DNA from: Rhodohalobacter mucosus
GTDB lineage: Bacteria > Bacteroidota > Rhodothermia > Balneolales > Balneolaceae
DNA length: 64,000 nucleotides
Assembly (NCBI RefSeq): GCF_003150675.1
Contig: NZ_QGGB01000005.1
Coordinates: forward strand, 310,001 to 374,000
Direction of reading: 5' to 3'
Both the position numbers and the translations under genes were made by a program. A model generated the notes under the pieces. It was not told where the DNA came from and searched no databases. It saw only the letters and a list, made by a program, of their open reading frames with translations. Positions 1 through 64,000 of this stretch are shown piece by piece. How positions within the stretch are numbered: the first letter of the stretch is position 1; every line of letters begins with the position of its first letter.

Positions 1-423
1 GGAGGCTTTCACAATATTCAGCTGACCGGCTGTTTTTGCAGTCACAGCATCTCCGGTGTGTGTATGCAGTATAATATCGCCCGTATCCTCTGCAAATGTC
101 TCGCGTATGCCGCGATCGCCCGATTTCCCCCTCGATTCCGATCTGTTGGCCAGTGCCAGAAGGGTGGTAACATCCCCCGGGTTCACGTCGCCGCTTCGCC
201 GGGCAACGGAGATCATTTCCCCGATAATTTCTTTAATCGCTTCCACCTCGGCTGCAGGTCCCATGATCTTAATCCTGTTTCCGCGGGCAGTTATTTTTGT
301 AGCCGGAAAAGCTTTGTCAAGATGCTTCAGGTGCTCGTCACCAAAACCCAGAATAACAACCGGTTCAATATTATCAATGAAAATGGTTTCTTCAGCTAAT
401 TGGTGTGATGTTTCGATATGCGT
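1..423 (-). CDS. phoH: PhoH-family ATPase/RNA-binding protein, N-terminal part (runs off window)
   Basis: The minus-strand frame from 423 to the window edge gives about 141 residues resembling the N-terminal region of PhoH-like proteins: a KH-like segment (ILGFGDEHLKHL, then ITARGNRIKIMG) and, at the window edge, the stretch before the P-loop ATPase domain (TGDAVTAKTAGQLNIVKAS). The P-loop itself lies outside the window. The family is a nucleotide-binding protein linked to RNA metabolism and often sits near ybeY; rpe lies 62 bp upstream on the same strand. The frame is open back to a stop at 457-459 but holds no ATG, GTG or TTG. The expected N-terminus falls on ACG at 421-423 (T/M-HIETSHQLAEE), which I use as a provisional start; a sequence error or a rare ACG start are both possible. 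Confidence 0.82.
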
Positions 424-485
424 ATTGGATTTTACTGGTTTAAAAAGGTGTATTCGTTAAAATAACGGTTTATTGTGAAGAGTAG

Positions 486-1190
486 TTAAACGGTTTTTTC
501 CGATGATTTGATCGCTGAATTCCGGAGTTCTGCTATTCTGCCGGGAATGTCGTCCGCTTTGAATATGCTGCTTCCCGCAACAAGTATATCCACACCCGCC
601 TGCACAAGTTTTCCTGCGTTCTTTAACCCCACGCCTCCGTCCACCTCAATAAGAAATTCTGCATTCTCCTCGCTCCGCATGGCGCCAAGTTCGGCTATTT
701 TCCGGTAGCTCGATTCAATGAATGCCTGACCGCCAAATCCGGGGTTTACGCTCATAATCAGTACCAGGTCTACATAAGCCAGTATGGGACGCAGCAACTC
801 GGCGGATGTTGCAGGGTTTATCACAACGCCGGTCATGCAGCCCAGTGACCTGATTGCGTCGATGGTTCTGTGCAGATGGGGACAGGTTTCGTAGTGTACG
901 GAAATGAGATCGGCGCCTGCATCTGCAAAATCCTCCAGATAGCGATCAGGATCCTCAATCATCAGGTGAACATCCAGAAAGGCTTCGGGCTGGGATTCCC
1001 GAACCGCCGCCACAATTCCCGGGCCATAGCTGATATTTGGCACAAAATGTCCGTCCATTATATCGCAGTGAAACCATCGTATATCAGCGTCGGCACAGGT
1101 TTGAAGCTCCTCGCCAAGCCTTGAAAAGTCAGCGGCGAGAATGGAAGGTGCAAGTATGGGCAGGTCAAAATTCATCTGTTCAGCGTTCAT
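486..1190 (-). CDS. rpe: Ribulose-phosphate 3-epimerase
   Basis: A 234-residue TIM-barrel enzyme that interconverts ribulose 5-phosphate and xylulose 5-phosphate in the pentose phosphate pathway (cytoplasm). Visible family motifs in order: APSILAADFSRLGEE, HCDIMDGHFVPN (metal-binding His and Asp), DVHLMIEDP, MSVNPGFGGQ, and the phosphate-binding IEVDGGVGLKNAG and VAGSSIF. Length is normal. The start overlaps the stop of the upstream PASTA gene by 11 bp, so the two are probably co-transcribed. An alternative start is Met6 (NFDLPILAPS). Confidence 0.96.
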   Translation of the reverse strand: MNAEQMNFDLPILAPSILAADFSRLGEELQTCADADIRWFHCDIMDGHFVPNISYGPGIVAAVRESQPEAFLDVHLMIEDPDRYLEDFADAGADLISVHYETCPHLHRTIDAIRSLGCMTGVVINPATSAELLRPILAYVDLVLIMSVNPGFGGQAFIESSYRKIAELGAMRSEENAEFLIEVDGGVGLKNAGKLVQAGVDILVAGSSIFKADDIPGRIAELRNSAIKSSEKTV

Positions 1191-2037
1191 TTTGTTTGTT
1201 GTCGTTCCCTTCCTCGCCGTCCGGGTTTATACCGGGCGGATTCACCGCTGTTGAGTCGTCGACAATGGCTCCGGTTTCGGATTCTTCCCTTGCGTCAAAA
1301 CGCTCTGAAATCACAAGCTGAAGTTCTGTACCTTCGGTAAGCTGTTCTGCGACGGGGCGGGCTGATAAAACGGTATTTGGAGTTGTTTCCCTGTCGGGCT
1401 GAAAACGCACTTCACCCACTCGCAGGCCCGAACTCAGAATCAATCGCTGTGCTTCCGAATAGCTTAATCCGACAACCTCCGGAACGTCAACCATGCGGGT
1501 GCCTAAACCGTCACTCACAACCAGGTTCACCACGGTACCCCGCGCAACCGTATCCCCCGCAGCAACAGATTGCCGCATAATGGTGTTTCTGAACCGGGAG
1601 GATTCATAGCTGATGGTTCCTACCGTTAAACCGTGATTTCTGAGCTGTATTTCGGCGTTTCTGTACGACATATTCACCACGTCGGGTACTTCGGTCATCG
1701 GTGTTTCAGCCGTATTGACCGTGAGATAGATCTTGCGATTCGGCTTTACCAGCACCCTGGCACTGGGCGACTGATCAATGATATAGTCGGCGGGATAGGC
1801 GGCGTTGGCTCTGCGGTCCATCACCTCAAAGCGCAGACCACGGCTCGTAAGCAGTTCTTCTGCTTCTGAAAGAGAGATTTTTGTGACATCGGGTACCGTG
1901 ATACCCTCGTTGTAATTGGTATACATGGGCATCACGATATAGTTCATGAGTGCCACTATGAGTGCACCGGCAACTGCGATGCCGGTCAGTGAAAGCCAGA
2001 AGGTTTTGCTTCTGAGGAGTGTCTTAAGAAATTGCAT
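1180..2037 (-). CDS. Membrane-anchored PASTA-domain protein
   Basis: 285 residues: a short cytoplasmic N-terminus, one membrane helix at about residues 13-36, and three PASTA repeats at about 42-110, 113-180 and 182-250, each with the VPDV/VPEV opening and a central LxxxGL (VPDVTKISLSEAEELL, VPDVVNMSYRNAEIQL, VPEVVGLSYSEAQRLI). The C-terminal 35 residues are acidic and low in complexity. PASTA domains bind peptidoglycan or muropeptides in Ser/Thr kinases and PBPs; no kinase or penicillin-binding domain is attached here, as is common for stand-alone PASTA proteins of Bacteroidota. It sits between an exported protein and rpe in a minus-strand operon. A cell-wall-sensing or anchoring role is inferred. 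Confidence 0.88.
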   Translation of the reverse strand: MQFLKTLLRSKTFWLSLTGIAVAGALIVALMNYIVMPMYTNYNEGITVPDVTKISLSEAEELLTSRGLRFEVMDRRANAAYPADYIIDQSPSARVLVKPNRKIYLTVNTAETPMTEVPDVVNMSYRNAEIQLRNHGLTVGTISYESSRFRNTIMRQSVAAGDTVARGTVVNLVVSDGLGTRMVDVPEVVGLSYSEAQRLILSSGLRVGEVRFQPDRETTPNTVLSARPVAEQLTEGTELQLVISERFDAREESETGAIVDDSTAVNPPGINPDGEEGNDNKQNER

Positions 2038-2065
2038 GCCTGAAAATACGATTTTACCTGTGATC

Positions 2066-3064
2066 TTAGAAACGAAGCTTCATGCTTAATTGGTGCCCGG
2101 GTATAAGACTTGGAGTAGCGCTGATGCGATTTTGTTTCAGGCGAACGGTAAAATAGGCATCGAACGCAGAAAATACGTGATTGGCTATGAGAAGCAGGCT
2201 GAAATTGCGTCCGGTTCTGTAATTGTTATTGAACATGCCCGCGCGGTCAGCACCTTCCCAGAACAGCGGACTGGCATATGCACCGTTCCTGTCGATGAAA
2301 AAACGCTGGTTGTATAGAGCGCCCGTATGGCCCAGTGAATCATGGAAATCGTGATAATCTCTCCAGCCTGCCTGGTACTGGTAGTACTTGGAGATCAGTT
2401 CATAGTATTGCTGCGATCCGTAATCGGGAAGTACGTGCGAAAAATTGTTTGCTGTCAGGTCATCCGTCAGAATAAAGGGTGAATTGCGTTCTGCGTTCCG
2501 GAGCAGTGCCAGGCTTACAATCTGCCAGTCAATATCCGGATCAAAAGCGGCCGAAACCCCATTGAGCTGGGCGCGAAGCTGATCGATGTAGGGATTGCTG
2601 ATGTCGTGCACATCGTGATACTCAACAAGCCAGGCGGCATACTGAACAACGCTCCAGTTTTGATCCGCCCACTGTTCATAGCTTCTCTCACCACGCCGGC
2701 CCCGGTTGCGGTATTCGATGGCGCCGTATATCGCAGCAGACTCAATGGCGAGAAAAATACCCGATTTTAACCAGTTTCTGTTTGCGGCCTGACCCAATCC
2801 CGGGATGACGGCTGATGCGGCAAACGACAGGCCCGCCCGGCTGCCGATTCTGTCTGCTATATCCGGCAGCGAGGCCTGAGAAAACGTAATGGAACCTGAC
2901 AGGATGGAAGGCACCATGCGGTACATCTCTTTGCGCTCACTTTCACCGGCAGGCTCATTCTCCAACTGCAGTATATACGACCCGGTATTTTCCTGGCCCT
3001 GAAGAGCAGCGGCGCCCGCCAGGCAGAATACAAGGAACAGGAATGCAAAAGTGAGTGATTTCAT
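2066..3064 (-). CDS. Exported protein of unknown function, possibly DUF5683-like
   Basis: 332 residues with a signal peptide (about 1-23) and probable cleavage before Gln (LQG|QENTG). A Gly/Ala-rich segment around 90-125 (AASAVIPGLGQAANRNWLKSG, then FLAIESAAIYGAIEY) looks membrane-associated and resembles the PGLGQ motif of DUF5683-type proteins. The rest is Tyr/Trp-rich and the protein ends in Phe (MKLRF), as outer-membrane proteins often do. Its ATG overlaps the stop of the upstream MA/TolB-like gene (ATGA), so they are translationally linked. I do not recognise a function; association with the outer envelope is inferred from the neighbours. Confidence 0.72.
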   Translation of the reverse strand: MKSLTFAFLFLVFCLAGAAALQGQENTGSYILQLENEPAGESERKEMYRMVPSILSGSITFSQASLPDIADRIGSRAGLSFAASAVIPGLGQAANRNWLKSGIFLAIESAAIYGAIEYRNRGRRGERSYEQWADQNWSVVQYAAWLVEYHDVHDISNPYIDQLRAQLNGVSAAFDPDIDWQIVSLALLRNAERNSPFILTDDLTANNFSHVLPDYGSQQYYELISKYYQYQAGWRDYHDFHDSLGHTGALYNQRFFIDRNGAYASPLFWEGADRAGMFNNNYRTGRNFSLLLIANHVFSAFDAYFTVRLKQNRISATPSLIPGHQLSMKLRF

Positions 3065-6000
3065 AGTGAATCAAAGTCGAATGTAAGCCCAATATAGAAA
3101 AGAAATTCGCCACCGTATTGTGACCTGTTACCGGTATCCGTGCTGATAAATTCGGATGGAAATTCTATTTCAAATCGGTCGAAACCATATGAACCATTGA
3201 TAAAAAGCTTCATGGGGAAGATATAATTTCGATTGAATGCCACCCGCAACTCGCCGCCTGCACCGCTCTTAAGGCGATTTCCGATGTTCAGCGGGCCGCC
3301 CCAGCCGTTGCCGGACTCTGCAAAAAGCCGAAGAAAAACTTTATCAATGGTATTGGCACCCGCCTGCGCAAATATACCCGTTCGAAGGGGGAAGATCAGG
3401 GAGCCGGTTAAAAAGGCGGTTGTCTGTCCTCCGATCGCAAAGTAGGGATAGGAGCGCATTCCCGCCAGGCCGCCCGTGTAGTCCAGGTAGAAGAAATCGG
3501 ATGGCGAATTAAGATAGGTGAATGCGCGGCCCTGTATCAGTGCGGTGGTGAGGCCTGAAATGCCGAACCCGTAGCGCCCCTTCAGCTCAACCGATTGATT
3601 AACCGTTTTTTCATACACCGGGGATAAAATACCGTCATCCAGCTCAAAATTGCTAAGCAGATTGCCGGGCTGCAGCCTGTAGGCCACTGTTCCCCCAAGG
3701 CCTTTCGGGGCGATGTCGCTATGCCTGTAGGGTTCAAACAGCGAAGCGGTATAGGATGCCGTATAGGTTGTGGCCCGGAAATATTCTGATGTGGATCCCG
3801 GAATAAACTCATTGAACTCATTGGAAAAAAATCCGTCCGTTTGAACGCTGTAGGGAGAGTATGTTACGCCCAGTTCCGCAACGCTCCAGCGGTTCAGCTT
3901 ACTCTTAAACCAAAGGCTGGCTTCCCAAACGGAGTACCGGATATCGATCCCCCTCTCGGCCGGCAGGCAGGAGGTGCACGGAAACTCTTCTATCAGCAGC
4001 CCGTCCCTGACATTGCGTTTCAGATTATAAAGTTCAAGGCTAATCGTAGGTGACCAGGAGCGCCTGATAAAGGGCAGTCCCCGGTGTTCCGCTATTAAAA
4101 AAAGATCCCTGTCCAGGTTATTGATCCTGTTGGGTGAAAAAAATCCGGACACCCCGTCGGCCGGTATGGAACCCGGCCCGATCAGTGCTCCTGCAAATAG
4201 TGACAGCCGCTCGGTGACATCCCTAGATGAGAGATAGACTCCCAGTTTTATGTCTCTGGCCAGATTTTCACCCAGCCTGCCAAACTCACCCTCCGTCAGC
4301 AGAGTGCGGTTGCTGCCCTTTAGCTTGGTATAGTTGTCAAAACGAACCACAGGGAAAACCGACAGTCCGGTTGTGGTCTGTTCGTAGGGTCGTTTGTCAA
4401 TAACCGGCACGGCGGTTGGTTCATCCGTTGCTGCTCTGTTTGAGGCCGTAAACAGTTTCTGACCGGTGCGTACCCGGGGGAGAAGATCATCTGTGTCAGC
4501 AGGCACTGAATTTCTGAGCGGCAAGCTGGATATGTTATAGCCATTGGATCTGTATCCTGAAAAGTAGAGCGTGTTGTTATAAACATGAGGCATGAACGCG
4601 CCTCCCGGCACATTGGTCAGCTGTTCTGATGTGGCGTCAGCCAGATTCAAACGGTAGATATTGAAAATGCCGTTTATGTCGGCGGAGAAGTAGAGATATT
4701 CACCGTCAGCGTCCACCCATGGATCCCGTATATCAATCTCTTCGTTTACCAGTACCGGTTCAGCCCGGTCAAATGGTTCCCGGATTCTGAACAGGTTTTT
4801 GCTCCCCTCATCGGCGGCTGAAAAATAGATCGTTGAGCCGTCAGGATGCCACACGGGAGTGTACACGGTTTCAAAATCAGAGTAGCGGGTAAGTGTTCTT
4901 ATTTCAGAGCCGTCTGTGTTGAGAAGTACCAGGTTTTGAGTGCCGGCACTCTGCTTAACGGCGGCTATGCGGTTTCCTTCCGGGTGCCACACAGGGTCCT
5001 GGATTCGCTGATCAAAAGTGATCTGCCGGGTGGATTCGTTTTCAATGTTAAAGAGATAAAGGTCCTGATACTGTTCACCGAACCGGTTTTTTTCAGCCCT
5101 GCTGTAAACTATACGTTCGCCATCGGGAGAGAATGAAAAACGATTCCCTATGTAGTCGATGGAAAAAGGTGATGCAACGCCATGGCGTGCCGGCGGGGTT
5201 GAGGTTGACTCCTCATTGTCAGGATCGCCTGAATCGTCCACATAGATGAGCCGGTCACCGTCGCGCAGTACCAGGGCAGTACGGCTGAAATCCCTGCCGC
5301 GGTTGGTGAGGTAGGCAAGCCGGCCGTCTACTCCGCTGAACTGGGGATAGAAGTTCAGAAAGCCGTCGTTTTCCACAATATCCGGCTCAGTTAAAGTCAT
5401 TCCCTGCAGCTGTTTGCGGTATTCGCTGCGTTTCCGGTTCAGCCAGTCTCTATACAGGTTGCCGGCTTGGATACCGGTCGTATTTTCGATGGCATTGTGA
5501 AAATTATTCAGCCCGGCCGATGAGGATTCACGGGATATCTCCGCAACAATTCTGTCTCCGAATGTCTCAGTGAGGTACTTCACAAAAGAGTATCCCTGGT
5601 TGTAAACCAGTTCTCTCTCGAGGCTGTTTTTTGATGAAAAAACAGCCATTTCCGTAAGCCCCAGTTCAGAGCCATCCAGTATGCGCGTACGAAGAAGCAT
5701 GTCGCGGTGGCTGTCCCAGCTGTCGTGGGAGATGGATTGCCGGATGTACTGGGCTGTGCCCTCGGCAAACCAGGCAGGTACACTGGTTGCGGACGACGGT
5801 AGAGTAATAAGGCCGTTCGGGAAACCATACAGAACGTCCGGCCTGCGTACATTTTCATAAGAGAGCCACTGAAAATAAATGGCCGGCAGGTGGCGCGACC
5901 GCTTCATGGAAACCCCAAGCTGTATCATATGCGTGAGCTCGTGGGCAACCACGTTTTCGATCCAGGAATGAGTGCCGCGAAACGGGGTATCCAGGGCGGG

Positions 6001-6360
6001 CAACCAGATTTCAATCTTATTGTCAAAGAAAAAAGCGGCTCCGTTTGAATAGTCTTCCCGGTCGCGAATCACAATGCTGAGCTTTCCGTCCGGTTCAAAT
6101 TGATAAAGGCCGGTTATGGGATCATAAACCTTTTCAGCAGCATTCAGAACAGACACGGCTCCGGCCTCGCTTCCTTCCTGGTAGTGCACCAGAAAGTGCT
6201 CGCTCTCGATAGTAAACCAGGGAAGATGATTCTGGGGATAATCAAGAAGAGCAGGGGATGTTTGAGCGTCTGCCTCTCCGGCCGCTCCACACAGCATCAG
6301 CAGAAGCAGCAGTGCGCCGATGATGAAATGGGTGCTATGTTGACGGTCCGCAGTGATCAT
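3061..6360 (-). CDS. Outer-membrane metalloprotease-like protein: peptidase MA domain, TolB-type propeller, beta-barrel
   Basis: 1099 residues. Signal peptide about 1-33, cut before Gln (ADA|QTSP). A gluzincin domain of the peptidase-MA type follows, with an intact zinc motif HELTH at 140-144 and the third-ligand motif PAWFAEGTAQY (Glu about 200). Residues about 405-640 hold WD40/TolB-like blades (SFSPDGERIVYS, PVWHPEGNRIAAV, PVWHPDGSTIYFS). The C-terminal 400 residues alternate polar and aromatic residues like a beta-barrel. This architecture is seen in Bacteroidota and related phyla; substrates are unknown. It overlaps both neighbours by 4 bp (ATGA), directly after the catalytically altered M6-like gene. 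A role in processing surface proteins is inferred. Confidence 0.85.
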   Translation of the reverse strand: MITADRQHSTHFIIGALLLLLMLCGAAGEADAQTSPALLDYPQNHLPWFTIESEHFLVHYQEGSEAGAVSVLNAAEKVYDPITGLYQFEPDGKLSIVIRDREDYSNGAAFFFDNKIEIWLPALDTPFRGTHSWIENVVAHELTHMIQLGVSMKRSRHLPAIYFQWLSYENVRRPDVLYGFPNGLITLPSSATSVPAWFAEGTAQYIRQSISHDSWDSHRDMLLRTRILDGSELGLTEMAVFSSKNSLERELVYNQGYSFVKYLTETFGDRIVAEISRESSSAGLNNFHNAIENTTGIQAGNLYRDWLNRKRSEYRKQLQGMTLTEPDIVENDGFLNFYPQFSGVDGRLAYLTNRGRDFSRTALVLRDGDRLIYVDDSGDPDNEESTSTPPARHGVASPFSIDYIGNRFSFSPDGERIVYSRAEKNRFGEQYQDLYLFNIENESTRQITFDQRIQDPVWHPEGNRIAAVKQSAGTQNLVLLNTDGSEIRTLTRYSDFETVYTPVWHPDGSTIYFSAADEGSKNLFRIREPFDRAEPVLVNEEIDIRDPWVDADGEYLYFSADINGIFNIYRLNLADATSEQLTNVPGGAFMPHVYNNTLYFSGYRSNGYNISSLPLRNSVPADTDDLLPRVRTGQKLFTASNRAATDEPTAVPVIDKRPYEQTTTGLSVFPVVRFDNYTKLKGSNRTLLTEGEFGRLGENLARDIKLGVYLSSRDVTERLSLFAGALIGPGSIPADGVSGFFSPNRINNLDRDLFLIAEHRGLPFIRRSWSPTISLELYNLKRNVRDGLLIEEFPCTSCLPAERGIDIRYSVWEASLWFKSKLNRWSVAELGVTYSPYSVQTDGFFSNEFNEFIPGSTSEYFRATTYTASYTASLFEPYRHSDIAPKGLGGTVAYRLQPGNLLSNFELDDGILSPVYEKTVNQSVELKGRYGFGISGLTTALIQGRAFTYLNSPSDFFYLDYTGGLAGMRSYPYFAIGGQTTAFLTGSLIFPLRTGIFAQAGANTIDKVFLRLFAESGNGWGGPLNIGNRLKSGAGGELRVAFNRNYIFPMKLFINGSYGFDRFEIEFPSEFISTDTGNRSQYGGEFLFYIGLTFDFDSL

Positions 6361-9300
6361 TTAACAATGGCTATAGATACCGTTTTGCTTTCTTTCTGTT
6401 GCGACGATTCCGCTGTAATTCTTGCAAAATAGGCCCCGCTCGCCCAGCCTGATGTGTCGATTCTGTGCTCTTCGGGCAGCCCGCCGCGGCTCCGGATCGT
6501 CTCGCTGTATACTTTTCGGCCGCTGATCGAGGTAATGGTGATTACAATTTCAGCTGGATTGCTGGTCTGGTACCTCAGCATGGTCTCGTCCCGTGCAGGA
6601 TTGGGCCAGTTGTAGGTCTCATTGCGGTTTAAAAGCCCGAATTGGGGAGCCTGAACATCTGAAGCCCCGGTAAATCCTGAAATTTTATTGTTGTTTTCAG
6701 TGCCGTAGGCAGATGGCCAGAGCACATCCCGCATATTCTCAAACAGCCATACTTTCAGGTCGCCTCCATCTCCGAATGCCGCCAGGTACGGTCCGCTGAT
6801 GGCCGGATACACAGGGGCAGAGCCGGGTACCGCAACAGGCCCCACGGTAAGCGGAAATCCTTCAGTGGGGGCGCCGTCGGATGTGTAGGCAAACAGAACT
6901 GACGAAAACCCGTTATCAGCACTTGCGATCAGGTTTTGTACGCCATCCGCATTTACATCTGCCGCCAGGGGCGTGCCATGCAACCGGTACCCTTCAGGCG
7001 GATATACCGGAAAGCCGTTCATGGTGGTTCCGTTCAGGTTGATGGCGGTCATCAGATTGTTTTCCTGATCTGTCAGTACAAAGTCGGGCAGCCCGTCTTT
7101 GTCGATATCAGCTATGGCAGGCCGGCTGAACGCATCGCCGGTGTATAGGATTCGTTCCGTCCGGTAATTATCATCAGGAGAGTAAACAGACAGCCTGTTA
7201 CCGGTGAGAAGATAGAAATAGACCCGATTGTCATCCGTCCGGATCACGCCTGGATGCAGCCGTTCGTTTGGTTCAGACTGGTTCAGGTTGAATGATTCCG
7301 AGCCGCCCGGATAACGCAAAACCAGGGAAGAACCCGAAATGAGGGCCTGATAGCCGGTGCTTTCTGCTGATCTGCGAATAAAACCGTTTTCATCCTCCAG
7401 AAGCTGATCGCCTGCATAATTGTATCGGAAAACAGTACCCCCGAGATCAATCTGACGTCCTTCTGATTCGCTGATCCATGCCGGACTTTCAGGCAGGTCT
7501 AAAACAGTTTCAGTGGTGATTTCCGGTGTTGTGAGATCAAAGAGTAACAGGGTGCCCGGTTCCTGCGTACCGGAGGGCAGGCCCGCAGTAGCCAGCCGGT
7601 TGCCTGAGTCGTAAAGCAGCGGCTGCAGGCCGGATGTGTAGGATACGGGGTCTGCGGTAAAACCGGACGTGACAGGATCATAAATTAGAAATCCATTCGT
7701 GCCGGGCATCACAAACCGTTCCCTCCCGCCTGTGTCAAATGGAATCATGGACAGGGGATAGGCGCTGTAATATGCATCCGACCGGTTCATCCGTACAGTC
7801 AGTGGAAAATTCTCCCTGGAATCGATGAGTTGGTACAGATTCGGGAATGGATCTGCAGGGGCGATCTCAAAAGCCGCTTCCGGTATATTGTCAGAGAAGT
7901 TCAGAAGTTCAAAAGGAGATGGAGTGCCTGCATGACTGCTGTTATCCGGTGTGGTGTCTGGTCCGAATCGATTCTGATACAGTGTGAATTGTCCCCCCGC
8001 AGATACAACGGTTGCGTTATTGCCGCTCCACCAGAAGTCGTAGGGAGAACCGTTAACCGGATTTTCAGAGAGGCCGATGGCTACCCGGCGCCCGATGTCC
8101 TGTGCACCGTCTGCCTCCATAAGTTTTACGCCGCGGCGGTCAGGATCATTATTGATGGCATTCTCAGGCTCTTTTTCTCTGATTACCGCTTCATCGATAT
8201 GCCAGATCAGAATGCCTCCGTTCAGTTCAACCGGTTCGGGTGATTCCGGATTCGACCGGTCCAGTCCGCCAGGCAGTGCAAAATCGAAGTGCGATACGTC
8301 TTCAATGACCCCGGCCTCGAGCAGTGCATCAAAACCGGGCTCCTGGTTTACAAACGCTTCATCGCTGTTTGTAAATGTGGCTGTGGCGACGCTTCCGTCA
8401 GGTTTTCGAATGGTGAGTGTTATACCGTTTCCCAATGGATCTCTGTGCCTGTTTTCAATCAGAAAGTACTCACCGGATGAGATTGGAATCTTATAGATTC
8501 TCTGGCTGAGGCCCGGCGCGTCGGCTGGGAGTGTAAGAGTGGCAGATTCACTGTAAGCCAGCTCGATGGGTTCAGCCCAACCCAGGCGTATCTTTTCCCA
8601 GGCAGAAAGCGCCGGGGGGAAAAGCCCATTGTAGGCAAAAATGGATGCACCGTCCATCAGGCCAAACCTGCCGATACCCGATTCTCCCGTTTCGGTATTG
8701 AAGAGGTCGGGGAGTCCAAGGTGACTGCCAAGCTGAGCCGCCAGCATCCCATTGATGGAGAGAGGCACCAAAAACCGATTGCCTGTTACGTCTGTTCCGG
8801 CACGCGTCTGAGTTCTGGGGATAATGAGTGAATTGTTCACAATAACACTCCCATTGTCGATGGGTATCCCTGTAAATGACGGGTCAGCCAGCAGAGACGA
8901 GAGCGCATCCCTGTCGAGATAAACAGAGGGAATATCCTGGGGTGTGCGGTCGAGAGTGGTACCCGTCAGCTTAATATCCCTGCCGATACCGGCATGAAAA
9001 ATTACAAATGCAGTGCGGATGTCACCCTGAGAGAATTCTTCCAGCGGGAGATCGCCGGACCCGGCAACCAGGCTCCACGCGTCCGTTACAAGCCGTGCAA
9101 GCGGAGTCAGTTCAGGATCAGTTCCCGTATCGGTGTAATTTTCCATGGGTTCGGGCAATCGGTACACGTCAGGAAGCACGGTGTAGCTGATCGAGAGCCG
9201 TGAATCGGACATACGGCGGTAGTAGTTACTTACAAACTCCAGATGAGACTCAAAATAGGCCCGGTTATGCGGTAAAGCATCAACGGAGGTGCCGGGATTT

Positions 9301-9527
9301 TCAAGGTAGGGTATGGCTCCGGGTTCAAACGTGCCGTTGCCGGACGTGAAACGATTGTCATCGGGCTGAAATTCAGCCATGATTGCAACGATGTGAAGGT
9401 TGCCCTCAACGGGAGGGGGAAGAGTCTGAGCTCGAAGGAGAGAGGGCGTTAGCTGAAGGACCGCGAGACATAAAAAAAGCAGTGGCATTCCTGACATACC
9501 ACTGCTGCATTTTTTTTCGCCGGCCAT
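6357..9527 (-). CDS. M6 (immune inhibitor A) metalloprotease-like T9SS cargo with lost zinc motif
   Basis: 1056 residues. Signal peptide about 1-34 (LLRA|QTLPPP); M6-like domain about 40-500; FG-GAP/VCBS-like repeats about 800-900 (AIADIDKDGLPDFVL, AADVNADGVQNLI); C-terminal T9SS type A sorting domain (NWPNPARDETMLRY, then SGAYFARI). M6 landmarks are clear: LGLPDLF, FGLMDGAS, LSAWEKIRLGW, GGILIWHIDE, GVKLMEADGAQ. Where active M6 enzymes have HEFGH just before LGLPDL, this protein reads AQLGS (264-268), so both zinc-binding His and the catalytic Glu are gone. It is probably a pseudoprotease with a binding or structural role, secreted through T9SS. It lies 16 bp after porV. The start is Met1; Met11 and Met14 are alternatives but lose the basic n-region. 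Confidence 0.87.
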   Translation of the reverse strand: MAGEKKCSSGMSGMPLLFLCLAVLQLTPSLLRAQTLPPPVEGNLHIVAIMAEFQPDDNRFTSGNGTFEPGAIPYLENPGTSVDALPHNRAYFESHLEFVSNYYRRMSDSRLSISYTVLPDVYRLPEPMENYTDTGTDPELTPLARLVTDAWSLVAGSGDLPLEEFSQGDIRTAFVIFHAGIGRDIKLTGTTLDRTPQDIPSVYLDRDALSSLLADPSFTGIPIDNGSVIVNNSLIIPRTQTRAGTDVTGNRFLVPLSINGMLAAQLGSHLGLPDLFNTETGESGIGRFGLMDGASIFAYNGLFPPALSAWEKIRLGWAEPIELAYSESATLTLPADAPGLSQRIYKIPISSGEYFLIENRHRDPLGNGITLTIRKPDGSVATATFTNSDEAFVNQEPGFDALLEAGVIEDVSHFDFALPGGLDRSNPESPEPVELNGGILIWHIDEAVIREKEPENAINNDPDRRGVKLMEADGAQDIGRRVAIGLSENPVNGSPYDFWWSGNNATVVSAGGQFTLYQNRFGPDTTPDNSSHAGTPSPFELLNFSDNIPEAAFEIAPADPFPNLYQLIDSRENFPLTVRMNRSDAYYSAYPLSMIPFDTGGRERFVMPGTNGFLIYDPVTSGFTADPVSYTSGLQPLLYDSGNRLATAGLPSGTQEPGTLLLFDLTTPEITTETVLDLPESPAWISESEGRQIDLGGTVFRYNYAGDQLLEDENGFIRRSAESTGYQALISGSSLVLRYPGGSESFNLNQSEPNERLHPGVIRTDDNRVYFYLLTGNRLSVYSPDDNYRTERILYTGDAFSRPAIADIDKDGLPDFVLTDQENNLMTAINLNGTTMNGFPVYPPEGYRLHGTPLAADVNADGVQNLIASADNGFSSVLFAYTSDGAPTEGFPLTVGPVAVPGSAPVYPAISGPYLAAFGDGGDLKVWLFENMRDVLWPSAYGTENNNKISGFTGASDVQAPQFGLLNRNETYNWPNPARDETMLRYQTSNPAEIVITITSISGRKVYSETIRSRGGLPEEHRIDTSGWASGAYFARITAESSQQKESKTVSIAIVK
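9472..9506 (-). terminator. Terminator-like hairpin inside the signal-peptide codons of the M6-like gene
   Basis: On the minus strand, AGCAGTGGTAT (9506-9496) pairs with ATGCCACTGCT (9488-9478) across a 7-nt loop: 11 bp with one G-U pair, followed directly by seven T (9478-9472). It starts 38 nt after the porV stop, where a porV terminator would be expected, but lies within codons 8-19 of the next gene. The other side carries an eight-T run on the plus strand (9510-9517), so the palindrome is roughly symmetric. It could act as partial termination relieved by translation. Confidence 0.6.
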
Positions 9528-9543
9528 CTACATGGGATCTAAA

Positions 9544-10683
9544 TCAGAAATTAACCAGTACACTCAGGCGGATGGTATTCGCCAGAGGGTGATCTTCCTC
9601 AAGCGTGTAGATGTAGCTGAAATCGAATCCAAATATGTTGTATTTAAGGCCGGCACCCAGCGTGATGAATTCACGGTTGCCGTTTTCAGGATTTTCGTAG
9701 TAATAACCGCTTCTGAGCGCAAAAAGGTTGTTATACCAGTATTCAAGGCCGAATCCGAACATAAGCTGTTCTGCGAGGCTGAGTGATACAATTTCGCCCG
9801 TGCCGTTGTTGCGTTCCAGACTTCCCCATGAATTGAAGAGTGCCTCAACAACACCCATTGGCTCGAATGTGGCATTGTCGGGATCATTGGGATCCTGAAG
9901 CCGCTCGTTGCGGGCCATGATTTTGGAAATGTCATTGGAAAACGTAAGGGTATTCATTCCCATTTCATCCAGGTCCATGGTGTACGCCCAGCCTGCTCTG
10001 AGAACGGTCGGCAGCGGATCTTTCTGTGCATTGTCGGTGTACTGAATGCCCGGGCCGATATTCGACAAATTGAAACCTGCATTGATGGAGGCTTCCCGGT
10101 TGGCTACGGTAAATGAGTTGCTTTTGTAAAGGCCTGCAATATCGATCCCAACACTAGAGCCGGGATTGATCTGCTGCCCGCTTACGCTTCCGTCGGCGAG
10201 AGAGCTGTAGATGTAGCGAAGGCCGGTTCCAAGTGCAAAATTATCAGAAATCCGGAATCCGTAGGAGAGACCGGCTGTAATCTCATAACTGTTGAATCTG
10301 CCAAGTTCCAGGCCCGCTTCGTCGGTGCGCGTCTGTTCTCCCAGATTCAAAAAAGTGATGTGTCCGCCGATAGTGCCTACTCCGTCGATATAATATGTTC
10401 CAACCAGGTAGTCGTAAAAAAGGTCTGCGTTAAAAGCGGGAAGCCAGTTGGCATGTGTGATGCTAATCTGATTCTGATCCTGAAAAGCCAGCCCGGCCGG
10501 ATTCCAGAAAATGGCTGATGCATTGTCAGCAATTGCGACCCCGGTATTTCCCATGCCGGCACCGCGAGAATCGGGCTCTATCTGAAGAAATGGAACCGCC
10601 GTAATGCCAACCTGCGCATTTGCAGTTCTTGAAAAGCTGAATATAAATACGATGAGTAGTAGGGTGGATAAAACTTTTTTCAT
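9544..10683 (-). CDS. porV: PorV (LptO) family outer-membrane protein of the type IX secretion system
   Basis: 379 residues from ATG at 10681-10683; a longer frame exists upstream but MKKVLSTLLL is a normal signal-peptide start. Cleavage is predicted at ANA|QVGIT. The N-terminus has the FadL-like PorV signature (PFLQIEPDSRGAGMGNTGVA, then SAIFWNPAGLA), followed by beta-barrel strands and a terminal Phe (LVNF). PorV is the outer-membrane shuttle that takes CTD-bearing cargo from the SprA translocon to the PorU sortase or attachment complex. Here it leads an operon whose second gene encodes such a CTD cargo. SprA is encoded at 30.3 kb. Confidence 0.92.
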   Translation of the reverse strand: MKKVLSTLLLIVFIFSFSRTANAQVGITAVPFLQIEPDSRGAGMGNTGVAIADNASAIFWNPAGLAFQDQNQISITHANWLPAFNADLFYDYLVGTYYIDGVGTIGGHITFLNLGEQTRTDEAGLELGRFNSYEITAGLSYGFRISDNFALGTGLRYIYSSLADGSVSGQQINPGSSVGIDIAGLYKSNSFTVANREASINAGFNLSNIGPGIQYTDNAQKDPLPTVLRAGWAYTMDLDEMGMNTLTFSNDISKIMARNERLQDPNDPDNATFEPMGVVEALFNSWGSLERNNGTGEIVSLSLAEQLMFGFGLEYWYNNLFALRSGYYYENPENGNREFITLGAGLKYNIFGFDFSYIYTLEEDHPLANTIRLSVLVNF

Positions 10684-10703
10684 TTTTCTAAACTGGTTTA
10701 CTG

Positions 10704-10711
10704 CAAATATA
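10704..10711 (-). promoter_or_regulatory. Bacteroidota-type -7 promoter element for porV
   Basis: The minus strand reads TATATTTG, a match to the TAnnTTTG -7 consensus of Bacteroidota, 20 nt upstream of the porV ATG. No well-spaced -33 TTG is evident, so the leader would be short and the call is tentative. Confidence 0.4.
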
Positions 10712-11055
10712 GCATGAAAACGCAATCAGTATCATTTGATTGCATGAAATTTATGTTGCCGTTTCGACCCTTTTAAGGTTACGCTGATAAATCCGTCTGT
10801 TTTTATGCCGGATGATAATCGAATGTAAGGACGATCACCGAATCGTTTCGTAACAAAAAAGGGATCTGTAGCTATTTATAATAGGCGAAAAAGGTTGGTT
10901 TTTTCTTTCATGCACTACCAGGATAAAAATGATCCTGCAGCTTACTGTACCTGAATTATGAACCGAAATAATTACTTTTGTTTGACTTTGAAATGATACA
11001 CCCCCCGCTCTTAAAATGCAACTCATTTTAAAGGCAATGTAAAAGAAACAGTCTT
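10712..11055. other. Intergenic region without a supported gene
   Basis: Between the porV promoter and the thiolase stop I see no convincing gene; the one 63-codon minus-strand frame (10835-11026) lacks coding character. Near the thiolase end are two short AT-rich hairpins: TTAAAATG/CATTTTAA (11011-11031) and GTAAAAGA/TCTTTTAC (11039-11059, overlapping the thiolase stop). Either could slow or end transcription, but neither has a T-run on the minus strand. Confidence 0.5.
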
Positions 11056-12234
11056 TTACAGCATTTCAACGACTAGAGCCGATGCACCACCGCCACCGTT
11101 GCATATTCCTGCGCAGCCGAGTTTCCCTCCAGTTCTGCGCAGCGCATGAAGAAGCGTCACCACGATTCGGGCACCTGAACAACCGATGGGGTGGCCTATA
11201 CTGACCGCACCACCGTGGATGTTTACTTTATCGGGATTCAGTTCCAGAATCTGGTTGTTTGCCAGGGAAACCACAGAAAAGGCTTCATTGATTTCAAAAA
11301 GGTCGATATCCTCCTTGCTGACACCCGCTCTTTTTAGCGCAATCGGTATGGCATCTGCCGGTGCGGTGGTGAACCATTCCGGTGCTTTTGCTGCACTGCC
11401 ATGGCTCAGGATTCTGGCCAGGGGCTGCAGACCCAGTTCACCGGCTTTCTCTTCACTCATCAGCAGCACACCGGCTGCACCGTCATTGATACTGCTTGCA
11501 TTGGCCGCAGTGATGGTTCCTTCTTTGTCAAACACCGGTCTGAGTGATGGTATTTTGTCGAACTTGACGCGTTCAAGCTCTTCATCCATTTTTACTTCCG
11601 TTACGTTGCCGCGCCGGTCTTTAACTTTCATCGTAATGATCTCATCGTCAAACCAGCCGTTTTCGTGTGCTGCAATGGCACGCTTGTACGACGTGATGGC
11701 AAACTCATCCTGCTCTTCGCGGGATATATTGCACTCTTTGGCGCATATTTCACCGGCATTACCCATATGGAAATCATTATAGACGTCCCAAAGTCCGTCC
11801 GTAATGATACCGTCAAGAGCCTGAACGTGTCCCAGTTTGGACCCGAAGCGCTGCTTTGGAAGGTAATAAGGTACATTGCTCATGCTCTCCATACCGCCTG
11901 CAAACATGATGTCGTTCTGTCCCAGTGCGATCTGATCGGCCGCAATCATAATTGCCCTGGTGCCTGAGGCGCATACTTTATTCACGGTTGTGGCCGGTGT
12001 ACGCTCACTGAGGCCGGCTTCCATGGCCGCCTGACGCGCAGGAGCCTGACCGATGCCTGCTGTGAGAACATTTCCAATCACCACTTCTTCAATATCGTCC
12101 GGTTTGATGCCCGCTTTTTTCACCAGTTCGTAAATAACCGAAGAGGCAAGTTCGGGGGCGGAAAATGAGGATAAACTGCCTCCAAATGATCCTATGGGTG
12201 TCCGTTTCGCAGCTACAATTACAACATTTCTCAT
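11056..12234 (-). CDS. Acetyl-CoA C-acetyltransferase (thiolase)
   Basis: 392 residues, the usual thiolase length. It condenses two acetyl-CoA to acetoacetyl-CoA, or runs the reverse thiolysis. Catalytic features are all visible: nucleophilic Cys88 in NKVCASGTRA, HGGAVSIGHPIGCSGAR with the catalytic His, and the C-terminal Cys in CAGICNGGGGAS. Best fit is the biosynthetic AtoB/PhaA type rather than FadA, but substrate chain length cannot be read from sequence alone. It follows the cystathionine gamma-synthase-like gene by 27 bp on the same strand. Confidence 0.93.
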   Translation of the reverse strand: MRNVVIVAAKRTPIGSFGGSLSSFSAPELASSVIYELVKKAGIKPDDIEEVVIGNVLTAGIGQAPARQAAMEAGLSERTPATTVNKVCASGTRAIMIAADQIALGQNDIMFAGGMESMSNVPYYLPKQRFGSKLGHVQALDGIITDGLWDVYNDFHMGNAGEICAKECNISREEQDEFAITSYKRAIAAHENGWFDDEIITMKVKDRRGNVTEVKMDEELERVKFDKIPSLRPVFDKEGTITAANASSINDGAAGVLLMSEEKAGELGLQPLARILSHGSAAKAPEWFTTAPADAIPIALKRAGVSKEDIDLFEINEAFSVVSLANNQILELNPDKVNIHGGAVSIGHPIGCSGARIVVTLLHALRRTGGKLGCAGICNGGGGASALVVEML

Positions 12235-12261
12235 AACGTTAGGGTAGATTTTTTTTTGATA

Positions 12262-13401
12262 TTAAAAAGCCTGTTCAAGATCGCCGATCAGGTCTTCTGA
12301 ATCTTCAATGCCGACCGATAGACGGATCAGGGAATCCATCAGACCTGCTTTTTCCCGCACCTCTTTGGGTATAGATCCGTGCGTCATGGATGCGGGATGG
12401 CTGATCAGTGATTCCACGCCACCAAGGCTTTCTGCAAGGGTAAAAATACGGGTTTTACTCATAAAAGAGTTGGCAGCATCCATCGAGTCGTCCTTCAGGG
12501 TGAAAGAGACCATAGCACCGAAATCATTCATTTGCCTGGCTGCCAGTTCATGCTGTGGATGCGTCTTCAGGCCGGGGTAATACAGCAGGTCAACATCGGG
12601 GTGACCCGACAGGTATTCAGCGATCTCCTTTGCGTTTTCCACGGATCTCTGGACTCGCACATGAAGTGTCTTAATTCCTCTCAGAATCAGGTAGCAGTCC
12701 ATCGGGCCGGGAACAGCTCCGGTTGTTTTAACCTGAAAACGAAGTTTTTCCATCAGGTCCTTGTCGGAGCTGGCTACCGCACCGCCTATGGCATCCGAGT
12801 GCCCGCCAAGATATTTGGTGGTGGAGTGCATCACTGCGTCCGCCCCCAGGTCGAGGGGCCGCTGCAGATAAGGAGAAGCAAAGGTGTTATCAACCATGCT
12901 CAGGGCCCCGGCTTTATGGGCTATTTTTGAAACGGCCTCTATATCAATGATACGCAGCAGGGGGTTGGTAGGCGTTTCAATCCAGATAAGTCGTGTATTG
13001 GATGTAACGGCACTTTCCACCTCCTCCGTCCGCGTCATGTCAACAAAGGAAAAATCAATGCCATAAGGTTCAAAAACCTGTGTAAAAAGCCTGTAGGTAC
13101 CGCCGTAAAGGTCATTGGTGGAAATCACGTGATCACCCGGCTTCAGGGTTTTAAGAATCGCGTCAATAGCGGCTACACCGCTGGAGAAACAGGCACATTC
13201 ATCCGCATTTTCCAGCCCTGCGATCAGTTTTTCAAGCGCAGTTCGTGTCGGGTTGCCCACCCGGGCATAATCATATCCTTTATGAATATTGGGTGATTCC
13301 TGCGCATAGGTGGATGTGTGAAATACGGGCGGCATCACGGCTCCGGATGTTTCTTCCGGTTGCTGCCCTGCGTGTATTGCCTTCGTGTTGAATTTCATCA
13401 T
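12262..13401 (-). CDS. Cystathionine gamma-synthase / gamma-lyase family PLP enzyme
   Basis: 379 residues of the Cys/Met-metabolism PLP family. Visible: [13 protein letters not shown] near the N-terminus, SSGVAAI (cofactor phosphate site), [18 protein letters not shown], and the PLP lysine in [12 protein letters not shown] (about K196), then the conserved [18 protein letters not shown]. Members make cystathionine from an activated homoserine or cleave cystathionine; the two cannot be separated by eye. A cystathionine beta-synthase type gene at 26 kb would fit a reverse transsulfuration route (homocysteine to cysteine), favouring gamma-lyase activity; this is inference. Met2 at 13398 is an equally good start. 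The gap to the upstream TPR gene is 3 bp. Confidence 0.9.
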
Positions 13402-13404
13402 GTT

Positions 13405-14649
13405 TTACAGATTGTAGGTGCGTTCCAGTGTATCGGCCTCATCGTCCATTCCCAGATCACGATATACATCATAGAGGGTTTGTATATACTCTCTGTTTTC
13501 GGGATGATTTTCTGCCAGTTTTTCGAGCGGAGGTATGGCCTTCTGAAGGTATTCTGCCTGCAGCGACTCCAGCTCTTCACGATACTCCTCGCCTGCCAGT
13601 ACCGAGAGGTCATTAAATCTGTCAGAACTGTTCATAAATATCACGGCACTTCGATAGAGCTGATCTTCGGTAAGCGGCAGGCTCTCCTGCAACCCCGTCA
13701 GCAGTTCATCGATCTCTTCAGCCATTCCACGGAGATCTGAAAGCTGTTCACGGCCGGGTGCGGCAGGCTGATTGGCGGATTCCTGCAGTTCTTCGACGCT
13801 CCTGCTGAACCTGTAATAGAGCTGAACGGCAAGAGCTTCGCGATATTCAAAGCGTGTTTCATACTCCTCAGCGAGGTTTCTGAGTATGGATATGGCTTCA
13901 TCATGCTCATTGTTCAGCATCAGCGCATTGGCCAGTCCGTGCCTTATATAATCTTCTTCAGGATACTGCTCGGAAAGCGTACGGTACAGGCTGATTGAAC
14001 GTTCGATATCTCCTGATTCAAGGTAAAGATAGGCAAGCCGTTCCCTGAGTTCGCTGTTATCTGAGCCGGGTATCTGCAGTGCAGTGTTGAGGGTTTCTAT
14101 GGCCGATGTGAGGTCTCCGCCCAAGTAGTAGGTGTTGGCTAGCAGGTTATAGGTGCTGAGGCTGTCGGGCCGCAAAATGATGGCATTTTCAAAATGAGCG
14201 CTGATCCGGTCTCTGTCAACAGACTCTGTTTCAGCGGCATCCCTGGAAGACTGAAGAAGCTCAACACCGGAGGCCTGTTCGATACTCCATGCCCTGCTTA
14301 TCACCTCCTCAACCCCGTCTACGCTTTCCGTACCCCTCTGCACACTATTTTCGTGCAGTTCCCGAATGTTTCGATAGTAGGGCTTTCGGAGAAGTGGGTC
14401 ATCCGCATTCTGCGAAAGGGTAAAAAGAAGATCCGCCTTCTGCTCCTGTAGTTCAGCATCATCCGGATTATCGCTCAGCAGATCATTGATCGAGTCGAGC
14501 TGTCTGCTTATTTCTGCGTTTGTGGCGGGACCCTTCTGACGGGGTTCATTGCCGGTGATTCCAAGCTGCGCACAGGATGAGATAAAAAAAAGCCCGAAGA
14601 CAATCCCAGTTAATACCGGGATTGTCTTTCGGGTTTGAATGTAGGTCAT
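13405..14649 (-). CDS. TPR-repeat lipoprotein
   Basis: About 414 residues from ATG at 14647-14649; a TTG six codons earlier would touch the stop of the upstream gene. The N-terminus (MTYIQTRKTIPVLTG, then VFGLFFISSC) is a lipoprotein signal with lipobox ISSC. Residues about 170-310 contain tetratricopeptide-like helices (NLLANTYYLGGDLTSAIETL, RERLAYLYLESGDIERSISL, RHGLANALMLNNEHDEAISI), followed by a coiled Glu-rich part. It is homologous in layout to the next TPR lipoprotein upstream and likely a duplicate. The function is unknown; TPR lipoproteins scaffold envelope complexes. A strong terminator-like hairpin sits inside its signal-peptide codons. Confidence 0.82.
   Translation of the reverse strand: MTYIQTRKTIPVLTGIVFGLFFISSCAQLGITGNEPRQKGPATNAEISRQLDSINDLLSDNPDDAELQEQKADLLFTLSQNADDPLLRKPYYRNIRELHENSVQRGTESVDGVEEVISRAWSIEQASGVELLQSSRDAAETESVDRDRISAHFENAIILRPDSLSTYNLLANTYYLGGDLTSAIETLNTALQIPGSDNSELRERLAYLYLESGDIERSISLYRTLSEQYPEEDYIRHGLANALMLNNEHDEAISILRNLAEEYETRFEYREALAVQLYYRFSRSVEELQESANQPAAPGREQLSDLRGMAEEIDELLTGLQESLPLTEDQLYRSAVIFMNSSDRFNDLSVLAGEEYREELESLQAEYLQKAIPPLEKLAENHPENREYIQTLYDVYRDLGMDDEADTLERTYNL
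14584..14636 (-). terminator. Strong intrinsic terminator-like hairpin inside a lipoprotein signal-peptide coding sequence
   Basis: On the minus strand, CCCGAAAGACAATCCC (14633-14618) pairs with GGGATTGTCTTCGGG (14607-14593) around a 10-nt loop: 15 bp with one bulged base. After one C come eight T (14591-14584). The hairpin begins about 35 nt after the stop of the upstream TPR gene and about 15 nt after the ATG of the downstream one; its arms encode TRKTIP and TGIVFG and the T-run encodes Leu-Phe-Phe. By shape this is a textbook factor-independent terminator. Confidence 0.8.
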
Positions 14650-14667
14650 AAGTATAGTCAAGCTCAA

Positions 14668-15981
14668 TTAAAGACCCGCTTTCTCCATGGCTTCCATTGC
14701 TTTCTCTTCCATTCCAAGTGTAGTGTAAACCTGGAAAAGAGACTGCCAGTTTTCGGTATCTTCAGGATTAAGTTCTGCAGCGCGTTCGTAATAAATCAGC
14801 GCTTCCTGAAGGTTTTGGCGGGCACGCTCATCAAGCTGCTGAGCAAGCTCATTGTCCTCGGTGTTATTTCGCCGCTCAAAGAGACTTGCTGCACGGTTCT
14901 GGTAGATAATTCCAAGAATGGAATTCGCGGATTCACTGTCAGGCTCAAGTTCTACAACACGCTTCATTTCGCGAATGGAGATTTCTGTCAGTTCATCCAT
15001 CTCCTGTTCCAGTTCTGAGATGCGGTCCTGCAGTTCGGCAAGTTCATTTTCAAGCTGTGCGCGATTGTTTACGTTCACATCATCGATTTCGCGACGCAGT
15101 TCGAAAGCCTCTTCGTATAGCTCTGTAACTTCATCAGAAATAGCGGTTACTCTTTGATAGACCTGTGTTCCGAGTACGCGTCTGTACTGAGGATTGTCAG
15201 GTTCATCTGCAATAAGGCCCTCAATGAGTTCAATGGCACGATCCTGTTGTCCGGTCTGCAAGAAGGCGTCCGCGAGGAGCTGTACAAAGATGGACTCTTC
15301 CGGATAAATTTCCATGGCTTCCTCTGCATACATCACAGCCCTGTCGTAGCTCTCCTGGTAGAGCAGGATGCTGATCATGTATTCATAGTCATCCACAGCA
15401 GGAGGATCGAGCATCTCCATGGCTGTTTCGTAGTTTTCAACAGACTGATCAACCATACCGTTGTTGAACTGAACTGAGGAAAGCACAATATAGCCGAGTG
15501 CGCTGTCGGGCTGAATGGTTATTGCATTCTGAAAGTGCGCAATTGCGGTTTCGCCGGGCTGCTCGAGAGTAGCCGCTATACTGTCGTTATTAACGATGTT
15601 GACACCGCTGTTAAATTCTTCCGCCCAATAGAACGTGATGCTCTCTTCCATCTGGCCATACTCATCGGGACGCTCTTCCAGTCCCTGCATGAGTTCTTCA
15701 GCGGTATTAAAGGAGGCCCTTGCCTGCTCATAGAGATCTTTTCTCTGGCGGGGATCATTCAGTGTTTCGGCCTGGCTTACCAAGACTTCGCCTTTATAAT
15801 AGTGAGCAATGTAGTTGTTGGGATCTTCATCAATTGCCGCATTAACAGCATCAAGCGCCTGCTGGTATTCGCCGGTTACCATAAACAGCTGCACTTCATT
15901 CACTAATGGGTCCGTGGCTTCGCACGCCCAAAGCATACCTGCAGCTGCAATTATGAACAATAATGGTTTAAAACGTTTCAT
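14668..15981 (-). CDS. TPR-repeat lipoprotein, first gene of a four-gene operon
   Basis: 437 residues. N-terminal lipoprotein signal MKRFKPLLFIIAAAGMLWAC with Cys20. TPR-like helices recur (YQQALDAVNAAIDEDPNNYIAHY, PDSALGYIVLSSVQFNNGMVDQSVENYETAME, split by linkers). Residues about 280-335 form a probable coiled coil (ELYEEAFELRREI, then ELAELQDRISELEQEMDEL), and the C-terminal TPR ends with NPEDTENWQSLFQVYTTLGMEEKA. No enzymatic domain. It is followed by a related TPR lipoprotein, a PLP enzyme and a thiolase on the same strand. An envelope scaffold role is inferred; the exact function is unknown. Confidence 0.82.
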   Translation of the reverse strand: MKRFKPLLFIIAAAGMLWACEATDPLVNEVQLFMVTGEYQQALDAVNAAIDEDPNNYIAHYYKGEVLVSQAETLNDPRQRKDLYEQARASFNTAEELMQGLEERPDEYGQMEESITFYWAEEFNSGVNIVNNDSIAATLEQPGETAIAHFQNAITIQPDSALGYIVLSSVQFNNGMVDQSVENYETAMEMLDPPAVDDYEYMISILLYQESYDRAVMYAEEAMEIYPEESIFVQLLADAFLQTGQQDRAIELIEGLIADEPDNPQYRRVLGTQVYQRVTAISDEVTELYEEAFELRREIDDVNVNNRAQLENELAELQDRISELEQEMDELTEISIREMKRVVELEPDSESANSILGIIYQNRAASLFERRNNTEDNELAQQLDERARQNLQEALIYYERAAELNPEDTENWQSLFQVYTTLGMEEKAMEAMEKAGL

Positions 15982-16471
15982 AAATAGTGACTATCAGTTC
16001 GTGATTGGTTATCAGATATATATCATGTTAAAAGTAACCATATAAAGCACCTTCCGCAATAATGGTATCTTCTCCCGCAGCTGATTTTTGTTTCATGATA
16101 ATCGATCTGCAGGACCTATATTTAAGTGAGTTCGATTTAAAAAATGGAACTCAAAAGTCTCCTTTGCCCGTAGGGTTGCCTATGGTGAAGGTGAAGAGTC
16201 CGGCCCGGCTGTTGTGGCGGAGGAGGGAGACGACCGGTCCCGATCGGGATCTCTGTGGGGTTGAGCGTTGATTTGATTCAAACAATTAAATTTAAGCACT
16301 ACGCCCACTATGTAACATCTCTCCCCGCCTGCGAGGCGGTACTCCCTTCAGGGAGACGACCGTTAACCTCCGTCAGCTGACGGAGAGACACTTTACGATA
16401 AATCTTATGTCGAACGGACGTTATATTAAACCCGGTTTAAATATATTGTTTCACTGAAAATCAGATTTCTT
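15982..16471. other. 490-bp intergenic region between divergent genes, with a palindrome cluster
   Basis: The gap separates the minus-strand TPR operon from plus-strand ridA and so must hold both promoters, though I see no clean TAnnTTTG element. Small frames here (such as 16062-16271) run through the repeats and look non-coding. The central 16224-16388 part is a separate repeat entry. Confidence 0.5.
16224..16388. repeat. Cluster of short palindromes with a 13-nt direct repeat
   Basis: AGGGAGACGACCG occurs at 16224-16236 and again at 16350-16362. Around these are exact palindromes or hairpins: TCCCGATCGGGA (16238-16249), CCGCCT/AGGCGG (16325-16339), CTCCCT/AGGGAG (16342-16355) and CTCCGTCAGCTGACGGAG (16368-16385). 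The second block is bracketed by TCTCTCC (about 16317-16324) and GGAGAGA (16382-16388). This resembles REP- or MITE-like non-coding elements; other genomic copies cannot be checked from here. Confidence 0.6.
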
Positions 16472-16852
16472 ATGTCAAAGCAAATTGTATCCACGGATAA
16501 AGCACCCGCAGCTATAGGGCCCTACAGCCAGGCTGTAATTTTTAACGGAATCGTCTACTGCTCGGGACAAATCGCCCTTATTCCGGAAACAATGGAAATT
16601 GTTGAAGGAGGTATTGAAGAGCAGACGGAACAGGTTATGAAAAACCTTTCGGAAGTACTGAGGGCAGCCGGAAGTGATTTCAGCAATGTATTGAAATGTA
16701 CCATCTACCTGGCCAGTATGGACGATTTCATTGTTGTTAACGGAATCTACGGGGCCAGTTTTCCGGAGAATCCTCCGGCGAGGGAGACGGTTGCGGTGAA
16801 AACACTGCCCAGGAACGTATTGGTTGAGATCAGCTGCATTGCCAGCGTGTAG
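16472..16852 (+). CDS. ridA: RidA/YjgF-family enamine/imine deaminase
   Basis: 126 residues, normal for RidA, which hydrolyses reactive enamine/imine intermediates released by PLP enzymes, protecting the cell from 2-aminoacrylate-type damage. Motifs: APAAIGPYSQA near the N-terminus, YCSGQIAL, and the active-site Arg in NPPARETVAV, then VLVEISCIASV at the end. It stands alone, convergent with the M23 peptidase gene. Confidence 0.95.
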   Translation: MSKQIVSTDKAPAAIGPYSQAVIFNGIVYCSGQIALIPETMEIVEGGIEEQTEQVMKNLSEVLRAAGSDFSNVLKCTIYLASMDDFIVVNGIYGASFPENPPARETVAVKTLPRNVLVEISCIASV

Positions 16853-16903
16853 TTTATCAAAAAGGCAGATTGCCAGGGTGTCCGGCTCCGGGAGGGTAAG
16901 TCA

Positions 16904-18802
16904 CTATTGGGGAGCACGAAGTGTTGCACTTCCGGTTCGGCTGTTGCCCACACCGTCAAAAACTTCATAAGTAATCTCGTTTGAGGCATCGGGTGTAAAT
17001 TCAGGGTGGTAATAGATGAGCCAGTCGCGGTCAGGATCATACTCAATAATGCCTCTCTCTCCGTTAATCAGAATCGTCGATTTTCTGTAGTTAATGCCGC
17101 TGTCCCTGTCAACCGTAGGGATGACCAGGATATGCTGGCCGGCAAGGTTTTTTTTGAAAGAGGGAGTACCTGTCCAGGGAGCTCTGTTATCCCGGTCAAG
17201 CCTGAGGTCACGGATCCGGGTTAACCCCGCCCTGAGCACACCGCCCGATACCCGTGAGGGTATAAAAGACTCCCGGTCTCTGTTATGGTCAATTTCGTAC
17301 AGTGCCAGTCCGTCCTGATTTCTCATGTTGTCAGGGAGGATCATATTCAGTATCACAGGCTGCTGCAAAGGCAGATCGGTGGGCGAAAAAGCTACGCTCA
17401 GATCACCCGAAGCGGGGTTTTCGCTGATGCTTACCTTTACATCCAGCGAGTCAAAAAGAGAAGCCTCAGAGAATTGCAGCCAGAGTTTCTGGTTGGGAGT
17501 ATGTAAAATATCATACTCTCCGGGCGCTATTGTCTTTCTGGCCGACATCCGTTCAGCAGAAACAAGAACCGGCTGAGATGATGCCTGCGTTGTAACCGAA
17601 AGGCCGGACGAAGAAGAAGCCAGCAACAGATTCGATAACCGTTTAAAATCCGTATCCCATCGGTAAAGGGGGTAGGGGTTTTGAAATTCGAAAGACGGAT
17701 ATGCAGGAATGTAGACTCCGTCAGACAGTGGCTTATCCACTGAAGCCGTGGAGCGGACAGTCAATCCCGCGGTGCTTTCATTTCCGTAAATATCCCTGGC
17801 CACTATCTGCAGTTCGTGCGTTCCCTCCGGAAGGTCCAGAACACCCTCATTAACTGATTTACTGTAAAACGGAAGGCGGTTGGCTGAAACCTTATAGAGC
17901 CTTTGATAGCCCCTGCGGGTTTGCGATAAAATAGGATAGGAACGGTCAAGAAACATGTTGTTGCCATTGGCAAAACTGAAATAGTCGGCGGTTGCTTTAA
18001 ACAGTGTATCAGATTCCGACACCAGCACCAGGGAGTGCACTGCATAGACGTTCGGTGTGCGGTTTGCGCGGTCGTGAACATTCACAGCCAGCCCTGCAGG
18101 ACCAGAAACCGTGATTTCCCCGAAATGATATGCGCCGTTTTCATTCCGGACAGGGATTACAGAGTGGCCGGTTCGGTGAAGGGTACCGGAATCGAGGTAC
18201 TCCACGGCAAGCCTTGAAAAAACGGGAGGCAGGTTATCTGCCACGCTGAGATTTGAAAGCAGCGGATTAATCGGTGTATAGTCCGGGGAACGGATCTCAA
18301 AATGCAGGTGTGGCGGGCCAACGCCTGTTGAGCCCGAAAAACCGATAACATCTCCCTGTTTGTAATAGATTTGCTGCTGACGGGGGTAGTGGTCCAGTTC
18401 AAAGCGGTAATCGATCAGCCTTATGGAGTCGGCGTAGGCCTGCAGGTCCGGCTCAAACCTGTTCAGATGGGCATAGACGGTGAAAGAACCGTCAGCATGG
18501 CGCAGATAAATCACATTTCCATATCCGCTGGGACCCATTCCGATACGGTAAACATAGCCGTCGCGGGCTGCAAAAACCTTGTATCCTTCCCGGCCCCAAG
18601 TCCGGATGTCAATTCCCGAATGCAGGTGCGCGGATCTTGTTTCAGCGAAAGTTGAGGAGAGGTACCTGCTGGCGTCGGTGGGCCAGATGTAGGTAACCGA
18701 ATCGGTTAAAAATTCAGTTGGTGCATTCTGAGCATATACTGCATGAACAGATAACAGGCAGAACAACACACTCAACAATATGGCGAATCTAGTCGGAAAC
18801 AT
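16904..18802 (-). CDS. M23-family metallopeptidase with large C-terminal extension, exported
   Basis: 632 residues. Signal peptide about 1-24, cleaved before Gln (AVYA|QNAPTE). The LytM/M23 domain spans about 40-175 with an intact zinc site: HSGIDIRTWG (His and Asp ligands), VYAHLNRF and PPHLHFEIRSP (HxH). M23 enzymes cut peptidoglycan cross-links or act as amidase activators. The remaining 450 residues look like stacked beta-sandwich domains with no recognised name. Its start overlaps the stop of the fumarylacetoacetase-family gene by 14 bp. Confidence 0.9.
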   Translation of the reverse strand: MFPTRFAILLSVLFCLLSVHAVYAQNAPTEFLTDSVTYIWPTDASRYLSSTFAETRSAHLHSGIDIRTWGREGYKVFAARDGYVYRIGMGPSGYGNVIYLRHADGSFTVYAHLNRFEPDLQAYADSIRLIDYRFELDHYPRQQQIYYKQGDVIGFSGSTGVGPPHLHFEIRSPDYTPINPLLSNLSVADNLPPVFSRLAVEYLDSGTLHRTGHSVIPVRNENGAYHFGEITVSGPAGLAVNVHDRANRTPNVYAVHSLVLVSESDTLFKATADYFSFANGNNMFLDRSYPILSQTRRGYQRLYKVSANRLPFYSKSVNEGVLDLPEGTHELQIVARDIYGNESTAGLTVRSTASVDKPLSDGVYIPAYPSFEFQNPYPLYRWDTDFKRLSNLLLASSSSGLSVTTQASSQPVLVSAERMSARKTIAPGEYDILHTPNQKLWLQFSEASLFDSLDVKVSISENPASGDLSVAFSPTDLPLQQPVILNMILPDNMRNQDGLALYEIDHNRDRESFIPSRVSGGVLRAGLTRIRDLRLDRDNRAPWTGTPSFKKNLAGQHILVIPTVDRDSGINYRKSTILINGERGIIEYDPDRDWLIYYHPEFTPDASNEITYEVFDGVGNSRTGSATLRAPQ

Positions 18803-19448
18803 GCACGGTTAACGTTGATAAACCATTTTCAATTTCAGCAGAAACGGTGTCGCCTCCTATAACGGGGGAGACGCCCTCGGGTGTTCCCGTAAAGATGAGA
18901 TCGCCCGGATAGAGGGTAAAACAGCCGGATAGATAGGATATGAGCTCTTCTGCTCTGAAGATCATATCGGAGGTTCTGCCGGACTGTCGCACGTCACCGT
19001 TTACCTCAACCCTGATTTCCATGTTCCCGAGATTGTGTTTTGCGGTATCATAGGGTACCAGGTTGCCCAGGGGGGCAAATGTGTTGAACCCCTTTGCAAG
19101 AGACCATGGCAATCCTTTTTTCTTGGCTTCAGACTGTACATCACGTGCAGTGATATCGAGGCCTACACCGAATCCTGCAATCGCTGAAAGGGCGTCATCT
19201 TTGTGAATATTTGAAACCTGTTTTCCGATCAGAAGCACCAGTTCCACTTCATGATGAACTTCACCCGACTGCTTCGGAATACGAACCGTTTCGCCTTCAT
19301 GAATAATGCTGCTTCTGGGTTTCAGAAAAACCACCGGGGTTTCCGGTATGTCGCTGTTCATTTCTGCCGCATGCTTTGCGTAGTTTCTCCCGATACAATA
19401 CAGGGTACCATACTGCATGCCGTGGAATCCCGGGATATCAAAGCTCAT
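18789..19448 (-). CDS. Fumarylacetoacetate hydrolase (FAH) family protein
   Basis: 219 residues from ATG at 19446-19448 (MSFDIPGF); a longer in-frame start at 19520 would add 24 unconserved residues. FAH-fold motifs: YCIGRNYAKHAAEM, VFLKPRSSI, HHEVELVLLIGK (metal ligands in the ExE pattern), GVGLDITARDVQ, GLPWSLAKGF and FTGTPEGVSPVIGGD. Length matches the small YcgM/FAHD1-type group that hydrolyses acylpyruvates or decarboxylates oxaloacetate; the actual substrate is not evident. The gene starts 85 nt beyond the L27 terminator, so it probably has its own promoter. Confidence 0.9.
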   Translation of the reverse strand: MSFDIPGFHGMQYGTLYCIGRNYAKHAAEMNSDIPETPVVFLKPRSSIIHEGETVRIPKQSGEVHHEVELVLLIGKQVSNIHKDDALSAIAGFGVGLDITARDVQSEAKKKGLPWSLAKGFNTFAPLGNLVPYDTAKHNLGNMEIRVEVNGDVRQSGRTSDMIFRAEELISYLSGCFTLYPGDLIFTGTPEGVSPVIGGDTVSAEIENGLSTLTVHVSD

Positions 19449-19532
19449 CGTGATGATTTTAGAGGGTTGTGGTTTGCAGGTTTTTGTAAAAGTAACAGAT
19501 TGAACCCACAAAGGGAACAAAGGTGCAGAAAC

Positions 19533-19560
19533 AAAAAAACCCCGGCAGAAGCTGCCGGGG
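19533..19560 (-). terminator. Intrinsic terminator after rplU-rpmA
   Basis: A perfect 9-bp stem CCCCGGCAG/CTGCCGGGG with a 3-nt loop (19540-19560), followed on the minus strand by seven T (19539-19533). It lies 38 nt past the rpmA stop and before the FAH gene start. Confidence 0.88.
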
Positions 19561-19597
19561 TTGGTAAAATAATCGGATTAAATCAGATCAGAAGAGA

Positions 19598-19852
19598 TTA
19601 AACCTCTTCGATAGAGACAAATTTTCTGCCGTTACCTTTTCTGCGGAAGGCTACCTTGCCGTCTGTAAGGGCAAAAAGTGTGTCGTCACCGCCGCGTCCT
19701 ACGTTTTCGCCGGGATGAAACTTGGTTCCGCGCTGACGAACAATAATATTGCCTGCACGAACCACTTCACCGCCGTATTTTTTTACGCCGAGACGTTTTG
19801 ATTCTGAATCACGTCCGTTTCTTGTTGATCCTTGACCTTTCTTATGTGCCAT
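19598..19852 (-). CDS. rpmA: 50S ribosomal protein L27
   Basis: 84 residues with the diagnostic N-terminus [20 protein letters not shown], then [28 protein letters not shown] and GKVAFRRK. L27 reaches the peptidyl-transferase centre of the large ribosomal subunit. It begins directly with MAHKKG and has no cleavable N-terminal extension like those of Firmicutes. It lies 28 bp after rplU in the usual L21-L27 pair. Confidence 0.98.
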
Positions 19853-19880
19853 TGGGTTACCTCGTGGTCGTTAATTGCAG

Positions 19881-20189
19881 TTACGAAATTTTGTCAATTT
19901 TGAGCTGGGTAATGGGCTGACGGTGGCCGTTTTTAACCCTGTAGCCCTTTCTTCTCTTTTTCTTGAAAACGATCACTTTGTCTGTTTTCAGATGATCTAC
20001 AACGGTTGCCTCTACTTTGGCACCTTCGACCATCGGCTTGCCAATTTTCACTTTTCCTTTTGCATCCTTGACAAGCAAAACGTCTTCAAGCGTAATTTTT
20101 TCTTCGCCTTCGGCGATTCGGTTAACAAAAACCGTATCATTTTCAGCCACTTTGTACTGATGCCCGCCGATTTTTACGATAGCGTACAT
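19881..20189 (-). CDS. rplU: 50S ribosomal protein L21
   Basis: 102 residues of normal length: MYAIVKIGGHQYKVAENDTV at the N-terminus, then KTDKVIVFKKKRRKGYRVKNGHRQ at the C-terminus, which is the conserved rRNA-contact region. First gene of rplU-rpmA. A TATCTTTG -7 element lies about 40 nt upstream. Confidence 0.98.
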   Translation of the reverse strand: MYAIVKIGGHQYKVAENDTVFVNRIAEGEEKITLEDVLLVKDAKGKVKIGKPMVEGAKVEATVVDHLKTDKVIVFKKKRRKGYRVKNGHRQPITQLKIDKIS

Positions 20190-20228
20190 AGAATATTAAA
20201 CTCTTATTTGAGATTTTTTGATAGACTC

Positions 20229-20236
20229 CAAAGATA
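20229..20236 (-). promoter_or_regulatory. Bacteroidota-type -7 element for rplU-rpmA
   Basis: The minus strand reads TATCTTTG, an exact fit to TAnnTTTG, 39 nt before the rplU ATG. I could not identify a well-placed -33 TTG. Confidence 0.45.
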
Positions 20237-20380
20237 ACGTATTTGAAGGAAATGTAAAACCCGGCTGATATAGTTTTTTTCAGTATTCTCTATTCGGACC
20301 TGCAGTGTATTCCAACAAAAATCATTTTCCTGTTTCTTCGAATGCAATGTTAATGTATTTTCATACGATTCCAATCCGCA

Positions 20381-20557
20381 ATGATTACTTACAGAGCAAT
20401 GAATAAATTACCGGATCTGCACAAAAAAGCATTCAAATACAAAAACCGGAAGAAATTGCAGCACGACGGCGGCCGTGCGTGGATTAAGGATTCCCAGCTT
20501 TTTGAGTCGCGAAAGGGTGTAAACGGTCACCTTGAAACCAAGAAAAAAAACTCATAA
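20381..20557 (+). CDS. Small basic protein of unknown function
   Basis: A 58-codon frame (MITYRAMNKLPDLHKKAF...) with an alternative start at the second Met (20399, 52 residues). It is rich in Lys and Arg (KYKNRKKLQHDGGRAWIKD) and has no membrane segment. It occupies most of the rplU-menB gap and its last 6 bp overlap the menB stop in convergent orientation. The composition suits a nucleic-acid or ribosome-associated small protein, but I recognise no family and it may be spurious. Confidence 0.4.
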   Translation: MITYRAMNKLPDLHKKAFKYKNRKKLQHDGGRAWIKDSQLFESRKGVNGHLETKKKNS

Positions 20558-21388
20558 AGAGAGCCAGGGAAATTTTCTGTAATCGGGCTTCCGCTTCTCC
20601 AGAAAAGCATCCCTGCCTTCTTTCGCCTCATCCGTCATATAGGCCAGACGCGTGGCCTCTCCTGAAAAAACCTGCTGCCCCGTCATCCCGTCATCCACGA
20701 GGTTAAAGGCAAATTTGATCATTCTGATGGCTGTTGGGCTCTTGCCAAGGATTTCCCTTGCCCATTCGTAGGCCGTTTCCTCAAGCTCTTCATGAGTAAC
20801 AGCAGCATTCACCATACCCATCTCCAGGGCTTCCTGAGCATTGTAGTTCCGTCCAAGGAAGAAAATTTCGCGGGCACGCTTCTGCCCAACCTGCCTGGCC
20901 AGCAGGGCAGACCCGTAACCTCCGTCAAAGCTGGCCACGTCAGCATCGGTTTGCTTGAATATCGCGTGCTCCCTGCTGGCCAGGGTCAAATCGCAAACCA
21001 CATGCAGGCTGTGCCCGCCTCCAACAGCCCAGCCGGGTACAACACAAATGACCACTTTACTCATAAACCGGATGAGCCTCTGAATATCCAGAACATTCAG
21101 CCGCTGCACGCCATCAGGGCCCTGATATCCTTTGGCTCCGCGCACTTTCTGATCTCCGCCCGAGCAAAACGAGTAGACCCCGTCTTTTGCAGGGCCTTCA
21201 CCCGACAACAGAACCACACCGATGGATGTATCTTCGCGTGCATCGATCAGCGCTTCCTCGAGTTCAAAAAGGGTTTGCGGACGAAATGCATTGCGTACTT
21301 CCGGCCGGTTAAATGCGATTCTCGCCACACCATCGCGTTTTTTGTAGGTGATATCCTGAAAATCTTTAACGGTTTTCCATTCAGACAT
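20552..21388 (-). CDS. menB: 1,4-dihydroxy-2-naphthoyl-CoA synthase
   Basis: 278 residues of the crotonase fold. MenB closes the second ring of the naphthoquinone from o-succinylbenzoyl-CoA. Family-specific features: FCSGGDQKVRG, PGWAVGGGHSLHVVCDLT (oxyanion hole and ring-closing region), SFDGGYGSALLARQVG, and the C-terminal FLEKRKPDYRKFPWL typical of MenB. Its start overlaps the stop of menH by 8 bp; last gene of the menF-D-H-B operon. Confidence 0.97.
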   Translation of the reverse strand: MSEWKTVKDFQDITYKKRDGVARIAFNRPEVRNAFRPQTLFELEEALIDAREDTSIGVVLLSGEGPAKDGVYSFCSGGDQKVRGAKGYQGPDGVQRLNVLDIQRLIRFMSKVVICVVPGWAVGGGHSLHVVCDLTLASREHAIFKQTDADVASFDGGYGSALLARQVGQKRAREIFFLGRNYNAQEALEMGMVNAAVTHEELEETAYEWAREILGKSPTAIRMIKFAFNLVDDGMTGQQVFSGEATRLAYMTDEAKEGRDAFLEKRKPDYRKFPWLSL

Positions 21389-22196
21389 GATAACGGGTCT
21401 CCAGTGTGTGTTTTATGATGTTTATAATTTCTTCGGGACAGTCTGCGTGTGCCCGGTGCCCGGCTTTTTGAACAATATGAAGAGAGCAATCATTGCAATT
21501 CTTCGACATGGCAGACATTCGGTGCACATATTTTCTATCCTGTTCACCCGCCATAAGATAGAGAGGCGACCGCAAGCGTTGCAACTGGTCACAGACGGAA
21601 GGCATGCTGCCGGTTCCGAATCCCCTCAGCGAGCAGGCGAGAAGTGCAGGGTCCTGCGCAAGCATGATGGTTCTGTAAACCTCTTTTTGATGATCCGGGG
21701 TTTGGGAAAAAAGAGGCAGGTCGAGCCACCTATCCACAAACGATTGAAAGTCTGTCTCGATTGACCGTGCTCTTTCTTCATCTTTCTGCCTTCGCAAAGC
21801 CCGCTGCTTTTCCGATTCAAGTCCGCAGTGGGAGCTTTCAATGAACAACCCGCTGAACAGGCCGGGATGCTTTACGGCAAGCTGAATCAGAAGCCTTCCG
21901 CCCATGCTGTACCCGTAACCGATCAGTTTTTCGAATCTGAACCTTGAAAGGACTGACCGGAGCTGGCTTACCTGCCGTGATGTTTTAAACAGTTCCGTTT
22001 TTGCGGGGGTTTTGGTGTGTCCGTGTCCGGCCAGGTCAATGAGGAGCGGGTTGCAATGATTTGAAAGCCTCTCAGCGAATTGTCGGAATGCGGCTCCGGA
22101 CCCCATAAAGCCGTGCATCATCAACAGAACAGGTAAACGGCTGTCGTGATGCCGGTAATCAAGGTTATAACCAATTCCTTCAGAATATGCGATCAT
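21381..22196 (-). CDS. menH: MenH-like alpha/beta hydrolase (SHCHC synthase candidate)
   Basis: 271 residues of alpha/beta-hydrolase fold: MMHGFMGSGAAFRQF (oxyanion loop), LIDLAGHGHT, nucleophile elbow GYGYSMGGRL, and the terminal catalytic His in QKAGHRAHADCPEEI. MenH removes pyruvate from the MenD product to give SHCHC. The assignment rests largely on its place between menD and menB, overlapping both (4 and 8 bp). o-Succinylbenzoate synthase (menC) and ligase (menE) are not in the window. Confidence 0.88.
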   Translation of the reverse strand: MIAYSEGIGYNLDYRHHDSRLPVLLMMHGFMGSGAAFRQFAERLSNHCNPLLIDLAGHGHTKTPAKTELFKTSRQVSQLRSVLSRFRFEKLIGYGYSMGGRLLIQLAVKHPGLFSGLFIESSHCGLESEKQRALRRQKDEERARSIETDFQSFVDRWLDLPLFSQTPDHQKEVYRTIMLAQDPALLACSLRGFGTGSMPSVCDQLQRLRSPLYLMAGEQDRKYVHRMSAMSKNCNDCSLHIVQKAGHRAHADCPEEIINIIKHTLETRYHV

Positions 22197-23926
22197 TTGT
22201 CCGGCAGGGATCCGAAATTCCAGAGCCGTTGCCGTATATCCATTGAGGCATCCGGGTCGGTTTTACATTCAATAATCAGCGCACCCTTGGGTGCTTTCTG
22301 CAGATCCAGTGAAAGCAGTGCGTCAGGAGTATCCACAAACTTGTAAGTGAGACCATGTGCTTGGGCCAAACGCTCAAACTGTACGTTTTGCGGAGTTTCA
22401 AAGTACTCTGTGTAATAATCGGAATACCGTGATACGGGCAGCATTCTGAAGATATTTCCCCCTTCGTTGTTCACTATAATAATGACAAACGGACGCTTCA
22501 GATCTCTGAGGGAGAGAAGTGCATTGGAATCGTGCAGACATGCAATATCCCCTGCAATACACGCGGTGGGTCGGTCCGAAGCAAGGTGGATACCAAGTGC
22601 CGTGGAAAGGATTCCGTCAATTCCTGCAGCTCCCCTGTTCACAAATTGATGTGGATCGGGACGGCCAAACAAGGCCATATCCCTCGGAATGAACGAGTTC
22701 GAAAGCATGACATTCCATTCTGACCTCAGTTTATTGGAAATAAATCGTATAACATGACCATCACTGAGCTTTTTTGGGTCAGACATCGTCCGCTCAAGTT
22801 CATTCTTGGCCGTCTTATCGATCTCTTTCCACTTCTCCAGCCAATTCATTTCGGTATTTCCGGCGGAGTAGGGGCCGGAAGGTAATTCAATCTGATCGTC
22901 AGGTGTGCAGAATATGCTGAAACTGGAGCTCATTGACTGATCCTGCGGCTGGATTCTTGACACAAAATGAATCACAGGGATCCCTTCTGTACCCCATGCA
23001 TCGAACGCCGAGAGGAGTGATTTTGTAAAGGGCTGATCGCCGAAACGGATGATAAGATCCGGTTGGAGACTCTCAAGATGTTCCGGGTTTCGAAGGATCT
23101 GCTCAAAGCGATTAACGGTCAAAGATTCGTCTGCCTGCAGGGAGGCACCGGGTTCCATGAGCACCGGTGCACTCAGTGTGTGAATTACTTTTTGAAAGGT
23201 ATTGCGAAGCGCATGATGCGGATTCGCAGGACCGGCTACAATCAGGGGTCGTTCTGCCTTTTGGATCAGACGATTGACTGTTTCGGGTAAATGTAAAGTC
23301 CGCCTTACGGAATCGGAATCGGAATCGGTGTTGGTGTCGCTCTTACGTTCGGGATGCCTGCTGTTCAGGGTCATCTCCGTCTTAATGTCATCCATTTCCG
23401 GTTCAAGCGGCTTTCTGAAGGGCAGGTTGATGTGTGCAGCACCTCCTGCACGGATCGATTCTTCAACCGCCTGGCGGGCCAGCCATGAAAGACGCTTCAG
23501 GTCCGCAGCGCCTCCGGACGGTTCACCCGCTTCGTGGAAAAATATGGCCTGATCTCCAAAAAGCTTGATCTGGTCGATGGTTTGTGAACTGCCTATGCCT
23601 CTGAGGATGGGAGGCCTGTCGGCAGTGAGCACGATAAGCGGAACACCCGATTGACGAGCCTCGATAACAGCCGGCATGTAGTTGGCGCCTGCCGTACCGG
23701 ATGTGCAGATCAGTACAGCGGGGGTTCCGGTTGCCTTACCGATTCCAAGAGCCATAAATCCGGCCGATCGCTCATCAATCACGACATGTTTTTGAAAACC
23801 CTTGTGAATGGCAGCGGCCATGGCCAACGGGGTAGAGCGGGAGCCGGGCGACAGTACCATATGTCGGACACCCTTTTCATAGAGGGATCGAAACAGATGT
23901 GATGACCATTTCAGATGGCTGTTCAT
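22193..23926 (-). CDS. menD: 2-succinyl-5-enolpyruvyl-6-hydroxy-3-cyclohexene-1-carboxylate synthase
   Basis: 577 residues, a thiamine-diphosphate enzyme that joins 2-oxoglutarate and isochorismate. Landmarks: SPGSRSTPLAMAA near the N-terminus, VLICTSGTAGANYMPAV, LIVLTADRPP, and the ThDP/Mg motif region GDIACLHDSNALL followed by IIVNNEGGNIFRMLP. Length is normal. It begins 14 bp after menF and overlaps menH by 4 bp. Confidence 0.97.
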   Translation of the reverse strand: MNSHLKWSSHLFRSLYEKGVRHMVLSPGSRSTPLAMAAAIHKGFQKHVVIDERSAGFMALGIGKATGTPAVLICTSGTAGANYMPAVIEARQSGVPLIVLTADRPPILRGIGSSQTIDQIKLFGDQAIFFHEAGEPSGGAADLKRLSWLARQAVEESIRAGGAAHINLPFRKPLEPEMDDIKTEMTLNSRHPERKSDTNTDSDSDSVRRTLHLPETVNRLIQKAERPLIVAGPANPHHALRNTFQKVIHTLSAPVLMEPGASLQADESLTVNRFEQILRNPEHLESLQPDLIIRFGDQPFTKSLLSAFDAWGTEGIPVIHFVSRIQPQDQSMSSSFSIFCTPDDQIELPSGPYSAGNTEMNWLEKWKEIDKTAKNELERTMSDPKKLSDGHVIRFISNKLRSEWNVMLSNSFIPRDMALFGRPDPHQFVNRGAAGIDGILSTALGIHLASDRPTACIAGDIACLHDSNALLSLRDLKRPFVIIIVNNEGGNIFRMLPVSRYSDYYTEYFETPQNVQFERLAQAHGLTYKFVDTPDALLSLDLQKAPKGALIIECKTDPDASMDIRQRLWNFGSLPDK

Positions 23927-23940
23927 GGTACTCAGCTCTG

Positions 23941-25377
23941 TTAACCCGAGAGGGATTCAAGCATCGGTCTGAACTTCAGAATAGTCTCCTTCCACTCTTT
24001 TTCAGGATCCGAATCTGCTACAATTCCGCAGCCAGCATAGAGTACAGCACGGTTTTTATGCAGCAGTGCACTACGAATGGCGACGGCAAACTCTCCCCAT
24101 CCGTTCAGATTGAACCACCCAATGGGAGCTGCATACCAGCCGCGGTCGAGCTGCTCAATGTCATAGATATGAGAGACGGCCTCGTCTCTGGGGAAGCCGC
24201 CGACAGCCGGTGTGGGGTGCATCTCACTGATCAGTTCATGAATCTGCACGCCTTTTTTAATAGAAGCGGAAATAGGTGTGAAGAGATGCTGAACGTTGTT
24301 CAGTTTCTTGATTTCGGGTTTTTTGGGATGGTTGATGCGCTTGCTGTACTTCTTCAGATTGTCATTGATGGCGCGTATAACAAACTCGTGCTCACTGCGG
24401 TCTTTTCTGCTCTTCATGAGTTTCTGGGCAAGTGCTGCATCTTCCAGGGCACTTTTACCCCGCGATGTGCTGCCTGCGAGACCTTCCGTCCTGAAAGTAT
24501 TATTACGGAACGACGCCAGACGTTCGGGGGTGGCTCCCACAAAAGCGGTATCAGAATCTTTCTGAACCAGAAAATTGAAGCACTCAGGATATTTTTCGCG
24601 AAGCTTGTAAGTGATATGCGTAAAGACGGGTGAAGATTTTGATTCCACGGTGAGGGGTCTGGCCAATACAATCTTTTCAAACCGTTTTTCACGTATCATC
24701 TCTCTCGCCAGTTCCACTTTACGTATCCAGGCCTGATGTTCATCGGGCGACTGCAGCGTGCATAAAACTCCGGAATCCGTTGTTTCCGATTTGAGGTTAC
24801 TCAGAACTTCTCCCGAGAGGTGGATGAATTCCGTTATTCTGCTGATGATCTGCTGATAAATATCATGGGGCTTTGAATTCTTCTTGTCAATGGTGAGCGT
24901 AAGCAGATGAAGATCCTCGCTTTTAACAAGCATCCATTCGGGCAGCACAAAGCGGGCTGCACCGAACTTTTTCCAGACCCGTCCGATATTGTGATTGTCA
25001 AACGAGTATCCACCCAGAAAAAGCGGACCCGCCATGGAGTGTCTTACCGCGGTATATGCGTCAATTTCTCCCTTAAGTCCGGCTGTTTGCTGAGCGATTT
25101 CTTCAAATCGGTCAATACCGGTAGCCTTCAGTTCGCGCACTTTTCCCGCAGCGGATATGGAGATTTTATTATCCGGGTGATCCCAGTAAAACTTCTCTTC
25201 ATAATCCGGGTTGAGCTCCAGCGCGGCAAGCGGGTCGATAGGCGCTATGGGAAGTGTGACTGTAAGCAGGGGGGAAGGAGAATCACCAATCTGTTTGAGA
25301 AATTTGGTGAAATCCTGCGAGTCAATCGCTTCAATAAATTCTGTAGGGATGATATTTTCCGGAAATTCTGAATTCAT
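23941..25377 (-). CDS. menF: Isochorismate synthase (chorismate-binding enzyme)
   Basis: 478 residues; N-terminal half poorly conserved, C-terminal chorismate-binding domain from about 215: KIVLARPLTVES, CFNFLVQKDSDTAFVGATPERL, TEGLAGSTSRG, KDRSEHEFVIRAI, HPTPAVGGFPRDEA, and YAGCGIVADSDPEKEWKET at the end. It converts chorismate to isochorismate, the first committed menaquinone step. First gene of the men operon; a 12-bp inverted repeat lies just upstream. Confidence 0.95.
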   Translation of the reverse strand: MNSEFPENIIPTEFIEAIDSQDFTKFLKQIGDSPSPLLTVTLPIAPIDPLAALELNPDYEEKFYWDHPDNKISISAAGKVRELKATGIDRFEEIAQQTAGLKGEIDAYTAVRHSMAGPLFLGGYSFDNHNIGRVWKKFGAARFVLPEWMLVKSEDLHLLTLTIDKKNSKPHDIYQQIISRITEFIHLSGEVLSNLKSETTDSGVLCTLQSPDEHQAWIRKVELAREMIREKRFEKIVLARPLTVESKSSPVFTHITYKLREKYPECFNFLVQKDSDTAFVGATPERLASFRNNTFRTEGLAGSTSRGKSALEDAALAQKLMKSRKDRSEHEFVIRAINDNLKKYSKRINHPKKPEIKKLNNVQHLFTPISASIKKGVQIHELISEMHPTPAVGGFPRDEAVSHIYDIEQLDRGWYAAPIGWFNLNGWGEFAVAIRSALLHKNRAVLYAGCGIVADSDPEKEWKETILKFRPMLESLSG

Positions 25378-25392
25378 AGATCAAATTGCATC

Positions 25393-25429
25393 TAAACTTT
25401 CAATGTTTTCAATATAAATTGAAAGTTTA
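25393..25429. promoter_or_regulatory. Perfect 12-bp inverted repeat upstream of menF
   Basis: TAAACTTTCAAT (25393-25404) and its exact complement ATTGAAAGTTTA (25418-25429), separated by 13 bp, 16 bp before the menF ATG. The dyad spacing (25 bp centre to centre) suits a dimeric regulator contacting two major grooves, or an AT-rich leader hairpin. No regulator is identified. Confidence 0.45.
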
Positions 25430-25525
25430 TCATTCCAAAACGATTTATGAGGCTATGTTATTGAAGGGCAACAGTCTCTAAAGAGGCAGATTTTCCGGGG
25501 ATGCCATAAAAATCTGCTGTTATCT

Positions 25526-25801
25526 CTACTCCGCATCGTCAAACTGGCCCGTTTTAAACGGATTCCTGATCCCGTAATCTTCAGGATTATACTCAGCAAG
25601 CTCGTAATAATAGTCCCAGGCGAGTTCGCTTTGTCCTTTTTTATCAACCCAGTTGGGGTGGCTCTGTTTGATCAGGCCAACCACACGTTTGGCATAACGT
25701 ATACGTTCATCCTGGTCTTCAATTCGGGGGATTGCGGCAATCATAAGATCCAGATTGTATCCGCAGTCGTAATCTTTCGGCTTATTCTGTTTGAGAAACA
25801 T
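25526..25801 (-). CDS. Small conserved protein, probable DUF4290 relative
   Basis: 91 residues, soluble and without signal. The core IPRIEDQDERIRYAKRVVGLI followed by SELAWDYYYELAEYNPEDYGI resembles the DUF4290 pattern of Bacteroidota (IEDRxxR...A..I..., L-W-D-hydrophobic), though this copy is much shorter than the usual 200 residues. Function unknown. It is divergent from the cystathionine beta-synthase type gene. Confidence 0.65.
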   Translation of the reverse strand: MFLKQNKPKDYDCGYNLDLMIAAIPRIEDQDERIRYAKRVVGLIKQSHPNWVDKKGQSELAWDYYYELAEYNPEDYGIRNPFKTGQFDDAE

Positions 25802-26044
25802 CGTACGAATTAAGATAAGGCAACCGGCTAAACCCAGTGCTGGAGAGTGCGCGGCTTATTTTTGCTGTAAGAATTAAATTACAGGTTTTTGAAGAGGAAA
25901 GTAAACCAAATTTCGGTCCCCCGGCAAGGGGGGCGGGTTGCACAGCGGCCTGCTAAAGAGTAATTGATATGCCTTCGGGTTCGGGCATCAAAAATTAGTA
26001 TATTCCCGCAAAAAAAGAGCAGAACTGCTAAAAGCAACCATTAT

Positions 26045-27028
26045 ATGATTTACAATTCCATAATTGATGTGATAGGGAATACCCCGCTGGTACGTTTGCA
26101 TCGTGTGACGGGTGACCTGAAACTGACAGTTGCCGCAAAGGTGGAGTACCTGAATCCGGGACAAAGTGTGAAAGACCGGATTGCGGTAAAAATGATAGAC
26201 GATGCCGAACAGAAAGGCCTGCTTAAGCCCGGCGGAACGATTATTGAAGGCACATCCGGAAATACGGGCATGGGGCTGGCGCTGGTTGCAGCGGTACGCG
26301 GATACAAGTGTATTTTTACAACAACGGATAAGCAAAGCCAGGAGAAAATTGACCTGCTGCGCGCACTCGGTGCCAAAGTGGAAGTTTGTCCGACCAATGT
26401 GGCGCCCGATGATCCGAGGAGCTATTACTCGGTAGCCAAAAGGCTGAGCCGTGAGATCCCAAATTCATACTATCCGAATCAGTACGATAACCCGAGCAAC
26501 TCAAGGGCGCATTATGAAACAACGGGGCCCGAAATATGGGAGCAGACGGAAGGCAGGGTTACGCACTATGTGGCGGGAATGGGCACCGGCGGCACCATCA
26601 CAGGTGCATCCACATATCTGAAAGAGAAAAATCCCGACATACAGGTTGTGGGAGTGGACAGTGTGGGATCTGTTTACAAGAAGTATTTTGAAACCGGTGA
26701 GTTTGATGAAGATGAAATTAAACCCTACATCACCGAAGGCATTGGAGAGGATATCATTCCGGGCAACGTAAACATGGATCTGATCGATGCGGTGGTTCAG
26801 GTAGGCGACAAAGATGCGATGCAGATGACCCGCCGCCTTGCTAAAGAAGAAGGGCTGTTTATCGGCGGCTCATGCGGGGCTGCCGTTTTCGGGGCACTGC
26901 AGTATGCCCGAGAGCAGAATCTTGGAGAAAATGATGTGATGGTAGTGATTCTGCCCGACAGCGGTACGCGATATATTTCAAAAATATACAATGATAACTG
27001 GATGCGGGAGCACGGTTTTATGGAATGA
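26045..27028 (+). CDS. Cystathionine beta-synthase / cysteine synthase family PLP enzyme
   Basis: 327 residues from ATG 26045 (MIYNSIIDVIGNTPLVRL); an upstream in-frame start at 25964 adds unconserved residues. The PLP lysine is in GQSVKDRIAVKM (K43), the cofactor loop is EGTSGNTGMGL and the phosphate site GMGTGGTITGA. The segments NQYDNPSNSRAHYETTGPEI and RYISKIYNDNWMREHGF are more typical of cystathionine beta-synthase than of O-acetylserine sulfhydrylase. No C-terminal CBS regulatory domains are present. With the MetB-like enzyme at 12.3 kb it could complete homocysteine-to-cysteine conversion; cysteine synthase is the alternative. Confidence 0.9.
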   Translation: MIYNSIIDVIGNTPLVRLHRVTGDLKLTVAAKVEYLNPGQSVKDRIAVKMIDDAEQKGLLKPGGTIIEGTSGNTGMGLALVAAVRGYKCIFTTTDKQSQEKIDLLRALGAKVEVCPTNVAPDDPRSYYSVAKRLSREIPNSYYPNQYDNPSNSRAHYETTGPEIWEQTEGRVTHYVAGMGTGGTITGASTYLKEKNPDIQVVGVDSVGSVYKKYFETGEFDEDEIKPYITEGIGEDIIPGNVNMDLIDAVVQVGDKDAMQMTRRLAKEEGLFIGGSCGAAVFGALQYAREQNLGENDVMVVILPDSGTRYISKIYNDNWMREHGFME

Positions 27029-27125
27029 GTTAAGCGATCGCCTGCCACGAAAACAGGCAGCAATCGATACCTTGCTCGAATATCGTGATCATGCAAAAAT
27101 CTTAAACCCAAAAGAGGATTTCAGG

Positions 27126-27443
27126 ATGAATCAGGAAAAACAGAAAAAAGCGAATCCTATCGAAATAGAGCTGAAGGAAGATGAGGCGACGGGTACCTAT
27201 TCGAACCTGGTGATGATTACTCACTCACCGTCCGAATTTGTGTTCGATTTTATCTCAATGATGCCCGCCGTTCCAAAGGCAAAAGTGGTAAAAAGGCTGG
27301 TGCTTACACCCGATCATGCCAAGCGTCTGCTAAACGCACTGCAGGATAATATTCATAAATATGAATCGGAGCACGGACAGATAACTTCGAAAGAGAAGTT
27401 TGACATGCCTTTTAACTACAGGGGCCCCAAACCGGAAGCCTGA
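27126..27443 (+). CDS. DUF3467 family protein
   Basis: 105 residues from ATG 27126; the frame upstream overlaps the previous gene and is unconserved. The core (GTYSNLVMITHSPSEFVFDF, then MMPAVPKAKVVKRLVLTPDHAKRLL, then LQDNIHKYE) is the DUF3467 signature common in Bacteroidota and other phyla. Function unknown. It sits 97 bp after the CBS-type gene and is followed by a terminator. Confidence 0.92.
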   Translation: MNQEKQKKANPIEIELKEDEATGTYSNLVMITHSPSEFVFDFISMMPAVPKAKVVKRLVLTPDHAKRLLNALQDNIHKYESEHGQITSKEKFDMPFNYRGPKPEA

Positions 27444-27450
27444 TTCCGGT

Positions 27451-27477
27451 AAATAGCTCCTTTTGGGCTATTTTTTT
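27451..27477 (+). terminator. Intrinsic terminator after the DUF3467 gene
   Basis: Stem AAATAGC/GCTATTT (27451-27457 and 27467-27473) with a 9-nt loop, merging into seven T (27471-27477). The hairpin overlaps the stop codon of the convergent permease gene. Confidence 0.72.
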
Positions 27478-28550
27478 GCCGCAATTAGCAATCCTGCGCC
27501 AAGCAGGAGAAATACCGCATGAGGAAACAGTGCAGCAAATTCGGGAGAAAGAGTGCCAGCGCTTCCGAAAGGTTCAAATATTTTCATCATGGAGAGGTAG
27601 ATAAAGCTGACCGTCAGCCCGCTTGCAATATAAAATCCTTTCCCGCTTTTTCTGCGCTCGGTGGCAATGGCAAAACCGATCATGCATACAATGACGATAG
27701 ACAAGGGGTACGACATCCTGCTGTAAAGCTGAACCTGCGGCATAGTGATTCCTGAAGCCCCGATTCGTTGAATGGATTCGATATAGTCAAGCGCCTGCGG
27801 ATAGGTTAACTGATAGATGTCGGATGATCTTCGTTCCAGGTCGCGCGGAATAATGTTCAGTTCCAGCTCCTCGCGCTGTAATTGCCGCTCCTCAAATCCG
27901 GACTCCATGAAAATCTGTTCGCTTCCCCTGTCTATCATCCAGGTGGATGTGGAGTCGACCCAGTTGATGCGGTTTGCATTTACCACACGGTTGATCTCAT
28001 CTTCCTGAAAAACAAGGTACACTACGGAGTACCCTGAATTGGAGTTCACATCGTAAAAATTGAAACTGACAATGGTGCTGTCGGAATCCTGACGGAAAAT
28101 ACCGCCCCGGTCTATCCGGTCGTTGGATCCCGAAAGATAGCTTCGCTCAAACTCGATCCGGTCAGCGTTTGATTCGGGTATGATAAATGCATCCATATAG
28201 CTGATGGTGGCGGCAACACACAGTCCGAAAAAAAGATAGGGAAGACTGAGCCTGTAGAGGCTGATTCCGGTTGATTTGATGGCTGTTATTTCTAGCCTTT
28301 CGGTCATCTGCACGGTAATAAAAAGACAGGCAACCAATACGGCCAGAGGTGAAACCAGACGCATCATTTCCGGTATGTAGTTCAGATAGTAGTCTTTCCA
28401 GATCTGGGCAAGTGTGGCGCCTTTATCAACAAAATCGTCACTGTTTTCAGAGAAGTCCACCAGGATGTAAATGCAGATCAACACCGCCATCACAAAAAAA
28501 GTGATAATGAAGAGCCTGAAAAAGATGTACCTGTCAATTTTATTGATCAC
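27468..28550 (-). CDS. LptF/LptG (YjgP/YjgQ) family permease, 360 residues
   Basis: Membrane protein with the family layout: two or three N-terminal helices (ideal start MINKIDRYIFFRLFIITFF), a periplasmic beta-jellyroll region at about 115-265, and C-terminal helices with MSYPLSIVIVCMIGFAIATERRKSGKG. In Gram-negatives LptF and LptG form the membrane part of the LptB2FG ABC exporter that extracts lipopolysaccharide. The helix motif YIPEMMRLVSPLAVLVA is conserved. It overlaps the second family member by 11 bp; no lptB ATPase is in the window. Confidence 0.9.
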   Translation of the reverse strand: MINKIDRYIFFRLFIITFFVMAVLICIYILVDFSENSDDFVDKGATLAQIWKDYYLNYIPEMMRLVSPLAVLVACLFITVQMTERLEITAIKSTGISLYRLSLPYLFFGLCVAATISYMDAFIIPESNADRIEFERSYLSGSNDRIDRGGIFRQDSDSTIVSFNFYDVNSNSGYSVVYLVFQEDEINRVVNANRINWVDSTSTWMIDRGSEQIFMESGFEERQLQREELELNIIPRDLERRSSDIYQLTYPQALDYIESIQRIGASGITMPQVQLYSRMSYPLSIVIVCMIGFAIATERRKSGKGFYIASGLTVSFIYLSMMKIFEPFGSAGTLSPEFAALFPHAVFLLLGAGLLIAAKK

Positions 28551-29955
28551 GGCTCCAAAGATTGGTTAACCGGAAGGATGTGCTTACCCGGAGGGTGAGA
28601 AGCACTCCCGCGGTAAGCAATACAAGATTAACGGCCCACATGCCGGTCATCGGTGAAATAAGCAGTCTGTCGGCTAGTTTTTCGCCCTGAATGATGGAGA
28701 TGAAAAAGAGAGTAAGGATCCCGGAACTGATCAGTGCAGCCACGCCAATATTACCGTTACGTGTAAGCATGCCGATAGGGGCACCCAAAAGCACAAAGAG
28801 GATACAGGCAAACGGAATGGAGAATTTTTTATGCACTTCAACAAGCAGTTCCGCAATCTTGAACGTGCGCCAGTTGTTATTGGTGTAGAAGCGGTCCAGA
28901 TCTGCATGGTAGGAGTCCATAGCGTTGATCGCCCTGTTCAGAGAGTTGATCTGCAGGGTCGGGTTGAAGAGCTGATTCACGCTGTAGAACTCGGAATCAT
29001 ACACCCGGAGTGTATCCAGCTCCCGTGTCTCTCCAAGCGTCAGTGTACGGCCTACATCCGAAAATATCGGAATATCATCCGATTCGCTCACGTTTTCGGT
29101 AAAGGAACGGTATTCATTTTCTCTCTCGGTACGGAGCGAGTCGACCACCGCAAGCATGGCTTCGGTACTCATGGTGCGGTCCGTACGGCTCCTCTGATCC
29201 GGGTTTGACCGTGAAAAAGCAAGGTCGGAAAGGTCAAAGCTCATTCTGTAGCGATCAAAGAACGACCTCTCCACGGTTTCATCATCCCGGCGCTCGCCCG
29301 GCAGATATCGTAAAATGGATCCGTTTTCCAGAAAAAGAGACAGTGTAAACTGATCCGGGCTGTCGAGCCAGCCGCGTTCGGCCGACACCACCGCACGGTC
29401 GCGTCCGTCGGTTTCTGCCTGAAATACACGCACATCGATCAGGGAGTCTGTTTCAGCATCGATCTCTTTGATTAAAAAGGTATAGCCTTCCAGGTCCTGA
29501 TAAAACGTGCTCTCCTGCAGATCGAATGCGGGTTTCTGCATCCGGATGTCGAGAAAAAGCGATCTCGCCTTGTGATTGGCCTCAGGCAGGATGAGATTGG
29601 AGAAATAGGCTGTAAAGGCGAAAAGCAGGGTGCCGGCAATCAATACGGGCAGGATCAGCTTGAAGGGATTGATACCCGCTGCCCGAACGGCGGTTAACTC
29701 ATTCCATTCCGAAAACTTGCCGAATGCCATCAGCGTGGATACAAGAATGGCAACGGGTACCGCCAGAACAACCATGTAGGCCAGATTTGTAACAATCAGC
29801 TCCAGAACAATCATTATAGGCAGACCCTTTCCAACCAGTTTATCCACATGCAGCATAAGAAACTGCATCAGCAGGATAAACATCATGGTGAAAAAGCAGA
29901 AGAGAAAGGGTCCCAGGTGCTTTTTAAGTAGATCTTTTTGAACGCTGTTAAGCAT
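28540..29955 (-). CDS. LptF/LptG (YjgP/YjgQ) family permease, 471 residues
   Basis: Same family as the downstream overlapping gene but with a longer periplasmic domain (about 120-365). N-terminal helices, then LVTNLAYMVVLAVPVAILVSTLMAFGKFSEWNEL, and near the C-terminus KKFSIPFACILFVLLGAPIGMLTRNGN, which are the strongest family signatures. It would supply the second half of an LptFG-type exporter core. An insertion rich in charged residues (about 215-300) is longer than in E. coli homologues. Confidence 0.9.
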   Translation of the reverse strand: MLNSVQKDLLKKHLGPFLFCFFTMMFILLMQFLMLHVDKLVGKGLPIMIVLELIVTNLAYMVVLAVPVAILVSTLMAFGKFSEWNELTAVRAAGINPFKLILPVLIAGTLLFAFTAYFSNLILPEANHKARSLFLDIRMQKPAFDLQESTFYQDLEGYTFLIKEIDAETDSLIDVRVFQAETDGRDRAVVSAERGWLDSPDQFTLSLFLENGSILRYLPGERRDDETVERSFFDRYRMSFDLSDLAFSRSNPDQRSRTDRTMSTEAMLAVVDSLRTERENEYRSFTENVSESDDIPIFSDVGRTLTLGETRELDTLRVYDSEFYSVNQLFNPTLQINSLNRAINAMDSYHADLDRFYTNNNWRTFKIAELLVEVHKKFSIPFACILFVLLGAPIGMLTRNGNIGVAALISSGILTLFFISIIQGEKLADRLLISPMTGMWAVNLVLLTAGVLLTLRVSTSFRLTNLWSRDQ

Positions 29956-30286
29956 GCACTGAATATAATGGCAAATGAGTTGGTTGTGAAACGTTTTTCA
30001 GCTATCCGGGTACACGAAGCCTGTTGCCGGTTGAGGCGGATCCGTTGCGTGTAGGATATCACAACAATTCTGCCTGAAACCGATTATTTTCGGCTTGAAA
30101 TAGACCCGTTTCTGACTTTTAACATAAACGGGAATCATTTATTATTGAAACACCCATTTGAATATTACTCAACACCTTATTTTCCTATCGCATAAAACGC
30201 TACGACGACTTAGCCCGTAGAATCGACATACAGAAAGATCTCTGAAACGGTCTGTTACGGGAAAACAGTAACCGCACTGTACGCCT
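29956..30286. other. Intergenic region between divergent permease and sprA genes
   Basis: 331 bp that must hold promoters for both directions. I see one hairpin, CCCGTTT (30105-30111) with AAACGGG (30126-30132) and a 14-nt loop, but no clear TAnnTTTG element and no plausible gene. Confidence 0.45.
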
Positions 30287-33200
30287 GTGCACACGACAAT
30301 CCGCATTTATATACTGAAGGTGATGGGATGTTTAGCCTGTTTCGCCCTCGTGGGAGAACTGCATGCTCAGCAGAATGCGGAGCAGGCGGCCGACACCGTA
30401 CGGACAGCGGAGTTTGACAGCGCCTTCAGAGCTCCGGATATAAAGCCGGTTACGCCGATCAGTCTCAAACCGATTCCGGCGCTCTATTTTATCACCCTTC
30501 CGGCCGAAAGGGTAGAAATCAGCACGCGTGCAGACGGCGGTTTTACGGTTGAGAAGCAGATAAGGGGGTACAGATCCGGTTACCCGACCAGCATGGATTT
30601 CTCCTCCTACGCAAGCCTGAAGCGTGAAGAAGCTCTGACAGAAAACTGGCAGTTTTTAATCCGTGAATCGCTCAGGCAGCAGACACGGCAGCGAGGCCTG
30701 CTCGATTTCAGCCTGGTGATTCCAGGGGGCAGGGAGTCGGCCTTTACCACCATTTTCGGTTCGCCGGAGGTAAACCTGAGGGTAAACGGCCTGGCGAATA
30801 TGAATGTAGGCGCGTCGATACAAAAATCAGAAGATCCCGCCCTTCCGCCCGATCAGCAGACACGTATTGATCCTACATTTGACCAGAATCTGCAGCTGAA
30901 TATTCAGGGAAGTATCGGCGACAAGCTAACCATCCAGACCGACTGGGACACCGAACGGCCATTTGAGTATCAAAACCGCCTCAGCATACTCTATGAAGGA
31001 TACGAAGATGAAATTATAAAAAGCATTGAGCTGGGTAATGTTTCCATCAATACCGGAAACTCGCTGATACGGGGAAGCGGGTCGCTGTTTGGCGTCAAGT
31101 CGGTCGCCGAGCTGGGCTCACTGCGGCTTACGTCGGTTATTTCGCAGCAGGACGGTGAGAGCAATGTTGAAACCATCAGCGGAGGTTCGCAGGAGCAGCC
31201 CATTCGCATTCGTCCGGCCGAATATCATGACGACCGCCATTTTTTCCTTGATTTCTACACCCGGCAGGAGTTCGAAACCAGCATGGCCAATCCGCAGCAG
31301 CTTACCCAAACCCTTCCCATTGCGGATGTGGAAGTATGGGTGCTCAGGGAGAGCATAAAGGCGGATGAAGGAGCACGACTGGCCGTTGCGCTGGCCGATA
31401 TTGGTGTCATTGAAAATCAGGACGGCACCTTTTCTGCGCCGAATAATGAACTGGATGCCTTTCCGGATGCGCTTCTCGATCAATTCAGGGATCCGCAGCT
31501 CGGGATATCGGCCGATGACCTTGGAATTGAGGATTCCCGCAACTTTGAGGAGGGATACTACACCCTTCTGAATGAGGGAACAGACTACACCATCAATAAA
31601 GTAACGGGCTTCATCTCTCTGAGACGATCGCTGGGAGCGCGTGAAGTGCTTGCCGTTGCTTTCAATTACCGCGGTTCGCAAAATGACATTATCGAAGTGG
31701 GTGAACTGAACCGGAGCGGCAACGACCGGATCTTTCTCAAGATGCTGCGTCCCGCCAATATCTCGACCGATAATGATCTTTTCCAGATCACGATGCGCAA
31801 CATCTATTCGCTTGGCGTCAGCAACATCACCAGTGAATCACTGGAACTTGAACTGGAGTTTACGGAAGATAACATTGCGCGCGATCGTCTTCCGGGCCGG
31901 AATGCTACGCTTTTGCAGGATCTGGGTTTAGACAGGGTGGACACTCAGGGAGCACTGGAGCCGGACAACCAGCTCGATTTCGGAACAGGCACACTCGATG
32001 CACAGAACGGGCTGATTATTTTTCCGTACCTGGAACCGTTTGGTGAGCGGATTCGCAATATTCTGCAAGAGACTGCCGCTTCAGCAGAAGAGATAGATAG
32101 GCTCGCTTACGATGAGCTTTATGCCGAACGACAGAGAAATGCATCACAGAGCTCAAAAAACGGATTTTATAGAATTCGCGGAACCTCAAGAGGGGGGCTA
32201 CAGGATAATTACAACCTTGGATTTGCCCTGGTGGAGGGATCTGTAAGGGTATTTGCAAACGGAACCGAACTGCAGGAGGATATTGACTATCAGGTGGATT
32301 ATTCGTTCGGCACGATTACCATACTGAACGACCGCTACACGGCCGCAGGGCAGGATATCCAGATTGAATATGAGAATCAGGCGCTGACGTCCATTGAACA
32401 GAAAACGTTTACGGGGATTCGGGCCGAATATGAACTCATCCGCGGCTTTACGCTGGGGGGTACATTTTTTCGCTTTAGTGAACGTCCGCTGGATGACAAA
32501 ATTGGAATCGGAGATGAGCCCATCAGCAATTCCGTAATCGGTTTTGATACCAATGCGCGGTTTGATGCTCCTTTTCTGACACGCGCCCTCGATTGGCTGC
32601 CGCTGTTTCAAACAAGGGAAAATTCTGAATTTACATTCAGCGGTGAAATTGCACAGCTTCGTCCCGGAGTAGCTGAAACCAGGGCTGTAAAACAGGCCAT
32701 CCGGAATAATGAGCTCTTCCCCGACGAGGAGGACGGGCTCTCTTTTGTGGATGATTTTGAGGGGGCGGAGATCAAGATCACCTTGCTGAATGCTACGCGG
32801 TGGAACCTGGCTGCGGCGCCTGCAGCGGTTCCCGGGTATCCTGCTGATGCGGGTTTCTTTGAAGAGGAGGATTTTCCGGGTCAACCGATCAGCAACCAAC
32901 AGTCGCGTATTGAACGGTCTGATCTGCGGTCCACGTTTTCATGGTACACCATTCCGCGAAATATCAGCAATATCCTGGGGGGTGTGGAATTTACGCCCGA
33001 GTCGGAGCCTGTGAGGGTAACGGATGTGTTTCCAGGCAGGGAGACGCAAAACCCGCAGGAGGAGATCATCAATACGCTCGACGTTTATTACGACCCCGGC
33101 CAGCGCGGGCAGTATAACTATAACCAGGACCTCCAGCAGCTGCTTGAGGTGGAACCCGAGCGCACCTGGGGAGGAATGACTGCTGTCATACCCTCCGGTC

Positions 33201-36200
33201 AGGAAGATTTCACCCAGAATAACATTGAATTTCTTGAGTTTTGGGTACAGCCCGTACTTCCCGGCGGTCAGCTGCCGGCTGCCTCTTCGATTGAGGACTA
33301 TGATGGCCGCATGTATATCGATATCGGTCTGATTACAGAGGATGTGGTGCCGAATTCGAAGCTGAATACAGAAGATGGCCTGGCATTGAACCCGGATAAT
33401 CTGATACTGGACAATACGGCCAACCCACGATCCGCGCTGCCCGCAAATCCGCCGCCGCCCGAGGGACAGTTTTCGAACGAAAACAGGGAACTGGAAGACG
33501 TGGGGTACGACGGCATGCCCAATGCAAACGGTGCGAACAACCTGGAAGAGCGAACCGTTTTTGAGGATTTCGTGGAACAGATGCGGGTTCAGTGGGGCGA
33601 GATAAGCTCTGTTTTTCAGCAGATTCAGGAGGATCCCTCAAATGATGATTACGCTTTTTACGGGGAGTCGCAGCTCGACGGGCTTCCCCTTCATGAGCGC
33701 TTTCACAGAATGCTCGGGTACGCAGACGGAAACACTCCCCTGGATCAAAGCGAACGCAGGGCGTCCACGAATCGCCCGGATACGGAGGGTCTGGTTAACC
33801 CGTCGACGGTAAGCCTCACAAACGCCTATTTTCAATATGAAGTGGCACTGAACCCGGCCGATGAAACACAGCTTCAGATCGGGGCACCCGGATCTTACAT
33901 CGTTGACCGGGTACCCGGTTCCCGGCAGCAGGACCGATGGTATCTGGTCCGGATTCCCCTCGAAGAGTTTGAACGGCAGGTAGGCGATATCAGTGATTTT
34001 CAGAACATCACTTATATGAGAATGTGGTTGTCGGGTTATGAGAGGCCGTTTACCATGAGGTTTGCCTCACTGGAATTTGTTGGGAGCCAGTGGAGGCAGG
34101 ACGAGCAGATCAACAACACACTTGACCCGAATGCGGACATCCGCATCAGTACCATCAACATTGAGGAAAATTCGAACAGAAGGCCGATTCCATACCGGCA
34201 GCCGGCCGGCGGTATCCGGGCCCAGAACCGGGGGTCGCAGCTGCAGTCGCTGCAGAATGAGCAGTCGATTGTTCTGCAAACCGAAAACCTGGGTCCCGGT
34301 GCCACACAGCTTGTAAAGCGTGTTTTTCCGGGCGGACTCAATTTACTGAACTACTCAAACATGAGAATGTTTGTGCACGGTGAAGGCTACCAGGAGCGGG
34401 GTGATGCAGAACTTGTGGTTCGGATCGGGAATGACCTTGAGAACAACTATTATGAATACCGTCAGCCGGTAACGCCTACAAATGAGAATTTTCCGTGGCA
34501 GCCGTTTGACCCGGCAAACAGCGGCCAGCTAGAACAGGAAGCAGAGGAGGTTTGGCTGTATGACCAGAACAGCATGAACATCGTGCTGTCCGCATTCAAC
34601 CAGCTGAAGCAGCTGCGGGACCAGGAGAACGGCAATCAGTTTTCCGATATCTATGAGCGTTCCGACATTCTGGAGGATGCGGTACCGGGTGCGGTGGTTG
34701 CCATCAAGGGAAATCCTTCTCTGAGCCGTGTTTCAGAGGTTGGTCTTGGTATCCGCAACCCGTACGATCCCGATGACACGGACGGTCCCGGGGTTCCGGT
34801 ACTGAGTGCGGAGATGTGGCTGAATGAGCTGCGCGTATCCGGTTTCGATAATGAAAAAGGCTGGGCGGCAAATGCAAAAACCACACTGAAGCTGGCGGAT
34901 TTCGCCACGGTAAACGCAAATTTGTCTCGTCAAACGCAGGGATTCGGCTCGCTCGACTCCAGGCTGGGCCAGCGTTTGTTCAGCAATGAGCTGGCTTACG
35001 ACATCAATACGGCAGTTAACCTTCACAGCCTGTTGCCGCAAAGGTACGGCTGGTCCATACCCGTCAGCTTTACGGCACGGAGTTCATCGTCCATTCCCAA
35101 ATATCTTCCCAACCAGGGGGACATTCGCTTTTCTGATTTTGAACAGGCTGTAAGAAACAGGGGAGATTTGAGTGAAGCTGAACAGGACAGGCTGATTGAC
35201 CGTGTTACAAGAGAGATAGAAACCTATTCGAAGAGCTATTCGCTGAATTTGTCGAACATGACCAAGGAGAACTCTCAAAATTCACTTGCCAGGTATACGC
35301 TCGACAATACCACCATCAATTATGTCTACAATACAACCGACAGCCGGAATCCGGAGTATCGATTTCAGGACAACTGGAATTACAGCGCGTCTGTAAGATA
35401 CAATCTCAATTTCCGGTCGGTAAAATTTATCAGGCCGCTGGGTTTTCTGGGGGGTGTGCCTCTGTTGTCCCCATTGGGCGGGCTTCAGCTGGGAATTATG
35501 CCAAATAACCTTACCACGTCGGCCAGCACCCGCAGAAGTTACGAGGAGAGACTGAGGCGCCTGCAGCAGGGGCAGACCCTTCTTCCAAGGCAGCAGACAC
35601 ACAATTTCACATACGATACCAACCTGGGCATCGGGTACAACCTGACACCTTCCATATCAACGAGCTTTCAGACCCAGAATGTTTTCGACCTTACCAGGGT
35701 CTCCGTGAGTAATGCAGGCCTAAGCGGACCCGACAGCACCGCGTTTACCCCCGATCCGTCTCTGGATGTATTTTCAGGTCTGCTTACAGGTGATATTTCG
35801 CCCCGGAAAAGCAACTATAATGAAAACTATACAGCCAACTGGCAGCCCCGCTTCAGCAATATCGGTTCTTTGAACTGGCTTACCTATACCGCCCGGTATG
35901 CGGGTGGGTTCAGGTGGGAAAATTCACCGTTTGGATCCAATCTCGGATCCCGCATTTCCAACAGCTTCAGGCTCGATCATACGTTCCGAATGGACACCCA
36001 AAACCTGTTTCGCCGACTGCCGTTTTACAGGAAGGCGGAGGAAGCGGATCAGCGCGAGCGCAGGGAGCGTCAGGCGGCACGGTCGGATGAGAACGGGGAA
36101 GCTGAGGGGTTTTCGGCCGGTGAGACGGCTTCGTACATCGGCCGCAGATTTGTGCTTGCACTCTTCAGTATGAGAAGTATCGATATCAGCTACAATGATT

Positions 36201-37495
36201 CAAAAACAGCAGCTCAGTCGGGTTTTGACGGTGGTTCCAGGTTTTTTGACATGTTCGGCGGAGATACCTATTCGCCGGGTTTTGGATACAGAATCGGTAT
36301 TCAGGAGAGAATATCGCGCGACAGACTGATCGCGAATCCGGACGGACTGTCATCGATTCAGCTGCCTTCCAGCAACACCTTTTCAGATAATTTCGGGGTT
36401 ACCACGCGCCTCAATCCGTTCAACAATTTTTCTGTTGACCTCAACTGGCAGTCACAGTGGGATGAAAGAACCAGCGAACTTGTGTCGTTGGCGGCCGACA
36501 ACTCCATAACAACCGTCAGAAGTGCATCGGGCAACATCAGCTCGAGCGTCTGGGCGTTCGGCAGCGGCTACGAGTCGCTCTTCCGTAATCAGCTGCAGGC
36601 CGCTTTCGATGATATGAGTGCAACTGAAAACCTGATTACCACGGGCGGCGATGAAACGACCGTACTGAACAGCGTTCGGCTTCAGCGGGATTTCAGGAAC
36701 GCCTACCTGGGAGGCTCATCCTCCGTGGGAGAGAAAAACTTTACTCCCATACCGCTGCCGAACTGGAGAATCAACTGGACCGGCGTGGAGGGACTATTCC
36801 CGTTCATTGGCCAATACATGCAGCGTGCCACGCTGACCCACTCCTATACGGGGCTTTACCGGATCGGGTGGAATCTGAATAACAATCCCGGTGAACTGAT
36901 CACGCGCCGTCTGGGTGCCTATACGATTGAGGATCTGAGGCCTGAATTCGATCCCAGTTCCGTGAACATCGAAAAGCGGTTTGCCCCACTGATTCAGCTG
37001 AACGTGACCTGGGAGAACGGTCTGAGAACGCAGATCGGCTATGAAACCAGCAACATCACCAGCCTGGCCATGTCGAACTCACAGGTTGCCGAACGCATCT
37101 CCAGAGGGCTTAGAATGCAGATCGCCTACACGCTCCGCAATTTCCGCATACCGCTGTTTAAACGGCTGACAAACAACGTAGATCTGAGCCTGACCGGCAA
37201 CTATGTGGAAGATACCGAACAGCGTTTCCTGCTGGATGCGGATCTGGAGCGCGCGCTGCTGGAGGACGCGACGGTGATTGACCGCGATCCCGGCGCCTAC
37301 GATTTCAATCCGCGTCCGCCTACGGGACAGACCCGCATCAACGGGGAGTTTCTGATCGGGTACCGTTTTTCCAATACGCTGACCGCCAATTTTACATACG
37401 GATTCAGCCAGATCCTGCCCAAATCGTCGAGCACCTTCAAGCGAACCACGCACGATATCCGTTTCAACATCCGGATTAACATTCAGTCGTCGTAG
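30287..37495 (+). CDS. sprA: SprA (Sov) outer-membrane translocon of the type IX secretion system
   Basis: 2402 residues, the expected very large size for SprA, a 36-strand outer-membrane barrel through which T9SS substrates leave the cell. Start is GTG at 30287: it gives a basic n-region before the hydrophobic VMGCLACFALVG and cleavage at LHA|QQNAEQ; the ATG at 30323 would lose the positive charges. Recognisable stretches include SIGDKLTIQTDWDTERPFEYQNR, GNVSINTGNSLIRGSGSLFGVK, TGFISLRRSLGAREVLAVAFNY and, in the barrel, SKSYSLNLSNMTKENS. It stands first in a plus-strand pair with a patatin gene. PorV at 9.5 kb is its known partner protein. Confidence 0.96.
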   Translation: MHTTIRIYILKVMGCLACFALVGELHAQQNAEQAADTVRTAEFDSAFRAPDIKPVTPISLKPIPALYFITLPAERVEISTRADGGFTVEKQIRGYRSGYPTSMDFSSYASLKREEALTENWQFLIRESLRQQTRQRGLLDFSLVIPGGRESAFTTIFGSPEVNLRVNGLANMNVGASIQKSEDPALPPDQQTRIDPTFDQNLQLNIQGSIGDKLTIQTDWDTERPFEYQNRLSILYEGYEDEIIKSIELGNVSINTGNSLIRGSGSLFGVKSVAELGSLRLTSVISQQDGESNVETISGGSQEQPIRIRPAEYHDDRHFFLDFYTRQEFETSMANPQQLTQTLPIADVEVWVLRESIKADEGARLAVALADIGVIENQDGTFSAPNNELDAFPDALLDQFRDPQLGISADDLGIEDSRNFEEGYYTLLNEGTDYTINKVTGFISLRRSLGAREVLAVAFNYRGSQNDIIEVGELNRSGNDRIFLKMLRPANISTDNDLFQITMRNIYSLGVSNITSESLELELEFTEDNIARDRLPGRNATLLQDLGLDRVDTQGALEPDNQLDFGTGTLDAQNGLIIFPYLEPFGERIRNILQETAASAEEIDRLAYDELYAERQRNASQSSKNGFYRIRGTSRGGLQDNYNLGFALVEGSVRVFANGTELQEDIDYQVDYSFGTITILNDRYTAAGQDIQIEYENQALTSIEQKTFTGIRAEYELIRGFTLGGTFFRFSERPLDDKIGIGDEPISNSVIGFDTNARFDAPFLTRALDWLPLFQTRENSEFTFSGEIAQLRPGVAETRAVKQAIRNNELFPDEEDGLSFVDDFEGAEIKITLLNATRWNLAAAPAAVPGYPADAGFFEEEDFPGQPISNQQSRIERSDLRSTFSWYTIPRNISNILGGVEFTPESEPVRVTDVFPGRETQNPQEEIINTLDVYYDPGQRGQYNYNQDLQQLLEVEPERTWGGMTAVIPSGQEDFTQNNIEFLEFWVQPVLPGGQLPAASSIEDYDGRMYIDIGLITEDVVPNSKLNTEDGLALNPDNLILDNTANPRSALPANPPPPEGQFSNENRELEDVGYDGMPNANGANNLEERTVFEDFVEQMRVQWGEISSVFQQIQEDPSNDDYAFYGESQLDGLPLHERFHRMLGYADGNTPLDQSERRASTNRPDTEGLVNPSTVSLTNAYFQYEVALNPADETQLQIGAPGSYIVDRVPGSRQQDRWYLVRIPLEEFERQVGDISDFQNITYMRMWLSGYERPFTMRFASLEFVGSQWRQDEQINNTLDPNADIRISTINIEENSNRRPIPYRQPAGGIRAQNRGSQLQSLQNEQSIVLQTENLGPGATQLVKRVFPGGLNLLNYSNMRMFVHGEGYQERGDAELVVRIGNDLENNYYEYRQPVTPTNENFPWQPFDPANSGQLEQEAEEVWLYDQNSMNIVLSAFNQLKQLRDQENGNQFSDIYERSDILEDAVPGAVVAIKGNPSLSRVSEVGLGIRNPYDPDDTDGPGVPVLSAEMWLNELRVSGFDNEKGWAANAKTTLKLADFATVNANLSRQTQGFGSLDSRLGQRLFSNELAYDINTAVNLHSLLPQRYGWSIPVSFTARSSSSIPKYLPNQGDIRFSDFEQAVRNRGDLSEAEQDRLIDRVTREIETYSKSYSLNLSNMTKENSQNSLARYTLDNTTINYVYNTTDSRNPEYRFQDNWNYSASVRYNLNFRSVKFIRPLGFLGGVPLLSPLGGLQLGIMPNNLTTSASTRRSYEERLRRLQQGQTLLPRQQTHNFTYDTNLGIGYNLTPSISTSFQTQNVFDLTRVSVSNAGLSGPDSTAFTPDPSLDVFSGLLTGDISPRKSNYNENYTANWQPRFSNIGSLNWLTYTARYAGGFRWENSPFGSNLGSRISNSFRLDHTFRMDTQNLFRRLPFYRKAEEADQRERRERQAARSDENGEAEGFSAGETASYIGRRFVLALFSMRSIDISYNDSKTAAQSGFDGGSRFFDMFGGDTYSPGFGYRIGIQERISRDRLIANPDGLSSIQLPSSNTFSDNFGVTTRLNPFNNFSVDLNWQSQWDERTSELVSLAADNSITTVRSASGNISSSVWAFGSGYESLFRNQLQAAFDDMSATENLITTGGDETTVLNSVRLQRDFRNAYLGGSSSVGEKNFTPIPLPNWRINWTGVEGLFPFIGQYMQRATLTHSYTGLYRIGWNLNNNPGELITRRLGAYTIEDLRPEFDPSSVNIEKRFAPLIQLNVTWENGLRTQIGYETSNITSLAMSNSQVAERISRGLRMQIAYTLRNFRIPLFKRLTNNVDLSLTGNYVEDTEQRFLLDADLERALLEDATVIDRDPGAYDFNPRPPTGQTRINGEFLIGYRFSNTLTANFTYGFSQILPKSSSTFKRTTHDIRFNIRINIQSS

Positions 37496-37532
37496 GGCAG
37501 TGAGGTAATCACAAAAAGGAGATACAGATATC

Positions 37533-38564
37533 ATGACACCACAATTCAGAAACCTGGTTTTTGAGGGCGGCGGGGTGAAGGGGATCGCCTGTATTGGAGC
37601 GATGAGAGTACTCGACAGCCACGGGTACCTGGAACACATCACGCGCGTGGGCGGAACGAGTGCAGGGGCGATCAATGCCATGATTTATGCACTCGGTTAC
37701 ACCATGGACGAACAGGAGGAAATCCTGAACCGAACCGACTTTAACAGCTTTATGGACGACTCATTCGGAATCTTCAGGGATCTCTGGCGTGTATGGCGCC
37801 GGTTTGGATGGAACCGAGGGGATGCGTTTATGGAGTGGGCCGGGAAACTGATTGAGCGAAAACTGGGTAAACGGAACGCCACATTCGATGATCTGAAACG
37901 TGCTGGTCGCCCGGATCTCTATATGATCGGAACCAATCTCTCTTCCGGTTACGCGGAGGTCTTTTCACATGAGCGTCATCCTGATATGCCGCTGGTGGAG
38001 GCGGTGCGTATCAGCATGTCCATTCCGCTCTTCTTTACCGCCCGCAGGCTGGGGGAGAGAGAGGATGTGTTTGTGGACGGAGGGGTGATACGGAACTACC
38101 CGGTGAAACTGTTCGACCGGATGAAGTACATTGATATGGACAGGGAGCCGGGAGCCTGCCGCCATACCAACTATTACGATGAGGAAAACGATATTTTTCT
38201 GAGAAAACGACCCGGACGCAGCCCGTATGTTTACAACCGCCAGACCCTCGGAATGCGGCTGGATACCAAAGAGGAGATCGGACTGTTCAGATACAATGAA
38301 CCTCTGAAGGGGAGTCCTGTTCAGGCTTTTAAATCGTATGTGAAAGCCCTGATGGGTGCCCTGATGCAGGTTCAGGAAAATGTGCACCTGCACAGTGACG
38401 ACTGGCAGCGCACGCTCTACATCAATACGCTTGATGTAGAGACCACGGATTTTGACCTGCCGGATGAAAAGAAAAGTGCTTTGACGGAGCAGGGAAGAAT
38501 AGGCGCGGAGGCCTATTTCGAATGGTTTCATAATCCGGATGAAGACCCGGTCTGCAGAATCTGA
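37533..38564 (+). CDS. Patatin-like phospholipase family protein
   Basis: 343 residues with a complete patatin catalytic set: oxyanion motif EGGGVKGIA at about 11-19, nucleophile elbow GGTSAGA (Ser43) and DGGVIRNYP with the catalytic Asp182. Members hydrolyse acyl esters of lipids. No signal peptide, so it is cytoplasmic or membrane-peripheral. An AAAGGAG sequence 11 nt before the ATG is one of the clearer ribosome sites in this window. It follows sprA by 37 bp and ends 1 bp from the convergent blh stop. Confidence 0.93.
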   Translation: MTPQFRNLVFEGGGVKGIACIGAMRVLDSHGYLEHITRVGGTSAGAINAMIYALGYTMDEQEEILNRTDFNSFMDDSFGIFRDLWRVWRRFGWNRGDAFMEWAGKLIERKLGKRNATFDDLKRAGRPDLYMIGTNLSSGYAEVFSHERHPDMPLVEAVRISMSIPLFFTARRLGEREDVFVDGGVIRNYPVKLFDRMKYIDMDREPGACRHTNYYDEENDIFLRKRPGRSPYVYNRQTLGMRLDTKEEIGLFRYNEPLKGSPVQAFKSYVKALMGALMQVQENVHLHSDDWQRTLYINTLDVETTDFDLPDEKKSALTEQGRIGAEAYFEWFHNPDEDPVCRI

Positions 38565-39485
38565 TCAGCCTTCTTTGTACATCCTGTCAACAATCACCAT
38601 ATGCGGAAGGGTGAGTACGGATATCAGGATAAACATGAGTGATAAAAACTGCTCATCAAGCCCGAAAGCGTGATTAATGCCTGCCAGAAAACCAAGGCCT
38701 GCAATGGACACCGCTGTAAAGGGCAGAGCTTTTTTATAGAAGCCCGGAACCGTCAGGTTTTTCCCGCGGGATTTGAAAAAATCGCGCATCTCATTGATAT
38801 GGCCCGCCGAATGCCACAGTGCAAAGTAGAGGGCAAAACCAATCAGCGGTCCCGTAATCATAAGAACGAGAATCAGCAGGATGCTGTCGCCCGCCAGCTG
38901 GAGGGGATTGTCAAATTTACCCGCGAACACTCCTGCAGCCACGATCAGAAGATAGGCTCCGATAATTCCGGCAACGGCAAGCTGCGGATCCGGCATCAGC
39001 GCGGAAAATTGCTCCAAATCAACAGACATCGCTTCCGCCATGATCGGGTAGGTCGCGGCCGGATCCGAAAAAATGATCAGGCCGATTATCATACAGCCTC
39101 TTGCCAGGTACCACGCCATTCGTCCGGAGCGTTCAGCGGAAAACTCCTCCATGTCAGCCTGCCCGAAATGATAGATGGAGATCACAAGGAAAAGAGCCAT
39201 CCCTGCAACCGGCGCCAAAAACCAGAGAAGGCCCACCGCAAGCATAATAAGCAGGTAACTTGCATAAAATTTCAGATGTTCCACCCACGACTGGTTGAGT
39301 CCGTACAGCTCTGCAGCCATCACATGATCAATTGCTCCGTGGGGGATGCCGATCAGAAAAACCGAAGCCAGAACGGCCCAAAGGGCAAGATTGCCGGATG
39401 AACCGGGGAGAAATAGAGCCGCCGCGATAAATCCCAGTGAAACCGCGATAGTGAGAATGTTCAGTATGCTCGATTGATGCCGCAT
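38565..39485 (-). CDS. blh: Brp/Blh family beta-carotene 15,15'-dioxygenase
   Basis: 306 residues, polytopic membrane protein. It cleaves beta-carotene to two retinals. The conserved histidine motifs are all present: IGIPHGAIDHVMA, ISIYHFGQADMEE and FALWHSAGHINEM, plus a late His in VLTLPHMVIVD. It starts 10 bp after the crtY-type lycopene cyclase gene, so lycopene to beta-carotene to retinal is encoded as a unit. Retinal is normally made for a rhodopsin; none is in this window. Confidence 0.93.
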   Translation of the reverse strand: MRHQSSILNILTIAVSLGFIAAALFLPGSSGNLALWAVLASVFLIGIPHGAIDHVMAAELYGLNQSWVEHLKFYASYLLIMLAVGLLWFLAPVAGMALFLVISIYHFGQADMEEFSAERSGRMAWYLARGCMIIGLIIFSDPAATYPIMAEAMSVDLEQFSALMPDPQLAVAGIIGAYLLIVAAGVFAGKFDNPLQLAGDSILLILVLMITGPLIGFALYFALWHSAGHINEMRDFFKSRGKNLTVPGFYKKALPFTAVSIAGLGFLAGINHAFGLDEQFLSLMFILISVLTLPHMVIVDRMYKEG

Positions 39486-39495
39486 GGTGCAGACG

Positions 39496-40680
39496 TCAGG
39501 CTCCGGTTAAAATTCTCTGTTTCGTGTTCCATATCGCCCGGAAAAAGGGCATGTAGGGCAGTGAGGCAAATATCGCCACTTCCTGGTGGAGGGAAGTCTT
39601 TTCTTCAAGAAACTGAAGAATACGGTCGAACGTATTCCTTTTGAATAATTCACGGAATATTTTGACACTGATGCCGGGATGCGTCTCCAGAATATGCAAG
39701 AGCATCATGTCATATACCCTGAACCGGTACCCGGACGCCTGGTCAAGGACGGGCTTTTGGTTCTTCTCAAGTGCCTCCAGGATGTCTGCGGATTGACGGT
39801 GTATACGTGTAAAGGTGTACCCTGTGGAAGGCTTTGTAAGTCCGCCAACCGTACCTGTATTGAAAACCCTGTCGCACCATTCAGTTGAATACCGGCGGTC
39901 TTCCATCGGGATTACGCCTTTCTCCTTGCGCCTGATGGTGTAATCGTCTTCCTGAAGGTGATATACATTTTTCAGGTACGTCCGTATGCCTCTCTCATAC
40001 TGTTCATCTGTAAGCAGGGACGGACTGAACAGCGTATGTTCAATCAGGACCTTCTTTTCCGTAAACGGAAGCAAATACATGAAAGCCACACCGTTGTCCT
40101 GGTCGATATCAAAATCCATCAGGGTGGCCTTTTCGGGGTCGAACAGGGGGGTATTGGTTTCTATTTCCCAACCCAGAAAATGCTGCATGAGAGAGATATC
40201 CACCCTTGCCCGGTCGAATCCGGGAGGCTTCAGCGCACTCTGAAATATCCACGTTGCCGAGTAGGTACCTTTTTCGGTTTCCATCAGGGCACCTTCGTTC
40301 TTGCTGCTGAAGCCTTTAATACCCGTTTCCAGAAGCGTGACATTGTTGCGGGCCCCGGCAAGATTTAAAATTCTCTCTGCGTAATCAACGCTTCGCATGC
40401 AGTGGTATTTGTGATGTTTCAGCTCACCGGAAAAGAGCTGACCGTGTGCCTTAACTTCAAGCCGGTTCCATGTGTGGTGTACAAGATCGGAAAAGGGCAT
40501 GGATTCGGTATCCCAAAAACACCAGGTTTTATCATTCGACGGTGTAAGGGATAGGTCGGCAACCAGAATGGAGGTGTTGCGGATCTGTTCACTGCGGGAA
40601 TTAAGCAGATGCCAAAGCAGGCTGAGTCCTGCAGCACCTGCACCTGCAATAATGATATCGTAGTCCGCAGTTTTTTGCAT
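39496..40680 (-). CDS. crtY: Lycopene beta-cyclase, CrtY type
   Basis: 394 residues. N-terminal FAD-binding fold DYDIIIAGAGAAGLSLLWHLL region, then NDKTWCFWD, the hallmark of CrtY/CrtL cyclases; VEHTLFS-like segment (VLIEHTLFSPSL), GVIPMEDRR and GLTKPSTGYTFTRIHRQS are also conserved. The enzyme cyclises both ends of lycopene to beta-carotene at the membrane. It is directly followed by blh on the same strand and preceded by a terminator that separates it from the glycosyltransferase pair. Confidence 0.94.
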   Translation of the reverse strand: MQKTADYDIIIAGAGAAGLSLLWHLLNSRSEQIRNTSILVADLSLTPSNDKTWCFWDTESMPFSDLVHHTWNRLEVKAHGQLFSGELKHHKYHCMRSVDYAERILNLAGARNNVTLLETGIKGFSSKNEGALMETEKGTYSATWIFQSALKPPGFDRARVDISLMQHFLGWEIETNTPLFDPEKATLMDFDIDQDNGVAFMYLLPFTEKKVLIEHTLFSPSLLTDEQYERGIRTYLKNVYHLQEDDYTIRRKEKGVIPMEDRRYSTEWCDRVFNTGTVGGLTKPSTGYTFTRIHRQSADILEALEKNQKPVLDQASGYRFRVYDMMLLHILETHPGISVKIFRELFKRNTFDRILQFLEEKTSLHQEVAIFASLPYMPFFRAIWNTKQRILTGA

Positions 40681-40694
40681 GGTTCGTCTGTGTT

Positions 40695-40731
40695 AAAAAA
40701 GCTCCATCACATTCGTGGAACGCAATGGAGC
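40695..40731 (-). terminator. Intrinsic terminator upstream of crtY
   Basis: On the minus strand GCTCCAT (40731-40725) pairs with ATGGAGC (40707-40701), with further partial pairing in the 17-nt loop, followed by six T (40700-40695). It would end transcription from the HEAGH-protein/glycosyltransferase genes before crtY. Confidence 0.65.
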
Positions 40732-40834
40732 CTTACCCTAAAGACAGCCTCAAACGGCTGGTAGCCTGCACTCGCAGACTCCATCATAACCCAACATGCG
40801 ATGAGTCCGTTCATTGAATAGTGTACAGTCTGCT

Positions 40835-41443
40835 TCAGAGGTCCAGGTCCAAATCAACTTGTTCCGTTTCATAAAAAAAAAGCGGTATCACAAGTGCCGT
40901 CAAATAGCACAATAATCCGGCAGCCACCATTGTGGCGGCGATTTGTGTATCGTACTCAAGAAGATCCCACCGTGCAAGCAGATTGCCCCAATCGTGTGAT
41001 TCACTTCCCAGGTTGCCGATTAGCGGTAGCTGCCGCTCGCCGGCATCCGCTGCATAAAACGCAATGCTGAGCCATGCTGAGCCAAGAAAATAGAATCCGA
41101 ATTGTGTCCATTTGTAATATCTGTTAATGATAAAAAAACCAATCAGAATACATGGCAGTATTAATTCATTCAGAGAACCGCCGAGGATGGTTAGAGTGCG
41201 ATTGCCGAGAATACCGAAGAACGTATGTCCGGCCTCATGTATAATCAGCAGGAAGTTGCTGATCAAAAAGTTCTCCAGGTTTATTGGAAAAGGGAAAGAG
41301 TAGGAGATGCTGAAAAAGATATTAAAGCGAAGAACCCAGTAAGCCTGATGCAGGTGATAGATGATAAACGGGATCATTGCAGCTGAAAGCCACCACTTTT
41401 TAACAAACACTGACCAGGGTATTTGTTGCAGTTTATCTATCAT
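40835..41443 (-). CDS. Polytopic membrane protein with HEAGH zinc-protease-like motif
   Basis: 202 residues with about five hydrophobic segments (around 22-42, 58-80, 88-107, 112-130, 165-192). LLIIHEAGHTFFG (HEAGH at 69-73) lies at the end of a hydrophobic helix, as in M50/site-2-type intramembrane metalloproteases, and SESHDWGNLLARWDLL (about 148-163) offers acidic residues for a third ligand. No closer family is recognised. Its start overlaps the stop of the glycosyltransferase gene by 4 bp, so the two are co-expressed. Intramembrane proteolysis is a hypothesis. Confidence 0.7.
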   Translation of the reverse strand: MIDKLQQIPWSVFVKKWWLSAAMIPFIIYHLHQAYWVLRFNIFFSISYSFPFPINLENFLISNFLLIIHEAGHTFFGILGNRTLTILGGSLNELILPCILIGFFIINRYYKWTQFGFYFLGSAWLSIAFYAADAGERQLPLIGNLGSESHDWGNLLARWDLLEYDTQIAATMVAAGLLCYLTALVIPLFFYETEQVDLDLDL

Positions 41444-42459
41444 TTATCCAGTTCCGGATAGGTCTTTTTGCCAAAAAGAAGTGCCTGTACGACAATCAGT
41501 TTTTGATACACCAGGTGCTGTGGTGTTGGGTGGTACTCACTGTAGAGCTGATGCTTTCTCTTCTTGAGCGTTTTGCCCAAGCGCGCATAATATGCAAAGT
41601 GCGCCCGGATTATGGCCCATGTTTCAGCCGGTCTCCCCAAAAATAGTGACCGGATACCCGCCAGGCCGTCCAGTATCAGCCTGAAAAGAATTTTTGGCAC
41701 CATAAAGCTATCAAGGTTTTTTGTAAGCATGATCAGGCTGTTGCGGTAATTATAGTACACTTTCCGCGGTGAACCCATCGGCAGAGACCCCCCGCCAAGG
41801 TGATATACAACGCTTTCAGGCTGTGACATGACCCGATTGCCCATTTTATGAGCCCGCCAGCAGAAATCGATCTCCTCCATATGAAACTCAAAATCTTCAT
41901 CAAATCCACCCAGCTCAAGAAAGAGATCTTTTCGTACGGCAAATGCTGCGCCCGATGCCCAGAATATTTCATCAGGCTCATCATACTGACCGGTGTCTTT
42001 TTCCACGACATCAAAAATCCGTCCCTTGCAAAACGGGTATCCCAGCTTATCGATCATGCCACCGGCTGCGCCAGCATATTCAAATTTGTCAGGCTCAGTG
42101 GCTGACAGCATTTTTGGCTGTGCAACTCCAATGGATTTATCATTGAAGGTGCGGGCGAGCGGATGGAGCCAATCGGGTTCAACCCGGACGTCATTGTTTA
42201 AAAAGATCAGGATGTCGCCATCGGCATACTTTACCGCACGGTTGTTGCCGCCGCAGTAACCGTAATTTTGGTCGAGAGTGGCGATCTTGATACCGGGAAT
42301 ATTTTCTCTTATCCACTCCGAGCTTTCATCTGTGGATGCATTGTCGGCAATAACAATCTCAAAATCAGGATATGAAGTAGCCGCAACAGAGGGCAGAAAG
42401 TGCCTCAGATGGTCAAGGGCATTCCAGGTTACGATGATGATACTGAAGCGTGGTTTCAA
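41440..42459 (-). CDS. Family 2 glycosyltransferase
   Basis: 339 residues. GT-A fold with FSIIIVTWNALDHL, IADNASTDESSEW, the NDD metal site in ILIFLNNDVRVEPDW, and the acceptor-region FHMEEIDFCWRAHKMG followed by VYHLGGGS, as in rhamnosyltransferase-like GT2 enzymes. It probably transfers sugar to a surface polysaccharide or glycolipid. A C-terminal hydrophobic stretch (about 275-300) may bind the membrane. Paired with the HEAGH membrane protein. Confidence 0.9.
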   Translation of the reverse strand: MKPRFSIIIVTWNALDHLRHFLPSVAATSYPDFEIVIADNASTDESSEWIRENIPGIKIATLDQNYGYCGGNNRAVKYADGDILIFLNNDVRVEPDWLHPLARTFNDKSIGVAQPKMLSATEPDKFEYAGAAGGMIDKLGYPFCKGRIFDVVEKDTGQYDEPDEIFWASGAAFAVRKDLFLELGGFDEDFEFHMEEIDFCWRAHKMGNRVMSQPESVVYHLGGGSLPMGSPRKVYYNYRNSLIMLTKNLDSFMVPKILFRLILDGLAGIRSLFLGRPAETWAIIRAHFAYYARLGKTLKKRKHQLYSEYHPTPQHLVYQKLIVVQALLFGKKTYPELDK

Positions 42460-42656
42460 TAAACCATTTGCTGTTTGAGGTTATAAGCCGCTAAGATAGC
42501 AATCATTCGGTCATATTATAAAACAGGGGCATTTTTTGCACGACAGGTGGAAATGTTAACAAATCTATAAGAAACTGTAATGAAAAAAATGAGCGATCCA
42601 TTTTGGATGGATTTAGAGGTTTCCTACTTTCACAGAAAGCTCAATTATACAGCGGC

Positions 42657-43166
42657 ATGATTAAAATCGGACTCATATCCGACACCCATAACTATTTCGA
42701 CCCCCAAATCAGGGAATACTTTTCAGACAGGGATGAAATCTGGCATGCCGGTGATTTCGGAACGATCGAAATAGCAGAACAACTGGCTGACATAGCTCCC
42801 GTTATTGGTGTGTATGGTAATATTGACGGGCAGGATATCCGAAAACGTTACCCGCTTAATCAGCGCTTTGAACGGGAAGGCGTTGATGTATGGATGACTC
42901 ACATCGGAGGGGTGCCCGGACGCTACTGCCTTCCCATCAAGGAAGAGATTGAAAACAACCCGCCCGATCTTTTTATTTGCGGCCATTCCCATATACTCAA
43001 AATTGCAAGAGATCAGTCACTTGATAAAATGCTCTATATGAATCCGGGCGCTGCCGGAAAACAGGGCTTCCAGGTGTACCGTACCATGGTCAGGTTTACC
43101 ATCGATAAGGGTAAAGTGCTGGATGTGGAAGTGATCAACCTTGGCAAAATAGGCCAGGAAGCTTAA
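42657..43166 (+). CDS. YfcE/MJ0936-type metallophosphoesterase
   Basis: 169 residues from ATG 42657 (MIKIGLISDTHNYF); an earlier in-frame Met at 42603 adds an unconserved leader. Calcineurin-like metal motifs: LISDTH, WHAGDFG, VYGNIDG, THIGG, CGHSHI, and the family tail NPGAAGKQGFQ. YfcE-type enzymes hydrolyse phosphodiesters in vitro; the cellular substrate is unknown. Single gene, divergent from the glycosyltransferase. Confidence 0.93.
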   Translation: MIKIGLISDTHNYFDPQIREYFSDRDEIWHAGDFGTIEIAEQLADIAPVIGVYGNIDGQDIRKRYPLNQRFEREGVDVWMTHIGGVPGRYCLPIKEEIENNPPDLFICGHSHILKIARDQSLDKMLYMNPGAAGKQGFQVYRTMVRFTIDKGKVLDVEVINLGKIGQEA

Positions 43167-43178
43167 AATGAGTGGGGG

Positions 43179-43279
43179 ATCACCGCGGAGGCGCTAAGGA
43201 CGCAAAGTGTAGGTTTAAAGAATCAATTATTATTTAATACTCATTAAAAAAACTCCCGCGCCACCGGGGTGATTTTTTT
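43179..43279. repeat. About 100-bp element with imperfect 15-bp inverted ends between convergent genes
   Basis: ATCACCGCGGAGGCG (43179-43193) and CGCCACCGGGGTGAT (43259-43273) are inverted repeats matching at 13 of 15 positions, enclosing 65 AT-rich bases and followed by a T-run on the plus strand. The left half (CACCGCGGAGGCGCTAAGGACGC) resembles the GCGGAG-type intergenic repeats common in environmental genomes; that likeness is from memory. It may work as a long-stem terminator or be a mobile remnant. Confidence 0.45.
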
Positions 43280-44753
43280 ATTCCCTATCAAGCAGCTCCA
43301 TGGCGTTGAAAGCCGACTGAATCACGAGTGGAATGCCTCCGCCGGGATGTGTGCTTCCGCCCACCAGATAGAGCCGGTCGATACCCCTCAGTTTGTTCCG
43401 GGGCCTTAGAAATGCCGAAAAACGGGTGTTGGATGCCGTGCCGTAGATGCTCCCCCGGTTCGACCGGTATCGTTCGAAAAAATCATTAGGATTGATGGTT
43501 TCCTTGAACTCAACCGAGTTGCGCAGGCCGTTCAGTCCGCGTGATTCCAGCTCATCAATCAAAAAATCGGCATACGCCGGGGTAATTTCGTCCCAATTCT
43601 GTGAATCATGCAGATAGGGTGCATTTACCAGGATAAAGAGATTCGATCCACTGTCGGGTGCATGCTCAGGATTGGTATGAGAAGTATTAGCAATATAGAT
43701 GGTCGGGTCGCCCGGCATTTTCTTCTCACCGAATATCTGCTCAAATTCATGCCTGTAGTCTTCCGAAAAAAAGATGTTGTGGTGCACAAGCTCCGGCCAT
43801 GATCTGTTGCATCCGAGCAGCAGTACAAATCCTGAACAGGACGGTTCTATTTTTTTCTGCCTGGCCCTTTTCAGAGAGGACACCGCATTTGCGGGCAGCA
43901 AGTTCAGAATGGTGTCGGTCGCATCGCTGTTGGCGATCACAACTTCGGCCTTGTGAACGGTACCATCTTCCGTTTCAACACCCTCTGCTCCGGATGATCC
44001 GGCAAGAATACGATTAACGTTTTTGTTGTAATGAAAACGCACACCCAAATCCGCGGCGAGCTTTTCCATAGATTCTGCAATCTGGTAGAGGCCTCCGTTT
44101 ACGTAATAGCCTCCCTGGTTTAGCTCCACGTGCGGAATAACATTGAGCGTAGCGGGAGCGCGGAAAGGGGAGGATCCATTGTAGGTTGCAAACCGCTTGA
44201 AAAATTGCCTCAGGTGAGGGGAGTCGAAATAGGTATCCACAACATTCGATACGGTCGAAAACGCATCAATATTCAGAAAATCGGCCAGATTCAGGCTTTT
44301 CAGATCGCTCAGCTCAAACAAGGGGTTGAAGATGAAAGCACCGGAGGTTTTGGTGTAGATTTCTTCTGCCCGATCCAAAAACTTCACATAAGCGTCCGTA
44401 TCTCCCGGGGCAAATGTCCTGATCTCAGAAACAGCCTTTTTACGATCGGAGTAACTGTCGAAACGAACACCATCTTTATAGAAGTAACGGCACAGAGGCT
44501 CAGGTTCAACAATCTCCAGATAATCACTCATCGAACGACCGCAATCGCTGAAAAGCCTTTCAAGCAAAAACGGCATCGTAAACAGGCTCGGCCCCGTGTC
44601 AAAGCGGTACCCTCTCGCATGCACCTGCTGCATTTTACCTCCCGGAGTGCCGTTTTTTTCATAAACATCCACACTGTATCCCCGGGATGCCAGCAGAGAT
44701 GCTGCAGCAAGCCCGCCGATACCCGCTCCGATAACAATTGCACGCTCAGACAT
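43278..44753 (-). CDS. crtI: Phytoene desaturase (CrtI family)
   Basis: 491 residues. FAD/NAD-binding start AIVIGAGIGGLAAASLLASRG, then PGGKMQQVHARGYRFDTGPSLFTMP, central NPLFELSD region, and C-terminal YLVGGSTHPGGGIPLVIQSAFNA, which is the CrtI signature. CrtI introduces double bonds into phytoene to reach lycopene, feeding the CrtY cyclase encoded 2.6 kb away on the same strand. CrtD or CrtN-like relatives are an alternative assignment. No phytoene synthase (crtB) is present in the window. Confidence 0.92.
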   Translation of the reverse strand: MSERAIVIGAGIGGLAAASLLASRGYSVDVYEKNGTPGGKMQQVHARGYRFDTGPSLFTMPFLLERLFSDCGRSMSDYLEIVEPEPLCRYFYKDGVRFDSYSDRKKAVSEIRTFAPGDTDAYVKFLDRAEEIYTKTSGAFIFNPLFELSDLKSLNLADFLNIDAFSTVSNVVDTYFDSPHLRQFFKRFATYNGSSPFRAPATLNVIPHVELNQGGYYVNGGLYQIAESMEKLAADLGVRFHYNKNVNRILAGSSGAEGVETEDGTVHKAEVVIANSDATDTILNLLPANAVSSLKRARQKKIEPSCSGFVLLLGCNRSWPELVHHNIFFSEDYRHEFEQIFGEKKMPGDPTIYIANTSHTNPEHAPDSGSNLFILVNAPYLHDSQNWDEITPAYADFLIDELESRGLNGLRNSVEFKETINPNDFFERYRSNRGSIYGTASNTRFSAFLRPRNKLRGIDRLYLVGGSTHPGGGIPLVIQSAFNAMELLDRE

Positions 44754-44938
44754 GGCTCTTTAACCGTAAGAAGTTAGGTTGCATGTTAATCGATTCCCGG
44801 GGTGAGCGGGGTTGCAGATTCAGACGTTTAGTTGGAGGCTCAGTCAATTTCGGATAAAGTTTGTTGTACAATCATATGATGATCCGCATTGACGGACAAT
44901 GAATTGTAAAGTGCTTCTTCATATGATGCCGGAATCGT

Positions 44939-46345
44939 TCAGATTCTGGTCAATTTGGCGACCGCTTCAATATGATATGTTTGCGGAAACATGTCGACAG
45001 GCTGCACCGTTTCCACCCTGTAGAACTCTTTCAGGATTTTCAAATCCCTGGCCATTGTTGATGGATTGCAGCTTACATAGACCAGCCGTTTCGTCTGCAG
45101 CCGGCTTAGCTGTTCCACCACATCCGGGTGCATTCCCGATCGGGGCGGATCCGTAATTACACAGTCGGGCATACCGTGTTTTTTCAAAAACGACTCGTTG
45201 AATGTGTCTTTCATATCGCCCAAAACAAACTCAACGTTATCAACACCATTCTCACTTGCGTTGAATCGTGCGTTTTCGACTGCCACATCCACAAGTTCGA
45301 TACCCGTTACTTTTTTGGCTTTGTCTGCCATAAAGAGTGAGAGCGTGCCTACGCCGCAGTACAAATCAAACAAATGCCCGCCTTTGGCAGGCTCGGCAAA
45401 TTCTCTCGCAACCTTGTAGAGTTTTTCTGCCTGATGCGTATTGGTCTGAAAAAAAGCGTTCGCATGAATTTTAAAGGAGTGATTACCGATATGGTCCACG
45501 ATGAATCCCGGACCGTACAATATGTGTTCGAACCTCCCGACCGCAGTTGGATTGGGCTGATCGTTCACGTTATTGACAACGGTTGTAATCTGAGGGAACT
45601 CGTTAAGCAGAGCGTCTTTCAGCCTGCCGGTCAGCTCCGGATCATCCTTGTATGTAACCAGGTTCACCATCAGGTCGTGCGTGTAATATGAGTTCCGTAT
45701 CACGAGATGCCTCATAAACCCGGTATTCTCACGATTATTGAAGGCGGGTATCTGATGCGTGATGCAGTAGTTTCGCACGAAATCCAGGATTTGGAACGAA
45801 ACGGGATCCTGAAGGTGGCATTCATTCAGGTTCAGGATTTTGTCAAATCTTCCGGGGGCATGCAGACCGGCCGCAAACCCGGTATCGTCCACGTATTCGT
45901 CTTTATTGATCTCTTCTTCCGTGAGCCAGCGCCGGGTGGCAAAGCTGTATTCCATTTTGTTGCGGTAATAGAGCTCGTGATTACATCCGATGATCGGCTG
46001 CACAATTTCTGGATCAAGCTCTGCGATACGCTGCATATGATCGCGTACATGCTGCTCCTTCATGATAAGCTGTTCGGAATAGGGCAGGTGCTGCCATGTG
46101 CATCCTCCGCACACATTTGCATGGCTGCACGCAGGTTCGATGCGAAGAGGAGAGGGGTCTGTAATCTGGAGCAGCTTTGCTTCGATAAACTTCTTTTTTT
46201 TTCGTGTAATGCGCGCCTTCACTTTGTCGCCCGGAGCGGTTCCGGGTACAAATACGGCCATGCCGTCAATTCGTCCCACACCTTTCCCCTTGAAAGCGGT
46301 AGAATCGATTGTCAGTTCTACTTCAGAGCCTTTCTTAAGAGCCAT
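44939..46345 (-). CDS. rlmD: 23S rRNA (uracil-5-)-methyltransferase, RumA/RlmD type
   Basis: 468 residues: TRAM RNA-binding domain (about 1-60), an iron-sulfur cysteine set (CSHANVCGGCTW, Cys73/79/82, with a fourth Cys in NLNECHLQ), SAM-binding FDLYCGVGTLSLFMA, and the catalytic Cys in LVYVSCNPSTMARDL. The enzyme makes m5U in 23S rRNA using SAM. Whether it modifies U1939, U747 or both cannot be told by eye. Its ATG overlaps the stop of the cyclic-nucleotide-binding gene by 1 bp. Confidence 0.93.
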   Translation of the reverse strand: MALKKGSEVELTIDSTAFKGKGVGRIDGMAVFVPGTAPGDKVKARITRKKKKFIEAKLLQITDPSPLRIEPACSHANVCGGCTWQHLPYSEQLIMKEQHVRDHMQRIAELDPEIVQPIIGCNHELYYRNKMEYSFATRRWLTEEEINKDEYVDDTGFAAGLHAPGRFDKILNLNECHLQDPVSFQILDFVRNYCITHQIPAFNNRENTGFMRHLVIRNSYYTHDLMVNLVTYKDDPELTGRLKDALLNEFPQITTVVNNVNDQPNPTAVGRFEHILYGPGFIVDHIGNHSFKIHANAFFQTNTHQAEKLYKVAREFAEPAKGGHLFDLYCGVGTLSLFMADKAKKVTGIELVDVAVENARFNASENGVDNVEFVLGDMKDTFNESFLKKHGMPDCVITDPPRSGMHPDVVEQLSRLQTKRLVYVSCNPSTMARDLKILKEFYRVETVQPVDMFPQTYHIEAVAKLTRI

Positions 46346-46902
46346 TAAACCTGCTGCTCGTTTTCTTTGTCAATTTCGTACTGTGTTTCATACTGAATGG
46401 AAAAGGCCGTTCGCGTATCGGTAACATCGGCCAGTTTCCTCATGGAGAGTTCAAGCTGCTTCATTACGCGAATAGAGATGGCTTCCAGGAATTTAACGGC
46501 TGTCTCAGGGTTTCTCTTTTTCAGTGTTTCAAAATCCGGTTTAAAGAAACCCAGAAGAACACAGTCGGTGAGGCATTTTGCGGACGACATACGGCGAATC
46601 TCGTATCCGATCGACATGGTTCCTATTTCCCTTGGGGCCTGAATGTTGATTGAATACTGATCGTTTTCACTTTCCGACTGGCTGTTTTTAACGGTAAGCT
46701 GAACCGTACCTTCTTCGATAAAGTACATCCCGGTTCCGGGATCGTTCTGGTAGTATATAAATTCACCCTCTTTGTAGCGCCTTCTGTGGCAGAGCTGAAG
46801 AAGCTCGTATCGTTCGGTTAGTGAAAGCTCAGACAATAAACCCGATTTGAGTACGATATTGCCCTGTTTTCTGATTTTACGAAGATCATTTTTTTTAAAC
46901 AT
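46345..46902 (-). CDS. Cyclic-nucleotide-binding domain protein without DNA-binding domain
   Basis: 185 residues from ATG at 46900-46902 (MFKKNDLRK). The cNMP-binding beta-roll covers about 25-140 (YKEGEFIYYQNDPGTGMYFIEEG, GTMSIGYEIRRMSSAKCLTD). The classic phosphate-cassette Arg-Ala is not obvious, and no helix-turn-helix follows; the tail is a helix ending in Glu/Gln-rich sequence. It is therefore a CNB-only protein, perhaps a sensor or scaffold rather than a CRP regulator. It lies 29 bp after the Omp85 gene and overlaps rlmD. Confidence 0.85.
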   Translation of the reverse strand: MFKKNDLRKIRKQGNIVLKSGLLSELSLTERYELLQLCHRRRYKEGEFIYYQNDPGTGMYFIEEGTVQLTVKNSQSESENDQYSINIQAPREIGTMSIGYEIRRMSSAKCLTDCVLLGFFKPDFETLKKRNPETAVKFLEAISIRVMKQLELSMRKLADVTDTRTAFSIQYETQYEIDKENEQQV

Positions 46903-46931
46903 GATGCTGTGAGTTAGAGGCCTATACAAGG

Positions 46932-49319
46932 TTAGAATGAGTGACCGATACCAAAACTGAAATAGGGTGTGCGGTCTTTGAACCAGCCTTTCTGCAAATC
47001 TTTTGCCCGAAAGGTGAAATCGATGCGTGCTACAAGGAATTCCCAGTCAAAGCGCAGGCCCAGTCCTGTACTTACGGGAATTTGCTTATAAAATGTGTCA
47101 AACGAAAACCGGCCGTCTTCCAGAATGTCAACGTCGTCTTCATCCAGGAAACGGTTGCCGGGCCCGTACCATACGTTTCCGGCATCGGTATGCCATGCAA
47201 GCTGCCACTGGGCGCTTAAAACATTGTCGAACAGTACCTGCCGAAGCTCTGTAAAGGCTGCCAGTTTAATCTCACCGCCGGGAACCGAAACATCCTCAAT
47301 TGCGCCCGGCCCAAGTAAAAATGGATTGTACCCTCGAATATCATTGCTGCCGCCTGCGAAGAACCGCCTGTTCAGCGGTATGCTTTCGCTCTGTCCGATC
47401 GGAGTTGCGTATCCGCCGAACAGCCTCCATGCAAATACGGAGGTAGGGGTTACAGGATAGTACCTGCGGTAGTCGGCAGAAAGCTTCACAAACCTGCTGT
47501 AACTGAGCTGACTTGGAAATATCCCCAGAGGAAGCGTCAGGGTGCCCTGCAGTTCACCGGGGCTTACCAGGAATCGGTCAATGAAATAGGGAATATTTCC
47601 TCCCAGTGCTACAGAAAATTCACTGAAATAACCTGAGTCACGTTTAATCAAATTGGTATTTTGATTTCGAAAGGTATACCGGATAATGGACGAAAACTGA
47701 GGCCGGAAATCCTCCAGAATACGCTGCACTTCCAGCTTGTTTTCAATCTCTTCTGGTGTTTGATTCTCATTGTCGCGGAACTGCTCAATCAGCGCTGACC
47801 TGAATCCCCCCGAAATATCGATGTCGATCACATCCAGTTCAATCCAGTCGAGAAAACTGCGGTAGCGCTCCGAATGAATAACCTCATAACGAAGATTAAG
47901 CCGTATATCCGAATTAACATCAAAGAACTCCTGGCTCGACTGCCCATAGGTTAAAGAGTAAAGTGTTCTGGAAGATTCTACCCAATTGCGGTTCTGAAGA
48001 AAGGCAAAAGGAAAGTTAAGCCTGGGTATGGCATATTCAGCACGTGTCTCAAAATTCCGATAGGTGGTTGCGCGGTCCGACTGGCTGATATTTGACGGGA
48101 TAAACTCAATGCTGCCGTTTACACCCAGTGTCAGGTTTTCGGCACGCCCAAATGAATTGTTATTGGTGTAATTGATACCGGCTCCGGTACCGAATCCGGT
48201 TCTGCGCATACCAAAAAATTCAGCCCGGATGGAATGTTTGGGCAGGGTTTGAAGGTCGAAATAGACCGGTATTTCTGAATTTGAATAGTCGGGCAGCGAC
48301 CCGCCTTCACTGAGTCCAAACCTGTTAACCAGCATCATTCCCAGGCTCTGATAGGAGTTTACGCTTTTCAAATAGGCCGACTGGTCAAACGGTTCACCCG
48401 GCATGAACTGAATCTGGTTGCTGAGCAGGCTGAATCGGGTCTGTGCCGATTCCTGCTTCTGCATATCAATACGGTAACCCTGCAGAGCATGGGGCGGACC
48501 TTCAAGCACGCTTTCTTCGTTAAATCCGCTGGCACCCTCGGGACCCGAGAGATTGATAAATACATCTCCAAAGGTATAAAAACCACCGGGTGTGATGTCG
48601 TACAGTACGTCGAGCTGCTGGGGATTATCCGTATCACGCTGAATCAAGGCGCTTACAGAGTCGCGCTGTACCGATGCAAAACCGTGATTTCTAAGAAAAC
48701 TAATGATGCGAGTCTGCTCTTCGCGCAGGGTTGCAGCGCGGTACTGCCTGTTAACGCTGAATGTGGAATCGTTGCGCAAGGAGCCGAAAAACAGGCTTTC
48801 TGAATAAAACTCGTCACTCAGTTCCGGGTCATCGAATTCAGGCAGGCCGGTATAGCCCACTGATCGGATCCTTGAAGCGGGCCCTTCACGAATGATGAAC
48901 GACACTTCAACGCGTTCGGGGCGATACTCAATGATGGTAGTGTCGACACGAACGCTGAAGTAACCCAGATTTTCATAGTAGATGCGAATCCGGTCCATAT
49001 CGTTACTGACCAATTCACGATCGAGGTAAGAGGGCGATTCACCAACTCCAAAAACGCGATGGATATAGTACCAGGGTGTAAAACGCGGAATACCGAGGAA
49101 CTCGCGGTTTGTGCGGGTACGTACAAGAGTTTGCAGGGCCCGGTCGGATACATTCTCATTACCCGTAAACCGAACTTTTCTTACAATTTCTCTCTGATCA
49201 TTTTCGGGTTCAGCCTGTGTATTGGTGTTCTGCCCGTTGTTTTGAGAAAATGCGTGCTCACACGGAAGAGTGATTAAACTGAAAAACAGAAAAATGAACG
49301 GCAGAAAATGGTGTCGCAC
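46932..49319 (-). CDS. Omp85-family outer-membrane protein (BamA/TamA-like)
   Basis: 795 residues. Signal peptide about 1-25 with predicted cleavage before Gln (AFS|QNNGQN). About three POTRA-like units follow (VRKVRFTGNENVSDRAL; IRSVGYTGLPEFDDPEL; FYTFGDVFINLSG), then a beta-barrel from about 345 with the Omp85 hallmark RRFFAGGSNDIRGYNPFLLG and terminal SFGIGHSF ending in Phe. Family members insert barrels into the outer membrane or move proteins across it. POTRA count and the lone context suggest TamA-like or a second BamA paralogue rather than the essential BamA. Confidence 0.9.
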   Translation of the reverse strand: MRHHFLPFIFLFFSLITLPCEHAFSQNNGQNTNTQAEPENDQREIVRKVRFTGNENVSDRALQTLVRTRTNREFLGIPRFTPWYYIHRVFGVGESPSYLDRELVSNDMDRIRIYYENLGYFSVRVDTTIIEYRPERVEVSFIIREGPASRIRSVGYTGLPEFDDPELSDEFYSESLFFGSLRNDSTFSVNRQYRAATLREEQTRIISFLRNHGFASVQRDSVSALIQRDTDNPQQLDVLYDITPGGFYTFGDVFINLSGPEGASGFNEESVLEGPPHALQGYRIDMQKQESAQTRFSLLSNQIQFMPGEPFDQSAYLKSVNSYQSLGMMLVNRFGLSEGGSLPDYSNSEIPVYFDLQTLPKHSIRAEFFGMRRTGFGTGAGINYTNNNSFGRAENLTLGVNGSIEFIPSNISQSDRATTYRNFETRAEYAIPRLNFPFAFLQNRNWVESSRTLYSLTYGQSSQEFFDVNSDIRLNLRYEVIHSERYRSFLDWIELDVIDIDISGGFRSALIEQFRDNENQTPEEIENKLEVQRILEDFRPQFSSIIRYTFRNQNTNLIKRDSGYFSEFSVALGGNIPYFIDRFLVSPGELQGTLTLPLGIFPSQLSYSRFVKLSADYRRYYPVTPTSVFAWRLFGGYATPIGQSESIPLNRRFFAGGSNDIRGYNPFLLGPGAIEDVSVPGGEIKLAAFTELRQVLFDNVLSAQWQLAWHTDAGNVWYGPGNRFLDEDDVDILEDGRFSFDTFYKQIPVSTGLGLRFDWEFLVARIDFTFRAKDLQKGWFKDRTPYFSFGIGHSF

Positions 49320-49413
49320 GCAAACGGTTGATAGTTAGGGTGAATATGATGCCGGTAGCAGCTTCAACACTCTTAACGGCAAAAAGGCCAAGGTATTGAA
49401 TCAGCTGTATAAT

Positions 49414-49668
49414 TTATACATCATCGTAGTCAAAACCCTCATCTTCTTCACCATGGAAGAAATCTTCCTTGCGAATGTAATCGGGCCAGATATCCTCAAT
49501 TCCCTCATATACCGTCTCTTCTCCCTCTTCGATTTCATCCAGCTCATAGAGATTATCGATCGCCTGCTGTGGAAGCCCGTTGCGCTCTGCCCATTCGATT
49601 AGTTCGACGCGGGTAGCGGGAAAGGGTGCTTCATCAAGAGCTGCAGCTAGTTCAACTGTCCAAATCAT
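49414..49668 (-). CDS. DUF2795-like small acidic protein
   Basis: 84 residues. The N-terminal half (WTVELAAALDEAPFPATRVELIEWAERNGLPQQAIDNL) matches the DUF2795 pattern (aL..apFPAtk.eLi.yA.rnGa...vi..L). The second half is strongly acidic (EEGEETVYEGIEDIWPDY...FHGEEDEGFDYDDV). Cytoplasmic, function unknown; the family is small and widespread. Confidence 0.8.
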   Translation of the reverse strand: MIWTVELAAALDEAPFPATRVELIEWAERNGLPQQAIDNLYELDEIEEGEETVYEGIEDIWPDYIRKEDFFHGEEDEGFDYDDV

Positions 49669-49702
49669 AATTTTTTTCTTGTTAGAATAAAAAGGTTAAT
49701 AA

Positions 49703-49710
49703 TAATTTTG
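49703..49710 (+). promoter_or_regulatory. Possible promoter of the tatA-gatA operon
   Basis: TAATTTTG fits TAnnTTTG, with a TTG (about 49679-49681) some 21 bp upstream as a candidate -33 element. It lies about 150 bp before tatA. Between them is a hairpin-like ACCTTACC/GGTGAGGT followed by a T-rich stretch (about 49780-49812). Confidence 0.35.
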
Positions 49711-49860
49711 AATGCTATAAACGGTTAACGAATGAGAAATGCAAATTTTTTATGCGCGAAAGTAAGAACTTTTTCATAACCTTACCGAGAGGTGAGGTAA
49801 ATATTTTTTATCTTAAACGCCTAACAGAAATATTGAATACGTACACAACAGGATAGTATT

Positions 49861-50085
49861 ATGGGTGGCTTTGGAGCAATGGAAATTGCAATCGTGGTTT
49901 TGGTCGTACTGCTGCTTTTTGGAGCCAAACGGATTCCGGAACTTGCCCGGGGTATAGGCCAGGGTATCCAGGAGTTCAGGAAAGCTTCTGACGATATCAA
50001 AAAAGAGATCGAAAAAGGAAAAACGGATATTAACGAATCAGCACGTCCCGCTTCGAAGGAAGAGAAAGAAACCAATACTAATTAA
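49861..50085 (+). CDS. tatA: Sec-independent protein translocase protein TatA/TatE
   Basis: 74 residues: short periplasmic N-terminus, one membrane helix (about 6-21, MEIAIVVLVVLLLF), the hinge FGAKRIPELARGIGQGIQEFRKA amphipathic helix, and a charged Lys/Glu-rich tail. This is the pore-forming component that moves folded proteins across the inner membrane. tatC is not in the window. It starts the tatA-gatA-SDR-QC-prmA-ppx run, with 12 bp to gatA. Confidence 0.95.
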   Translation: MGGFGAMEIAIVVLVVLLLFGAKRIPELARGIGQGIQEFRKASDDIKKEIEKGKTDINESARPASKEEKETNTN

Positions 50086-50097
50086 CAGCATTTCTCA

Positions 50098-51636
50098 ATG
50101 AAGAATCTGCTCTCTGTTCAGGAGCAACTGCGTTCAGGTAAATCTGATCTGGAAGAAATTGCCTCACAGTACCTGGAGCGTATCAAAGAAATCAATCCGG
50201 CCGTCAATGCCATGGTGCAGTTTGATGAAAAATCCGTTCAGGATGAAGCCGGGCGAATCAGTAAAAAAATCAAAGATGGCTCAGCAGGTCCGCTGGCAGG
50301 CGCTGTAGTCGGTGTGAAAGACGTACTGTGTGAACGCGGAAAAAAAGTGACCTGCAGCAGCGCCATGCTGAAAGACTTTGAGAGCGTATATGACGCATCG
50401 GTTATCCGTTCGCTCAGGGAAAAAGACGCCCTGCTTATCGGGCGCTGTAATATGGATGAGTTTGCCATGGGGTCATCCAATGAAAACACGATATTTGGCC
50501 CTGCACGAAATCCTGTAGATACGGAATATGTACCCGGAGGATCAAGCGGGGGCAGCGCAGCGGCTGTGGCAGCTGATATGTGCGATGTTTCACTGGGTTC
50601 CGATACCGGAGGATCCATACGCCAGCCGGCAGCCTATTGCGGTGTGGTTGGACTGAAGCCAACCTACAGCCGGGTGTCCCGTTACGGACTGGTTGCATTT
50701 GCGTCCTCATTCGACTGCATCGGACCTATCGGGAAAAATGTAACCGATACTGCCCTTGTTCTGCAGCACATTGCGGGTCATGATACCATGGACAACTCTT
50801 CTTCGCGCAAGCCGGTGGATGATTATCTGAAAGGGCTTGAGTCTGAAGACCGCAAACTGCGAATTGGCGTACCCGAAGAGTATTTTGGAGAAGGCCTGGA
50901 TGATAACGTCCGCAAATTGATTGAAGAGCAGATCAGCGCACTCGAAAAGGACGGTGCGAAGATTGTTCCCGTGTCCCTGCCGCATACCAAATACGGTATC
51001 GCCACCTACTACATACTTGCAACCGCTGAAGCATCAAGCAATCTAGCTCGGTATGACGGCATCCGGTACGGTCATCGCGCAGATTTCAGGGAAATTGAGG
51101 AAGAGCTGGGTAAAGAGACCCGTGCAATTGAAAAAGATATCAAAAATGCAGTAGGGGCCGGAAAGGAAGAGGCTATTGAACGGCTTTCTGCGCTTGACTC
51201 GCCCCTGGTGCGGCTCTACAAAAAGTCGCGCACGGAAGGCTTTGGCGATGAAGTGAAGCGACGCATTATGCTGGGCACGTATGTGCTTAGTGCAGGATAC
51301 TACGACGCCTATTATGCCAAAGCGCAGAAAGTGAGAAGGCTGATCAAAGAGGATTTTGAATCGGTATTCTCTGATGTGGATGTTGTGGTTTCACCCACCG
51401 CACCCACAACCGCCTTTAAAGTGGGTGAAAATCAGGACGATCCCATCAGCATGTACCTGAATGATGTATACACCATTTCAGCGAACCTGGCCGGAATTTG
51501 CGGAATCAGCGTGCCTGCAGGAACACATCCGAACGGACTTCCGGTGGGTATTCAGTTTATGGGCAACAGTTTCCGAGAAACCGATATTCTGCAGGCTGCA
51601 AGAAGAGTGGAAATGATAAACGGAGCCGGATCGTGA
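50098..51636 (+). CDS. gatA: Asp-tRNA(Asn)/Glu-tRNA(Gln) amidotransferase subunit A
   Basis: 512 residues. Amidase-signature family with intact Ser-cisSer-Lys triad: Lys74 in VVGVKDVLC, Ser149 in PGGSSGGSAAA and Ser173 in GSDTGGSIRQPA. GatA releases ammonia from glutamine for GatB to convert mischarged Glu-tRNA(Gln) or Asp-tRNA(Asn). gatB and gatC are elsewhere. Its stop overlaps the GTG start of the next gene. Confidence 0.97.
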   Translation: MKNLLSVQEQLRSGKSDLEEIASQYLERIKEINPAVNAMVQFDEKSVQDEAGRISKKIKDGSAGPLAGAVVGVKDVLCERGKKVTCSSAMLKDFESVYDASVIRSLREKDALLIGRCNMDEFAMGSSNENTIFGPARNPVDTEYVPGGSSGGSAAAVAADMCDVSLGSDTGGSIRQPAAYCGVVGLKPTYSRVSRYGLVAFASSFDCIGPIGKNVTDTALVLQHIAGHDTMDNSSSRKPVDDYLKGLESEDRKLRIGVPEEYFGEGLDDNVRKLIEEQISALEKDGAKIVPVSLPHTKYGIATYYILATAEASSNLARYDGIRYGHRADFREIEEELGKETRAIEKDIKNAVGAGKEEAIERLSALDSPLVRLYKKSRTEGFGDEVKRRIMLGTYVLSAGYYDAYYAKAQKVRRLIKEDFESVFSDVDVVVSPTAPTTAFKVGENQDDPISMYLNDVYTISANLAGICGISVPAGTHPNGLPVGIQFMGNSFRETDILQAARRVEMINGAGS

Positions 51637-52406
51637 CAAGTGACGAGCGACTGACAGGTAAGCAGGTACTGATAACCGGCGCAACAGCCGGAATCGGAGA
51701 AGCAGCTGCCCATCATTTCGCGCGGGCAGGATGCAGCCTCATATTGACAGGCCGCAGAAAAAACAGGCTGGAATCCATAAAGAGTGAGATTGAAAGTACT
51801 TTCGGGACAGAGGTGCAGATCTTCAGTTTTGACATCAGAAACAGGCAAGCATGCAGGTCGTTTGTTGAAAGCATTACCGCGGAGGTCGATATACTGGTGA
51901 ACAATGCTGGCCTGGCATCGGGCCTTGATCCGATCGACAGCGCCGATTTTGACGACTGGGATGCGATGATCGACACCAACGTAAAAGGATTGCTCAATAT
52001 GATGCGTTTGATCGGCCCGGCCATGAGAAAACGCAACAGCGGGCATATCATTAATATTGGTTCCATTGCAGGTCACGAAGCCTATGCCAATGGGTCTGTA
52101 TACTGCGGAACCAAACATGCCGTAAAAGCCATTACACAGGCTGCAAAAATGGACTTTCATGGAACGAATGTTCGCGTCAGCGCAGTATCGCCCGGGTTGG
52201 TGGATACAGAGTTCAGCGAGGTCAGGTTCCATGGCGATACAGAAAAAGCAAGAGGCGTGTATGATGGAATGCAGCCACTTACGGCTGACGACATTGCTGA
52301 GATTATTCTTTTTACTGCGTCACGACCTGCTCATGTTAATATTATGGATACCATCGTACTGCCGGTTGATCAGTCGTCGTCAACGATGGTTCACCGGAAT
52401 TCCTGA
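51633..52406 (+). CDS. Short-chain dehydrogenase/reductase (YdfG-like)
   Basis: 257 residues from GTG at 51633, which overlaps the gatA stop (GTGA) and lies just before TSDERLTGKQVLITGATAGIG; the longer open frame to 51498 is only read-through of gatA in another frame. SDR motifs: TGATAGIGEAAAHHFARAG (NADP site), NNAGLASGLDP and catalytic YCGTKHAVKA with Ser and Tyr nearby (GSIAGHEAYANGSVY). This resembles YdfG, which oxidises 3-hydroxy acids such as L-allo-threonine or reduces malonic semialdehyde. Substrate unproven. Confidence 0.9.
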   Translation: MTSDERLTGKQVLITGATAGIGEAAAHHFARAGCSLILTGRRKNRLESIKSEIESTFGTEVQIFSFDIRNRQACRSFVESITAEVDILVNNAGLASGLDPIDSADFDDWDAMIDTNVKGLLNMMRLIGPAMRKRNSGHIINIGSIAGHEAYANGSVYCGTKHAVKAITQAAKMDFHGTNVRVSAVSPGLVDTEFSEVRFHGDTEKARGVYDGMQPLTADDIAEIILFTASRPAHVNIMDTIVLPVDQSSSTMVHRNS

Positions 52407-53380
52407 TGAAAAGCCCGCTGCTACATATTGTGACGGCAGCTGCACTCACGCTGATCTCATGCAGTGCCACCGACAACGACATTCATTTCAGCAATAAGGG
52501 AAATGAAGTACCCGAATTCTCATCAGAAATCGCCTATACCTACATTGAAGATCAGGTAGCATTTGGCCCACGGGTTCCGAATTCTGACGCTCACCGGAAC
52601 GCCATCAACTATTTCAGGGATCATTTCAATAACACAGCCGGTCGTGATGCGGTTTTTGTTCAGGAATTTAAGACGGAAGTGTACGGAGATACGCTTCAGC
52701 TGTTCAATCTTGTAGCCGCATTTGGCCTGGAGCACAGCGACCGCATTGTACTGGCGGCTCACTGGGATTCGCGTCCGCGTGCAGAAAACGACCCGGAAAA
52801 CCCCGGTGAACCGATTGACGGGGCGGATGACGGGGGCAGCGGTGTGGCCATTCTGATGGAGCTGGCAACGATATTTGCAGAATATGATGTACCGGTAGGC
52901 GTGGATATTATTTTATTTGATGGGGAAGATTACGGTGAGTCGGGCGATTTGTCGAACTATTTTCTGGGTTCCAGGCACTGGGCTCAAAATCCTCCCGTTC
53001 CGGGATACAGTCCACGATTTGGAATACTGCTGGATATGGTGGGCGGCACCGGTGCGGTGTTCCCAAAAGAGGGCTATTCAATGAACTATGCGCCCGATCT
53101 GGTGAATCAGATCTGGACGGTGGCTGACGAAATGGGACATGGTGACCTCTTTCTGGCCGAGCAGGGCGGGGCCGTCTCGGATGATCATGTGATTGTTGAA
53201 CGCTACACCGGAATTCCGATGATCAATATTATCCACCACCGCCGCGGAGCAAACGGCAGGGTTCAGTTTGCTCCCTACTGGCATACACAAAACGATACCA
53301 TGGAGATTATCGACCGGGAGGTGCTTCAGGCCGTGGGTGACGTTTTACTTGAAATGATTTATAACAGGATACCCGGGTGA
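52406..53380 (+). CDS. M28-type glutaminyl-peptide cyclotransferase, lipoprotein
   Basis: 324 residues. Lipoprotein signal MKSPLLHIVTAAALTLISC. The zinc-enzyme core has AAHWDSRP, GADDGGSGVAILMEL, FDGEDYGE, FLGSRHWA, and a late His in YWHTQNDTMEIID, matching Bacteroidota glutaminyl cyclases more than aminopeptidases. Such enzymes turn N-terminal Gln into pyroglutamate on exported proteins. That role fits the many signal peptides in this window that leave Gln at the mature N-terminus. It overlaps both neighbours (TGATG start, GTGA end). Confidence 0.87.
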   Translation: MKSPLLHIVTAAALTLISCSATDNDIHFSNKGNEVPEFSSEIAYTYIEDQVAFGPRVPNSDAHRNAINYFRDHFNNTAGRDAVFVQEFKTEVYGDTLQLFNLVAAFGLEHSDRIVLAAHWDSRPRAENDPENPGEPIDGADDGGSGVAILMELATIFAEYDVPVGVDIILFDGEDYGESGDLSNYFLGSRHWAQNPPVPGYSPRFGILLDMVGGTGAVFPKEGYSMNYAPDLVNQIWTVADEMGHGDLFLAEQGGAVSDDHVIVERYTGIPMINIIHHRRGANGRVQFAPYWHTQNDTMEIIDREVLQAVGDVLLEMIYNRIPG

Positions 53381-54213
53381 CCTACATCAAACTGATTTTT
53401 GACATTGACGAAGAGTATCAGGAAATGATCATTGCAGAGCTCATGGACCTGGATTTTTACGGGTTTGAGCAGGAAGATGAACGCCTGATCGCCTATGTGG
53501 AGCAACCCCGGTACAATGACGCACACCGCGAATATATTGAACAGATTATAGCCGCATTTCCGGGCGCTTCGTTCTACGAAGCAGAATCGATTCCCGAACA
53601 GAACTGGAATGAAACGTGGGAGAAATCTATCCGCCCGCAGGTGATCGGTGAATTTTTAGTCAGGCCAACATGGTCGGAAGCTATGCCTGAAGAGGGGCAG
53701 ATGCTTCTTGAAATTGATCCGAAAATGGCGTTTGGTACCGGCTATCACGCCACTACGCGGCTGGTTCTGAATGAGCTAAGTAATATTCCGTTAAAAAACA
53801 GGGAGATTCTGGATGCGGGAACAGGCACTGCCATTCTTGCCATTGCGGCTGCAAAGCTGGGAGCAGCGCGTGTTTTGGGATTCGATATAGATCCGTGGAG
53901 CCGCGATAACGCTGTAGAGAATATATACCTGAATGATGTGGCCGGTCTGGTTGAATTCCGGTTTGGCGGCATGGAAGTGGTGGATGACCACGAGAAATTT
54001 GATGTAATTCTGGCCAATATAAACAGGAATGCAATTCTTGAACTGCTGCCCTCTTTTCTGGGTCATGCCAGGCCCGCAGCAGTGCTCATTCTTTCCGGCC
54101 TGCTGCATACCGACGAGTTGAAACTGCGGGATACATTGGAAGATCTGCCCGTGAAGATAAACGGAGTGACCCGGGAAGAGGAGTGGATCTGTTTCAGGAT
54201 TACGAAAATCTGA
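53377..54213 (+). CDS. prmA: Ribosomal protein L11 methyltransferase
   Basis: 278 residues from GTG at 53377 overlapping the stop of the cyclase gene. N-terminal substrate-binding domain, then DPKMAFGTGYHATTRLVLNEL, SAM motif LDAGTGTAILAIAAAKLGA, GFDIDPWSRDNAVENI and VILANINRNAILELLP. PrmA trimethylates ribosomal protein L11 using SAM. Part of the tatA-ppx operon, 18 bp before ppx. Confidence 0.94.
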   Translation: MTYIKLIFDIDEEYQEMIIAELMDLDFYGFEQEDERLIAYVEQPRYNDAHREYIEQIIAAFPGASFYEAESIPEQNWNETWEKSIRPQVIGEFLVRPTWSEAMPEEGQMLLEIDPKMAFGTGYHATTRLVLNELSNIPLKNREILDAGTGTAILAIAAAKLGAARVLGFDIDPWSRDNAVENIYLNDVAGLVEFRFGGMEVVDDHEKFDVILANINRNAILELLPSFLGHARPAAVLILSGLLHTDELKLRDTLEDLPVKINGVTREEEWICFRITKI

Positions 54214-54231
54214 TCACACAACACTACAGAT

Positions 54232-55173
54232 ATGACCACCCCGGTAACAGCAACCCGTTTAGCCGCTTCCATTGACATCGGCACAAATTCTGTGCTTCTG
54301 CTTGTAGCCGAAACAGACGGCAGAACGATCCGCGTGCTCGATGAGAAGCAGGCTGTGCCCAGGCTCGGCCGCGGAGTTGATAAGAGCAGAAAGCTCCATC
54401 CGGACAGTATGGAAAGGGTATTGAGGGTATTGAAGGACTACAAAACATTTTTGGAAAACAGTTACCCGGGTCTTGAGCATAAGGTAACTGTTGCTGCCAC
54501 CAGCGCAGCCAGAGACGCGTCAAACAGAGCTGATTTTATGCAGATGATAAAGGAAGAGACCGGCTGGGAAATACGGCTCCTTAGCGGAGAGGAGGAAGCA
54601 CAGTTTACCTACCGCGGAGCCGTATCGGTACTTCCTCCTTCAGAGGGTACACGGTGCGTGCTGGATATTGGCGGTGGAAGTACGGAAATAGCATTTGGAA
54701 AGGGGCAAAACCTGCTTTCATACATTTCACTGGATATAGGCAGTGTCCGTTTTTCAGAGCGTTATCTTAAGACTGACCTGCCAAAACCCGAAGACATAAA
54801 CCGTGCGCGAAAAGCCGCGCGTGAGGCACTTCTTGATGTTACCGTGCCGGCCGTGGCCGGAAGCACGCAGGCAGTGGGCGTAGCCGGAACAGTGACGTCC
54901 ATTGCATCGATAAAAGCTGGTCACGATAAGTACTTGCCGGAAAAACTGAATAACAGCACGCTTGATGCTGAAACCATTCAGGCTTTTATACGGGATTTTT
55001 CATGCATGCCGGCAGAGCAAATTGAGAAGAAATATCCGGTTTTCATGAAAGGAAGGGGGGACGTAATCACGGGAGGGCTGATCATTCTCCAGGAATTTCT
55101 GAGCTGGCAAAATCTTGACGGGATAACGGTTTCAACAGGCGGCATCCGCCACGGTGCACTGCTCAGTGAATAA
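54232..55173 (+). CDS. ppx: Ppx/GppA-family phosphatase (exopolyphosphatase-like)
   Basis: 313 residues, the short form holding only the two ASKHA-fold domains. Nucleotide/phosphate motifs: ASIDIGTNSVLLLVAE, AATSAARDASN, LSGEEEAQFTYRGA, VLDIGGGSTEIAFG, and GVAGTVTSIASI. Family members hydrolyse polyphosphate or pppGpp; short forms resemble Ppx2 of actinobacteria. The final gene of the operon, followed by a hairpin terminator 1 bp beyond the stop. Confidence 0.93.
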   Translation: MTTPVTATRLAASIDIGTNSVLLLVAETDGRTIRVLDEKQAVPRLGRGVDKSRKLHPDSMERVLRVLKDYKTFLENSYPGLEHKVTVAATSAARDASNRADFMQMIKEETGWEIRLLSGEEEAQFTYRGAVSVLPPSEGTRCVLDIGGGSTEIAFGKGQNLLSYISLDIGSVRFSERYLKTDLPKPEDINRARKAAREALLDVTVPAVAGSTQAVGVAGTVTSIASIKAGHDKYLPEKLNNSTLDAETIQAFIRDFSCMPAEQIEKKYPVFMKGRGDVITGGLIILQEFLSWQNLDGITVSTGGIRHGALLSE

Positions 55174-55210
55174 AAAAAGCTCATCCGCGTATGCTGCGAA
55201 TGAGCTTTTT
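55174..55210. terminator. Bidirectional intrinsic terminator between ppx and the disrupted barrel gene
   Basis: AAAAAGCTCAT (55174-55184) and ATGAGCTTTTT (55200-55210) form an 11-bp perfect stem with internal GC pairing in the loop, and T-runs on both strands. It serves the converging ppx and barrel-gene transcripts. Confidence 0.82.
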
Positions 55211-55250
55211 CAGTCTTGATAATCAGCAGATATTCCTGGCTGTTCTGCGT

Positions 55251-55824
55251 TTAGTTGCCTCCGATCGGAAATCGTAAACCGGCACCAACTACGAACTGGT
55301 TCGCGTCGTGTCCGATTCCGCCAAACTTAGCTTCACCGAACAGCGTGGCAAAATCCACGTCAAATTCTGCTCCGCCGCCGATATTCAGGCCTATTTCCGA
55401 ATCGCTGGAAGAAGCCGATCCGAATCCGCCTGTGTCGAACTCGACATTTATTCCGGTTATGTTGATACCGGCAAGCCCATAGACGTTCATTGATTCGTCA
55501 TTGATTCATTGATTCGTCATTGATAAAGAGATAGTGTCCGTTAAAGTTGAGCTCCCAAACGGTTACGTCGCCACCGCTTTCGCTTTTCGGGAAGTAGAAG
55601 GTAAAGTCGGCTGCACCTCGAATTTCCTGAGTGAACATGTAGCTTCCGTCGACCCGGATTCCCAGATCGTTATCAAGGCTTTCAAAACCGACACCGCTCC
55701 CAAATACCAAGCCTGCGCCGAGTTTAATATCACCTTCCTGGGTTTGTGCGGCTGCCTCAGGCGTCAGCACTGAAAGCGAGAGTATCAGAAAAGCTGGAAT
55801 AATGAGTAGAATTGTTTTTTTCAT
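55251..55824 (-). pseudogene. Outer-membrane beta-barrel protein gene split by a 19-bp tandem duplication
   Basis: Two minus-strand frames abut: 55498-55824 (108 codons, signal peptide MKKTILLIIPAFLILSLSV with cleavage EAAA|QTQEGD) and 55251-55490 (79 codons). Between them a 19-nt unit occurs twice in tandem (55486-55523). Reading one copy only restores one frame: GHYLFINDESM continues into NVYGLAGINITG, giving about 184 residues with alternating beta-strands and Gly-rich turns, ending FVVGAGLRFPIGGN. With two copies, the frame stops after SMNQ. The intact form resembles small Bacteroidota outer-membrane barrels. It may be a broken gene, or one switched by slipped-strand copy change. A repeat-assembly error cannot be excluded. 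Confidence 0.85.
55486..55523. repeat. Exact 19-bp tandem duplication causing a frameshift
   Basis: TTCATTGATTCGTCATTGA at 55486-55504 is repeated without a gap at 55505-55523. Because 19 is not a multiple of 3, the duplication shifts the barrel gene frame. The unit also has inner direct repeats (ATTGATTC, TCATTGA) that would favour slippage. Confidence 0.97.
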
Positions 55825-56237
55825 GATCGATAGAGATTGGATTTTTGGTATTTATGAATTTCCGGTTTGTGTTATTGTGCTATCTACTCCTCTAAGCGGA
55901 AATTATTCGTTTAATATGTCAAAAAAATGTGAACATAAACAATTGGTGAGAATGAGTATGCCATATGTTGCTGAAATGTATACATGCAATGAGGTGGCGC
56001 TTACCGTTTAGGTGCAATATGTTCGGCAGGGATGACTTTTTTATTGTTTTTACAGTTAAAAAACGCGCATCCGTTATAGAGGTAGTATTTTCGTTGAGCT
56101 ATTGTTAAGTTTGATACTTATTTCGGTTTCAGCATCGTTTGGTATACGCGTAACGATAAATGAAACAGATACTTTCAATTTACTGTGCCATATTGGTCAT
56201 TTCGAGAATCAAAGCTTTTGAAGGTAAAGACGGCTGA
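55825..56237. other. Intergenic region between divergent barrel and sigma-factor genes
   Basis: 413 AT-rich bases. It should hold promoters for both neighbours, but I find no clean TAnnTTTG or ECF-type pair. The small frame at 55802-56011 overlaps the barrel gene start and reads like non-coding DNA. Confidence 0.45.
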
Positions 56238-56879
56238 ATGTCATCTGAAGAAAAAAAACGTATAGAAAATGAGACCCAATCCATAAGGGAAAATGCTTCG
56301 GAAAGCAGCCTTGAGGACGATAAACTAGTTGCGCGTGCTGTAAAAGGTGATCAGGATGCTTTTCGATCCATCATGGAAAAGTATCAGAAACCACTCTATT
56401 TCCACGTTTTGAAAATGGTTAAGGACAGAGAACAGGTGGAAGACCTGGTACAGGAAGCTTTCATGAAAGCGTTTGACAACCTCGGTTCGTACAACACCAA
56501 ATACGCTTTTTCTACCTGGCTGTATCGTATAACAACGAATCATACCATTGATTACCTTCGAAAAAAGAAGCTCAAAACGTTCTCGATCAATGAGCCGGTA
56601 GAGACAAAAGACGGTAATCTTCATTTTCAGGTGAAAGATGAGAATGCGGAAACGGACCGGAATATTATTCGCAAGCAGAGGCAGAATATTATCCATGAAG
56701 CCATCGAGAACCTGCCTGAAAAGTATCGCGCCGTTATAGAATTGCGGCACCTGCAGGAGTTAAGCTATGATGAAATTGCAGAGGAGCTGGATCTTCCGCT
56801 TGGTACGGTTAAAGCACACATATTCAGGGCACGGGAGATGCTTTATAAAGCATTAAAGGATAAGAGACACAGATTCTGA
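56238..56879 (+). CDS. ECF-type RNA polymerase sigma factor (RpoE-like)
   Basis: 213 residues. Sigma region 2 at about 30-110 (LVARAVKGDQDAFRSIMEKY, VEDLVQEAFMKAFDNL, FSTWLYRITTNHTIDYLRKKK) and region 4 at about 150-205 (LPEKYRAVIELRHLQELSYDEIAEELDLPLGTVKAHIFRARE). A charged linker joins them. ECF factors direct polymerase to stress or envelope promoters. No anti-sigma gene is adjacent; the next gene is a lipoprotein 115 bp downstream. The charged N-terminal 25 residues are an extension. Confidence 0.95.
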   Translation: MSSEEKKRIENETQSIRENASESSLEDDKLVARAVKGDQDAFRSIMEKYQKPLYFHVLKMVKDREQVEDLVQEAFMKAFDNLGSYNTKYAFSTWLYRITTNHTIDYLRKKKLKTFSINEPVETKDGNLHFQVKDENAETDRNIIRKQRQNIIHEAIENLPEKYRAVIELRHLQELSYDEIAEELDLPLGTVKAHIFRAREMLYKALKDKRHRF

Positions 56880-56994
56880 AATTCTTGCAATCAGGTTGAC
56901 AACATTGCATCAGATGTTACGCATTATATAGTGAACCAACACTTCAGAATCCTGAATCTTAGTCTCTAATCAAACTTACAGAGGGATAAACACC

Positions 56995-57792
56995 ATGAAA
57001 TTTTCACAGATCTCCACCTTCTTTTTTCTTTTAATCATTTCGGTCACTTTGTTGTTTTTCACTTCGTGCGGCGAGAGCTCCACGTCTGTGGATGACGGCG
57101 GTGATCCGCCTGCGATCCCGGAAGCCATACCCGTTGAAGTAGAAACCGATTACTTCACACAAAACCAACCGGCGTTCTCGGAGGAGACTACAGCCTGGTA
57201 TGAAGCGGCGGGATATGCACAAGCTGCGGCTGCCTCACTTAACAGCGGAACATTGCTGGGTGCAGGGTTTTTAAGCATTGCACAGCAGAGCAACGGCGAA
57301 CTTGATGATGGAATCTGGGAGTGGACCTTTACATTTTCGCAGGGCGGAGAAACGCTCACCATACGATTAACGGCAGAAGCGCTTGGAAATGCATATCAAT
57401 GGAATGTGTACCTGAGCGGAAATTCACTTCAATCCGATGAGACCCTCGACAATTTTCTGTTCATGACGGGTACGGTTGAGAGCGATGGAAGTTCAGGAAA
57501 CTGGGATTACTATTTTCCCGGCTTTGAGTCCGTTGCAATGGACTATGAGTGGGAGCTCACTTCTGAAACCAGCTATACTTCCGACTTCATATACACAAAC
57601 CCGGATACCGGCTCACAGGCCATTATTACCTATGAGCGCGACGGTGATGTGAATACCGTGAACGCCTCGGGTGACGATTTTGACACAAACGCAGACCTTT
57701 TGTGGAACACATCAACACTTGAAGGCAGTATAACCCTTGATGGAGTTACGACCTGTTGGGATTCCAGTTTCCAGGAAGCAGCCTGTGACTAA
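56995..57792 (+). CDS. Lipoprotein of unknown function
   Basis: 265 residues. Lipoprotein signal with lipobox (LFFTSCGESS, Cys about 24). The mature part is acidic, beta-rich and repetitive in Gly/Ser/Asp (ELDDGIWEWTFTFSQGGETLTIRL, TYERDGDVNTVNASGDDFDT), with a final CWDSSFQEAACD pair of Cys that could form a disulfide. No known family recognised. It follows the ECF sigma factor by 115 bp and may be one of its targets (inference). Confidence 0.78.
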   Translation: MKFSQISTFFFLLIISVTLLFFTSCGESSTSVDDGGDPPAIPEAIPVEVETDYFTQNQPAFSEETTAWYEAAGYAQAAAASLNSGTLLGAGFLSIAQQSNGELDDGIWEWTFTFSQGGETLTIRLTAEALGNAYQWNVYLSGNSLQSDETLDNFLFMTGTVESDGSSGNWDYYFPGFESVAMDYEWELTSETSYTSDFIYTNPDTGSQAIITYERDGDVNTVNASGDDFDTNADLLWNTSTLEGSITLDGVTTCWDSSFQEAACD

Positions 57793-57810
57793 GCTGAGCC
57801 GGCAGAGAGG

Positions 57811-57933
57811 AGAAGGCAGAAAGCAAAAGTGAAAAGTGAGAAGGGTTATCTTGCGCATGGTGCAGAACAGTTATAGGCTTTAGCGACTGACAACTAACCA
57901 CCATCTACTAACAAGCTACTTTTGCCTTCTGCT
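57811..57933. repeat. Heptamer-periodic low-complexity repeats, set 1
   Basis: Units of 7 nt run AGAAGGC, AGAAAGC, AAAAGTG, AAAAGTG, AGAAGGG (57811-57845) and GACTGAC, AACTAAC, CACCATC, TACTAAC, AAGCTAC, TTTTGCC, TTCTGCT (57885-57933). The two ends are partly inverted (GGCAGAAAGCAAAAG against AGCAGAAGGCAAAAG, 13 of 15). The pattern resembles the heptanucleotide short tandem repeats known from filamentous cyanobacteria. Confidence 0.65.
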
Positions 57934-57934
57934 C

Positions 57935-58882
57935 TTATTTATCCAGATTTTTCTTCACAATCTCTGCCTGTTTGACAAAGCGTTCATAGCCTGCACGCCG
58001 TACAGGGCTGCCTTCAAACAGCTTGTCAAATTCATCTTCCGTGATAGAAGACCAGTTGCGGTCGGGAGGGTGCAGCACACGCCCGCGGGGTTTCAGATCA
58101 TGTATGTGCCCGTATTCTGATTTGCGGTTCCAGGGACAAACATCCTGGCAGATATCACAACCAAACATCCAGTCTCCAAGGTCTTCGTGATACCTGTCCG
58201 GAATGTTCTCTTTCAGTTCGATAGTGAGATAAGAGATGCATCTGTTGGAGTCCACTTTAAACGGCTCATAAATGGCGTCGGTGGGGCATGCATCAATACA
58301 TTGCGTACAGCTGCCGCAGTGGTCGGTTTCCGGTGCATCGTATACAAAGGCTGCATCCAGAATCATTTCACCGATCAGGAACCACGACCCATGTGATTTA
58401 TTGAGCAGGTTGCTGTTTTTTCCAATCCATCCGAGTCCGGCCCTTCGCGCCCAGGCTTTGTCCATAACGGGTGCGGAATCAACGAATATACGCCCCTGAA
58501 TGTCACCGATCAGCTCCTCGGTGTACCGGAACAGTTTCTTCAGTTTCGATTTGAATACTTTGTGGTAATCGCGGCCGCGGGCATACTTTGCAATCTTGGG
58601 AGCATCCGGATGTTGCCGGTCAAACTGCTCATTTTCCCTGAACCGGTAACCTGCGATCACACTCACCACGCTTTTTGATCCTGGAACGAGCAGTGTGGGA
58701 TCTATACGCTTATCAAAATGGCGTTCCATCCACTCCATCGACCCGTGCCGGTGTTCGTGAAGCCATTGTTCAAGGCGGCGGGCTTCCTCATCGAGCGGTT
58801 CAGCCCGGGCAAAACCACATTGGTCGAATCCAAGTTCGAGAGCTTTATGTCTGACCTTAATGGTTGCTGCAAGTGGGTCCAT
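57935..58882 (-). CDS. queG: Epoxyqueuosine reductase
   Basis: 315 residues, the usual QueG size. Two [4Fe-4S] motifs: CGSCTQCIDACPTDAI and CDICQDVCPWN; upstream, KIAKYARGRDYHKVF, the Asp-containing FVDSAPVMDKAWARRAGLGWIGKN and GSWFLIGEMILD match the cobalamin-binding domain of QueG. The enzyme reduces epoxyqueuosine to queuosine in tRNA, the last step of the pathway, using B12. Two hairpins lie in the leader region upstream. Confidence 0.95.
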   Translation of the reverse strand: MDPLAATIKVRHKALELGFDQCGFARAEPLDEEARRLEQWLHEHRHGSMEWMERHFDKRIDPTLLVPGSKSVVSVIAGYRFRENEQFDRQHPDAPKIAKYARGRDYHKVFKSKLKKLFRYTEELIGDIQGRIFVDSAPVMDKAWARRAGLGWIGKNSNLLNKSHGSWFLIGEMILDAAFVYDAPETDHCGSCTQCIDACPTDAIYEPFKVDSNRCISYLTIELKENIPDRYHEDLGDWMFGCDICQDVCPWNRKSEYGHIHDLKPRGRVLHPPDRNWSSITEDEFDKLFEGSPVRRAGYERFVKQAEIVKKNLDK

Positions 58883-58910
58883 GTGTCCTCAAAATAAGGA
58901 AAAAGTAGGA

Positions 58911-58939
58911 TCATGCCATCACTCTCCGTGACGGCATGA
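58911..58939. other. Imperfect hairpin upstream of queG
   Basis: TCATGCCATCAC (58911-58922) and GTGACGGCATGA (58928-58939) with a 5-nt loop, matching at 11 of 12 positions; the odd pair is G-U on the minus-strand RNA. It lies about 29 nt before the queG ATG, so it would be in its leader. Confidence 0.5.
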
Positions 58940-59011
58940 GTATAAAAGACACTGAGTTCTGTTCTGTTAAACAGTCAATGAAATGAGGACAGTTGTCGGG
59001 GCACAGAGGAG

Positions 59012-59040
59012 CCATCCGGTCACGGGAAGTGATCGGATGG
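59012..59040. other. Imperfect hairpin between the FKBP gene and queG
   Basis: CCATCCGGTCAC (59012-59023) and GTGATCGGATGG (59029-59040), 5-nt loop, 11 of 12 matching. Same 12-5-12 geometry and the same TCAC/GTGA ends facing the loop as the hairpin at 58911. No T-run on either side. Confidence 0.5.
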
Positions 59041-59056
59041 GAACATGCTCTGTAAA

Positions 59057-59770
59057 CTACTTCACATCAATCAGCTCCACTTCGAAAATAAGAACGGATC
59101 CTGCGGTGATAATGCTGCCGGGTGGCGGATTGTCACCATAGCCCAGTTCGGAGGGGATAAAAAACTCGTAGGTGGCGCCTTCGCTCATGTACTGAAGCCC
59201 TTCAGTCCATCCTGAGATAACACCATTCAGCGGAAAAGTAGCAGTTTGCTCCCTGTCGTAAGAGCTGTCAAATTCTTCGCCCGAAATAAGCCTTCCGCGA
59301 TAATGAACCTCAACCGTATCTTCTGCAGTCGGGCTTTCACCGGATCCCTCTTCAATTACGCGGTACTGAAGGCCTGATTCTGTGACGGTAACATCTTCAC
59401 GCTGGGCGTTCTCTTCCAGAAATGCCATCCCTTCCTCACGGTTCACCTCTGCCTGCTCAAGGCGCTCAACTTCCTGACGCATCTGAACGTCGCTCAGATA
59501 CTGCTGAATGAGCATCTGCATATCGGTGCGTTCCATGAGAGCCTCTTCTTCACTGATGGCTTTTTCAAAACCGGCAACAAAATTATTCAAATCAAGATCA
59601 TTGATTCCCTGTTCCATCATACCTGAACCCTGGAGATACCCAATGCTGTAGCTAACCGAATCGATCCGGCTGCTTAAGTCGGCGGATGCACGGTTAGCCG
59701 GAGTGTTGCAGGCCGAAAACAGGAGTGATGCAGCGGCCAGGATAAGAACTGTGTGTGCTGTAAACTTCAT
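59057..59770 (-). CDS. FKBP-type peptidyl-prolyl cis-trans isomerase, lipoprotein
   Basis: 237 residues from ATG at 59768-59770 (MKFTAHTVLI), the first with a normal signal; an upstream in-frame Met at 59809 is disfavoured. Lipobox LLFSAC near residue 20. An FKBP_N helical domain at about 30-125 (SYSIGYLQGSGMM, DVQMRQEVERLEQAE) precedes the FKBP fold at about 140-237 (VEVHYRGRLISGEEFDSSYDR, FPLNGVISGWTEGLQYM, FFIPSELGYGDNP). Like FkpA/Mip, it folds proteins in the periplasm. Confidence 0.93.
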   Translation of the reverse strand: MKFTAHTVLILAAASLLFSACNTPANRASADLSSRIDSVSYSIGYLQGSGMMEQGINDLDLNNFVAGFEKAISEEEALMERTDMQMLIQQYLSDVQMRQEVERLEQAEVNREEGMAFLEENAQREDVTVTESGLQYRVIEEGSGESPTAEDTVEVHYRGRLISGEEFDSSYDREQTATFPLNGVISGWTEGLQYMSEGATYEFFIPSELGYGDNPPPGSIITAGSVLIFEVELIDVK

Positions 59771-59922
59771 TGAAATATTTTTTTTGAGTTTGTACAGATT
59801 CAAGATCAAAGTGATCTGAACCTGGCTTTTTTAAACAAAATGCTAAAGATCGCATTTTTTGGTATATTGCTACCCTGAAAATAAACAGATCCATTTCTAT
59901 TACTAAACTATTTTTTTGACAT

Positions 59923-61545
59923 TTGAAGTTTACCGAATTTAATCTATCCGACACTCTGCTTGCCGGTCTCAGAGATGTACAATTTAACGAGCCTACACCC
60001 ATTCAGGAGAAATCAATACCCATCGTTACAGCCGGTAAAGATCTCATCGCTACGGCTCAGACCGGTACGGGCAAGACGGGAGCATTTATCATTCCCATAA
60101 TGGAGCGTGTGCTGCAAAGCGAGCGCAAAGGTGTAAAAGCGTTGATTGTTTCACCCACACGGGAACTCGCCTCTCAAATTGATGAGCAGATTTTTGCGAT
60201 CGGCTATCATGCCGGAATAACGTCTGCAACCGTCATCGGCGGGAGCGACTTTTCCGTTCAGGCCAAGGCCCTCAAAGCAGGGGTGGATATTATCGTAGCG
60301 ACGCCCGGCAGGTTAATTGATCAGAACAAGGTTGTAAATATCGATTTTGAGAATCTTGAGTACCTGGTTCTCGATGAGGCAGACCGTATGCTGGATATGG
60401 GATTTTTGCCAGACATTAAAAAAATTATCTCCTGGCTACCCGATAAGCGCCAGACGCTTCTTTTTTCAGCAACGATGCCTAACGAAATACAGAGGCTGGC
60501 ATCCACGATCATGAAAGATCCGGAGAGTGTCGATATAGAGCGCTCCAAACCGTCGACGCTGGTTGAGCAGCGTGCATACCGGCTTAAAAGCGATCAAAAA
60601 ATCCCGCTGGTTAAAAAAATATTCAAGGATCTCACTTGGGACTCCTGCATTATTTTTACATCAACAAAAAAAGGCACGGACGAACTACAGCGGCTTCTGA
60701 AACGGGAAGGCATCAAAGCGGAAAGCATTCATGGTGACAGGTCGCAGGATGAGCGAAATCGCGCACTCGACAATTTTAGAAACGGGAACGTGCCGGTTAT
60801 TGTAGCCACCGATGTGCTGGCCCGCGGTATTGATATTAAAGGTGTATCCATCATCATAAATTATGATGTTCCCCATAACTCGGACGACTACATCCACAGA
60901 ATCGGACGAACGGGACGGTACGATAAGTCGGGAATTGCCATTACGTTTGTCACCCGTCGTGATAATAAAAAATTCGAATCCATACAGAGGATTAAAGGGA
61001 ATACCCTGAATACCATCGATGTACCCGGTAATTTTGGCGAGAAATCTGAATTTTCCTGGCAAAACGGATTTTCATCTTCAGGATCAGGCACACAGACTCA
61101 AAAACGCCAGAAGCGAAGCAGCTCGAAAGAAAGTTCTGATAAAAAGGACACTTCATCTGATACTAAGAGAACTACTAAAAGAGCCAAGACAAGGCCAGGA
61201 TCCGACTCCAACTCCGGAAAGGGTTCAGAACAGAAGCGCGGCACCAACAAAGAGAACAAACAGGAAGCGGTTCAGAAAAAACAATCGAAAGAAAAAGAGG
61301 ATAAACAAAAAAAGCAGACGCAGAGCCGCAGCCGAAACGACGGTCGCGACAAAGAATCCGGAAAGAGCCAGGAGAAGAGTGGGTCCCGGGGGCGTCAAAA
61401 CAACGGCTCACAAAAAAGTTCTCAAGAGAATGTGACTCTCCCACCCATTATTGAAAAGGCTGTTGAGCGCAATAAACGTGCAAGAAAGCCATCCAAGGGA
61501 GTTTGGGGCGTTATTAAAAGCCTGATTCCAAAATTTACAAAATAG
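59923..61545 (+). CDS. DEAD-box RNA helicase with long charged C-terminal tail
   Basis: 540 residues from TTG at 59923 (MKFTEFNLSDTLL); there is no ATG in frame that keeps the Q motif. Motifs in order: FNEPTPIQEKSIP (Q), AQTGTGKTGA (I), PTRELASQ (Ia), TPGRL (Ib), DEAD (II), SAT (III), IIFTSTKKG (IV), ATDVLARGIDI (V) and HRIGRTGR (VI). After about residue 380 comes a tail rich in Lys, Ser, Gln and Arg (KRQKRSSSKESSDKKD, KEKEDKQKKQTQSRSRND), likely for RNA binding. RhlE-like. Divergent from the FKBP gene; plsC follows by 10 bp. Confidence 0.94.
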   Translation: MKFTEFNLSDTLLAGLRDVQFNEPTPIQEKSIPIVTAGKDLIATAQTGTGKTGAFIIPIMERVLQSERKGVKALIVSPTRELASQIDEQIFAIGYHAGITSATVIGGSDFSVQAKALKAGVDIIVATPGRLIDQNKVVNIDFENLEYLVLDEADRMLDMGFLPDIKKIISWLPDKRQTLLFSATMPNEIQRLASTIMKDPESVDIERSKPSTLVEQRAYRLKSDQKIPLVKKIFKDLTWDSCIIFTSTKKGTDELQRLLKREGIKAESIHGDRSQDERNRALDNFRNGNVPVIVATDVLARGIDIKGVSIIINYDVPHNSDDYIHRIGRTGRYDKSGIAITFVTRRDNKKFESIQRIKGNTLNTIDVPGNFGEKSEFSWQNGFSSSGSGTQTQKRQKRSSSKESSDKKDTSSDTKRTTKRAKTRPGSDSNSGKGSEQKRGTNKENKQEAVQKKQSKEKEDKQKKQTQSRSRNDGRDKESGKSQEKSGSRGRQNNGSQKSSQENVTLPPIIEKAVERNKRARKPSKGVWGVIKSLIPKFTK

Positions 61546-61555
61546 TGGCGCTACG

Positions 61556-62305
61556 ATGCAGCAAGTTAAATCGTTTTTCATCTGGGCTGCCATCGTATTA
61601 CTAATTGTTTTTTGGGTTCCGCTGCTGGCCGTTCGCAGGCTATTCGACAGAGAACCAACCCACTACAAGACAGGCCGGTTGTTTCGCAAGCTGGGTCATA
61701 CCATATCCCGAATAAACCCAAACTGGCACATACGCGTTGAAGGCCGCACCGATCTGGATGACCGGCACCCCTACGTTGTGGTCAGCAATCATCTCTCCAA
61801 CGCAGATATTCCGGTAATTTCAAATCTGCCCTGGGAAATGAAATGGGTTGCCAAAAAAGAACTTTTCAGCCTTCCCTTTGCCGGATGGATGATGAGAATG
61901 GCGGGTGATATTTCTGTTGATCGATCTTCAGCGACAAAAAGGGTGGGGGTGTTCAAAAAATGCAGCTATTATCTTTCACGTAACGTATCTGTGATGTTCT
62001 TTCCGGAGGGCACACGGTCACGATCGGGCAAACTGAACAGGTTTGCTCCTGGAGCATTCGATCTTGCAATTCGGGAAAATGTACCTGTTGTTCCCATAGT
62101 TTTAGACGGTACCCGGGAATGCCTTCCCAAAAACACCTGGATATTCAAACCCGGTGTTGAAGTTCGGATGAAAATTCTGGACCCGGTACCGGTAGAGGGT
62201 TTTGGTGAAAAAGACGGTAAAGAGCTGATGAATACGGTTCGCCAAATGATTGCGTCCCAGCTTGCTGAATGGCGCAATGAATCTGTAGAGAAGGTGCTGG
62301 GTTAG
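61556..62305 (+). CDS. plsC: 1-acyl-sn-glycerol-3-phosphate acyltransferase
   Basis: 249 residues. N-terminal membrane helix (about 6-28), then the acyltransferase block I NHLSNAD (HX4D), substrate-binding FPEGTRSRSGKLNRF (block III) and PVVPIVLDG (block IV). The enzyme adds the second acyl chain to lysophosphatidic acid in phospholipid synthesis at the inner membrane. Probably co-transcribed with the helicase (10-bp gap). Confidence 0.93.
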   Translation: MQQVKSFFIWAAIVLLIVFWVPLLAVRRLFDREPTHYKTGRLFRKLGHTISRINPNWHIRVEGRTDLDDRHPYVVVSNHLSNADIPVISNLPWEMKWVAKKELFSLPFAGWMMRMAGDISVDRSSATKRVGVFKKCSYYLSRNVSVMFFPEGTRSRSGKLNRFAPGAFDLAIRENVPVVPIVLDGTRECLPKNTWIFKPGVEVRMKILDPVPVEGFGEKDGKELMNTVRQMIASQLAEWRNESVEKVLG

Positions 62306-62325
62306 TGTGTAGGGAAAAGGAGTCC

Positions 62326-62378
62326 TGAGTGTTGAGTGAAAAGGCAGAGGGCAAAAGGCAAAAGGCAGAAGGCAAAAG
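62326..62378. repeat. Heptamer-periodic repeat, set 2
   Basis: Two TGAGTGT/TGAGTGA heptamers (62326-62339) run into AAAAGGC, AGAGGGC, AAAAGGC, AAAAGGC, AGAAGGC, AAAAG (62339-62378). Unit length 7 is strict. The units match those of the queG-lipoprotein gap (AGAAGGC, AAAAG...), so they are one dispersed family. Confidence 0.7.
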
Positions 62379-62526
62379 TGTGACGGGGAAATGATCTCAG
62401 ACTGGTGATATGCGATTTATGATCTCAGAAAAATTACCCATCATACACCTCGCAGCGTGCTGTTCACTTCGTGGGAATCGCCTTCGGCTCGGAGCGCAGT
62501 TCCGAGACTTCGGGAAAGCCTGACTC

Positions 62527-63033
62527 TTACCTGTCAATGTCTGGTGAGCTGCCCGTATCCGGGCCTGAGCTGTCACTCTCCGGCGCATGGTAATGGGGCT
62601 TTGACCCGGACGCATCAGCTGCAGATCCTTGTCCCGTTACCGTCCCGGCAGACGGTTTATCTTTTAACAGCTGCCATGCGAAAAATGCTCCGCCAAGCGA
62701 GAGAATAAGAGCAGTGATGGGGTAGAACAGGGATTCTGTGGGAAGCAGCAAATGGATCTGCCCATAGCGTACCGCAATCAGCATCAGCACGTAGACGGAA
62801 CCTGTCAGTCCTTTATGTGAGCGGCCATACGTTAATGCGAACATAGCGCCCAAAAAACTTGTAAGACCTGCAAAGATGGTGAGCATTACAGGCCACATTA
62901 ATCCGCCGTATTCCGAGTAGGAAAACATAAGGATATCCGTTCCAGAATAGACGGCAACGATAACCCGGACAAATGAGTCGAGTGCAAAGAGAATGGCTAT
63001 TCCGGCAAAACTTCCAATAAGTGCTTGTTTCAT
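62527..63033 (-). CDS. Small polytopic membrane protein of unknown function
   Basis: 168 residues with four predicted membrane helices (about 7-29, 42-67, 75-92 and 104-124; e.g. VMLTIFAGLTSFLGAMFALT), then a hydrophilic low-complexity C-terminus rich in Ser, Gly, Asp and Pro (GSKPHYHAPESDSSGPDTGS). No family recognised. A monocistronic minus-strand gene between two heptamer repeats. Confidence 0.6.
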   Translation of the reverse strand: MKQALIGSFAGIAILFALDSFVRVIVAVYSGTDILMFSYSEYGGLMWPVMLTIFAGLTSFLGAMFALTYGRSHKGLTGSVYVLMLIAVRYGQIHLLLPTESLFYPITALILSLGGAFFAWQLLKDKPSAGTVTGQGSAADASGSKPHYHAPESDSSGPDTGSSPDIDR

Positions 63034-63340
63034 AATATTCCCCTGAACCTGATTATCCCTGTTTGAAGCATATGTTCATCCTTAATGGTAAAAAATATAT
63101 CTGATTATATTGTGAATTTTTGGAGTTTAGAGTATTGAGTATTGAGTATTGAGCAGGGAGTTGCCAGTTGTTGATGGTTGGTTGTTGTCTGCACCCTGCA
63201 CCATGAACCCCGCACTCTGAACAACCCATCGGTTAAACCAATTTTTTCTTTATCTTCAGAGCCCTGAATCAGGAGTCGTATCCTGCACATTTTCAATAGA
63301 TATTTAAATCAAATTCTGAACCCCTAAGCAGTACCGGAAC
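63034..63340. other. Intergenic region between divergent genes, mostly heptamer repeat
   Basis: 307 bp containing the repeat at 63120-63224 and otherwise AT-rich sequence with no gene. Both flanking genes must start transcription from its ends. Confidence 0.5.
63120..63224. repeat. Degenerate heptamer array of 15 units, set 3
   Basis: The stretch divides exactly into 7-mers: TTGGAGT, TTAGAGT, ATTGAGT, ATTGAGT, ATTGAGC, AGGGAGT, TGCCAGT, TGTTGAT, GGTTGGT, TGTTGTC, TGCACCC, TGCACCA, TGAACCC, CGCACTC, TGAACAA. Three successive near-identical ATTGAG units and two TGCACC units show the phase; the remainder is decayed. Same periodicity as the arrays at 57.8 and 62.3 kb. Confidence 0.7.
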
Positions 63341-63832
63341 ATGCCCGATAACGAATTTTTGGAACCGAGTGAAGTAACCTATACCGATAAGCAATTGATG
63401 GAATCCGAGGAGATCCAGAAAATTGCAGGAGAAGTGATTGAGATGCACAATATTGAATTGGGTCCTGCCCAAATTGGCTACCTGCTGGTCTACCCGAATA
63501 TATCCAAGCAACGTGCCGCAAAGTGCATGAAAGCCAGCAGAGAGGTAAAACATTATTCAGGCAATGATTACCTGATTGAGATCTCGGGAGAATTATGGGA
63601 TATGCTTGACGCTGACACGAAAAAAATGCTTCTCTACCACCAGCTACTGCACGTTGATCCTGTTTATAAAGCTAAAAATCAGGAGTGGAAGATGCAGATC
63701 CGTAAACCCGATTTTGCTGATTATTATGTAATCAACGACAAGTTTGGAAATACGTGGTACAAAACCATTCAGGCAACCGTATCATCACTCTACGACCTCG
63801 ATCCCAGACAGGAGAGTAAAGTGAGTGTTTGA
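63341..63832 (+). CDS. Phage-metallopeptidase-like domain protein with altered HExxH
   Basis: 163 residues, no signal. The region about 45-115 (GYLLVYPNISKQRAAKCMKA, then YLIEISGELWDMLDADTKKMLLYHQLLHVDP) resembles the putative phage metallopeptidase domain, which normally has HExxH at the place where this protein reads HQLLH (100-104). The two His are kept, the catalytic Glu is Gln. Unless the motif is misaligned it should bind zinc but not cut. Function unknown. Confidence 0.6.
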   Translation: MPDNEFLEPSEVTYTDKQLMESEEIQKIAGEVIEMHNIELGPAQIGYLLVYPNISKQRAAKCMKASREVKHYSGNDYLIEISGELWDMLDADTKKMLLYHQLLHVDPVYKAKNQEWKMQIRKPDFADYYVINDKFGNTWYKTIQATVSSLYDLDPRQESKVSV

Positions 63833-63835
63833 TGT

Positions 63836-63890
63836 CTCACCCCCGGTCTCCTCTCTAAGTCGAAAAGCATGCCACAAAGAGGAGGGTGAG
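63836..63890. repeat. Imperfect inverted repeat between convergent genes
   Basis: CTCACC plus CTCCTCT (63836-63841 and 63848-63854) pair with AGAGGAG plus GGTGAG (63878-63890), leaving a 6-nt bulge. A possible bidirectional terminator without T-runs. Confidence 0.4.
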
Positions 63891-64000
63891 TCACCTTACA
63901 TCGGCAGGACGCTTGTTTTCAAATGTATGCCCATGCACTTTAAGCTGCTTCAGCTTGGAGAAAAATCCTGAGGGCAGGTCACATTCGATAGCGGTTTGAG
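63891..64000 (-). CDS. C-terminal end of an unidentified gene (runs off window)
   Basis: The minus strand is open from the window edge to a TGA at 63891-63893, giving the C-terminal 36 residues ...DLPSGFFSKLKQLKVHGHTF... ending RPADVR. The beta-strand/helix/beta-strand look is reminiscent of the RNA-binding tail of DbpA/DeaD-type helicases, but the fragment is too short to assign. Presence of the inverted repeat just after the stop supports a real gene end. Confidence 0.4.
   Translation of the reverse strand, partial: QTAIECDLPSGFFSKLKQLKVHGHTFENKRPADVR

Follow-up and report, generated by a model that had tools for sequence, protein, structure and literature searches.

Our question was whether a conserved outer membrane barrel gene of Rhodohalobacter mucosus, interrupted by a short exact repeat, belongs to a surface protein under on/off control or has been disabled by a mutation. 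The gene lies in a window of 64 kb, by which we mean the whole stretch of DNA that was analysed. A sequence-only reading of this window had claimed that an exact 19-bp tandem pair shifts the frame, that removing one copy joins the two halves in frame into a complete barrel protein with a signal peptide, and that the gene would be phase variable through slippage. The first two claims are borne out, and the third is not supported. We consider it probable that one spontaneous 19-bp duplication has inactivated this small barrel gene in a single strain (or assembly), giving a revertible null allele rather than a dedicated switch.

The duplication and the reading frame

The repeat consists of two exact copies of TTCATTGATTCGTCATTGA (19 bp, written on the plus strand) that lie head to tail. 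One more base matches at 55524, so that 20 bp of homology extend across the two-copy site. Read on the minus strand from the ATG at 55824, the ORF is closed after 108 aa by a premature TGA, and the remainder of the protein lies in a different frame of the same strand, running to the stop at 55251-55253 (Table 1). The frame is disrupted relative to the intact orthologs. When one copy is taken out the halves join into an open frame of 184 aa, and the duplication is the only visible fault in the gene. Because 19 is 6x3+1, the duplication shifts the frame by one. Bases 5-7 of the copy that is read second then form an in-frame TGA, and translation ends after half a barrel. The product of this half gene would presumably remain unassembled and be degraded.

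Table 1. Features at and around the interrupted barrel gene (window coordinates)
Feature	Position	Strand	Remark
Ppx/GppA phosphatase gene, conserved neighbour	54232-55173	+	intact
Hairpin terminator between Ppx and barrel gene, usable both ways	55173-55211		-22.2 kcal/mol, z -6.05
OMP_b-brl (PF13505-like) outer membrane barrel gene, interrupted	55251-55824	-	184 aa if one copy
3' part in the other frame, last four strands, no signal peptide of its own	55251-55490	-	invariant residues of the family kept
19-bp repeat, copy 1 in plus-strand order	55486-55504		exact match
19-bp repeat, copy 2 in plus-strand order	55505-55523		exact match, plus one base at 55524
5' ORF, signal peptide and strands 1-4	55498-55824	-	108 aa, premature TGA at 55498-55500
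ECF sigma factor gene, conserved neighbour, divergent from the barrel gene	56238-56879	+	intact

Forty first-order Markov sequences of 64 kb each contained one exact 10-bp tandem and none that was longer, which excludes a chance origin of the 19-bp tandem. The pair is the sole exact tandem duplication of at least 15 bp in 464 kb of contig (the 64-kb window and 400 kb of the same contig), and the 400 kb yielded no further one as a mark of a mutator or of an assembler habit. Within the 19-bp unit there is an 8-bp direct repeat with a spacing of 11 bp, TCATTGAT-TCG-TCATTGAT, which had not been remarked on before. In 400 kb of the genome the density of near repeats of at least 8 bp is 0.38 per kb, which makes this one ordinary. 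No RNA structure was found across the repeat (z 0.01).

No other interrupted gene is apparent in the ORF map of the window. A DEAD-box helicase gene (59923-61545) had been suspected of truncation and was rejected as a candidate, being intact with an apparent TTG start; no in-frame ATG precedes its first conserved motifs. Separately, the 464 kb hold 22 tandem arrays with 7-bp units, against 8 with 6-bp units and none with 8-bp units at equal minimum length. The heptamers include AAAAGGC, GATGGAC, TGTAGCC, ACCCTGC, TTGTTGA and AACCTTA, among others, in up to 12 copies. The arrays are mostly intergenic, often with several different ones adjoining. Two lie in the window (62339-62378 and 63130-63153) and others in loci of G000:C5 (L051:19708, L058:17888, L059:10956, L061:14646, L066:1468-1696 and 14109-14201). 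They resemble the short heptamer repeats of cyanobacteria.

The barrel protein and its relatives

The interrupted gene is predicted, largely from the model of an ortholog, to encode a signal peptide followed by an eight-stranded OmpX/OmpA-like barrel (PF13505). Its product begins with a hydrophobic signal peptide ending in ...AAAQ. The two halves in the window match the two ends of the PF13505 profile with 19.9 and 15.2 bits, each under the cut-off of 28.7, and the read-through protein had no match to this profile among those listed. Ortholog L002 scores 45.2 bits against the same cut-off, and the profile is matched by 23 of the 25 aligned relatives (E <= 0.01). The fold was modelled on L002, which is more than 60% identical to the protein of the window. 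The model (pLDDT 86) consists of an N-terminal helix and eight long strands, and its best matches among solved structures are Ail, OmpA, OmpX and NspA. Together with the profile matches of the relatives, it supports the earlier assignment of a beta-barrel with a signal peptide, the same architecture as in the OMP_b-brl family. The window copy differs from that family in being interrupted. On the L002 model strands 4 and 5 are joined by a tight turn, at about residues 100-102, and this is where the duplication lies.

The order SDR, M28-type peptidase, PrmA, Ppx, barrel, ECF sigma factor, lipoprotein-like protein and QueG is found across several genera and is partly missing in some species. At 22 of the 25 genus loci (L071-L095; 55824-56238 in the window), a barrel gene of the same family is divergent from the ECF sigma factor gene. 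The hairpin common to the Ppx and barrel genes was overlooked by a fixed-pattern terminator scan and was found by its folding energy; as had been stated, the terminator is intact. The barrel gene may be a target of the adjoining ECF sigma factor, or the two genes may have a promoter region in common.

Of the 92 genomes in the family, 60 (this one among them) have a match to the read-through protein, and the named relatives with matches are Balneolaceae MAGs. A scan of genome contigs returned distant Balneolaceae MAGs only and no sister strain. The closest orthologs are full-length, 61-64% identical, and sit in the same block with the ECF sigma factor, barrel, Ppx and PrmA genes. None of the aligned orthologs has a repeat at the duplication site, where the DNA of each corresponds to a single copy; in ortholog L007 the residues flanking the join agree with those read from one copy (YLFINEEDMNVY against YLFINDESMNVY). 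A search of 39 further related genomes did not find the 19-bp repeat pattern.

Among the 25 genomes of the genus that have the neighbouring ECF gene, 16 carry an intact barrel of the same family beside it. The remaining nine comprise two broken copies (R. mucosus and G063), four truncated at the end of a contig and three loci without a barrel of this family. In G063 (L041/L080) an in-frame TAA breaks the gene, again at the strand 4-5 turn, in G066 (L092) the ECF gene adjoins Ppx directly with no barrel between, and in G044 (L087) a different barrel stands between ECF gene and Ppx. Set against the 16 intact copies, these losses indicate that the barrel is widely kept yet has been lost by unrelated routes. 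Further broken copies of the family are L035 (G046:C285), with a frameshift, and L039 (G020:C1), with several stops; G050, G057, G063, G064 and G065 have 5-7 matches each to the family. The genome of the window held no intact paralog at E <= 0.001, only the interrupted copy, and its loss may therefore matter more here than in multi-copy congeners.

The downstream half gives some indication of the age of the event. It retains the invariant residues of the family, and the ratio of C-half to N-half mean identity to the orthologs is 0.84, the lowest of nine; the ratios of 0.85 and 0.86 in two intact orthologs are no more than 0.02 higher. Comparison of identities with the orthologs revealed no clear decay of this half. 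Both observations point to an event that is young compared with the divergence of species, or else to an artefact of assembly or culture. The duplication itself is probably recent, which agrees with what was first proposed.

A switch, an artefact or a null allele

The alternative first put forward was a phase-variable surface protein, moving by slippage between one copy (ON) and two (OFF) with switchability under selection. Surface proteins are common targets of such variation, and a perfect homology of 20 bp could be deleted by slippage. In pneumococcal capsule genes (the type 3 locus, cap8E and tts), phase variation is reportedly controlled by spontaneous sequence duplications (Waite et al. 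2001, 2003, cited via PMC4022640). These too are spontaneous tandem duplications within an ORF that turn a surface-structure gene off, a change that losing one copy can undo, and they may be taken as the nearest precedent, a resemblance in form. There, however, phase variation was reported, whereas here we have one assembly and one allele, in another phylum, of a barrel protein. The simple-sequence-repeat contingency loci of Neisseria, Haemophilus and Campylobacter also alter the frame of a surface-protein gene through a change in repeat number, but they have many short units, several ON numbers and the repeat in both states (PMC11868660). The window locus has just two units, both long; one repeat number alone is ON, and the ON state lacks a tandem repeat. 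In our copy-number trial in silico, only one copy among zero to seven kept the frame open: zero copies gave 109 aa, and two to seven gave 108 aa each because the copy read second puts the TGA in frame, so the ON numbers do not form a series. In the one-copy allele, from which the duplication would have to form again, the segment's two ends share 1 bp of microhomology, and the 8-bp internal repeat is ordinary for this genome. Relatives that had kept or re-evolved the repeat were found neither among the aligned orthologs nor in the 39 other genomes, and the losses of this barrel in congeners took unrelated routes. None of the papers searched joins Balneolaceae and phase variation. Judged on these features, nothing in the locus marks it as a dedicated on/off switch, and we think selected phase variation very improbable.

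Two other explanations concern how the second copy, or the second half, should be read. The gene could have one copy in nature, with the second introduced in the joining of contigs or in the sequenced clone. The genome is a draft in 17 contigs, the duplication is unique in the 464 kb and the downstream half has no clear decay, all of which would suit an artefact. That the same 464 kb contain no other such duplication can also be held against it, as can the general experience that exact 19-bp expansions are not usual assembler output, and on balance we consider an artefact unlikely. The gene could instead have become two-part, with a restart at the ATG at 55490, in the right frame and 7 nt beyond the TGA, making the downstream half so that two half-barrels assemble. 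Such a second half lacks a signal peptide and would have no access to the outer membrane by the established Sec/BAM route, and no split of this kind was seen at the locus in the relatives examined; this is hardly credible.

The reading that we prefer is the revertible null allele. Without a tandem repeat in the one-copy sequence, a fresh duplication should be rare, and the step from one copy to two would be an ordinary rare mutation. The two-copy allele could revert, one copy being lost by slipped pairing or strand annealing across the 20 bp of homology. With 20 bp of homology in the OFF state and 1 bp in the ON state, OFF to ON may occur by deletion while ON to OFF would require a new rare duplication, and this inequality is what suggests a revertible null mutation and not a dedicated switch. 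A bolder reading would see in the two-copy allele a heritable, self-reversing OFF state, in which some of the cells regain the barrel through slippage and short duplications hedge the surface composition without a repeat tract. We regard this as quite improbable.

A two-copy repeat in one assembly is not by itself evidence of phase variation. If switching were true, the Balneolaceae would join the bacteria that toggle a surface protein by a short spontaneous duplication and not by a built-in repeat tract. As a probable revertible null, the barrel gene of R. mucosus would provide a clean example of recent gene inactivation in a single step.
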